The notes under the pieces: generated by a model
Database searches by the model: none
Seen by the model: the letters and a program-made list of their open reading frames with translations, nothing else
What the model was told of the DNA's origin: nothing
Assembly (NCBI RefSeq): GCF_028712425.1
Contig: NZ_JAQTQD010000004.1
Span: 1 to 34,824, forward strand
DNA: 34,824 nt
DNA from: Methanoregula sp.
Lineage (GTDB): Archaea > Halobacteriota > Methanomicrobia > Methanomicrobiales > Methanospirillaceae
Reading direction: 5' to 3'
Made by a program: the position numbers and the translations under genes
Shown: positions 1-34,824 of the stretch, one piece after another
Layout: each line of letters starts with the position of its first letter
Position numbering within the stretch: the first letter of the stretch is position 1

Positions 1-114
1 CGCCGACAGTGCCAGCTGCTGCTTGTTCTCATCGAAGTTTTTCGAAAAGTATTCCCGCTGTTTGTTCACCAGAGATGTTCCGATATTTTTGATATATGAC
101 GGCTTGATTCCCAT
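1..114 (-). CDS. rps17e: 30S ribosomal protein S17e, N-terminal part
   Basis: Small-subunit ribosomal protein specific to archaea and eukaryotes. The first 38 residues are present; the rest lies beyond the left edge. The start reads MGIKPSYIKNIGTSLVN, which I recognise as the S17e N-terminus (MGIKPxYIKxxGxxLxxK). The ATG is preceded by GGAGG with 8 nt spacing (GGAGGGAATATTC then ATG), a clear archaeal Shine-Dalgarno sequence. It is the best taxonomic anchor in the window and shows this end is core chromosome. Confidence 0.93.
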   Translation of the reverse strand, partial: MGIKPSYIKNIGTSLVNKQREYFSKNFDENKQQLALSA

Positions 115-283
115 GAATATTCCCTCCAAACGCTGTTCTCTCAAGGCGGTGTGAGGTGATAAGGGTATGGGAAATGGTGGTGACCCGGCCGCCAGGTGCT
201 GCCGGGTGTCCGGAGCAGCAGTGCCCCGGTCATCACAAAGAAAAAAACTATCAAATTACTATCGGTGCGAAAAAAGACGAAGT

Positions 284-502
284 TCAACTGCGTCCCTGTG
301 CGCGATCCAGGTTCCCGGCCTGAACAAACATCGTATTTCGTGGACATTCATGCGGGTTTGTGCCCTTATCCGGACTCCATTTCTCCTGCCCCGGGTTGAA
401 CTGCGCCGGACAGGACACTTCTCTCACTTCCTTTCCCTGATGGCCCGCAAACTTCCTGGTTTTGATGAATTCACAACCACTACAAAAATGGGAGGCTCTC
501 AT
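284..502 (-). CDS. Possible small Cys-rich protein
   Basis: A 72-residue ORF with a compositionally sensible first 55 residues: a CxxC pair (FCSGCEF, residues 7-10), a basic stretch (KTRKFAGHQGKE), then SCPAQ and HECPRN. Four cysteines in two pairs suggest a small metal-binding (zinc) fold. The last part (after about residue 58) looks less protein-like. The ATG has no clear Shine-Dalgarno. No family is recognised. It is the only protein-like reading in the 115-553 interval; the longer plus-strand readings across it look like shadows. Could be non-coding. Confidence 0.35.
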   Translation of the reverse strand: MRASHFCSGCEFIKTRKFAGHQGKEVREVSCPAQFNPGQEKWSPDKGTNPHECPRNTMFVQAGNLDRAQGRS

Positions 503-553
503 GGAAAAACACCGGGTCCCGGACGTTTATCAGACCCCAATGGCCGCGCCACT

Positions 554-853
554 TCAGGCAAGGCCTCGCGCCCCGTCGATGAGTTCCACGGTGTAGTGGT
601 GGGGGTAATCACATTTCGAGAGCGGGAGAGTCCCATGGACAAAGAACCCGAAACGGGCTTCCCGGATATGGTTGGTGTACAGGAAATTCAGCATGTGGCC
701 GATCGACTGCGAGGACCTTCGCGACAGGTTATGGAACCGGGCGATCTGCGACGAGGTCACCATGGCCGTGTTCAGGTTCTGGGACAGCATATAGGCACAG
801 ACCAGGTGGGCGCACTCGTATCTCCGCGTTGAATCTGTACGAATCCCTGTCAT
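554..853 (-). CDS. Small helix-turn-helix-like protein of unknown function
   Basis: A 99-residue protein. Its core (about residues 30-75) has the pattern of a winged helix: a helix ending in TSSQIARFHNLSRRS, then a recognition-like helix SQSIGHMLNFLYTNH, then a hydrophobic wing-like strand ARFGFFVHG. This suggests nucleic-acid binding, but no family can be named. The ATG sits just after GGGGGAGAA, and an AT-rich TATA-like stretch (ATATAC) lies about 30-50 nt upstream. It is a single gene, same strand as the KTSC gene at 996 but separated by about 140 nt. Confidence 0.6.
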   Translation of the reverse strand: MTGIRTDSTRRYECAHLVCAYMLSQNLNTAMVTSSQIARFHNLSRRSSQSIGHMLNFLYTNHIREARFGFFVHGTLPLSKCDYPHHYTVELIDGARGLA

Positions 854-995
854 TTCTCCCCCGTTTTTGTATATCTCGTGGTATATTGGGCCGTGTGGTG
901 ATATACCTGCGTATTGCCGGTATTTTTTAAAAAGAGGAGATTTCCTGTCTCCTCGTTTATCCGGTCAGCGGGCCTTTGAACCATTCACGCTGCGG

Positions 996-1211
996 TTATG
1001 CCCCGACCAGCCGTGACCGGAATTTTGGCCGGATCTTCTCGGAGAAATATTTCCCGGCCTCCGGCGATTGCATGAGACCTTTCCAGGTCTTCTCCGGGAC
1101 TGACGAGAACCGGTACACCTGTCCGGAGGTGAATTCGATCTCCAGGACTTTTTGCACCACATCATATCCTGCTGATCGCAGGATAACGGATTTCAAGGAC
1201 TGTCGCTCCAT
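996..1211 (-). CDS. KTSC domain protein
   Basis: A 71-residue protein whose whole length matches the KTSC domain pattern (named for a Lys-Thr-Ser-Cys-like tetrad region in this small family): an initial strand LKSVILRSAGYDVVQKVLEIEFTSG-type arrangement split by SAGYD, then VYRFSSVPEKTWKGLM and GKYFSEKIRPKF. Domains of this kind are found alone or fused to RNA-related proteins; the function is not settled. A GTG four codons upstream (1221-1223) is possible, but the family normally starts about 12-14 residues before the conserved GYD, so ATG at 1211 is preferred. No operon partner is visible. Confidence 0.8.
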   Translation of the reverse strand: MERQSLKSVILRSAGYDVVQKVLEIEFTSGQVYRFSSVPEKTWKGLMQSPEAGKYFSEKIRPKFRSRLVGA

Positions 1212-1398
1212 GGATATCGCCACGTTCTAACAGGTGTCGTGTGGTGTTAATGGTTGGGGTATGAGTGCAACTTCTCTCGTTTCCTGAAATGGGGTATGCA
1301 GGTCGGATATCCCTGCGGGATCTACTCCTCCTGCTAACTGGAAATCGAAGAACCCTAGTGAGTTTTTCTCCTGTCTTGGATCATCGAACCCTCATCAT

Positions 1399-1998
1399 TT
1401 ACACTACAATATCCTCTTTCGGAAACCTCACTTTTGGCATCGGCTTATCTGCTGCGAACCCGATTGGGCAGAGCATGGTCGGCACGAGGGGTGCCGGGAT
1501 CTTCAGGATCCGTGAGAATTCCGCGGGGTTGAATCCGCCCATCGGGCAGGAATCGAACCCGAGCGCCTTTGCTCCGTTCAGGGCATTGCCCAGCGCAAGG
1601 TAGACCTGTGCCTGCGACCATGCCAGCTTCTGCTCCGGCGACATCGGGCCCGCAAAACCGGCTGCCATGTCGGTGATCATCTTCTGTGTCTCTGCCGGCA
1701 CGCCGTTCTTCTTTAACAAAGCGCCCAGCCGTTTGATGAGGCTGTCGTAGTCAGGGTCTGCGCAGAACACGAGCAGGTGCGAGCAGGTAGTGATCTGTTC
1801 CTGGTTGAAAGCCGCAGGTTTCAGCAGCTCCTTTGTCTTCTGGTCGGTGACAACCTTGATCTTCCAGGGCTGGAGGTTCAATGCTGACGGGGCGAACCGC
1901 ACCAGCTCAATAAGCTCGTTCACTTTTGCTTCCGGCAGCTTCCTGCCGTCAAACTTCTTGGTCGCATACCGCGACATCACGATCTTCCCAAACTCCAT
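1399..1998 (-). CDS. Nitroreductase family protein
   Basis: FMN-dependent oxidoreductase of the nitroreductase fold, 199 residues, the usual length for the NfsB-like group. Diagnostic features are the N-terminal FMN-phosphate binding stretch SRYATKKFDGRKL, the conserved RFAPSALNLQPWKI (residues about 36-49), and the C-terminal half with ALNGAKALGFDSCPMGGF and the tail KPMPKVRFP. The natural reductant or substrate in an anaerobe is unknown; family members reduce nitroaromatics, quinones or act in dehalogenation. The start is the ATG after GAGAGGGATACCCT; the reading frame continues upstream without a stop but that part is antisense to the next gene. It is divergent from the serine hydrolase at 2149. 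Confidence 0.9.
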   Translation of the reverse strand: MEFGKIVMSRYATKKFDGRKLPEAKVNELIELVRFAPSALNLQPWKIKVVTDQKTKELLKPAAFNQEQITTCSHLLVFCADPDYDSLIKRLGALLKKNGVPAETQKMITDMAAGFAGPMSPEQKLAWSQAQVYLALGNALNGAKALGFDSCPMGGFNPAEFSRILKIPAPLVPTMLCPIGFAADKPMPKVRFPKEDIVV

Positions 1999-2148
1999 AG
2001 GGTATCCCTCTCTTGGATAATCGATCCTTTCGGCAGTCCCCGTATATATGGGTCTGCACTGTGCCAACGAGGCCGTCGCCCGGACGAACCCTGCAGGAGA
2101 ATAACTCTTTAATGCCGGTGGATCAAGGTATTCTTTCGGTGCACAATC

Positions 2149-3306
2149 GTGCAAAAATACTCCCTGCCCCTGATCGCAACCGCAATCGTCCTGATTGCCT
2201 GCCTTGTTTCCGCGGGATGCCTGCAGATGCAGCAGACCGCCCCGGCAGATGCAGGCGCCCGGCACAACCCCCCTCCGGCCTATGTCCGTGCCCAGATACA
2301 TAACCTCAGCCAGACGGCCGTTCATTCTGCCGGTATCCCCGGCATGCAGATTGCGGTGTCGACACCGCAGTGGACCTGGAATTCCGCTGTCGGGAATGCA
2401 TCTCCCGTAACCGGCGAACCGGCGCAGCCCGGCATGCGCTTCCTGATAGCGAGTGTCTCCAAGACCTTCACAAGCGTGGCGGTGCTGAAACTTGCCGAAG
2501 AGGGAAAACTTTCGCTTGACGATCCCATTGACCGCTGGCTGGAGCCCGGCCTCGTATCCCGCATTCCGAACTGCCACGCCATCACCATCCGCCAGCTCCT
2601 CGACCACACGAGCGGCATTGCCGATTACAATGAGACAGAGATCAACCTCCGGGAGGTAAGCGACCCCGACACCCCGGTCCCGTACCAGGCCGGCCTGGAA
2701 ATGGGGATCAGGGACAGCCCGCTGTATCCCCCGGGGACGAACTACATGTACTCGAACGTGAACTACATCCTCTTAACGCTCATCGTGGACAAGGCAGCCG
2801 GCGTCCCGTACGAGGACTATGCGACCCGGACCATCCTTGTCCCGGCCGGTCTCAACGAGACCTTTTTCCAGCACACCAACCATATCCCCGGCCCCCACAT
2901 GCGGGCAACGATGCCCTCCGGTGACGGCACGTTCCTGGACTTCACGGACTGTTATGTCCAGTTCGACCGGGGGGCTGGTGACATCGTCAGCACAGCAGCC
3001 GACTTAAACCGATTCCACCGGGCGCTCCGCGAGGGGAAGCTGATCAGTAAGAACTCACTCGCGCTCATGGAGACGGCAACACAGCAATCCGGAAAGGCCG
3101 GTTATGGTCTCGGTTACACCACCGAGCATATCGGCCCTTCGAATGTCACCGTGATGGGGCACACCGGTGGTTACCCCGGGTCGTTCACGTTCTGGTATTA
3201 CCTGCCGGAACAGGACACGTACGTGACGTGGAACCTGAACGGTATAGGGATATCACGGCAGGATATTGCCGATATCCGCAGTACGATCATTGAGTACCTG
3301 AAGTGA
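2149..3306 (+). CDS. Beta-lactamase family serine hydrolase, lipoprotein
   Basis: Secreted or membrane-anchored penicillin-binding-protein-like hydrolase of the class C beta-lactamase / DD-peptidase superfamily, 385 residues. It has a hydrophobic signal with lipobox VSAGC (Cys at about residue 24), so it is probably anchored outside the membrane. The catalytic motifs are all present: SVSK (Ser and Lys, about residue 101), YSN (in YMYSNVNY, about 202) and HTG (in GHTGGYPG, about 340). Archaea lack murein, so the substrate is probably another ester or amide (inference). The start is GTG at 2149, preceded by GGTG at 7 nt. It is divergent from the nitroreductase gene, with a 150-nt shared upstream region. 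Confidence 0.9.
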   Translation: MQKYSLPLIATAIVLIACLVSAGCLQMQQTAPADAGARHNPPPAYVRAQIHNLSQTAVHSAGIPGMQIAVSTPQWTWNSAVGNASPVTGEPAQPGMRFLIASVSKTFTSVAVLKLAEEGKLSLDDPIDRWLEPGLVSRIPNCHAITIRQLLDHTSGIADYNETEINLREVSDPDTPVPYQAGLEMGIRDSPLYPPGTNYMYSNVNYILLTLIVDKAAGVPYEDYATRTILVPAGLNETFFQHTNHIPGPHMRATMPSGDGTFLDFTDCYVQFDRGAGDIVSTAADLNRFHRALREGKLISKNSLALMETATQQSGKAGYGLGYTTEHIGPSNVTVMGHTGGYPGSFTFWYYLPEQDTYVTWNLNGIGISRQDIADIRSTIIEYLK

Positions 3307-3386
3307 GGTAAACGAACCAGAATACCCCTTTTTCCGGCACAATAAAGAAATGCTTATTCCCGACACCTCCCACTTCTCAATCTGCT

Positions 3387-3749
3387 ATGGTGCAGAAGAA
3401 ACGCATCGCGATCACGACTGCTGTCGGCATCCTGACCGGCGCATGGTGTGCCGGGAGCCTGCTTTTTATGGCGCCACCAGGGATCACCCCCGAGCCGTGG
3501 TTCATGCTGATGATCTTCTCCGCCCGCGTCCTCCAGGGCATCGTGATCGGTTTTTCCGACGGAATTTCCCTGCACCCAATCATCAGGGGAGCTGGGCTTG
3601 GTGCACTCTTCAGCCTCCTGCTCTGCATTGTCCCGTTCTTCGCCCACAATTATTTCGGGGCTGCGATGCTCCTCCTCTTCGGGATCATCTACGGAATTCT
3701 CGCGGATTGGATTGGGAGCAGGGTGGCGGGAAGAGAGGACACAGCCTGA
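3387..3749 (+). CDS. Small integral membrane protein of unknown function
   Basis: A 120-residue protein with four hydrophobic segments (about residues 8-28, 38-55, 66-88 and 92-108), a basic N-terminus (MVQKKR) and a charged C-terminal tail. The pattern FSARVLQGIVIGFSDGISLHPIIRGAGLGALFSLLLC resembles small archaeal membrane proteins annotated only as hypothetical. No catalytic motif is visible. It follows the serine hydrolase on the same strand by 80 nt and converges with the PAP2 gene. Confidence 0.75.
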   Translation: MVQKKRIAITTAVGILTGAWCAGSLLFMAPPGITPEPWFMLMIFSARVLQGIVIGFSDGISLHPIIRGAGLGALFSLLLCIVPFFAHNYFGAAMLLLFGIIYGILADWIGSRVAGREDTA

Positions 3750-3844
3750 AAGGGAACCGGTGTATGGTGTCATGAGGTGATGATGGCTCAAGGCCGGATA
3801 CTCCCTCATCACACCCTTCGGCTTCTTCTATGCCATCTGTCTTA

Positions 3845-4861
3845 TCATTTTCCTGACCTGGCTGTGGCACTCCGGGCGCTGGTCGGCAGCACGAGTTTTC
3901 CCGCCAGAAGCGGTACACAGGCGATGATCCAGAACGTAACGAGCATCATAGAGAGGAACATGGCAAGCGGGGGGACTGCTGCCGCCAGGCCGGAGACCTT
4001 CCATACAAGGGGAAGACAGGCATTGGCAATAAGTGCAGAGATGATACCGGCAGCAGTAACAACAGCCCGCTGTATCAGATCCTGAGGGGGAGACCAGCCT
4101 CCCCTGGCCTGGAGAAACTCGTAACCAAAGAGCCCCCCCAGAATGATTCCCGATGCTCCGTACGAGAACTGGAGCCGTACCGGGCTGATAGCTGATCCGG
4201 TCTGCTGGAGCGCGAGAGCGGCCCAGGTACCGGGCAACTGCCAGCCGGCAAGCGAGAGGTACGCCGGGATGGAGATAAGGAGCGGGACAGCTGCAATGCA
4301 GAGGAAGAGGATGATACGGGATGGCCGGGAAAGCCGGAACGCGAATTCCTCGGCTTTCGGCATGACAAGCAGGAAGAGTGCGAGGAGGAGAAAACCGATG
4401 GCCCAGCCCCCGACTATGTCGAGCGCGAAGTGGATGCCTGAGAAGAGCCGCACGGCGCTGGTTGCAAGAAGGAGGACAACGCAGGCAAGTACCACCCACC
4501 AGCGACGGACGATTGTGATGATGTATCCGTAGATCACTGCGCCGGTCATGGCCGCTCCCGAGGGAAAGCCGAATGACGAGTGCGCTGAAAAGCCCCTGAC
4601 CGTATCCGCTATCCAGTAGGGCCGGGGGAGATGGCAGGCCAGCTTGACGGCTTCGTTGAGGCCGGCATTCAGCCCGAAGAGCGTGGTGAGCCGGGCCCCG
4701 TACCGGGGATGCAGCCAGAATGTCACGAGGCAGATGAGGAGAAAGTACCAGGGCATCGAGTCCAGGAACTCCCCCTGCGTCATGATGGCGGTAAGGGATG
4801 GTGAGAAGTTCTGTATCCCGGCATTGATACCCGGATCCATCAGGAAACCGATAATGTCCAT
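3845..4861 (-). CDS. PAP2-type membrane phosphatase
   Basis: Integral membrane protein of the type 2 phosphatidic-acid phosphatase superfamily, about 338 residues from this ATG, with many hydrophobic helices. Motif 1 is KLACHLPRP (Kx6RP) and motif 3 is RLFSGIHFALD (Rx5Hx3D), both intact. Motif 2, normally PSGH, reads FPSGAAMTG, so the usual histidine is alanine. In the family the motif-3 His is the nucleophile and the motif-2 His helps protonate the leaving group, so activity may be reduced or altered. The likely substrates are polyprenyl or lipid phosphates. An alternative ATG at 4888 would add nine residues; neither ATG has a strong Shine-Dalgarno. The C-terminal third forms extra membrane helices beyond the PAP2 core. 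Confidence 0.85.
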   Translation of the reverse strand: MDIIGFLMDPGINAGIQNFSPSLTAIMTQGEFLDSMPWYFLLICLVTFWLHPRYGARLTTLFGLNAGLNEAVKLACHLPRPYWIADTVRGFSAHSSFGFPSGAAMTGAVIYGYIITIVRRWWVVLACVVLLLATSAVRLFSGIHFALDIVGGWAIGFLLLALFLLVMPKAEEFAFRLSRPSRIILFLCIAAVPLLISIPAYLSLAGWQLPGTWAALALQQTGSAISPVRLQFSYGASGIILGGLFGYEFLQARGGWSPPQDLIQRAVVTAAGIISALIANACLPLVWKVSGLAAAVPPLAMFLSMMLVTFWIIACVPLLAGKLVLPTSARSATARSGK

Positions 4862-5035
4862 GGAACCGGATGGGATACGACACCTCATGAAGATTGTTTT
4901 TTATGATAACGGTCTTTTTTCCACGGAGTTCCCCGGGTCAGGCCAAATCTGCAGCACCCTCGTCCCGCAGCTATCGCCCCTGATGTCTACCTTTCCCGGC
5001 AGCAACGTTCCGCTTAACGAAAAAGAAAGATCCTC

Positions 5036-6556
5036 TTACGCTCTCGCAACCGAGACGGCCCAGTATTTCTCCGGGATCATGATGGAAGGATTCTCCGTGC
5101 AGGTGTCGCACACGGCAACCGGGATCTGGAGGATACTTCTGTCGATCACGACCTCATCCGCACCCGGCTCCGGGGAGAGCGGGATGTCGACGTCCTTCTG
5201 GATGACATATCGGTACGGGTCCAGATTCCGCGAGAAGAAGTCCCGGTACTGCTCCCGCTCAGCAGTCGTTGCATTGTACGACCAGTCAGCTCCTTCCGCA
5301 ACCGTTACGTCCGCGGGGATCCACCCGTAGCCTTCCACGTAATACTCTGCCCAGACGTGCGTGCCGGCCGGCCCGAGGATCATCTGGTACCCGGCCGGGA
5401 CCCGGGCCGGGATGCCGACAGCACGGCAGAGTGCCGCGAAGTACTGGCTCTGGGCCCCGCAGTCCCCGATCCCGGTCTCAAGGACATATTCGGACCGGGG
5501 CTTGCCGGTTGCTTCGAGTTGCATGTGCGGGGCGTGGCTATACGGGAGCGTGTCCGAGACATACCGGTAAATCTTCTGTACCTGCAGGTACGGGTTGGTC
5601 TCATTCCTCACGATCTCCAACGCCTTCTTTTTCATTGCCGGCGTAATGGCGATGTTTGCGGACGGTGCCGTGTACTTCCGGTACTCCGGATCGCTCGTAT
5701 TGTAGCGCAGCACCTTTGCGGGATCTACTGTGAACCGTTGTGTGTATTCGGTGAAGAGGAAGCGGGCGGTGATGTTCACGAACGGGTCACGGACTTCAGC
5801 AAGCGGGATCTCGAAGTACGCGAGCCCGATATCTGTGCCGGTGACGGTCGAGGTCTGGAGGTACTGCGCCGGCTCAAGGGTCGTGATGGTCACGTCCTGC
5901 TGCGGACCGTACTCGACCGGCAGCGGGACCCAGAGTTTCAGCGTACCGTTCCCGGGGAGCCGGTCGCGGGGGATCGCGATCTCTTCGGTCCCTTCCCACG
6001 TTACCGGGTTGCTGTACCGGGCGGTGTTCTCGCGTTGCGGGGCAAATGCCAGCGGGGCAAGCTCGTCATAGAACGGGGTGTACTGCTTGCCCGCGTTCGC
6101 CTTCTGCATGATGGTCATGTTATGGTACACGATGTTCGAGACGGTGTCCTCGAAGTACCACGTCTCCCCGTCCGACTTCAGGGTCACGGCCCCGGGGTCG
6201 TCCAGCAGGGCAACCTGCTGTGCTGCTGAAAGGTCCGGGAAGGTTTCAGTGAGTTGTCGGTCCATGGCGCTCCGGTTGTAGGGGTAATGGAACGTCATCA
6301 TCTGTATCTTCATAACCTGGTCGCGTGCGGCCTTCGCGGACGCGGTGTTGCCGGCGGTTGTATAATTCTGCTGTGCGAGACGGAAGAGCGATTCTGCGGC
6401 ATGCAGGTTACTGTTCTGAAATTCCTTCTCTGCCTGTGTAATGAGGGTATCGGCCGACGATTTCTGATCCGGTGCTGATGGCGATGAGATACAGCCTGCG
6501 ACACAGATCGCAAAGGCAAGAAGGACGAGAATGGTTACGGGCAGGATACGTTTCAT
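5036..6556 (-). CDS. Transglutaminase-like lipoprotein
   Basis: Exported protein of 506 residues with a lipoprotein signal (lipobox VAGC, Cys about residue 22). Residues about 35-90 are helical and TPR-like (EKEFQNSNLHAAESLFRLAQQNY). A beta-rich middle follows. The transglutaminase-like (papain-fold) core lies at about 320-430, with the catalytic Cys in GIGDCGAQS, His in GTHVWAEYY and Asp in IPADVT. In archaea such domains are usually thought to be cysteine proteases or amide hydrolases acting on the cell envelope; the substrate is unknown. The ATG follows GGGGTGTCTC, a partial Shine-Dalgarno. It stands alone, with about 140 nt on both sides. A second protein with the same fold is at 33548. 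Confidence 0.88.
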   Translation of the reverse strand: MKRILPVTILVLLAFAICVAGCISSPSAPDQKSSADTLITQAEKEFQNSNLHAAESLFRLAQQNYTTAGNTASAKAARDQVMKIQMMTFHYPYNRSAMDRQLTETFPDLSAAQQVALLDDPGAVTLKSDGETWYFEDTVSNIVYHNMTIMQKANAGKQYTPFYDELAPLAFAPQRENTARYSNPVTWEGTEEIAIPRDRLPGNGTLKLWVPLPVEYGPQQDVTITTLEPAQYLQTSTVTGTDIGLAYFEIPLAEVRDPFVNITARFLFTEYTQRFTVDPAKVLRYNTSDPEYRKYTAPSANIAITPAMKKKALEIVRNETNPYLQVQKIYRYVSDTLPYSHAPHMQLEATGKPRSEYVLETGIGDCGAQSQYFAALCRAVGIPARVPAGYQMILGPAGTHVWAEYYVEGYGWIPADVTVAEGADWSYNATTAEREQYRDFFSRNLDPYRYVIQKDVDIPLSPEPGADEVVIDRSILQIPVAVCDTCTENPSIMIPEKYWAVSVARA

Positions 6557-6699
6557 GAGACACCCCGGGTGCGATAGTAACCGGACGGGTGCGATGAGTG
6601 ATTAAGGTTGGGGAGCGGGGGACGGCAGGCCGGCCACCTTTTTTTCGATAAGGAACCCTACTACCTTTTTTTTATGAAACCTCATACCGGTGATATACC

Positions 6700-7008
6700 A
6701 TTATCCTTGGTGATGCCGAATGCTTCATCGCACCGGAACACCGCGGGGAGTTCATCCGCGAAGTCAGAAAGATCGTCCCGGTAGTAAGGAAAGAGAACGG
6801 GTGCACCCGTTACGAACTGCTTGTCGGCATCTCCGGCGATTCCTATCATTTTCTCGAAGAGTGGGCGAGCAGGAACCAGCTCGACGAACATATCGCACAG
6901 CCCCACATGCAGGAGTATTTCAAAAAGACAAAGCCGTGGCAGGCATCCCCGACACAGCTGAAGGTCTACGAGGTCTCGTTCGCTGAGTCGGTCACGATAG
7001 GCGACTGA
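6700..7008 (+). CDS. ABM domain monooxygenase, apparent ATT start
   Basis: Small quinol/antibiotic-biosynthesis-monooxygenase-type protein (about 102 residues, dimeric ferredoxin-like fold, YgiN-like group). The reading is ILGDAECFIAPEHRGEF, then VVRKENGCTRYELL, YHFLEEWASRNQLDEH and QPHMQEYF, with the family's EEW and the two conserved His. The frame opens only at 6694, just after a stop, and contains no ATG, GTG or TTG before the conserved domain. A perfect GGTGAT Shine-Dalgarno (6689-6694) lies 5 nt before ATT at 6700, which fits the family's usual start, so I place the start there. The alternative is a damaged start. It precedes the membrane protein gene at 7079 by 70 nt on the same strand. 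Confidence 0.75.
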   Translation: MILGDAECFIAPEHRGEFIREVRKIVPVVRKENGCTRYELLVGISGDSYHFLEEWASRNQLDEHIAQPHMQEYFKKTKPWQASPTQLKVYEVSFAESVTIGD

Positions 7009-7078
7009 CCTGCCGGGCCGGTGTCCCATGATGATCATCCCGTAAATTTTTTACCCGGGCTCATCCCAGATATACAGG

Positions 7079-7672
7079 ATGCACGAGCTTGCAGCCGTCT
7101 GGACCGACCGGAACGGGCGGATATGGATTGGCGCAACCGCACTCTTCTATGTGCTCGTTCTCATCCCGTTCAATTACCCCGGCATAGAAATATTCGGCAT
7201 TTCGCTGCGCCCTGCCGCGTTCATGCTCGTCACCCTCGGGATCCTCTTTGGCCCTGCCGGGGCATGGGGCCTCGGGATAGGAAACATTGCCGGGGATTTC
7301 TTTGGCGGCTCGTGGTCAGCGATGAGCATCTTCGGATTTCTCATCAACCTCCTCATCCCGTATCTCTCCTACCGGCTCTTTTTCCACCTGATGAAGGGCC
7401 GGGCGATCCGCAGGGATTATCGTACAATCATCTGTTTCCTTGCCACAAGCCTCATCGTGGTCAGCACCTGTATGGTGCTCCTTGCCGCGTGCGGCAGCGT
7501 CTTCTTTGACCGGCCGTTTATCAGTAAGCTCACCAGTTACCTTGGCAACAACCTCTTCTGGGCAATGGTTGTCGGGCCGGGGTTTTTCTGGCTGGTGGTT
7601 GATCCGGTGCTCCGCAATAACCTGGTGTACGGGCGGGAATGGGCGGTGCGGGAGGGGGAGAGCCGGTCCTGA
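7079..7672 (+). CDS. Integral membrane protein, possibly ECF S-component-like
   Basis: A 197-residue protein with five to six predicted membrane helices. The middle segment (LRPAAFMLVTLGILFGPAG followed by AWGLGIGNIAGDFFGG and a helix FGFLINLLIPYLSYRLFF) has the appearance of S-components of energy-coupling-factor vitamin transporters, where a GPxxGAxxGxxGDxxG-like loop is common. The resemblance is by eye only; no substrate can be assigned, and no ECF ATPase lies nearby. The C-terminus is charged and cytoplasmic-looking. ATG follows ATACAGG. A T-rich stretch right after the stop may end transcription. Confidence 0.7.
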   Translation: MHELAAVWTDRNGRIWIGATALFYVLVLIPFNYPGIEIFGISLRPAAFMLVTLGILFGPAGAWGLGIGNIAGDFFGGSWSAMSIFGFLINLLIPYLSYRLFFHLMKGRAIRRDYRTIICFLATSLIVVSTCMVLLAACGSVFFDRPFISKLTSYLGNNLFWAMVVGPGFFWLVVDPVLRNNLVYGREWAVREGESRS

Positions 7673-7674
7673 AC

Positions 7675-7684
7675 TCTTTTTTCC
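7675..7684 (+). terminator. Oligo-T end signal after the membrane protein gene
   Basis: CTCTTTTTTCC lies directly after the stop codon of the gene ending at 7672. Archaeal RNA polymerase commonly stops at such T runs without a hairpin. Placement is by position only. Confidence 0.35.
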
Positions 7685-7903
7685 TCTGAAACGATCGTTG
7701 TGACAGCTGCGGGATTCGTTTTTTTTCAGGCTCTCATTCCTGTTGTTCTTTCCTCAAAGGGCCCGTGAAAATTTGAGGTATGGCCAAAAAAGCGGAATCA
7801 TTATTCCGGTAACGCATGAAAGCAGGATCTGTATTTTCGGAAAGGGTTATACCTTTGGCTGGGCGGCGGATCGCGGGTGGGATCGTACTATAAGCTGGGG
7901 GAT

Positions 7904-7923
7904 GTGGGGAAACCCACTTTTTT
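7904..7923 (+). terminator. Perfect 5-bp hairpin with GAAA loop and T6
   Basis: GTGGG-GAAA-CCCAC is followed at once by TTTTTT. It looks like an intrinsic terminator, yet the nearest upstream gene ends 230 nt before it, so it may end an unannotated transcript in the gap or be chance. Confidence 0.4.
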
Positions 7924-7990
7924 AAGGAAACGGTCTACGACGGCGAAATCTCATTCTCCGACGGTGTGCCCCGGATCCATATCCCCTCCC

Positions 7991-8042
7991 GGACTCGAAG
8001 ATTTCTACAAAATCTTCTCGACCTCCAGGTCTGATGACCTGT
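7991..8042. repeat. Degenerate double-hairpin repeat, copy 1
   Basis: GGACTCGAAGATTT, loop, AAATCTTCTCG forms an 8-bp stem; directly after it AGGTC-TGAT-GACCT forms a second stem with a TGAT loop. The same order (GGACTCGAAGA hairpin, CCGTC-like linker, TGAT-loop hairpin, TCG) occurs at 34750-34793, so both belong to one dispersed family. Confidence 0.7.
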
Positions 8043-8413
8043 CGGTTTCATTCACGTGCCCATGCCCAGAAAAAACAGAGATCAGCCAACCGGGAGGTCC
8101 TATTTTGACATTTTTTCGGGGCAAATGTGCGTCCTGATGGGGGAAATACTCGCAATGAGGGCGTATTTTCAAAACAGTGTACTGTAATTCGTGAAAAAGT
8201 GCGATCCTCCAAAAGCCTGTTTTTCAAAATGGGCTCCGATTCGAAAAAGGAGCGATTTACAGGGAGATAGGTTTTTGGGAGTTGACGGTCGGAAAAGGTG
8301 CTCGAAAAAGAGGATCTTCGAGGAGGATACTGACTGGAACGATTCAAACGCGGGATGTTGACAACCATGGAAGAAAGGCGAAGTATTTTCACAACGGTAT
8401 CCCACTAAAGAGT

Positions 8414-9277
8414 ATGGCAGAGCTGGATCCATTTTTTCATAAAATAAATTCCTGGTCCTTTACAAAACACCGGGTCTGGAACCGCTGCCAGCGCCAGTAT
8501 TATTTTGAATACATTGCCCCGTACGTGAAGACGAGTCCGGTTGTTCCTCCGGAAAAAATCCGGTGGCTCAAGAATTTCACGTCAAAGTTTGTTGTCCAGG
8601 GCCAGCTCATCCACGATATAATCGACCAGCAGATCCAGCTCCATTGCGAAGAGCGGCCGATGAAACCGGAAGAGGCGATGAACGTGTTTGTGAAAAAAGT
8701 TGCAGCGTTCAAAACTATCTGTGGCGAGACCTTCACCGAGTACCACAACGGGGAAATAATTCCGGCTTCGTTCTTCGCTTCCATGGAAACAAATGGAATC
8801 ACCTGCCTGCATACATTCTTTGGCAAATGGCCGGAGTACGCGAAACGGGAATGCCTGCGTCACGAGGAGTTCGATCATTTCACCACCGGCACTGTAAGCG
8901 TAACGGTCAAGGTGGACTTTGTCGGGAAGATGCCGGACGGCACGCTCATCCTTACTGACTGGAAGACCGGGCGGGACGATGACGAGTACGAGTCGGAACT
9001 CCAGATGGCTGCGTACGTCCTCTGGGCACGCAATCATTATCTGAAAAGTACCGATGAGATCGCGACCGAGCTGGTCTTCCTGAAGACCGGGAATGTGAAG
9101 CCATGCTCGTTTTATCCGGAGGAATTGCTGGACAAAGAAGTATTGATCCAGGGGGAGTTTGCGGCGATGAATGCGTCGTACGAGTATGGGGATTTCCCGG
9201 CAAAGCCTTCGGCCCGGGAATGTTTGAGTTGTAAGTTTGCTGAGGTTTGTCCGGAATCTCTAACCGGGAGAGCATAA
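8414..9277 (+). CDS. RecB/Cas4-like PD-(D/E)XK nuclease with Fe-S cysteines
   Basis: A 287-residue protein of the PDDEXK_1/Cas4-AddB type. The N-terminal part has the Cys-Arg stretch NRCQRQYYFEYI (Cys25), and the C-terminus has CLSCKFAEVC (Cys270, 273, 279); together these four would bind a [4Fe-4S] cluster as in Cas4 and AddB. The nuclease core shows H (HDIIDQ, about 78), VDFVG, then LTDWKTG (the D and E/DxK motif) and QMAAYVLWA (motif IV). It probably cuts or end-processes DNA. It stands alone: no cas genes or helicase are nearby, so a CRISPR role is not supported by context. ATG at 8414 follows AAAGAGT; the frame stays open upstream, but that part is not protein-like. Confidence 0.85.
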   Translation: MAELDPFFHKINSWSFTKHRVWNRCQRQYYFEYIAPYVKTSPVVPPEKIRWLKNFTSKFVVQGQLIHDIIDQQIQLHCEERPMKPEEAMNVFVKKVAAFKTICGETFTEYHNGEIIPASFFASMETNGITCLHTFFGKWPEYAKRECLRHEEFDHFTTGTVSVTVKVDFVGKMPDGTLILTDWKTGRDDDEYESELQMAAYVLWARNHYLKSTDEIATELVFLKTGNVKPCSFYPEELLDKEVLIQGEFAAMNASYEYGDFPAKPSARECLSCKFAEVCPESLTGRA

Positions 9278-9397
9278 GATCAATACCGTGAGCCCTCTCT
9301 CACTTTCACGCCCCTCTCCTTTTCTTTATCTGCATTATAAAATACAGGAATATATTGAATCCGGCATACCACTGTCGGATTACTGGTGGTTTAAACG

Positions 9398-10222
9398 ATG
9401 GCAACGATTACTGTACTGGACCGGGACGTTGCGGTAATCTCCCGGAATAATGAGGACTATATCTGTATTACCGATATTGCATGATATAAGAACCCGGACG
9501 CTATGGATGATTTAATTCGCAGCTGGATCCGGAACCGCAATACGATCGAGTTTCTCGGCATCTGGGAGCAACTGAATAATCCGGATTTTAAACCCGTCGA
9601 ATTCGACGGGTTTAGAAAACTGGCCGGCCTCAACAGTTTTACCCTCACGCCCCGTCAGTGGATCGAGAAGACCCGTGCCCGGGGGATCGTCTCGAAACCT
9701 GGAAGATACGGCGGAACGTTCGCCCACAAGGATATTGCGTTCGAATTTGCATCATGGATCTCCGTTGAATTCAAACTGTATCTCATCAAGGAATTCCAGC
9801 GCCTCAAGGAGGATGAACGAAAACAACTCGGCTGGGACATCCGGCGCAACCTTGCGAAGATCAATTACCGGATCCACACAGATGCTGTGCGCGAAAACCT
9901 TATCCCGCCCGAACTGACCAAACCGCAGATCAATGCCATTTATGCATCGGAAGCCGATGTCCTCAACATGGCCCTGTTCGGCATGAGCGCCAAGGAATGG
10001 CGGGAGAAAAACTCAAAGAAGAACGGCAATATCCGGGATTATGCAGATATTTCACAGCTGGTCTGCCTCTCAAACCTTGAGAACCTCAACGCCCATTTCA
10101 TAGGCGATAATCTTACGCAACCGGACCGGCTGGAAAAACTCAATCGTATTGCCATCCACCAGATGACGCTGCTTTCGCAGGATTCCACGATCCGTATGAT
10201 CAGCGGGGACAGGGAGATCTAG
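9398..10222 (+). pseudogene. KilA-N domain gene with an in-frame TGA
   Basis: The gene starts at ATG 9398, after a good Shine-Dalgarno (GGTGGTTTAAACG). It reads 28 codons (ending in ICITDIA), then TGA at 9482-9484, and continues in the same frame YKNPDAMDDLIRSWIRNRNTIEF to the stop at 10222. The whole makes an intact KilA-N domain (DNA-binding, phage-derived family) of about 274 residues: TDIAxYKNP, IRNRNTIEFLGIWE, the GRYGGTFAHKDIAFEFASWI signature and the helix EFKLYLIKEFQRLKE. A single C-to-T change of CGA (Arg) would give the TGA. A start at ATG 9503 would make a 239-residue protein lacking the first strands, with no strong Shine-Dalgarno. Either recently inactivated or N-terminally shortened. 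Confidence 0.8.
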
Positions 10223-10394
10223 GTTGGGTGGCTGGTGAGTCCTGTCAAGGGCCGCTGCAAATGCAGCTTATTTAAGGTCGGGTACTTGTACCCGTATCCC
10301 TTATTTTTGGAAATTTTACAACTTCAAAGCGGTTTATTGAAATCAAAAAATTGAATAAATATGTATTTTAATACAATGAATAAATCAATATGAA

Positions 10395-10925
10395 ATGACA
10401 CTGCCTTTAAATTCGCTATGGCGGGTAACAATTTACTTTTGTTTTCTCATTATTTTTTTGGCTCTAGCAGTATCTCCGGCTTCTGCTGCGTGTTCACCTG
10501 GTTATCATGCCTGTCAGGGATGGTGCTATTCATGTTCATCGGGTATGATCCTTGGCTCGGACTGTAAATGTCATCAACCCTGTGGAAGCTCAAATCATTA
10601 CTGTACAAGTGGGACGTGTTGTCATGGTAATTGCATAAATTGCCCATCCGGATATATTCTCGGCACTGATTGTAAGTGCCATGAACCTTGTGGAGGGTCA
10701 GGAGACTATTGTACGTCCGGCTCCTGTTGTAATGATAGATGTTTGTCGTGCGATTCCGGGTATCCTGGGACGGATTGTAAATGCCACACCCAAATTTCAA
10801 ATTCAGAATACCGCACTCACAACATAACGAATGAAACCTCCTCAAATTTTGACGATGCAACTACGTATGGAAAAATAGGTGTTTTTCTCGCAAAAATTGT
10901 AAGAATTATTGTAAAAATTATCTGA
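10395..10925 (+). CDS. Secreted Cys-rich repeat protein
   Basis: A 176-residue protein with a signal peptide (about residues 1-32, ending VSPASA) followed by about 100 residues with very many cysteines, arranged as roughly three tandem units of the type GSDCKCHQPCGSSNHYC, TSGTCCHGNCINCPSGYILG, repeated as GTDCKCHEPCGGSGDYC and ending PGTDCKCH. The tail is Asn/Thr-rich, then hydrophobic (GVFLAKIVRIIVKII), perhaps a membrane anchor. The pattern suggests small disulfide-linked EGF/knottin-like modules outside the cell. No known family can be named. The upstream 170 nt are AT-rich with TATA-like sequences. It is AT-richer than the left part of the window. Confidence 0.75.
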   Translation: MTLPLNSLWRVTIYFCFLIIFLALAVSPASAACSPGYHACQGWCYSCSSGMILGSDCKCHQPCGSSNHYCTSGTCCHGNCINCPSGYILGTDCKCHEPCGGSGDYCTSGSCCNDRCLSCDSGYPGTDCKCHTQISNSEYRTHNITNETSSNFDDATTYGKIGVFLAKIVRIIVKII

Positions 10926-10940
10926 TTTTGATAAATGCCA

Positions 10941-11438
10941 TTAAGGTGACACGTTGCCAGCCATCCCAAATACAAACGCCGCGAGAACTGCAGCAAAAAT
11001 AAAGAGTACTGCAAGAGCTATTAGAGCAACAGGTAACCAGAACCACCCGCTTTTTCCAGAAAACGTCTCTTCTTTTTTGTTAATTTTATCGGCTGTTTGA
11101 TATGCCTCATACATCCCATAAATCCAGATTCCGAGAAGTATAAGGAACATAATAATTACCAAAATGGCCGCAAAAGGCTGAGTTGGAACCATTACCGAAA
11201 AAAGTGCTAATACAATATAAGACGCAAAAAAAGCTCCTAACAATTTCCATCCGTCAATGGTTTTTCCATTATACCATTGGCCCCACCCAGTAAAGAAAAA
11301 ACTTAGCACGATTGCCAGGAATGGGGATCTGATTTCCGTTGGAATCGGGGGTGGTTGAATTCTCACACCACACGCGGGACAAATCTCAGCGTTTTCAAAT
11401 TGAAGCTGTTTCCCACAAGTCGGGCAAAAATTTGGCAT
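10941..11438 (-). CDS. Zinc-ribbon membrane protein
   Basis: A 165-residue protein with an N-terminal zinc ribbon (CPTCGKQL, then CPACGVRI, residues 5-24), a proline linker (QPPPIPTE), and four membrane helices. The first membrane region (SPFLAIVLSFFFTGWGQWYNGKTIDGW) resembles TM2-type domains, where a G-G-x-HxFYxG-like turn joins two helices. The function of this architecture is unknown; it is common in archaea. It converges with the Cys-rich gene ending 15 nt away. Confidence 0.8.
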   Translation of the reverse strand: MPNFCPTCGKQLQFENAEICPACGVRIQPPPIPTEIRSPFLAIVLSFFFTGWGQWYNGKTIDGWKLLGAFFASYIVLALFSVMVPTQPFAAILVIIMFLILLGIWIYGMYEAYQTADKINKKEETFSGKSGWFWLPVALIALAVLFIFAAVLAAFVFGMAGNVSP

Positions 11439-11804
11439 AAATAATTCAGAGCTATGAATCGAAATAAATTCATTGGTTTTGTTTTTATAAAGAGACAGGG
11501 GGACTGATCAGTTTGGTCTCCGGTCGGGTTGACTACCTGTAACACATTGTGGGGATCTCCGGCGCTGGTTCTGTGCAACGATCGAGTGTGCGTTATTCCG
11601 CGAGGAGGCCCCGCTGTGCGTTCACCTGGTACGGGAAGGGACCGGGCAGATGATGAGGAACCCCCAAAGCACCCCTGCCTACCCCCCATCATGGTGGGGG
11701 GGAGGGTGCCGGGGATCCGGAGTGTAAAGGTTTCCGTGTTCCTGACAGAGAAACCTAATGTGCAGTAACATCATAGAATGATCTATCCGCAAGGAGGTCT
11801 CCCT
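11439..11804. other. Intergenic interval before hicAB
   Basis: No gene is supported. The stretch 11439-11500 is AT-rich and can hold the promoter of the zinc-ribbon gene (minus strand); 11520-11720 is GC-rich with C and G runs and holds one copy of the GC-rich repeat at 11681-11712. Confidence 0.5.
11681..11712. repeat. GC-rich inverted repeat, left of hicAB
   Basis: CCCCCCATCATGGTGGGGGG can fold back on itself and is followed by AGGGTGCCGG. The string ATCATGGTG(G)n-AGGGTGCCGG recurs at 12306-12329 on the other side of hicAB, in the same orientation. Confidence 0.7.
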
Positions 11805-11993
11805 CTGAAAGTCCGCGATATCATCAAATCGATCGAGGCTGGCGGATGGGATCTCGTTGCAACAAAGGGGAGTCATCGCCAGTTCAAACACCCGGAAAAA
11901 CCCGGAAGAATTACTATTGCCGGACACCTGAACGACGATGTAGCTCCCGGAACTTTGAACAGTATCTTTAAGCAGGCCGGGTTCAAGGAATGA
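11805..11993 (+). CDS. hicA: HicA toxin, type II toxin-antitoxin
   Basis: Small mRNA interferase (double-stranded RNA-binding fold) of a HicAB system, about 62 residues. The reading KVRDIIKSIEAGGWDLVATKGSHRQF, HPEKPGRITIAGH and the end TLNSIFKQAGF match HicA throughout, including the catalytic His in GSHRQF. A perfect GGAGGT (11793-11798) lies 6 nt before CTG at 11805, which aligns with the usual family start (M-K-V-R-D), so I place the start at CTG. ATG at 11778 would add nine residues and put the Shine-Dalgarno inside the gene. The hicB antitoxin follows 7 nt after the stop, so the two are one operon. Confidence 0.88.
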   Translation: MKVRDIIKSIEAGGWDLVATKGSHRQFKHPEKPGRITIAGHLNDDVAPGTLNSIFKQAGFKE

Positions 11994-12000
11994 TCATACC

Positions 12001-12219
12001 ATGCACAGATTCCTCATCGTAATAGAAAAAGCCGGAAAGAATTATTCAGCATATTCTCCGGATCTTCCGGGCTGCGTTGCTACAGGAAAAACCCGCGAAG
12101 AGACGGAAGAGCGGATGCATGAAGCCATCGAGATGCACATCCGCGGTCTTATTGAAGACGGGATGCCGGTACCGAAATCCCATTCGTCTGCAACATTTGT
12201 GGCAGTACAAGCGGAATAA
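12001..12219 (+). CDS. hicB: HicB antitoxin
   Basis: Antitoxin partner of HicA, 72 residues, with the partial RNase H-like fold typical of HicB: MHRFLIVIEKAGKNYSAY, then SPDLPGCVATGKTREETEERMHEAIEMHI and GLIEDGMPVPKS. It neutralises HicA by covering its active site. This short form lacks the C-terminal helix-turn-helix or ribbon-helix-helix domain found in longer HicB proteins, so self-repression may be weak or absent (inference). It lies 7 nt after hicA. Confidence 0.9.
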   Translation: MHRFLIVIEKAGKNYSAYSPDLPGCVATGKTREETEERMHEAIEMHIRGLIEDGMPVPKSHSSATFVAVQAE

Positions 12220-12305
12220 CGTTTTAACAAAAATTTTGTATACCTTTTTTCATTCTGAGTTTCTGCGATGTGATTGCTTCCCAAAGGACCCCCATCCCCC
12301 TCCCG

Positions 12306-12329
12306 ATCATGGTGGGGGGAGGGTGCCGG
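12306..12329. repeat. GC-rich repeat, right of hicAB
   Basis: ATCATGGTGGGGGG followed by AGGGTGCCGG, the same as at 11688-11712 apart from one G. The surrounding 12280-12400 is GC-rich with further short inverted runs (GGGGAGGGGTAG / CTACCCCTGCC). Together with the left copy it brackets hicAB. Confidence 0.7.
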
Positions 12330-12399
12330 CCCTTTGGAGCCGAGAGAAGGGGAGGGGTAGCTACCCCTGCCTGAGTACGAGGGGTGGGGACCCTCCTGT

Positions 12400-12624
12400 C
12401 CGGGCGGGCATGTGGAGATGGTCGAATCCGGGCTCTAACAGGGCTCCGTTTCCTCTCAAAATCAGGAAATTTGTGACAGTTTCACCAAAAAGTGTGAGTG
12501 TTTCGTGAATTTCTCTGTGGTCCCTGTCTATTTTACGACGGTGAAATGGTTCCGGAACACGAGACAATATGGGACAATTATGGCGAAGGATTGGGAAGGG
12601 GGGCAGGGGAACCAAGGGGGGGTG
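12400..12624. repeat. ~225-bp long direct repeat, copy A
   Basis: From CCGGGCGGGCATGTGGAGATG to a run of G. Nearly the same sequence is at 15600-15823, including CAGGGCTCCGTT, TTTCGTGAATTT, TGTCTATTTTACGACGGTG and AAATGGTTCCGGAACACG. No conserved reading frame is convincing in both copies. Each copy sits just downstream of a winged-helix regulator gene, so it belongs to the duplicated block. It may be a non-coding element or a decayed gene. Confidence 0.8.
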
Positions 12625-12645
12625 TTTGGGAACATGTCCCTACGA

Positions 12646-13449
12646 TTATATGGAATCAGAACTGTGGTCAGCAATTCCCGGTTGCATAATGTCACTCTTT
12701 GAGATCAGGTACTTTTCCAGGTAATTTCGTACTTCCGGGGATATTTCATATCTGGCTTTTTTTCCAACCTTTTCAAGAGATATTAGGCCTGCGTCATTGA
12801 GCCGTTTCGTATACCATGTGATCATTAATCCGGAGATTCCAAGTTTGTTTCCCAATTCTTTCCGGTTCAATTCAGGAGTTTTCATAAGCTGTGTCAGGAT
12901 CTGACAGTCTTTTTTATTCTGAATGAATTTCAGGATATTTTTTTCTGCATCAGAAAAATGATCGGAGTTTTCAAAATACCGGGCATGTCCTTCAGAAGCA
13001 AGGATGGAGACTTTGTTTTCGGTATGTAACATAATGAGATGATACCGGAGTGTGCCGGGCCTGATTCCGGTTTTCCGGGTTATGGCGTTGAAAAAAATGC
13101 CGGGATTTTCCCTGATACACTGATATATCTTCTCCCGCGTATCGTTTTGCAGGATATTTTTTCTCGCAATTTTCCGGTAGCCAAGATACAGATAGAATTT
13201 CGTGAACAGAAATAACTGGGTCATGAGCTCAAGGAGAGGCGAAACAGAAAGAGCAAGGGACAGGATAATGACCTGAAGGGGCAGTTCCCAGAAACTAACC
13301 TCCTTTGTTTCAAATGATATTCCGGGATTCATCCCGGGAGGGACCGGTGAAACGGTGTAGCCCCCTGTATTATCTGCATGAGATGGGACAACCAGTACGG
13401 CAATTAGGATAATTCCAATAAGAATTGATAAAATTCCTCGTGTATACAT
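12646..13449 (-). CDS. Membrane-anchored double winged-helix regulator, block 1
   Basis: A 267-residue protein: signal-like helix (about 4-25), a ~28-residue extracellular stretch (NTGGYTVSPVPPGMNPG), a long hydrophobic region (about 53-83, FWELPLQVIILSLALSV), then two cytoplasmic winged-helix domains. wHTH1 is about 103-160 (REKIYQCIRENPGIFFNAITRKTGIRPG with recognition helix TLRYHLIMLH), wHTH2 about 165-250 (NRKELGNKLGISGLMITWYTKRL). It is probably a one-component transcription regulator that senses something outside or in the membrane. Start is ATG 13449 (a TTG lies just before). It is 42 nt downstream of the secreted protein gene at 13492 on the same strand, so they likely form an operon under the 13984-14006 operator. 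Paralogue at 16149. Confidence 0.85.
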   Translation of the reverse strand: MYTRGILSILIGIILIAVLVVPSHADNTGGYTVSPVPPGMNPGISFETKEVSFWELPLQVIILSLALSVSPLLELMTQLFLFTKFYLYLGYRKIARKNILQNDTREKIYQCIRENPGIFFNAITRKTGIRPGTLRYHLIMLHTENKVSILASEGHARYFENSDHFSDAEKNILKFIQNKKDCQILTQLMKTPELNRKELGNKLGISGLMITWYTKRLNDAGLISLEKVGKKARYEISPEVRNYLEKYLISKSDIMQPGIADHSSDSI

Positions 13450-13491
13450 CAATAATAATTATTCCTGTTCTTATCAAAAAAAGGGTTGTGG

Positions 13492-13944
13492 TTAATACCC
13501 TGATGCTGAATACGAATACGTTTGTGTTCCGGCGATTGAACTGCCATACACTTTCGATGACCAGGTTCCGGAGGAAAGTCCTGTTGACCGATACACCATC
13601 AGGTGTATACGCCCGTCAATCACTCCATCAGCAGCATCATAATAGGGTCCAAGAATGGATATATCCGGGGTATAAAAGGTCAATGAGAGTGAGTTCGAAG
13701 GCTGCCCCCAGTTCAGATCAGAGATGAACGTTGTCGATCCGGATGGAACATATGTTGTATGCCAACGTGTCTGCCCCTGGGTCAGCGAATACGAAGTCAG
13801 CGACGAAAATGTCGCGAAGCGTTGAGTCGTATCAACCGTTGTGACGACATATCCGTCTTTTTCTTCAACAACCTTTGCCGATACTGCCGGTATGGCCAGT
13901 GCCAGACCAACGATAACCAATAACGGTAACCAGTGAACCTTCAT
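13492..13944 (-). CDS. Secreted beta-rich protein, block 1
   Basis: A 150-residue exported protein with a signal peptide (MKVHWLPLLVIVGLALAIPAVSA). The mature part is strand-rich: QGQTRWHTTYVPSGST, DLNWGQPSNSLSLTFYTPD, GPYYDAADGVIDGRIHLMV and GTWSSKVYG. This resembles pre-peptidase C-terminal (PPC)-like jelly-roll domains, which usually accompany secreted peptidases, but here the domain stands alone. The frame stays open to TTG at 13993, but ATG 13944 is preceded by GTGATACC (GTGAT Shine-Dalgarno) and begins the signal peptide. The operator at 13984 is 40 nt upstream, with a TATA-like TTATATC between. A paralogue with the same layout is at 16994. Confidence 0.82.
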   Translation of the reverse strand: MKVHWLPLLVIVGLALAIPAVSAKVVEEKDGYVVTTVDTTQRFATFSSLTSYSLTQGQTRWHTTYVPSGSTTFISDLNWGQPSNSLSLTFYTPDISILGPYYDAADGVIDGRIHLMVYRSTGLSSGTWSSKVYGSSIAGTQTYSYSASGY

Positions 13945-13983
13945 GGTATCACGGGTGAGCGTTACATGGCAGATATAATCCCT

Positions 13984-14006
13984 TTTGTCGGTCAAAACTT
14001 AACACG
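13984..14006 (-). promoter_or_regulatory. Operator 1 (block 1, leftward)
   Basis: On the minus strand this reads GTTAAGTTTTGACCGACAAA and is followed by a TATA-like TTATATC. It is 40 nt upstream of the ATG at 13944; block 2 has the same distance. It faces operator 2 as an inverted pair. It also contains an imperfect palindrome TTTTG-N5-CAAA. Confidence 0.8.
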
Positions 14007-14018
14007 TTATTTGAAAGG

Positions 14019-14040
14019 TTAAGTTTTGTACGACAAATCG
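14019..14040 (+). promoter_or_regulatory. Operator 2 (block 1, rightward, before the short unit)
   Basis: TTAAGTTTTGTACGACAAA then TCG and the TATA-like TTAATAAA. It differs from the consensus by one dinucleotide (GTAC for GACC). The conserved 20-codon ORF starts 67 nt downstream, the same distance as in block 2. Confidence 0.8.
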
Positions 14041-14060
14041 TTAATAAAAAGATGAAAAAT

Positions 14061-14200
14061 GTGGAAAGGCGGCCATCGTCCAGATGCCCGCCAATCCGGA
14101 GAGATCATGGTATCACATCCCTTCCTTCTCCGGATTGAATTTTTCAGATTCTTTCATTGCAGCGGATAAGAAACCGGGTTTCCTGTTTGCATGCGTATGG
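14061..14200 (+). ncRNA. Conserved double-hairpin short transcript, block 1 (candidate)
   Basis: Expected to start about 20-25 nt after the TATA-like box. Hairpin A pairs GGCGG (14068-14072) with CCGCC (14088-14092). Hairpin B pairs AATCCGGAGA (14093-14102) with TCTCCGGATT (14127-14136), ten perfect base pairs, and follows A without a gap. The loop of B (14103-14126) holds CATGGTATCAC. The block 2 copy keeps both stems with consistent base changes. The 3' end is not defined. It may be a separate small RNA or the first part of a longer leader that reads on into the gene at 14419. Confidence 0.5.
14107..14169 (+). CDS. Conserved 20-codon ORF inside hairpin B, block 1
   Basis: ATG at 14107 to TAA at 14167-14169 encodes MVSHPFLLRIEFFRFFHCSG. 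The block 2 copy has the same length and 16 of 20 identical residues (pattern MVSHPF.LR..FF.FFHCSG), with several silent third-base changes (CCC/CCT, TTC/TTT, AGC/AGT). GGAGA lies 4 nt before the ATG but is inside the 5' arm of hairpin B, so translation would depend on opening the stem. It could be a leader peptide or a side effect of RNA-structure conservation. No function is known. Confidence 0.4.
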   Translation: MVSHPFLLRIEFFRFFHCSG

Positions 14201-14204
14201 ATAT

Positions 14205-14227
14205 GTTAACTTTTGACCGACAAATCG
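14205..14227 (+). promoter_or_regulatory. Operator 3 (block 1, before 14419)
   Basis: GTTAACTTTTGACCGACAAA then TCG and TATTTAAG as TATA-like box. One base differs from consensus (C for G in TTAAG). The start codon of the secreted protein gene is 192 nt downstream. Confidence 0.85.
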
Positions 14228-14256
14228 TATTTAAGAGCAAATATATCTCCTGTTGT

Positions 14257-14418
14257 GGACGACCGGAGGTCGTTCCGATAAAAGAGAACGGGCCCCCCCC
14301 AAATCGAAGCGCGGCTGGACCCGGATCTGCCCGACGGTACGTGAAGAGTGGCTTCTGATTTTCCGAAGATAATCTTCAGTGTCGGTGAGCGGAGCTTAAA
14401 AAATGGAGTTGAAGAAAA
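14257..14418 (+). promoter_or_regulatory. Structured 5' leader 1
   Basis: Untranslated leader of the gene at 14419. It begins with the hairpin GGACGACC-GGA-GGTCGTTCC, then a GC-rich part with CGGGC pairing to GCCCG, then GAAG..CTTCTGATT followed by a second GAAGAT/ATCTTC stem, and the conserved GGTGAGCGGAGC near the 3' end. The same order of elements is in leaders 3, 4 and 5; leader 2 keeps only the first hairpin and parts of the 3' end. Confidence 0.7.
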
Positions 14419-15087
14419 ATGAACACATCTAAAACATGGGTCGCCCTGCTTGCACTTTTGCTGGCGGCGATGGCGATGGTACCTCTAGTGAGTGCAGCGG
14501 ACACATCGGATTCCCAAATGTCCTCCGATTCCGCCCGATTTATGAATTGGGCATATCAAAATGAAGGAAAAGTTGTTACTGCTGCACAATGTCTTGAAAT
14601 AAGTGCCCCGGGATATTGGGCGAATCTTTCTGTGGAAAAGAAAAAAGCCTATTCTGAAATAACGGTAGAGATTCCCAATTTCCATTCACAAAAACTGAGT
14701 GATGGCCCGGTTTCTGCAACAGCACAGCCCGTGAGCAGAACCTCAGGAATCCGGAGTATGATCGTGTACATAGCAACTGCGAACAGTGCTACATCAGCAG
14801 TTCCCGGGGCAATTAACTACTGGGCCAGTACATCAAACACGCCCACCGCATTCCCGGTTACTAATATTATTGCGCAGCTGTGCAGGTGGGATGGATCTCA
14901 ATGGGTTATTGCAGATCAGGGAACAGTAACCGATTATTACACAACATTTTCTGAAGTCTGGAAAAACAAGCTGTTGCCCTCTTCTGGACAATACAAAACG
15001 TACTCTCAGCACTATGGTGATTTTCCGCCAAACGCAGAACCATCCGTATACTACATTACCCGGTGGTCGAATCAGGTAACATACTAA
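14419..15087 (+). CDS. Secreted protein of unknown function, cassette 1
   Basis: A 222-residue exported protein. The signal peptide (MNTSKTWVALLALLLAAMAM then VPLVSA) is almost the same as those of four other genes in the window, while the mature part is unrelated to them. The mature protein has an N-terminal helical stretch (SARFMNWAYQNEGKVVTAAQCLE), then a beta-rich domain (SGIRSMIVYIATAN, INYWAST, AQLCRWDGSQWVIADQGTV) ending YYITRWSNQVTY. No family is recognised and no catalytic motif is visible. It is under operator 3 with a 160-nt structured leader. Its stop overlaps the end of the convergent TPR gene by 4 nt. Confidence 0.75.
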   Translation: MNTSKTWVALLALLLAAMAMVPLVSAADTSDSQMSSDSARFMNWAYQNEGKVVTAAQCLEISAPGYWANLSVEKKKAYSEITVEIPNFHSQKLSDGPVSATAQPVSRTSGIRSMIVYIATANSATSAVPGAINYWASTSNTPTAFPVTNIIAQLCRWDGSQWVIADQGTVTDYYTTFSEVWKNKLLPSSGQYKTYSQHYGDFPPNAEPSVYYITRWSNQVTY

Positions 15088-15485
15088 CTTTTTCCAGAGA
15101 CATTATAGCGGAAAGACCAAACCATTTTTTTAGCATTTTCAAAACACACTTCCGATTCGTTATCCATATGATTGTTTTTAAGCGCTACTCCTTTTGAATA
15201 CCATGCATATCCATTGGTAGGATCCAGTTCCAGTGCGCGATCATAATTTATCAGGGCTTTTTCATACTGGTTGTTGAAATCATTATAGTAATTTCCTCTC
15301 AAGACCCACGTAGTTGAGTTTGTCGGATCCGATTGGACAAGATTGTCATAATAACTCTGTCTTGTTGTAAGATCATCGATTGTTTTTGTTGCATTTGTTT
15401 CTGGTATCGCAGGATAAGGCGCCAGGCAACCGGCAGGGAAAAGAAGGAAACATATCAGCAGAGAAAATACTAGGAAATGTTTCAT
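15084..15485 (-). CDS. TPR-repeat lipoprotein
   Basis: A 133-residue protein with a lipoprotein signal (lipobox FPAGC, Cys about residue 20) and about two tetratricopeptide repeats (TWVLRGNYYNDFNNQYEKAL then INYDRALELDPTNGYAWYSKGVALKNN). TPRs mediate protein binding, so it is probably an anchored extracellular adaptor. It converges with the secreted protein gene at 14419 and overlaps it by 4 nt. It is not obviously under the operator seen elsewhere. Confidence 0.82.
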   Translation of the reverse strand: MKHFLVFSLLICFLLFPAGCLAPYPAIPETNATKTIDDLTTRQSYYDNLVQSDPTNSTTWVLRGNYYNDFNNQYEKALINYDRALELDPTNGYAWYSKGVALKNNHMDNESEVCFENAKKMVWSFRYNVSGKS

Positions 15486-15599
15486 ACATTATTTTCGTGT
15501 TTTGTGAATAAAATGTTCATTCAAAATATGGTGTCTTACCTTGTTGTAAATACCTAATGCCGTGGAGGTGTCAGTATGGAGGAGGGGCATTCCTCAACT

Positions 15600-15823
15600 C
15601 CGGGCGGGCATGTGGAGATGGGGGAATTCGGGCCCGTACAGGGCTCCGTTCCCCATCAAAATCAGAAAATTTGTGATAGTTTCGCCAAAAAGCGGGACTG
15701 TTTCGTGAATTTCCCTGAAATTTCTGTCTATTTTACGACGGTGAAATGGTTCCGGAACACGGGACAATATGAGACAATTAGGGCGAAGGATTGCGAAGGG
15801 GGGCAGGGTAACCCAGGGGGGGG
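15600..15823. repeat. ~225-bp long direct repeat, copy B
   Basis: Second copy of the element at 12400-12624, mostly colinear, with scattered substitutions and almost no indels by eye. The rest of the 15486-16148 gap (15824-16148) is GC-rich at first, then holds GGACAAATTCGCCAAAATGGGG-like short direct repeats (for example two copies of an AAATGGGG/AATTCCCCATTT inverted stretch at 15930-15985) and no supported gene. Confidence 0.8.
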
Positions 15824-16148
15824 TCCAGGACAAGGTCGTCCGGTGGGTTCTATGTGGGGGGTATCCGATCCGGGCACGTATGGGGCCCGGATTCGCCACT
15901 TTTCCGGATCTGGGGGGACAAATTCGCCAAAATGGGGTACTAATTCCCCATTTTTCAGCAATTTCACGTCGGAGAAATGGGGACGCTATTGAGCGCTTTT
16001 GGGCGGGCGATTTTTTTTCAGATGGGTTCCGGCACGGGAAACGAGGGGATCGGCTGCTGGAAGGGCGAAATGAAGGAAAGCCGGGACGGGGTGCTGTACG
16101 GGGCCGGATTGGGGAATGGAAGGGGCAAATGAAAAGAAGCCCTCAGCA

Positions 16149-16952
16149 TCATGCGGATTGAGAAATGTTGTCGGCCATTCCTGTTTGCATAATGTCACTC
16201 TTTTGGATCAGGTATTTTTCCAGATAATTCCGTACCTCCGGCGGTATTTCATACCTGGCATTTTTTCCAGACTTTTCAAGAGATATTATACCGGCGTCAC
16301 TGAGTCGTTTCGTATACCATGTAACCATTAATCCGGAAATCCCCAGTCTGTTTCCCAGCTCCTTCCGGTTTATCTCAGGATCATTCATGAGCAACAGCAG
16401 GATCCGCCGGTCTGTTGTATTCTGGATGAATTTTAAAACGATCATTTCCCGGCCGGAATATTTTTTGGATTTTTCAAAATATCGTGCGTTTCCTTCAGAC
16501 TCAAGGATGGAAATTTTTTTGTTTGTGTGCAATAGTATCAGATGGTAGCGGAGTGTTCCTCGTTTCACACCGGTTTTCCGGACGATCTCATTGAAAAAGA
16601 TACCGGGATTTTCCTGGATGCACTGATAAACCTGTACCCGGGTATCGTTAAAAAAAAGGTTTTTTCTGGCAACTTTCCGATAGCCCAGATACAGGTAGAA
16701 TTTTGTGAACAGGACCACTTGAGTTACTAGTTCAAGAAGCGGCGAAACGGACAGGGCGAGGGACAGAAGAATAACCTGGAGGGGTAGTTCCCAGAAACTG
16801 ACCTCTTTTGTCGCAAATGGGGTTCCCGGATCCATTCCTGAAGGAACCGGCGAGACGATATATCCGCCAAAATTCTCTGCGGTGGCATGGCCAACCATGA
16901 GTGGGCAGATGGATAAAAGAATGAAAAATACCAGGAATCGTGAAGTATTCAT
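16149..16952 (-). CDS. Membrane-anchored double winged-helix regulator, block 2
   Basis: Paralogue of the protein at 12646, same layout: signal-like helix (FLVFFILLSICPLMVG), short extracellular stretch (GGYIVSPVPSGMDPGTPF), conserved membrane region (FWELPLQVILLSLALSVSPLL), winged helix 1 (NPGIFFNEIVRKTGVKRG and TLRYHLILLH), winged helix 2 (NRKELGNRLGISGLMVTWYTKRL). The membrane region and both recognition helices are the most conserved parts between the two, so they probably recognise similar DNA, while the N-terminal signal region has diverged. Start is ATG 16952; a TTG lies two codons upstream. It lies downstream of, and is probably cotranscribed with, the gene at 16994. Confidence 0.85.
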   Translation of the reverse strand: MNTSRFLVFFILLSICPLMVGHATAENFGGYIVSPVPSGMDPGTPFATKEVSFWELPLQVILLSLALSVSPLLELVTQVVLFTKFYLYLGYRKVARKNLFFNDTRVQVYQCIQENPGIFFNEIVRKTGVKRGTLRYHLILLHTNKKISILESEGNARYFEKSKKYSGREMIVLKFIQNTTDRRILLLLMNDPEINRKELGNRLGISGLMVTWYTKRLSDAGIISLEKSGKNARYEIPPEVRNYLEKYLIQKSDIMQTGMADNISQSA

Positions 16953-16993
16953 CGACAATACTTTTTCTCCCCGTTATGAAAAAAGGGTTGTGG

Positions 16994-17449
16994 TCAATAT
17001 CCGGATGCAGAGTATGAATAGGTCTGTGTTCCGGTTACCGAGCTTCCGTACACCTTCGATGACCAGGTTCCTGAGGGAAGGCCACCGGAACGGGTTACCA
17101 TCAGGTAGATACGACCATCGATGACTCCATCGGCAGGATCGTAATACGGTCCGAGTACCGATGCATCCGGTGTATAGAGGGTTAACGCCAGTGAGTTTGC
17201 GGAAGTCCCCCAGTTCAGGTCGGAAAAGAACCTTGTCGCACCCGATGGAACGGATGTCGTGTGCCAGCGGGTCTGGCTCTGGGTAATGGTATACGATGTT
17301 AATGCAAAAACATCGGCGAACCGTGACGGTGCATTTTCAACAGTAGTGACAGTATACCCGTCCTTTTCTTCGATTACCTTTGCCGATACCGATGGAATGG
17401 ACAGTGCCAATCCAACAATGAACAACAGTGCTAGCCAGTGAACCTTCAT
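16994..17449 (-). CDS. Secreted beta-rich protein, block 2
   Basis: Paralogue of the protein at 13492, 151 residues with signal peptide MKVHWLALLFIVGLALSIPS. Conserved elements include EEKDGYTVTTVE, QSQTRWHTTSVPSGAT, DLNWGTSANSLALTLYTPD, GPYYDPADGVIDGRIYLMV and GTWSSKVYGSSVTGTQTYSYSASGY; the C-terminal 25 residues are nearly identical to those of block 1, which suggests strong constraint or recent conversion. ATG 17449 follows GTGATACC. A likely role is as extracellular partner or input for the adjacent membrane regulator, since the pair is kept together in both blocks (inference). Confidence 0.82.
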   Translation of the reverse strand: MKVHWLALLFIVGLALSIPSVSAKVIEEKDGYTVTTVENAPSRFADVFALTSYTITQSQTRWHTTSVPSGATRFFSDLNWGTSANSLALTLYTPDASVLGPYYDPADGVIDGRIYLMVTRSGGLPSGTWSSKVYGSSVTGTQTYSYSASGY

Positions 17450-17488
17450 GGTATCACAGGGTAGCATGAAGCGGGATGGATAATCCCT

Positions 17489-17511
17489 TTTGTCGGCCAA
17501 AACTTAACACG
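17489..17511 (-). promoter_or_regulatory. Operator 4 (block 2, leftward)
   Basis: On the minus strand GTTAAGTTTTGGCCGACAAA; one base from consensus. It is 40 nt upstream of ATG 17449, exactly as in block 1, and inverted relative to operator 5. Confidence 0.8.
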
Positions 17512-17524
17512 TTTTTTCCAAAGA

Positions 17525-17546
17525 TTAAGTTTTGACCGACAAATCG
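17525..17546 (+). promoter_or_regulatory. Operator 5 (block 2, rightward, before the short unit)
   Basis: TTAAGTTTTGACCGACAAA then TCG and TTTATAAAA as TATA-like box. The 20-codon ORF starts 67 nt downstream, as in block 1. Confidence 0.85.
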
Positions 17547-17566
17547 TTTATAAAAAAACAGGTTAT

Positions 17567-17705
17567 GTGGAATGGCGGTTGTTGTTTTATTCCGCCAATC
17601 CGGGGAGAAACCATGGTATCACATCCTTTCTCTCTCCGGGTTGTATTTTTTCAGTTTTTTCATTGCAGTGGATAAGAAGCCGGAGTTCCCGTTTGCGGGA
17701 GACCG
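17567..17705 (+). ncRNA. Conserved double-hairpin short transcript, block 2 (candidate)
   Basis: Hairpin A pairs GGCGG (17574-17578) with CCGCC (17592-17596). Hairpin B pairs AATCCGGGGAGA (17597-17608) with TCTCTCCGGGTT (17631-17642), twelve pairs including two G-T(U). Compared with block 1, the changed bases keep pairing (T-A to T-G, A-T to G-T, plus added pairs), and the loop CATGGTATCACATCC is unchanged. Loop A differs freely in sequence and length. This is what a structured RNA would show, from only two copies. Confidence 0.5.
17613..17675 (+). CDS. Conserved 20-codon ORF inside hairpin B, block 2
   Basis: ATG 17613 to TAA 17673-17675, same length as the block 1 ORF, pattern MVSHPF.LR..FF.FFHCSG with S, V, V and Q at the four variable positions. 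GGGGAGA lies 4 nt before ATG, within the 5' arm of hairpin B. No function is known. Confidence 0.4.
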   Translation: MVSHPFSLRVVFFQFFHCSG

Positions 17706-17710
17706 GACAT

Positions 17711-17733
17711 GTTAAGTTTTGGCCGACAAATCG
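17711..17733 (+). promoter_or_regulatory. Operator 6 (block 2, before 17933)
   Basis: GTTAAGTTTTGGCCGACAAA then TCG and TTTATTA as TATA-like box. The start codon of the protease gene is 200 nt downstream. Confidence 0.85.
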
Positions 17734-17763
17734 TTTATTATTCCCTGACAAAACGTCCGGTGT

Positions 17764-17932
17764 GGACAGCCGGAGGTTGTTCCTATGCAGGAGATAGGTA
17801 ACATCACATCCCAATGACCTTCCCCCTCTTGCATCTCTGCAGGTATTTCCTGCCCTGCCACGAGGCAGTTCTGATCTGGATTGCCAAGCGGTAGCTATCG
17901 AAAAAAGAAAGATGAAACGAGGTAATGAAAAC
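17764..17932 (+). promoter_or_regulatory. Structured 5' leader 2 (divergent)
   Basis: Begins 31 nt after the operator with hairpin GGACAGCC-GGA-GGTTGTTCC. The middle differs from the other leaders, but TTCTGAT and GCCAAGCGGTAGC near the 3' end match the TTCTGATT and GCCGGTGAGCGGAGCC elements there. Total length agrees with the others. GAGGT then AATGAAAAC sets the start of the gene. Confidence 0.6.
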
Positions 17933-19123
17933 ATGAGTAACATGAAACTAAGCGTCGTTCTGCTGGCACTGTTGCTGGCAGCGATGGCGATGGTACCGAT
18001 CGTGAGTGCCGGAGATATTAGTTCTGAACGGATTGCCATTATTCAGAATAATTATATCACAGAAAAGGAAGCATATGGCTCTGCCCAATATGAACTTGCA
18101 CAGTTTGTCTCCGACAGACTTCTCGGGGAAGAGTTCAGCGGAGCATCTGTTAGTCCGGATCCTGTTTCAGTTTACGATATCAATGGCCTGAAACTCTATT
18201 ATTCGTTTCCACTGCTGAACGGAAAGAAAAAGGTTGGTGAAGTAAAAATCGCCGCCAGCAAGGTTTTTGGCGCGCCCCTAATTTCTATCGGGAATGGGCC
18301 GCAGCCAATTGCCATGGATGAGCTGAATAAAAAAGCAGAGCAGGCCCTGAAAAATGCCGGATATTCTCCTGATAAAGCATCCACCCGGCTGGTTTGTTAT
18401 GCTTACCCGAAGGTCGGGCTTGGAGTGACCGTACCCGCAAAATCCGGTGCAGGAACGACCCTGATTATCGATGCCTACGATTATTCAGTTATACCGGCAT
18501 CCGGCCAAGGATCGATGTATGAATCCATTTCTCTCGATTCAATGAAATCCGGTGTAGTTTCATGGGAGGCACAAGAGCAGAAGGCCACCAGGCAGTCCCT
18601 GACGGTTTCACCGCGTGGAACCGTAAGCAAGACTCTGAGCGGGTTCACGCTGTATGGTCAGGAAGGGACGAACTGGTGCGCCTTTGCCACAGCAAAAATG
18701 ATCTCAGCATGGTACGGGGTATCTAAATCCCAGGTACAGATTGCCCAGACCGCAGGAGTCAATCCGGACAATGGCGCAACCGAAACTGAGATAACGAATG
18801 GTTACTATAAAAAATCCACGGCACAGGGCGGTCTTGGCAAGTCCGGATCTTCCATCCTTATCGGATCCCCATCTAACTTATATGACCTGATCAAATCCGA
18901 GATCGATGGTAACCGGCCCGTCGTGATCAACATTGGGATCAATCCGGGGCAGTCAACCAACTACCATGCCCGGGCCTGTGCGGGATATTCACGTGACACC
19001 TCCTCCGGGAATATTTATTTCTACCTTTACGATCCATGGCCGGTTAACTCGGGAGCCCTCAGCTGGGAGAGGTGGTATGGTGGCTCAAGTCCTTATGTGT
19101 CGTCAATCTTTGTCAAGAGTTGA
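17933..19123 (+). CDS. Secreted C39-like cysteine protease, cassette 2
   Basis: Exported papain-fold peptidase, 396 residues. Signal peptide MSNMKLSVVLLALLLAAMAM then VPIVSA. Residues about 30-220 form a probable propeptide (YITEKEAYGSAQYELAQFV and a beta-rich KLYYSFPLLNGKKKVGEVKI). The catalytic domain is about 235-396: oxyanion Gln243 and Cys249 in YGQEGTNWCAFAT, His345 in NYHARACAGY, Asp367 in YLYDPWP. It matches the peptidase C39-like (C39_2) group used by secreted bacterial and archaeal proteases. Start ATG 17933 is chosen over ATG 17912 because GAGGT lies 9 nt before it. It is followed 36 nt later by the beta-propeller gene, likely in the same transcript. Confidence 0.88.
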   Translation: MSNMKLSVVLLALLLAAMAMVPIVSAGDISSERIAIIQNNYITEKEAYGSAQYELAQFVSDRLLGEEFSGASVSPDPVSVYDINGLKLYYSFPLLNGKKKVGEVKIAASKVFGAPLISIGNGPQPIAMDELNKKAEQALKNAGYSPDKASTRLVCYAYPKVGLGVTVPAKSGAGTTLIIDAYDYSVIPASGQGSMYESISLDSMKSGVVSWEAQEQKATRQSLTVSPRGTVSKTLSGFTLYGQEGTNWCAFATAKMISAWYGVSKSQVQIAQTAGVNPDNGATETEITNGYYKKSTAQGGLGKSGSSILIGSPSNLYDLIKSEIDGNRPVVINIGINPGQSTNYHARACAGYSRDTSSGNIYFYLYDPWPVNSGALSWERWYGGSSPYVSSIFVKS

Positions 19124-19159
19124 CCCCACCCCTCTCATTTTTCCATGGAGTGCATCTGA

Positions 19160-20527
19160 ATGAAAGGATCCAAAAGGGTTCGGCTCTCCTGCTGTTCCGG
19201 AATGGTCCGGTGCCGGGCCGGCACAGGCATCTCTCTTCTCGCGATCCTTTTACTTGCATGCCTGACAACCCCTGTCCTTGCTATTCTGCCCGAGTGTGGG
19301 GGGAGGATAGACACAGGAGAGAGTGATGTGTCTGCGGATTCGCTCCTTGCAATGTCCGCCAATAGCTCGCACCTTGCCAGCATATCCGGTAACCGGATAT
19401 TCCTCGTGACAGAGGACGGCCGGGTAGCGTGGAATTCCACCCCGGGCGGGGATCTGCGACAGATCAAAATCACCTCCGGTGGTGAACGGATCGCTGCTGC
19501 ATCCTGGGACCGTGAATTGGTGCTCCTTGACGGGAACGGGACACTCCTCTGGAAAAAGGATCTCCCCGATCATGTTCTGGATCTGGCTGTAGCCGGGAAC
19601 GGGAGTTCGATCCTGACTGCCGGAATGGCTGTATGGCCGGGAACCGGGGGCAATGTTACTCTGACTGATGGTAATGGGACCATGGTATGGAATTACCGGA
19701 CCCCGGTTCCTGTGGTGAGTATCGCCCAGTCCGATGATGGAAAATATATTGTGGCGGGTGCCAGCGGATATTCTCCGGCCGAGGTATTGCCGGAAGCAGA
19801 CCTCTTCTTCCTTGACAATACCGGTCATCTTCTCTGGAGCGCGACGACCCATGGAGGGAATGTCGTTGCCATGGATCGTTCCGGCTCATCAGTTGCTGTT
19901 GTGACCTCCAATAAAAACATACTGGCATTCTACACCCGGGACGGAAACCGCCTCTTTACCCGCCGGTTACCTGTAGGGACCAGAGGTGTTGTCCTGTCAC
20001 CTGATGGGAACTCAGTATATATCGCGGTTACCGAAGGAGAATGGCCTTCTGACAATACTCGTGCACTTCCCACAGTTATCTGTCTGGACCGGAAAGGGCA
20101 ACCTGTATGGAATTACTCTCCTGATGTCAGGAGAAAGAACACGTATTATTCCTCCCTGCATGCCGCAGGAAACGGGCATGTCCTTGTAGCCGGATCATCG
20201 GGAGGAATTGTCAGTATCCTTGATGAAAATGGTGTCAGGCTGTCTGAATGCAGCGCAGATGGGCCGGTACAGGATGTTGCCCTATCAGACAACGGGAAAA
20301 CTATTGGTGTACGGACCGGGGATTCCCTGTACCGGATCACTTGGGAAAAACCAGCGGAAGTCAACCTGTCAGAATCCGGCCCTGAACAATCCTTTGGCGT
20401 AACGGCACCTCCCGGGCAGCCAGCCCAGCCAACACCGACCCGTCAAAGCTCTCTGATGATAACCGTTGTTGTGGTGGCCACAGGGATCTCTCTGGCGGTA
20501 TGCAGGCCCTCTCGAAAACAGGGGTAA
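19160..20527 (+). CDS. Secreted/anchored beta-propeller protein 1
   Basis: A 455-residue protein with a signal helix (about 20-41), a PQQ/WD40-like beta-propeller and a C-terminal membrane anchor (about 430-450, SLMITVVVVATGISLAV) preceded by a Pro/Thr-rich linker. Blades repeat patterns such as LVLLDGNGTLLWKKDL, VTLTDGNGTMVWNY, FFLDNTGHLLWSA, AFYTRDGNRLFTRR, ICLDRKGQPVWNY and SILDENGVRLSE, each with a serine/aspartate turn (SDDGKYIVAG, SPDGNSVYIA, SDNGKTIGV). It is probably a protein-binding scaffold held on the outer face of the membrane. GGAGTG lies 7 nt before the ATG. Follows the C39-like protease in the same direction; paralogue at 26052. Confidence 0.85.
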   Translation: MKGSKRVRLSCCSGMVRCRAGTGISLLAILLLACLTTPVLAILPECGGRIDTGESDVSADSLLAMSANSSHLASISGNRIFLVTEDGRVAWNSTPGGDLRQIKITSGGERIAAASWDRELVLLDGNGTLLWKKDLPDHVLDLAVAGNGSSILTAGMAVWPGTGGNVTLTDGNGTMVWNYRTPVPVVSIAQSDDGKYIVAGASGYSPAEVLPEADLFFLDNTGHLLWSATTHGGNVVAMDRSGSSVAVVTSNKNILAFYTRDGNRLFTRRLPVGTRGVVLSPDGNSVYIAVTEGEWPSDNTRALPTVICLDRKGQPVWNYSPDVRRKNTYYSSLHAAGNGHVLVAGSSGGIVSILDENGVRLSECSADGPVQDVALSDNGKTIGVRTGDSLYRITWEKPAEVNLSESGPEQSFGVTAPPGQPAQPTPTRQSSLMITVVVVATGISLAVCRPSRKQG

Positions 20528-20842
20528 TGAGTGACGCAGGATTACACGAGAGGATTGCTTAACAGAAAAGTACAGGAGGAGGGGACGAGGTGTCGGCGTC
20601 TCAAATCAAACCAACAACCTGGGCTGTCCGGATTGGATGTAAATATCTTATCGGGGACGGACAGGATGCTACTTCATGTGACTGAAGACCCGGTTGTTTT
20701 CAGCAGACCTTAATGAAACAATTTTGAGCAAGGTCTGGTTGATCGGTTCGCGGGAGGGATCGGACGGGAGGTGGGTGTAATGGAAACCCAGTATTTCCGG
20801 CGAGAATTTATGACAGATATTTACCGGCATGTGTCCGGACGT
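20528..20842. other. Intergenic interval before operator 7
   Basis: No supported gene. It contains a few short direct stretches of A and G (ACAGGAGGAGGGGACGAGG) and a partly self-complementary CTTCATGTGACTGAAG at about 20671-20686. A 60-codon open frame at 20531 has no protein-like composition. Confidence 0.5.
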
Positions 20843-20865
20843 GTTAAGTTTTGACCGACAAATCG
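20843..20865 (+). promoter_or_regulatory. Operator 7 (before 21061)
   Basis: GTTAAGTTTTGACCGACAAA then TCG and TATTTAAG. Identical to the consensus; start codon 196 nt downstream. Confidence 0.9.
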
Positions 20866-20895
20866 TATTTAAGAAAAAGTATATTTTCCTATTAT

Positions 20896-21060
20896 GGACG
20901 ACCGGAGGTCGTTCCGATAAATGAGAACGAGCCTGCCTCATATTGAAATGCGGCCAGGCCCTGCCCCTGCCCGAAGGCATGTGAAGATTGTCTTCTGATT
21001 CTCTGAAGATTTTTCTGTGCCGGTGAGCGGAGCCTCTAGAAAAAATGGAGTTGAAGAAAA
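20896..21060 (+). promoter_or_regulatory. Structured 5' leader 3
   Basis: Hairpin GGACGACC-GGA-GGTCGTTCC 31 nt after the operator, then GAAGATTGTCTTCTGATT, CTGAAGAT and GCCGGTGAGCGGAGCC. The last 15 nt before the ATG (AATGGAGTTGAAGAAAA) equal those of leader 1, so the gene pair 14419/21061 shares the whole cassette from operator to signal peptide. Confidence 0.72.
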
Positions 21061-22107
21061 ATGAACATACCTAAAACATGGGTCGTCCTGCTGGCACTAT
21101 TGCTGGCGGCGATGGCGATGGTACCGATGGTGAGTGCGGAAGATAATTCTCAAATAGCAACGGAGATCACTGATAAAGACATCCAGGCGATTTTTGATTC
21201 TGCATATGGATCTTTACCGGCATTCCATGATGAAAAAACGAAAACCGTCTATCTTGAAGAGTATGTAAGTCCAGCGCAGAAAGCAATCGATCTTATGGAG
21301 TCGAAACAGTACTCCAAAGCACAAATCACTGCAATACTTGAAAAGAATGGATACGGCTGGAATCCGGATACCGGAGCCTGCTGGAAAGGTACTGCACCGA
21401 CAGATGCAGAACAATCACTTATCAATAAAATCCGTGGTGAGGATTATTCCCCATTTGACCGTGAAGAAGAGAGTCAGAAATTACTACGACATATTGATGA
21501 CTGGCGTCAGGAATACCGACAGTTGAAGACAGTATCAGGCTCAACATTTTATGGTGTGAATGATTACATGAAACCTGGTCAGATGGTCACCAGTTCATCG
21601 GGAACCACTCAGCATGTTGTAACAACCCATGTTGGCCGAAGACCAAATCCCTCGACAGAATGCTGGACAGAAGCCGGTGTAGCTGATTCTATTGCAGACC
21701 CCCAAAGACGCTACTTCACGTACGACAATGATGAGGGCGGCTGGAGCTGGCACGGGAATGCCGGTGCAACCACAACAAAAAATTATGAAATCTATGTGAC
21801 CAGTACGCTAGAAAGTGCAGGATATACGTATCATATCTGGATCGATGGTGCATGGGTACGGACAGGTCACCTAGCATACCGGGAGAATTTTGTTGATCAA
21901 GCCAATGAAATCTGGGCTGATGGAAGTAATGCATTCTCCTCAGATCCCAGTATTTCGGAATTCAGGGACAGTACCCTATACCGTAGTTCAGGTAATGTGA
22001 AGTGGGCGACAAATGTTGCGACAGAATTTAATCATGTTGGAACTGCAATCTCAGAAAGCAGGGTTGTATCAGGAAATGCATATGACTGGCAGATGTGGAT
22101 TCCCTAA
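21061..22107 (+). CDS. Secreted protein of unknown function, cassette 3
   Basis: A 348-residue exported protein with the common signal peptide (MNIPKTWVVLLALLLAAMAM then VPMVSA). The first half is helical and charged (YVSPAQKAIDLMESKQYSKAQITAILEKNGYGW). The second half is beta-rich and aromatic (GWSWHGNAGATTTKNYEIYV, ESAGYTYHIWIDGAWVRTGHL, WQMWIP), like a carbohydrate-binding or concanavalin-like domain; this is an appearance only. No catalytic motif is clear. Under operator 7 with leader 3. The lipoprotein gene at 22082 starts 26 nt before its end, so translation is probably coupled. Confidence 0.75.
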   Translation: MNIPKTWVVLLALLLAAMAMVPMVSAEDNSQIATEITDKDIQAIFDSAYGSLPAFHDEKTKTVYLEEYVSPAQKAIDLMESKQYSKAQITAILEKNGYGWNPDTGACWKGTAPTDAEQSLINKIRGEDYSPFDREEESQKLLRHIDDWRQEYRQLKTVSGSTFYGVNDYMKPGQMVTSSSGTTQHVVTTHVGRRPNPSTECWTEAGVADSIADPQRRYFTYDNDEGGWSWHGNAGATTTKNYEIYVTSTLESAGYTYHIWIDGAWVRTGHLAYRENFVDQANEIWADGSNAFSSDPSISEFRDSTLYRSSGNVKWATNVATEFNHVGTAISESRVVSGNAYDWQMWIP

Positions 22108-22657
22108 ACTACTATTCATTCTCTCTCTTTTTTTTGTTTTTACATTTTGTATTGGCGCTGGATGTTTGCATGAATCACTATCAGAAAGCAGACAGATAAA
22201 TTCAAGATATGATTCGGTGGAGAAAAACCAGAGTAAAGAGGCGATCGCTATTGCGCTGGCTGACGAGGAAGTCCGGGCTCTCCTTAAGAATGGCTATTCG
22301 TTGAAAAATGTCGGGCCGCTTTGTTATGAAAAAGCACCTGGGGATGGAAATATCTACCAGGCGTGTTTCACTGGTGTTGAATTTGAAACAAAAACCGTGT
22401 ACCTGGTAGCTTATGTTGATCTGGACAAACACGTGGTAAATTCAACATCCACAATCTATATCCGTAATCCGGTTGTTCCGCCGGCAGGAACGACGTCTCC
22501 GGGTACCTCAACTCCCCAAGCTGATAACAGTCTGGCATTTACTCCGGAAAATACCGTTGCGCAGGCAGCGGTGTCCGATGATCTCTATGGGGATTTCTAC
22601 GATGATAATGCCCGGAGAATCAATGAAGTAAAAGCGAGTGTTACGAGTTATAAATAA
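22082..22657 (+). CDS. Lipoprotein of unknown function (family shared with 31618)
   Basis: A 191-residue protein with a lipoprotein signal (FVFTFCIGAGC). Residues about 50-125 hold a domain EAIAIALADEEVRALLKNGYSLKNVGPLCYE then YLVAYVDLDKHVV. The protein at 31618 has the same arrangement (VARAAIADERVRTLLVDGGRIEGVLFQCHP then FLVDEKSREVIFV), so this is a small exported family in the island. The C-terminus has a Pro/Thr/Ser-rich linker and a helical end. ATG 22082 follows AGGA at 7 nt and overlaps the upstream gene by 26 nt, implying one operon. Confidence 0.8.
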   Translation: MTGRCGFPKLLFILSLFFVFTFCIGAGCLHESLSESRQINSRYDSVEKNQSKEAIAIALADEEVRALLKNGYSLKNVGPLCYEKAPGDGNIYQACFTGVEFETKTVYLVAYVDLDKHVVNSTSTIYIRNPVVPPAGTTSPGTSTPQADNSLAFTPENTVAQAAVSDDLYGDFYDDNARRINEVKASVTSYK

Positions 22658-22668
22658 GAGAGATATCG

Positions 22669-23112
22669 ATGAAAATTCCATCCAGAATAATATTGTATGC
22701 AATTTTTCTCATAATCGGAATTGCATTATCGATCCTGATAATTTCCTATCCCTTTTTCCATTCCGCCCAAAAATTCTCTTCTTGTGTCCCATCGTCCCCC
22801 AACCCGCTTTTCAGTATACAGAATATGGATGAGAACTCGTCACACAGCATCAGGATAACCATATCCTCCCTGGCAAGTCAGATTGTTGCCGAAGAATCGG
22901 CCGTTCTTGCCCCGATGATGATACACCAGCAGTATATACCCGGAAATCGGGGAACGGATAGGTATCTTACTACATTTGTTGTTGACGGAAAAACAGTAAC
23001 TCGGGGTGCCGTAAATGCCTCACAAAATTGCAGTATTCGATTTTCCCTTAATCCGGTTGAAGGCATAAACACATCGGATATGGATATTGCATGTCCTGAC
23101 CGGCCTTGTTGA
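22669..23112 (+). CDS. Single-pass membrane protein (family shared with 31071)
   Basis: A 147-residue protein with one N-terminal membrane helix (IILYAIFLIIGIALSILIISY) and an extracellular beta-rich domain. The stretch NPLFSIQNMDENSSHSIRITI aligns with PPLFIVRNMDPNQTHSVQIQI in the protein at 31071, and the lengths agree, so they are paralogues. The mature part may be an immunoglobulin-like or beta-sandwich fold (inference). It follows the lipoprotein gene by 11 nt and likely shares its transcript. Confidence 0.78.
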   Translation: MKIPSRIILYAIFLIIGIALSILIISYPFFHSAQKFSSCVPSSPNPLFSIQNMDENSSHSIRITISSLASQIVAEESAVLAPMMIHQQYIPGNRGTDRYLTTFVVDGKTVTRGAVNASQNCSIRFSLNPVEGINTSDMDIACPDRPC

Positions 23113-23157
23113 GTTCCCTGAACGCAATCGGCAACATAATTCTCTTGGATGGAAACG

Positions 23158-23882
23158 ATGACCTCACACAAACAATACCTTCTTCTTTTTTTCGCAATCA
23201 TCGTTGTCAGTATAATACTCGCTGTGGGACTATTCGAAGGTCTCAAGACCGATCCGACACCCCCCATGATTCGAACGGGGTGGTACCTCCCTCACAATAC
23301 TATTGTATGGGCCATTGCGGAACCCGGAATGAACCAGGCCCAATCGGAGCGTTTCGTCCTTTCCGGCGAATATGATGGACCAGCACAACAGTTTCCCCCC
23401 TCTCACCATATGCCCGGTACGAGAACTATACCCGGGAAAAAACCGGTGACCGATATATGATTGCGGTCTGGTATTTCACGAAAGAGAGTGCCTTTCTGTC
23501 ATCGAAAAAAAAGCTTAATGAGTATCTCACTACTTCAGGAACGGTTACACGTGTCTCTCTGAATTATTCCGGATTTGTTTCAACAGATCAATACAACCTT
23601 ACTCCCATCGGCCCCTCAGCCATACCGTTGTTACCAGAACACCTTGTAACAACCGGGTATGAGAGCAGCAATACTTCGGGCTTGTTTTATACGATAGAAA
23701 TCCCCGGGACCAGGGAACAAAACGGCGGGGTGCAAACCAGCGCAGGCAACGAGTACTATATTGTATATTACGGGATTGAAGAACCGTTTGGGCTATCATC
23801 CCGGTTGGATCTTATCAGAGACCTCATCGGGCATACTTTTACCTTCGATGGGACACATTCTGCAGGTCCGCTCCTGATGTGA
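23158..23882 (+). pseudogene. Membrane-anchored protein split by a frameshift, copy 1
   Basis: Two frames that overlap by ATGA: 23158-23460 (membrane helix LLLFFAIIVVSIILAVGLF, then PMIRTGWYLPHNTIVWAI and GEYDGPAQQFPP) and 23457-23882 (MIAVWYFTKESAFLSSKKKL to the end). In the second frame the sequence upstream of its ATG reads LSPYARYENYTREKTGDRY, which continues QQFPP naturally if one more C were present in the run CCCCCC near 23395-23400. So the ancestral product was most likely a single ~240-residue protein. Possibilities: frameshift mutation, -1 slippage on Pro-Pro codons, or two coupled genes. The same sequence at 27481 has the same C6. No family is recognised. Confidence 0.75.
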
Positions 23883-24011
23883 TAATGACGGGTAAAGTGT
23901 CAGACGGGGGTTAAGGTGAGGTTGAACTTGCAGGGGAGTTACTGTATCTCTCATGAGATCTTGGTACTGTTGAGGAAATATCTCTGCCATCGCTACCATT
24001 CGCAGGAACGT

Positions 24012-24034
24012 GTTAAGTTTTGACCGACAAATCG
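24012..24034 (+). promoter_or_regulatory. Operator 8 (before 24234)
   Basis: GTTAAGTTTTGACCGACAAA then TCG and TATTTATAA. Consensus; start codon 200 nt downstream. Confidence 0.9.
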
Positions 24035-24064
24035 TATTTATAATAAACTATAATTTGAACCCGT

Positions 24065-24233
24065 GGACAGCCGGAGATTGTCCCAGAACCAGAGAACGGG
24101 CCCGCCCCGGATCGAAATGCGGCTGGACCCGGATCCTGCCCGAATGCACGTGAAGATAGTCTTCTGATTCACTGAAGGTTTCTTTGTGCAAGCGAGCGGA
24201 GCCAATGGAAAAAATCTAAGGACGTGATAAAAA
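24065..24233 (+). promoter_or_regulatory. Structured 5' leader 4
   Basis: Hairpin GGACAGCC-GGA-GATTGTCC, then CGGGC..GCCCG pairing across GGATCGAAATGCGGCTGGAC, GAAGATAGTCTTCTGATT, CTGAAG and GCAAGCGAGCGGAGCC. Compared with leader 1, the first stem has paired changes (G-C to A-T, A-T to G-T). GTGAT before A5-ATG serves as Shine-Dalgarno. Confidence 0.72.
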
Positions 24234-25271
24234 ATGCTACTTGGAAAATTCAACATCCTGCTGCTGGCGCTGCTGGTAGCGGCGATGGCGATGGTGCCGT
24301 TTGTAAGTGCCACAAATGGAGACGACGTATATTACAAAAATATTCTCATCTCATCTTTCGGAAATTTGTCTGGTGATATGCAAAAGAATATCGCTGTAAC
24401 AAATTCGGTTCCGGATACGTGGGTCGATCAGCTCCAAAAAGTAACTGCTGATGCTGATAAGGATCTTGATAAATATTATTATCCAAATGGGCCGGTAATC
24501 GGCCATGGATATGATATGTACGGGACAATGGATGTCCAGATCAATAAAGACATGAAAGTGGATCCCACCTTGATAAAAGAAATTTATGAAGTAATTAAGA
24601 AAGATGGGGAGAGAAATGGGGTTAAAGACATTCCTTGTAAATTTCTGTCTATCGGTCTGATGAAAGTTGAGTCAAGGTTCGACAAGATCAGGCCTGTCGT
24701 TGGAGGAATTGAATTATCCTCTACTAATGGATGGGGCACAACGGGTTTCCGTGGAAGGAATAGTGCGGGAACTCTTGGTATTGTTACTGCCGGACATATT
24801 GGAACGCTGAATGCAGCTGCTTACCAGCCGGACTCAAGTGTCAGTGGTTCCTATGTCGGTACGATATCGACTCTTGGAACTACGCTCTCCGATTCAGCAT
24901 TTATTCCATACAGCAATACTGCCGGCACTTTTTACCAATCGGATGGAATATATGTCACTTATCTCGGCTATGGAGATCCGATTACCGGTCAGACAGTGTA
25001 TAAAAATGGCGCTGCAACAGGTCTGACATCTGGATCGGTCCTGTTCTTCAATTCCGCATATAACCCGTATCTCGGTAAAAGACTTCCGAACCAGGCATTT
25101 GCCTCGTATTCTTCAGCCTCAGGGGACAGCGGAGCTCCAATTTATTATAAACCGAGTACGTTTGTGAACATACTCACGGGAATCCATATGGGAAGTGTCG
25201 ATCCGGGTTACGGTGTGTTCAGCACGATACCCGCAGTTGACAGTGACCTTGGAATCACCCCCTCCCTTTAA
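24234..25271 (+). CDS. Secreted trypsin-like serine protease, cassette 4
   Basis: Exported S1-type (chymotrypsin-fold, streptogrisin-like) protease, 345 residues. Signal peptide MLLGKFNILLLALLVAAMAM then VPFVSA. The residues 27-160 form a propeptide or N-terminal domain (KYYYPNGPVIGHGYDMYG and DIPCKFLSIGLMKVESRF). The catalytic domain begins about 168 with the triad His188 (VTAGHIG), Asp220 (TLSDSAFIP) and Ser299 (SASGDSGAPIYY). It acts outside the cell on proteins. Under operator 8 with leader 4. The gene at 25463 is a truncated copy of its propeptide half. Confidence 0.9.
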   Translation: MLLGKFNILLLALLVAAMAMVPFVSATNGDDVYYKNILISSFGNLSGDMQKNIAVTNSVPDTWVDQLQKVTADADKDLDKYYYPNGPVIGHGYDMYGTMDVQINKDMKVDPTLIKEIYEVIKKDGERNGVKDIPCKFLSIGLMKVESRFDKIRPVVGGIELSSTNGWGTTGFRGRNSAGTLGIVTAGHIGTLNAAAYQPDSSVSGSYVGTISTLGTTLSDSAFIPYSNTAGTFYQSDGIYVTYLGYGDPITGQTVYKNGAATGLTSGSVLFFNSAYNPYLGKRLPNQAFASYSSASGDSGAPIYYKPSTFVNILTGIHMGSVDPGYGVFSTIPAVDSDLGITPSL

Positions 25272-25462
25272 TTTTTCAAGGTTTTCTGATTTCCTGAAGC
25301 GTCTCAATACCCAGGACAATCTCTCACACCGTAAATAGTCTGAATATTTCCCTGATATACCAATTTGTTCACGGAATTAACAATTTAACGGGGTTCATTT
25401 TTCAAAGATTTGGCAATCCTATCCTTTAAGTAAGTCCATTTTTAATTATTTGATGATAATGC

Positions 25463-26032
25463 ATGGATAAAAAATTCCTTATATTTAGTGCAACCATCTG
25501 CATTGCTCTATTCATCTTACTGATCTTCATGGTGTCTCCTATACAACCGGAAATAAACGTCAAAAATCCTGCTGTTTATCCAGAGAATATTGTTATTTTT
25601 TCCATGGGGAAAGCACCCCTGACTTCAGAAAATATGACTATGGAAAATTATGACGAGTGGTTTTTGAAATTGCGTCAGGTGACCGTTGATTCCGATAAAG
25701 ATCTTGATACGTATTATTATCCAAATGGACCCGTTATCGGTCATGGTTATGACATGTATGGGACAATGGTTGTCCAGATCAATAAAGACATGAAAGTGGA
25801 TCCCATCTTGATAAAAGAAATTTATGAAGTAATTAAGAAAGATGGGGAGAGAAATGGGATTAAAGACATTCCTTGTAAATTTCTGTCTATCGGTCTGATG
25901 AAAGTTGAGTCAAGGTTCGACAAGATCAGGCCTGTCGTTGGAGGAATTGAATTATCCTCTACTAATGGATGGGGTACAACGGATTTCCGTGGAAGGAATA
26001 GTGCAAACATTTTCATGCGTCGCGAAGCATAA
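25463..26032 (+). CDS. Truncated protease paralogue without catalytic domain
   Basis: A 189-residue membrane-anchored protein (N-terminal helix FLIFSATICIALFILLIFMV, no lipobox). Residues about 75-180 are nearly identical to residues 75-178 of the serine protease at 24234 (KDLDTYYYPNGPVIGHGYDMYG to GWGTTDFRGRNSA), at DNA level too. Identity stops abruptly after AATAGTGC at 26006, exactly where the catalytic domain would begin, and the frame ends eight residues later. The N-terminus differs from the protease. It may be a pseudogene fragment, or a free propeptide that could inhibit or chaperone the protease, as protease propeptides often do (inference). Confidence 0.75.
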   Translation: MDKKFLIFSATICIALFILLIFMVSPIQPEINVKNPAVYPENIVIFSMGKAPLTSENMTMENYDEWFLKLRQVTVDSDKDLDTYYYPNGPVIGHGYDMYGTMVVQINKDMKVDPILIKEIYEVIKKDGERNGIKDIPCKFLSIGLMKVESRFDKIRPVVGGIELSSTNGWGTTDFRGRNSANIFMRREA

Positions 26033-26051
26033 ATTTCTGTGGATTGATGGC

Positions 26052-27365
26052 ATGAGATTGGACCCACGGTCAGCCATGAGGATATTGTTCCTGATGGGAC
26101 TCATTTTTCTCACGATTCCAGCCTGTTGCGAGGCGGTCGATCCTCTCTGGACCATGGACTTTCCTGATGCCGGACTGCATCCGGGAATCGTGGGACGAAT
26201 CGCAATATCTCCGGATAACCGGTTTCTGGTATCCAGCAATCCCGATAAGACTGAACTTTTTGTCGTTTCAACAAACGGGTCCCTGATGTGGTCATACGTT
26301 CCCGAAAGGAGTGCGGGAGGGTGGTCACCATGGATATCCGGGATCACGATATCCCCGGATAGTTCGCGTATCGGAATTTCCGTGATGGTCCCCGGGTGTT
26401 GCCGGGGAGTTGTGACGAACACTACATCGAACCGGGTGATCCTGTTCGACCAGCAGGGAAACCTGCTCTGGAATTATTCGACCAATGAACCCCCGGGCAC
26501 TATTGCGATATCCGGTAACGGTGAGGATACTTTCGTTGGTTATCATACCCGGTCACTGATATGCCTTGATCGTTCCGGGGCACTCCGCTGGAAATACAAG
26601 TCAGATTCCCCCATTACTGATATTGCGGTATCTCCTGACGGAAATTATCTGCTGGCAACCGGGGGAAATGTGGATGGGCAGTATACAAATGATGCGAATT
26701 ATCTCGCAAAAGATGGCCGGTTGATCTGGAAGCGTCAGGTGCGGGGTATCAATAATCCCGGCATCTCTCCGGACGGACAGGACCTGATTGTATCCGGCTA
26801 TCCCGCCCAAAATACGTTCTCTTTCAGTACCGATGGCAGGGTCCGGTGGGAGCATTCGTTATTTTCCGATATCGGGAGGGTATTGTCGCTCACCACCAAT
26901 GGGAGGTATGTCCTGGCCGGTAGTGAGGATAAGATCCAGCTGCTTGACCATCATGGTGAACAACTCTGGAACTATTCGGTGTCCGCCCCTGTCTACAGTG
27001 TTTCCCTCTCGGAGAACGGGGAGACGATCACTGCAGGGACCGCGACCGGAATCGTTGTTTTCGATGGAAGCGGAAATCTCCTGAAAGAGTACCGGCTCAA
27101 TCAGACCGTTTGCCCGGTCATGGTATCCCGTGATGGAACCTCTGTTGCCGCACTCTCCGATCGGTTGTTATTTTTCCCGGTTCGGGAAGACATGGCTGAT
27201 CGGATTTTATTTGAAAACAATGTATCGGCCCGCAACAACACAGCAGCTTTATCACTCAGGCCCACAACCCCCACCCTGCCCGGTTTTACCGGCGTTTTCT
27301 GTATTACTGTCCTGATGGGGATTGTCACATTCATGGTCTCTGGAAAACGGAAGGGCAGGACATGA
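26052..27365 (+). CDS. Secreted/anchored beta-propeller protein 2
   Basis: A 437-residue paralogue of the protein at 19160: signal peptide (MRILFLMGLIFLTIPACCEA after a short N-terminal extension), PQQ/WD40-like blades (VFVSTNGSLMWSY-like ELFVVSTNGSLMWSYV, ILFDQQGNLLWNYS, ICLDRSGALRWKYKS, LLDHHGEQLWNYS, VVFDGSGNLLKEY) with aspartate turns (SPDNRFLVSS, SPDGNYLLATG, SENGETITAG), and a C-terminal membrane helix (GVFCITVLMGIVTFMV). A scaffold or binding role outside the cell is likely. Start could also be ATG 26076. It follows the truncated protease gene by 19 nt, echoing the protease-propeller order at 17933-20527. Confidence 0.83.
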   Translation: MRLDPRSAMRILFLMGLIFLTIPACCEAVDPLWTMDFPDAGLHPGIVGRIAISPDNRFLVSSNPDKTELFVVSTNGSLMWSYVPERSAGGWSPWISGITISPDSSRIGISVMVPGCCRGVVTNTTSNRVILFDQQGNLLWNYSTNEPPGTIAISGNGEDTFVGYHTRSLICLDRSGALRWKYKSDSPITDIAVSPDGNYLLATGGNVDGQYTNDANYLAKDGRLIWKRQVRGINNPGISPDGQDLIVSGYPAQNTFSFSTDGRVRWEHSLFSDIGRVLSLTTNGRYVLAGSEDKIQLLDHHGEQLWNYSVSAPVYSVSLSENGETITAGTATGIVVFDGSGNLLKEYRLNQTVCPVMVSRDGTSVAALSDRLLFFPVREDMADRILFENNVSARNNTAALSLRPTTPTLPGFTGVFCITVLMGIVTFMVSGKRKGRT

Positions 27366-27484
27366 TGAAACAGAAGAAATTGTGTCTCATGTTCGGTTTT
27401 GTTTTGCTGATTCTGCTCTGGATTCGCTGGGAGCGGTTGCGGAGTATTCCCGGCCCACATAATTCTCTCGGAGGGAAACGATGA
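27362..27484 (+). CDS. Small single-helix peptide, 40 residues
   Basis: ATG at 27362 overlaps the propeller stop as ATGA, and its own stop overlaps the next start at 27481 as ATGA, so translation would be coupled on both sides. It encodes MMKQKKLCLMFGFVLLILLW then a basic tail. One membrane helix with a positive N-terminus. It may be a real coupling peptide or the remnant of a gene joined by the 1-kb duplication, whose left border (27457) lies within it. Confidence 0.4.
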   Translation: MMKQKKLCLMFGFVLLILLWIRWERLRSIPGPHNSLGGKR

Positions 27485-28205
27485 CCTCACACAAACAGAA
27501 CTTTCTTCTTTTTTTCGCAATCATCGTTGTCAGTATAATAATCGCTGTGGGACTATTCGAAGGTCTCAAGACCGATCCGACACCCCCCATGATTCGAACG
27601 GGGTGGTACCTCCCTCACAATACTATTGTATGGGCCATTGCGGAACCCGGAATGAACCAGGCCCAATCGGAGCGTTTCGTCCTTTCCGGCGAATATGATG
27701 GACCAGCACAACAGTTTCCCCCCTCTCACCATATGCCCGGTACGAGAACTATACCCGGGAAAAAACCGGTGACCGATATATGATTGCGGTCTGGTATTTC
27801 ACGAAAGAGAGTGCCTTTCTGTCATCGAAAAAAAAGCTTAATGAGTATCTCACTACTTCAGGAACGGTTACACGTGTCTCTCTGAATTATTCCGGATTTG
27901 TTTCAACAGATCAATACAACCTTACTCCCATCGGCCCCTCAGCCATACCGTTGTTACCAGAACACCTTGTAACAACCGGGTATGAGAGCAGCAATACTTC
28001 GGGCTTGTTTTATACGATAGAAATCCCCGGGACCAGGGAACAAAACGGCGGGGTGCAAACCAGCGCAGGCAACGAGTACTATATTGTATATTACGGGATT
28101 GAAGAACCGTTTGGGCTATCATCCCGGTTGGATCTTATCAGAGACCTCATCGGGCATACTTTTACCTTCGATGGGACACATTCTGCAGGTCCGCTCCTGA
28201 TGTGA
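27481..28205 (+). pseudogene. Membrane-anchored protein split by a frameshift, copy 2
   Basis: Same pair of frames as at 23158: 27481-27783 and 27780-28205, again joined by ATGA and again with CCCCCC (27718-27723) where seven C would fuse them. The start has a strong GGAGG Shine-Dalgarno 6 nt upstream, better than copy 1. The 141-residue second part is identical to that of copy 1 at the protein level. Confidence 0.75.
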
Positions 28206-28334
28206 TAATGACGGGTAAAGTGTCAGACGGGGGTTAAGGTGAGGTTGAACTTGCAGGGGAGTTACTGTATCTCTCATGAGATCTTGGTACTGTTGAGGAA
28301 ATATCTCTGCCATCGCTACCATTCGCAGGAACGT

Positions 28335-28357
28335 GTTAAGTTTTGACCGACAAATCG
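28335..28357 (+). promoter_or_regulatory. Operator 9 (before 28558)
   Basis: GTTAAGTTTTGACCGACAAA then TCG and TATTTATAA. Consensus; inside the 1-kb repeat; start codon 201 nt downstream. Confidence 0.9.
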
Positions 28358-28387
28358 TATTTATAATAAACTATAATTTGAACCCGT

Positions 28388-28557
28388 GGACAGCCGGAGG
28401 TTGTCCCAGAACCAGAGAACGGGCCCGCCCCGGATCGAAATGCGGCTGGACCTGAACTCTGCTTTATGGTACGTGAAGATGGTCTTCTGATTTTCTGAAG
28501 ATTTTCTCATGCCGGCGAGCGGAGGCTCTGGAAAAAATCTAAGGACGTGATCAAAAA
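28388..28557 (+). promoter_or_regulatory. Structured 5' leader 5
   Basis: Hairpin GGACAGCC-GGA-GGTTGTCC, then GAAGATGGTCTTCTGATT, CTGAAGAT and GCCGGCGAGCGGAGGC. The first half is shared with leader 4, the second half is diverged from it but closer to leaders 1 and 3 in the CTGAAGATTTTC and GCCGG parts. Confidence 0.72.
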
Positions 28558-29751
28558 ATGCAACTTGGAAAATTAAACATCCTGCTGCTGGCGCTGCTGG
28601 TGGCGGCGATGGTGATGATACCGTGCGTGAGTGCGGTGGAAGAACAACAAGAGCAGGAGAAAATGATTCAGGCAGATCCAAAAACGGATTTGGCTGGATA
28701 TGTCCCGGTAGATATCCTCAGCATCGATCCATCGGTAAAAGCAGCTACTCCCTATTATTATCTTCTCGTTCTGAGTGATGAGGGGAAAAAGCATTTACTG
28801 GACAGTATTGATGCCGCTGAAATAATTGGCGATTCAGGAATCACGGCAACACCGGATGAGAAAGTCTCCTTCAAAAAGAGTCTTAAAACCCTCTGGATGA
28901 ACTATCCTGTTGTTTCCAAAACAGTCAAGGGTTCTTTGGGATATCCCTCGTATGGAGGAACTGTGACAACCCTGACATTCTCCCCGTCTCTGAAAAAAGA
29001 AGTTCACCTGTCGGATGCTGAAAACAGCCTTCTTGCAAAAGTCCAATCCCGAAAACAAGTATCATCCGACAAGATCGCTTCCGGGGGAGTCTCTCCCAAA
29101 TGGGCAGGATCACCAACACATGAACGGATCAGTTACTGGGCAGCATCCAAGGAATCGTTCCCCCAGCCATCAACTGTTTCTGCAAATGCGCCCGTTCCAG
29201 ATACCTGGCCGGCAGTCTTACCCGAACCATTCTGTACATTATACCGGTCACTCAACCATTATTACAGCCCAAACACCGGAACTGGAAACGCTCCTTCTCA
29301 AACAGCTACGTATATCAGCGCCGCAAATTCGCAATATAAAGCAGGATCGTCATATTACACTCAGGCCGCAACCAGCCTGGGCTATGCATCACATTTCCTT
29401 GAGGATGTCGGGAATCCCATGCACACCGGAAAAGAAACTGAACAGTACAGCAATCCATGGGTCCATTTTAACTATGAAGCATATGTAGGCGACCGCTGGT
29501 ATTCCAGTAATTTTGACACTGTAGTCTCCAACAACAATAACTACTATTGGTATACTGACTGGGCTGCGGGCAACCGGGCACTGGCTGGATACTCGAACGG
29601 GTATCTGGATACCATTTACACGAAGGTATACAATAAAGGCCAGAATTGGAACCTGAGCCAAGACACCAGTATCGATGCCATTACTCAGAACCTGGTACTG
29701 GCAACGGCAAAATATACCAATGGCCTGGCGTTGTATGCACGGATTGGCTAA
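28558..29751 (+). CDS. Secreted zinc-dependent phospholipase C/P1 nuclease-like protein, cassette 5
   Basis: Exported enzyme of 397 residues. Signal peptide MQLGKLNILLLALLVAAMVM then IPCVSA. Residues about 30-175 are an N-terminal pro-region. The catalytic part (about 180-397) has the metal-binding pattern of zinc phospholipase C and S1/P1 nucleases: THERISYW (His188), SLNHYYSP (His234), YASHFLEDVGNPMHTG (His279, Asp283, His289) and WVHFNYE (His303). It probably cleaves phospholipids or other phosphodiesters outside the cell. Archaeal membranes carry ether lipids, so the target could be foreign membranes (speculative). Under operator 9 with leader 5. Confidence 0.85.
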   Translation: MQLGKLNILLLALLVAAMVMIPCVSAVEEQQEQEKMIQADPKTDLAGYVPVDILSIDPSVKAATPYYYLLVLSDEGKKHLLDSIDAAEIIGDSGITATPDEKVSFKKSLKTLWMNYPVVSKTVKGSLGYPSYGGTVTTLTFSPSLKKEVHLSDAENSLLAKVQSRKQVSSDKIASGGVSPKWAGSPTHERISYWAASKESFPQPSTVSANAPVPDTWPAVLPEPFCTLYRSLNHYYSPNTGTGNAPSQTATYISAANSQYKAGSSYYTQAATSLGYASHFLEDVGNPMHTGKETEQYSNPWVHFNYEAYVGDRWYSSNFDTVVSNNNNYYWYTDWAAGNRALAGYSNGYLDTIYTKVYNKGQNWNLSQDTSIDAITQNLVLATAKYTNGLALYARIG

Positions 29752-29804
29752 AAAATACTATTACAAATTATTTTTTTATGATGCATGATAATAGTGAAAT
29801 GGAT

Positions 29805-30980
29805 ATGAAAAGCAGTCCGTTTTTTGTTCTGGCGGTTTTCAGTTCTGTCATTTTTCTGGTGTGTTTTTCCGGTTGCATCGGGGGTTCCTTTGCCAAAACA
29901 GAAACCGTCATTGCGAAACTGGACCCTGCCGGAAATCCCCAGTGGACTACCGTTTTTGAAAATTCCGGTTATGCCAGTGCACGATCGCTTGCCCCAAGCA
30001 CGGTCAAAGGGATCCAGACCCCCGATGGATATTTCCTTGCCGGTTTTTTCACAAACACAACCGGGCAGGGCTTTCTCCGGGTCCTGTTGACCGATACCTC
30101 CGGGCATCTCATCCGTGAAACGCTCGTGCCAGGCATTCAGGACCATATACTCATGATAACTCCCCGGCATGATGGCGGGTATCTTATTGTCAGCGAGCCC
30201 GGTTTTCTGTTTATGTTCAGCCGGCAGGGAGAATTTGAGAATGTGGTAAAATTTTCCGATTACCTTTACCAACAGTCCGGCAACGATCCTGATGTTGTTA
30301 AAGTCCCACTGGTCACGCTTCTCACAATCAGCTTCTCTGATACGGGCGATCTTACGGCTCTCGTACAGGATCATGCCGACATCTATCATCCTTTCAGGAC
30401 CATCCGGTTATTTTCCAACGGCACGATCCGGAACGTTCCACTACTTGATCCGGCCGGCATAGATTGGAAAGTGAATATCCGGCCCGTCAAGGATGGTGGT
30501 AATATCATCATAAAACCTGTTTACCGGAATGAACCAGGCGGTGGAAAACAGATCCTGCTCGAAAGGACAAATGACGGGGGAATGGTACTATGGAACGCAA
30601 CACTTGGGACCTGTGCATACACGTTCTGTAATAATGATCTCATCGATATCTCTGAAGAGGAACCACAGAAGTTTACCGTTATCTATCAGTCGCATGAGCA
30701 GAGCAATGCAACCTCGTCAACTCCGGTAACGACAATTCGTGTTTTGGTGGACGACAATGGTCATGTTGTGGATCAGGATACACTCCATACTGTGACGGAC
30801 ATGCCGTTGTGGGTCTTCCGGACCGGCAGTATCTCTGACTTCCGGGATATGCTCAGTCAGCGTGACTATGACGTGCTCACCTCAGCAGAGGAATCCGGGA
30901 GATACGGGATCCATTCCGTATCCGTTCTCGGGACGGATGATGGGGGATATGCTCTCATTGGAACACGGTATGCGGAGTAA
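29805..30980 (+). CDS. Lipoprotein with beta-propeller-like repeats
   Basis: A 391-residue protein with lipobox FSGC (MKSSPFFVLAVFSSVIFLVC then FSGCIGG). The mature part repeats short units of the type VIAKLDPAGNPQWTTVF, GIQTPDGYFLAGFF, ITPRHDGGYLIVSEP and GTDDGGYALIGTRY, like the delta-60/propeller-type repeats frequent in secreted archaeal proteins. No catalytic motif is seen. ATGs at 29778, 29781 and 29799 are also in frame; 29805 is chosen because GTGA lies 7 nt before it and the signal peptide begins there. It follows the phospholipase-like gene in the same direction by about 50 nt. Confidence 0.8.
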   Translation: MKSSPFFVLAVFSSVIFLVCFSGCIGGSFAKTETVIAKLDPAGNPQWTTVFENSGYASARSLAPSTVKGIQTPDGYFLAGFFTNTTGQGFLRVLLTDTSGHLIRETLVPGIQDHILMITPRHDGGYLIVSEPGFLFMFSRQGEFENVVKFSDYLYQQSGNDPDVVKVPLVTLLTISFSDTGDLTALVQDHADIYHPFRTIRLFSNGTIRNVPLLDPAGIDWKVNIRPVKDGGNIIIKPVYRNEPGGGKQILLERTNDGGMVLWNATLGTCAYTFCNNDLIDISEEEPQKFTVIYQSHEQSNATSSTPVTTIRVLVDDNGHVVDQDTLHTVTDMPLWVFRTGSISDFRDMLSQRDYDVLTSAEESGRYGIHSVSVLGTDDGGYALIGTRYAE

Positions 30981-31070
30981 AATGCCGGCAGAAAAAACGC
31001 GCCGGAAGAACATTTCATCAGTCTTTATTATTTATCGCTCTCGGGTGTCACTAGTCAGGAGTAAGACGAT

Positions 31071-31493
31071 ATGAAAACGATCAGGATACTCATCATACTC
31101 TTCCTTATCATCGGAGCCAGTGCCGCGATCCTTTTTTTTTCATCCCCCCTTGTTACCCACCCATCAGAACGTGTTCGACCACCCCTCTTTATTGTCCGTA
31201 ACATGGACCCGAACCAGACCCATTCTGTCCAAATACAGATTGTAAATGCGTCAGGCACGAATTTGTTTGGAAGGATATATAACCTGGATCCCGGTAACAG
31301 CACGATGGCCGATATTCCTGCACCCGACCATAATCTGGATGCATTCTTCAATGTCCTTATTGACGGGCACTACGAATCTGAAATGCTGGTAAACATGAGT
31401 CCCACGCACGTAGCGGTAATCGAAATTGGTTCACCGGACGATCCCTATCCGGTATCGTTTTCCGTTATTGATGTTACGCCTAAAAAAGGATAG
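31071..31493 (+). CDS. Single-pass membrane protein (family shared with 22669)
   Basis: A 140-residue paralogue of the protein at 22669: N-terminal membrane helix (ILIILFLIIGASAAILFF), then LFIVRNMDPNQTHSVQIQI and an extracellular beta-rich part with NLDPGNSTMADIPAPDHN and YPVSFSVIDVTP. Function unknown. The upstream gene ends 90 nt before. The order here (membrane protein then lipoprotein at 31618) is the reverse of that at 22082-23112. Confidence 0.78.
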   Translation: MKTIRILIILFLIIGASAAILFFSSPLVTHPSERVRPPLFIVRNMDPNQTHSVQIQIVNASGTNLFGRIYNLDPGNSTMADIPAPDHNLDAFFNVLIDGHYESEMLVNMSPTHVAVIEIGSPDDPYPVSFSVIDVTPKKG

Positions 31494-31617
31494 GCAGAAT
31501 ATTACTATGACAACACAGATGTTTCCGGGGATACCACATTCAGCAGCATGCAGTTCCTTTCAAATCCCATGTCAGTGAAATTACATACTGCCAACTAAAA
31601 TACCGGTGAATGCCCCT

Positions 31618-32160
31618 ATGAAACACACAACACCTCTCCTTTTTTTCCTGCTGGTCGGGATTGTCCTTGTTTTCTCCGGTTGTATTCAGAGTGATGTTTC
31701 TGACCAGTCTCGTATTGTGAAGCCGGAAAATGGGACATACGTCATACCGGGCCATACTTTGACGGTTTCAGGAAATGAATCACCGGATTCACGTGTGACT
31801 CGCGTGATTGTTAATGCCCCGAGCCTGTCGACTACAGGAACACCCGTTCTTCTCGTGAATTACTCGGAGATTGCATACATCGGTCAGCAGGATCCTTCCG
31901 ATCCGGTCGATGAAAACCGGAAGAATGTCGTTGCACGAGCGGCTATTGCCGATGAACGAGTCCGTACCCTTCTTGTTGACGGAGGAAGGATAGAAGGCGT
32001 GCTTTTTCAGTGTCATCCAACCCCGAAAGACAGTGGCGGATCGGCCTGTGCCCTGGCACTCCGGGTTCTTCATGAGGGGAGTAACTGGGATTTCCTCGTG
32101 GATGAAAAGAGCAGGGAAGTCATATTCGTTCAACGGGAAGTTCTTCCCGGACGGATCTGA
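31618..32160 (+). CDS. Lipoprotein of unknown function (family shared with 22082)
   Basis: A 180-residue protein with lipobox FSGC (Cys about residue 20). It shares with the protein at 22082 the segment NVVARAAIADERVRTLLVDGG, a following Cys-containing strand (VLFQCHP) and the end strand DFLVDEKSREVIFV. The preceding part (TYVIPGHTLTVSGNESPDS) is specific to it. ATG 31618 follows GGTGA at 8 nt; a GTG four codons upstream overlaps that Shine-Dalgarno and is rejected. It is the last gene of the island on the plus strand. Confidence 0.8.
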   Translation: MKHTTPLLFFLLVGIVLVFSGCIQSDVSDQSRIVKPENGTYVIPGHTLTVSGNESPDSRVTRVIVNAPSLSTTGTPVLLVNYSEIAYIGQQDPSDPVDENRKNVVARAAIADERVRTLLVDGGRIEGVLFQCHPTPKDSGGSACALALRVLHEGSNWDFLVDEKSREVIFVQREVLPGRI

Positions 32161-32191
32161 TTCCCGGCTAGTACCCATGCCGGAACTCCCG

Positions 32192-32764
32192 CTACCGCCG
32201 TATTTCTATCCCCACTTCGTTTCTCCGCAGGAAGCCGGGCGTCCACGGGGAATCGTACCGCATCAGGAACGGCTGGCCTATTGTAACAACTCCATTGTTC
32301 TGTAATCCCTCAAGCAACCGGGATGTTTCTGCTTCCACGTCTTCAGGTGGAGCATATCCCGAAAACCGGAGAACAGCGATGTCCCGTTCTGGTATGGCGA
32401 CGATCCGCACCCTGTTGTCCACGGGGTCGGGGGTCTCCTCCAGCGTTGTTCCCGCGGGCATCACAAACGACATTGTTTTTTCATCGGAGATTACCGGGTC
32501 AGTCATGGGAATCTTCTGCGAGCTGATGACCGGAGCAGTCATCGGGATCTTCTCCTTTTGCCGGTTGCTGCCGGAGATATAGGTAAAGAGGAGGTTAAAA
32601 CCCGCATCGTCACTCGCGGAATCGACAGTTGCAAGTACCAGCGCAGGGTAGTGCCGGAACTCGATCTCGTCACTCTTCCCCGTCACCGTGTACGGGATCG
32701 TGCCGGCTGATGACATCATGACAAGCAGGGCAATGATCAGGATTGCCGCAATTGCACCGCTCAC
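32192..32764 (-). CDS. SOUL family heme-binding protein, membrane-anchored
   Basis: A 190-residue SOUL/HBP-type protein. It has an N-terminal membrane helix (IAAILIIALLVMM), then the SOUL domain: YTVTGKSDEIEFRHYPALVLATV, FNLLFTYISGSNRQKEKIPMTAPVI, TMSFVMPAGTTLEETPDP and VAVLRFSGYAPP-like AVLRFSGYAPPEDVE, ending PWTPGFLRRNEVGIEI. SOUL proteins bind heme or porphyrin loosely; role in this archaeon unknown. The start is GTG 32764 (no earlier start before an in-frame stop; Shine-Dalgarno weak). The motif IPMT(A/D)PVIS is repeated twice. Confidence 0.85.
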   Translation of the reverse strand: MSGAIAAILIIALLVMMSSAGTIPYTVTGKSDEIEFRHYPALVLATVDSASDDAGFNLLFTYISGSNRQKEKIPMTAPVISSQKIPMTDPVISDEKTMSFVMPAGTTLEETPDPVDNRVRIVAIPERDIAVLRFSGYAPPEDVEAETSRLLEGLQNNGVVTIGQPFLMRYDSPWTPGFLRRNEVGIEIRR

Positions 32765-32847
32765 GAGCAGTATTGTGTGTATACTGCCTCATGGGACGGT
32801 ACAGCTCAAAAAGGGCGTTTCCTGCCAACGGCAAAAAGAAAAAGATG

Positions 32848-33324
32848 TTACCCGTTTTTCAGGGCAACGATATCCTGTACCCCGACCAGTTTCCAGACAA
32901 GCGAACGCTCTTCGTTGACGAGCACATCGGGGCGGTCACCTGGCTTGTGGCCAAGGGCGGTGAGTACACGGTGCGAGAGTTTTTTTGCTGTCACCATCTC
33001 CACGAATTGCTGGCGGATCTTCTTTTTTGCGGCCGGGTCCTTCACTTCTTCAAGGGATCCCTGCAGGCTGACAAAGGAGAAGCGGGACATGTCCGGGGCG
33101 TACTCCTCGATCTCGACCGACACCTTTGGGTTTTTGGCAAAGTACTCCATCTTCCTGCCGTACTTTGTGGAAAGGAAATACAGGTATTTTTTGTCGAACA
33201 CGTACATGAAGGGCGCAATATAGGAATGCTCGCAGGCCCCAAACGAGATCCGTGAGGCATACTGCCGTTCGATCAGCGCATCGTACTCGGATTTTGTCAT
33301 TCTGGGGATCTTTTCCGGTTTCAT
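32848..33324 (-). CDS. Pyridoxamine 5'-phosphate oxidase-like flavoprotein
   Basis: A split-barrel FMN/F420-binding protein of 158 residues. The pattern MTKSEYDALIERQYASRISFGA, then YIAPFMYVFDKKYLYFLSTKYGRKMEYFAKNPKVSVEIEEY, is typical of the Pyridox_oxidase-like family related to nitroimidazole-resistance protein NimA; YLYFLSTKYGRKMEY marks the flavin-binding region. It may use FMN, heme or F420; the sequence does not decide. Start is ATG 33324, 7 nt after GAGGG; the frame extends 14 codons further. It is on the same strand as the SOUL gene, 84 nt upstream of it, so the two may be cotranscribed. Confidence 0.87.
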   Translation of the reverse strand: MKPEKIPRMTKSEYDALIERQYASRISFGACEHSYIAPFMYVFDKKYLYFLSTKYGRKMEYFAKNPKVSVEIEEYAPDMSRFSFVSLQGSLEEVKDPAAKKKIRQQFVEMVTAKKLSHRVLTALGHKPGDRPDVLVNEERSLVWKLVGVQDIVALKNG

Positions 33325-33547
33325 CGTCATTCCCTCACGAAAGATGCTATTGGCGGGGAGGTTCATAAGGCTGGCGGATTTTTTAATGGATACTCAATGG
33401 ATCCCCTGCCCGGCCCTCCTTTAGAGAGAGGGGGGAAGGGGGGCACCATCTTTTCCAAGAGGTAGGTTTTTGGCAGTCGCGAACACGGATGAAATATTTT
33501 CCTTTCAGATAGAAACCATTTAGAAAGTAAAAAATTAAATAAAATTC

Positions 33548-34510
33548 ATGCAATGGGTAAAAGGTGGATTTTTTTGCGTATTTATTGGAATTTTTTGCAC
33601 TTTTTTTGCCTATTTTATGTATAACGTTCCCCTTGGAAGGTTGAAAGCAGTTTTTTTCCTGGGTCTTATCATAGGACTAATTCTCGAATATATTATGAAT
33701 AGATTCGATATTGGGAGAACTTTTTTCCCAATGGTTTTTAGTTGTTTTTTTGTTCTGGGTATCGGTTTTTTTATAATTTTTCCCGCAATGTTTGGATCCG
33801 AAAATGAAATGATGGAACTTCCCCATGAGGTAAGTTCAGCAATTATTGGCGGAACCAGCACTGCAGTACCGCAGACAGTCTCAACAATACCAATTGTACC
33901 TGCGACTGCTTCAACACAAATCAAACGAGTCACCACGGCAACCCCCGTTCAATATTATACACGCAATTATCAGTGGACATTCGATAATTATCGATACACA
34001 TACACCCTGAAAATCCCAACTTCACTTTACGCATATTACAAAGAACAACCTCACAATAGAAATTATGTGAAATATGCAATTTCTGAACAGGATAGGAAAG
34101 CACTCGATCGGATAACAACGACTTTTCAAAACAAGGCAGATTCCAAAACAGAAGCGGCATACAATCTTATCGCATTTATTCAGTCCCTTCCCTATTCCAA
34201 AGATTATATTTCGACCGGATATGATGAATATCCCCGGTATCCGATAGAGACACTTGTCGATGGAACGGGGGATTGCGAGGATACTGCAATTTTAACGGCA
34301 GCTCTTTTGAAAGAAATGGGGTATGATGTTGTACTGGTTTCCCCGCCACGACATATGGCAGTCGGGATAACCTGTGATGGTTGCAAGGGATCTCCGTTCG
34401 TTTACAATCATAAAAATTATTATTATCTCGAAACCACGGGAAATAACTGGAAAGTTGGACAAATTCCGGAAAAATATCAAAATACGAAAGTGAAAATCTA
34501 TCCAATCTAA
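33548..34510 (+). CDS. Membrane-anchored transglutaminase-like protein
   Basis: A 320-residue protein with three N-terminal membrane helices (about 6-27, 33-49, 58-80), a Thr/Pro/Val-rich linker (about 100-130) and an extracellular transglutaminase-like domain (about 135-320): DSKTEAAYNLIAFIQSLPYSKD, then DGTGDCEDTAILTAALLKEMG with the catalytic Cys, PPRHMAVGI with the His, and YYYLETTG where the third residue is usually Asp or Glu. This is the bacterial/archaeal transglutaminase-like cysteine protease fold also seen at 5036. AT-rich codon use contrasts with the left end of the window. ATG 33548 lies in a very AT-rich context; Shine-Dalgarno not clear. Confidence 0.85.
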   Translation: MQWVKGGFFCVFIGIFCTFFAYFMYNVPLGRLKAVFFLGLIIGLILEYIMNRFDIGRTFFPMVFSCFFVLGIGFFIIFPAMFGSENEMMELPHEVSSAIIGGTSTAVPQTVSTIPIVPATASTQIKRVTTATPVQYYTRNYQWTFDNYRYTYTLKIPTSLYAYYKEQPHNRNYVKYAISEQDRKALDRITTTFQNKADSKTEAAYNLIAFIQSLPYSKDYISTGYDEYPRYPIETLVDGTGDCEDTAILTAALLKEMGYDVVLVSPPRHMAVGITCDGCKGSPFVYNHKNYYYLETTGNNWKVGQIPEKYQNTKVKIYPI

Positions 34511-34751
34511 TCTTTTGTTATTGCTTCTGCTGTCATGGATTGGACAGTTGTCCCTTCGGGCGAGGGCCGGGGGTTTAGTCAAAGAATCCTTTGGACCGTT
34601 CAAAGTTCGGTGTCCCACCTCACTTCTCATCGTGGGGATTGGAAAGAATCTCCACGATTCTCCCTCCTGCTCTTCTGCTGAACGACAAGCTCCTCCAATC
34701 CGGCCCCTCCAAGGCCCCGGATTCCCCACTTTCCATTCCCGGCAACCAGGA
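34511..34751. other. Intergenic interval before the tandem repeat
   Basis: No supported gene. It is GC-rich with short inverted stretches such as GGAAAGAATCTCCACGATTCTCC and AATCCGG/CCGGATT. An open frame on the minus strand has no protein-like composition. Confidence 0.5.
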
Positions 34752-34824
34752 CTCGAAGACTTCGTCTTCTCCGTCTCGAGGTTTGATAACCTCTCGAATC
34801 TCGAAGACTTCGTCTTCTCCGTCT
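34752..34824. repeat. 48-bp tandem double-hairpin repeat, runs off the window
   Basis: One full unit and the start of the next (CTCGAAGAC begins at 34752 and again at 34800). Each unit has hairpin GAAGAC-TTC-GTCTTC (34755-34769), a CCGTCTC linker and hairpin GAGGTT-TGAT-AACCTC (34778-34793). The array size is unknown because it is cut by the edge. Related to the single copy at 7991. Confidence 0.85.

Follow-up and report, generated by a model that had tools for sequence, protein, structure and literature searches.

We describe a predicted two-hairpin RNA that is encoded beside a secreted-protein operon of Methanoregula sp. and whose loop is complementary to the start region of that operon. 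With a probability that we put at about 0.7, the short unit is the gene of a small regulatory RNA that masks the ribosome binding site (RBS) and start codon of its neighbour and exerts negative feedback. A promoter divergent to the operon of the secreted protein and a winged-helix regulator would, under a common operator, give a transcript of ~75-80 nt that folds into two adjacent hairpins and terminates in a U-rich tail. In hairpin B, the exposed loop would present CAUGGUAUCAC, exactly complementary to GUGAUACCAUG, the stretch at the 5' end of the neighbour's mRNA that contains the Shine-Dalgarno (SD) sequence and start codon. Pairing of loop and message over 11-14 bp would block the entry of ribosomes, so that activation of the operator would yield the inhibitor as well; the feedback would act on the secreted protein and, via the operon, possibly on the regulator. 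While we infer transcription, duplex formation, repression and feedback from the sequence, the conserved structure, the loop, its pairing potential and the linkage to the target are direct results of the computation.

The window, i.e. the whole analysed stretch of 34,824 nucleotides, contains two blocks about 3.5 kb apart that are alike in gene order. In each, a leftward operon encodes a secreted 150-aa protein and then a membrane-anchored winged-helix regulator; the short unit is divergent to it, and a cassette gene for a secreted protein points rightward. The putative target gene of block 1 (MKVHWLPLL...; ORF at 13492..13944, minus strand) is followed by the regulator gene at 12646..13452 (minus strand), whose product matches HTH_24 and HTH_HVO_0163_N above the Pfam cut-offs. 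Their counterparts in block 2 lie at 16994..17449 (minus strand, ORF starting at 17449) and 16149..16958 (minus strand, assigned by Pfam search). For the target protein itself, no Pfam family scored above its cut-off; homologs of its gene are present in 103 of 232 genomes of Methanomicrobiales. The small RNA is predicted at 14068..14145 in block 1 and, by a covariance model match (fold z -4.25), at 17574..17652 in block 2, both on the plus strand.

RNA copies were gathered from paralogous and orthologous loci, aligned and built into a covariance model. Since the first MAFFT alignments misplaced one arm in some copies, a model-fitted alignment was used and the unfitted alignment A3 served as a check. 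The search with the model found 28 copies of the RNA (25 distinct) in 10 of the 232 Methanomicrobiales genomes, seven of which belong to the family of the window's organism and three to another. The block 1 copy matches the model at 14068-14142 with 79 bits and folds with -33.2 kcal/mol (z -4.4); single-copy folds gave z values of -3.1 to -5.0 in six of seven cases and -1.7 for L077. Hairpin A (GGCGG...CCGCC; 14068..14092, plus strand) shows double-sided changes in 7 of its 10 pairs across the 25 distinct copies, and hairpin B (14093..14136, plus strand; arms 14093-14103 and 14126-14136, loop 14104-14125) in 8 of 11. These 15 of 21 base pairs account for 57 double-changed cells compared to 24.8 expected (0/500 shuffles). 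These counts, the covariation score of 0.368 versus 0.220 when shuffled (0/500) and the share of paired cells, 87% versus 36-52% when the structure is slid, come from the 28-copy alignment, which was fitted to the structure and hence leans towards it. In an unfitted ten-sequence alignment, double-sided changes still affect 11 of 21 pairs, and the score is 0.402 versus 0.253 shuffled (0/500). The stretch at 14137..14145 (plus strand), 3' of hairpin B, reads as a U-rich, terminator-like tail, which is less clear in L018. Rfam contained no family matching at the gathering threshold and, for 13900-14420, none even at E<=5. Three further model hits (L089, L146 and L151) were discarded as they lack the loop, apparently are coding DNA and look like chance matches.

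While the stems vary, the loop core is nearly invariant across the 25 distinct copies. Its conservation as part of a translated short ORF (MVSHPF...) or leader peptide is highly improbable, even though the C18-type copies, and only these, contain a 20-codon ORF (MVSHPFxLRxxFFxFFHCSG) that opens at the loop ATG and has a common stop in four copies. The preliminary description had named conservation of the loop merely for its MVSH codons as an outcome that would speak against the regulatory RNA. The frame downstream varies, however, and the peptides past the loop are unrelated in L017, L018, L027, L068/69, L077-80 and L147. The SD upstream of this ORF is not conserved either, and the three G070 copies L092, L097 and L106 have CATAG and hence no ORF ATG. 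A conserved reading frame typical of a small protein or leader peptide was thus not found, an antisense ORF fails likewise, and the stems covary as RNA.

An operator-like sequence, TTAAGTTTTGACCGACAAA, stands before each promoter in both blocks. In block 1, the TATA-like box of the small RNA, TTAATAAA (14041..14048, plus strand), is centred at position -23 relative to hairpin A's foot, and in most copies the TATA-like centres lie 22-27 nt before this foot. An operator-like half site 5' of the RNA promoter (GTTAAGTTTTGTACGACAAATCG; 14018..14040, plus strand) is 90% complementary to the half site of the leftward promoter (13984..14003, minus strand), and a matching operator sequence is found upstream of the promoter of the secreted-protein cassette (14205..14227, plus strand). 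The common operator proposed earlier for the neighbouring promoters applies to most loci; operators differ in L018, L077-L080 and family f6, where the layout is the same. The RNA begins ~125 bp from the start of the target gene and runs divergently; a cis-antisense RNA was rejected because the RNA does not overlap its target. Further RNA copies lie before cassettes at L016:785-861, L016:3757-3831, L067:198-272 and L142:5750-5826. They have intact loops but neither a divergent target nor the usual operator-promoter and are probably untranscribed recent duplicates.

Based on the TATA position, the target mRNA is expected to begin with GTGATACC or a few bases further upstream, so that the RNA would cover the very 5' end, the SD and the start codon. 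A duplex in this terminal position could also protect the message, and sRNA154 both represses and activates, acting on different targets (PMC5867862). Stabilization or activation of the message by the RNA, paired as described here, is nevertheless quite unlikely as a duplex over the SD and start codon should prevent initiation.

The sequence TCATGGTATCAC occurs on the plus strand at 14105-14116 in the hairpin B loop and at 13941-13952 at the start of the leftward gene, which reads GTGATACCATGAAGGTTCACTGG (M K V H W..., ATG at 13944); the latter match is the complement of this gene's GTGATACCATGA. Within this stretch, the near-invariant loop core CATGGTATCAC (14106..14116, plus strand) is the perfect complement of the target site GTGATACCATG (13942..13952, minus strand) composed of SD, spacer and start codon. 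In block 2, the loop core CATGGTATCAC at 17612..17622 (plus strand) pairs with the target site GTGATACCATG at 17447..17457 (minus strand), with complementarity spanning 12 nt in total (CATGGTATCACA). The perfect 12-nt complement claimed for each block in the preliminary description was confirmed, with the true coordinates of the block 1 match one base to the left of those first given. Duplexes of the RNA with the two targets in the window are predicted at -20.0 and -20.9 kcal/mol. Pairing with the start of the regulator itself is weak (-8.4 and -6.5 kcal/mol), so any effect on the regulator would run through the operon. Other local genes, i.e. cassette or regulator starts, reach -6 to -11 kcal/mol with the loop; the downstream cassette gene of block 1, which has the same operator (14419..15087, plus strand), is not a predicted target (-7.2 kcal/mol). 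A role of the RNA as leader or attenuator of the cassette gene was discarded on account of this weak pairing with cassette starts (-6 to -11 kcal/mol) and because several linked copies (e.g. L078-L080) have no cassette promoter just downstream.

Throughout the 2.67-Mb genome (56 contigs), the 11-mer CATGGTATCAC occurs 17 times and its reversed pattern not once, which argues against a chance match of loop and start. The 17 sites are six hairpin loops, five starts of the target family and six SD-starts of unrelated genes. As the sequence is always found at gene starts outside the loops, the loop is complementary to a start signal that is ordinary in this organism: GTGAT-N3-ATG (GTGATNNNATG) occurs at 89 sites compared to 9 in the control, and part of the match thus reflects the normal signal. 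The ACC spacer is present in only a small share of the GTGATNNNATG sites outside the RNA and target loci, and this spacer and its persistence are the specific part of the match. A real RNA whose loop is a general anti-SD mimic or acts on other genes in trans, with the neighbour matching because both resemble canonical starts, is unlikely. The loop GGTATCACATCC does resemble the 3' end of archaeal 16S rRNA, and starts of the type GTGATACYATG are found at other genes in most RNA-bearing genomes. However, the ACC spacer and the AUG lie outside any anti-SD, the RNA is linked to one gene family, and pairing is lost where the family member is dead or absent. Among the GTGATACYATG genes, no recurrent trans target common to all RNA-bearing genomes was found; these genes differ between genomes, and conserved trans targets were accordingly dismissed. 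A 201-aa protein has such a start in four genomes, one of which has CC and the other three CT. The fact that GTGATACCATG is a normal start found at other genes weakens the case for specificity in trans. A comparison of the 25-nt loop duplex with 283 background starts was only moderately specific because stem bases are included in the 25 nt; the own target was mostly outperformed by 0-7 background starts, by 26 for L079 and by 210 for L070.

Masking of the neighbour's start is further supported by the relatives. Among the 17 RNA copies located beside target start regions, 16 keep a pairing of 11-14 nt, across two families, with duplexes mostly between -19 and -24 kcal/mol and motif-to-motif distances of 160-169 bp. 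The linked loop core is kept everywhere except for two C-to-T (wobble) changes and the second copy of G068. Three independent substitutions fall into kept pairs, namely C-to-T changes in the loops of L079 (G070) and L148 (G219) and a further C-to-T change in the target of G070, and each leaves a G-U pair. In G070, the target start is GTGATACTATG and the near-identical orphan RNAs L092/L097 read CATAGTATCAC, a perfect 13-nt complement, whereas their counterpart L093 in G069 reads CATGGTATCAC and the G069 target start is unchanged. This suggests compensation between loop and target, based on one event of one inferred base change. The independent drift of loop and target that would have spoken against regulation was, with one exception, not observed beside target start regions. 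Pairing was lost in copies linked to a pseudogene (L098/L104, loop ATGGCTCAC), in orphan copies whose target is absent (L100, L106) and in the second G068 locus (L070), the exception, in which the target is intact but the loop is broken (TTTTTGGTCACATCC); G068 has another intact RNA. Counter to the proposed role, the RNA loops of G221 (L147) and the start regions beside them are intact while the two linked targets are disrupted a short way into the gene. Nearly all homologs in genomes lacking the RNA have other start regions, such as GTGATTCC in G049 and GTGATCGC in G040, and those of at least a dozen more distant homologs are quite different; as an exception, G041 keeps GTGATACCATG / GTGATACC with no RNA detected. 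The repeated CATGGTATCAC could also be a DNA site bound by a protein at both places, as a direct repeat ~163 bp apart in the same orientation and with near-constant spacing (160-169 bp). We regard this as very unlikely because it leaves unexplained both the two covarying hairpins around one copy and the precise coincidence of the other copy with SD and ATG, and because the changes in kept pairs follow G-U rules. Overall, the RNA probably blocks translation of the secreted protein, a proposal now supported as far as sequence can support it.

A point against the proposal is the restriction of the RNA to 10 of 232 genomes. The targets of family f6 are 68-72% identical to some Methanoregula copies and thus closer to these than these are to others in their genus, so horizontal spread is likely and the conservation would be shorter than it looks. 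The target protein tree is poorly resolved, and gains and losses of the RNA cannot be counted from it. As nearly all loops are alike, the copies could also act in trans on paralogous targets. It is a tentative and rather doubtful idea that RNA, secreted protein and membrane-anchored regulator form a self-linked module which spreads among methanogens by duplication and transfer, and that the RNA copies, including orphans, cross-repress all paralogous targets. If true, a shared cross-repressing RNA network would coordinate families of secreted-protein cassettes.

To our knowledge, a target and pairing site are known for very few archaeal sRNAs. For the RNA described here, a predicted target, a pairing site and natural variants are at hand; it is present in several paralogs and also in species whose genomes are complete, and the covarying family allows loop-mediated masking of start codons in archaea to be tested at the level of base pairs. 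Multi-copy redundant sRNAs such as the Qrr RNAs of Vibrio have the same pairing region in several copies; unlike these, most copies here are linked to their own target, and no homology is claimed. Perfect complementarity and a position beside the target are shared with cis-encoded antisense RNAs, yet here the transcripts do not overlap, and the match is a short motif at a distance of ~163 bp within one DNA strand. The intergenic sRNA154 of Methanosarcina mazei masks the RBS of glnA2 mRNA with an anti-RBS segment in its loop 2 (PMC5867862). The two-hairpin RNA likewise has stem-loops and an anti-RBS segment in a loop. In contrast to sRNA154, which is described as nitrogen-regulated and as having several targets (PMC5867862), its predicted target is encoded divergently next to it, complementarity extends over the start codon, and the RNA has an operator in common with its target; the comparison relies on this published description, and the two-hairpin RNA has no Rfam match. 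sRNA162 of the same species masks an RBS in a neighbouring transcription-factor operon with a single-stranded region (PMC3510493). It pairs by a linker, masks the RBS of the second cistron and has a 5' end antisense to another gene, whereas the two-hairpin RNA would use a hairpin loop and bind the first cistron. Like RNAs of the sRNA154/sRNA162 type, the latter has a conserved structure in which an anti-RBS segment is exposed; the family, although of a known kind, looks new, and so does the self-linked arrangement.

Several repeats were observed in and around the window. A 244-bp repeat (85% identical) lies beyond the downstream end of each regulator gene (12379-12622 and 15579-15822), and two near-identical two-ORF units at 23149-23882 and 27481-28205 apparently stem from a recent duplication. 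The secreted-protein cassettes form a series (14205-14419, 17711-17912, 20843-21061, 24012-24234 and 28335-28558, and also on L016) with one common operator; their long 5' leaders (GTGGACAGCCGGAGGTTGTCC...) and their signal peptides resemble each other but the mature parts differ, which looks like cassette duplication. At L016:1-320 lies an array of tandem repeats (CTCGAAGACTTCGTCTTCTCCGTCTCGAGGTTTGATAACCTCTTGAAT), part of which is masked as N.
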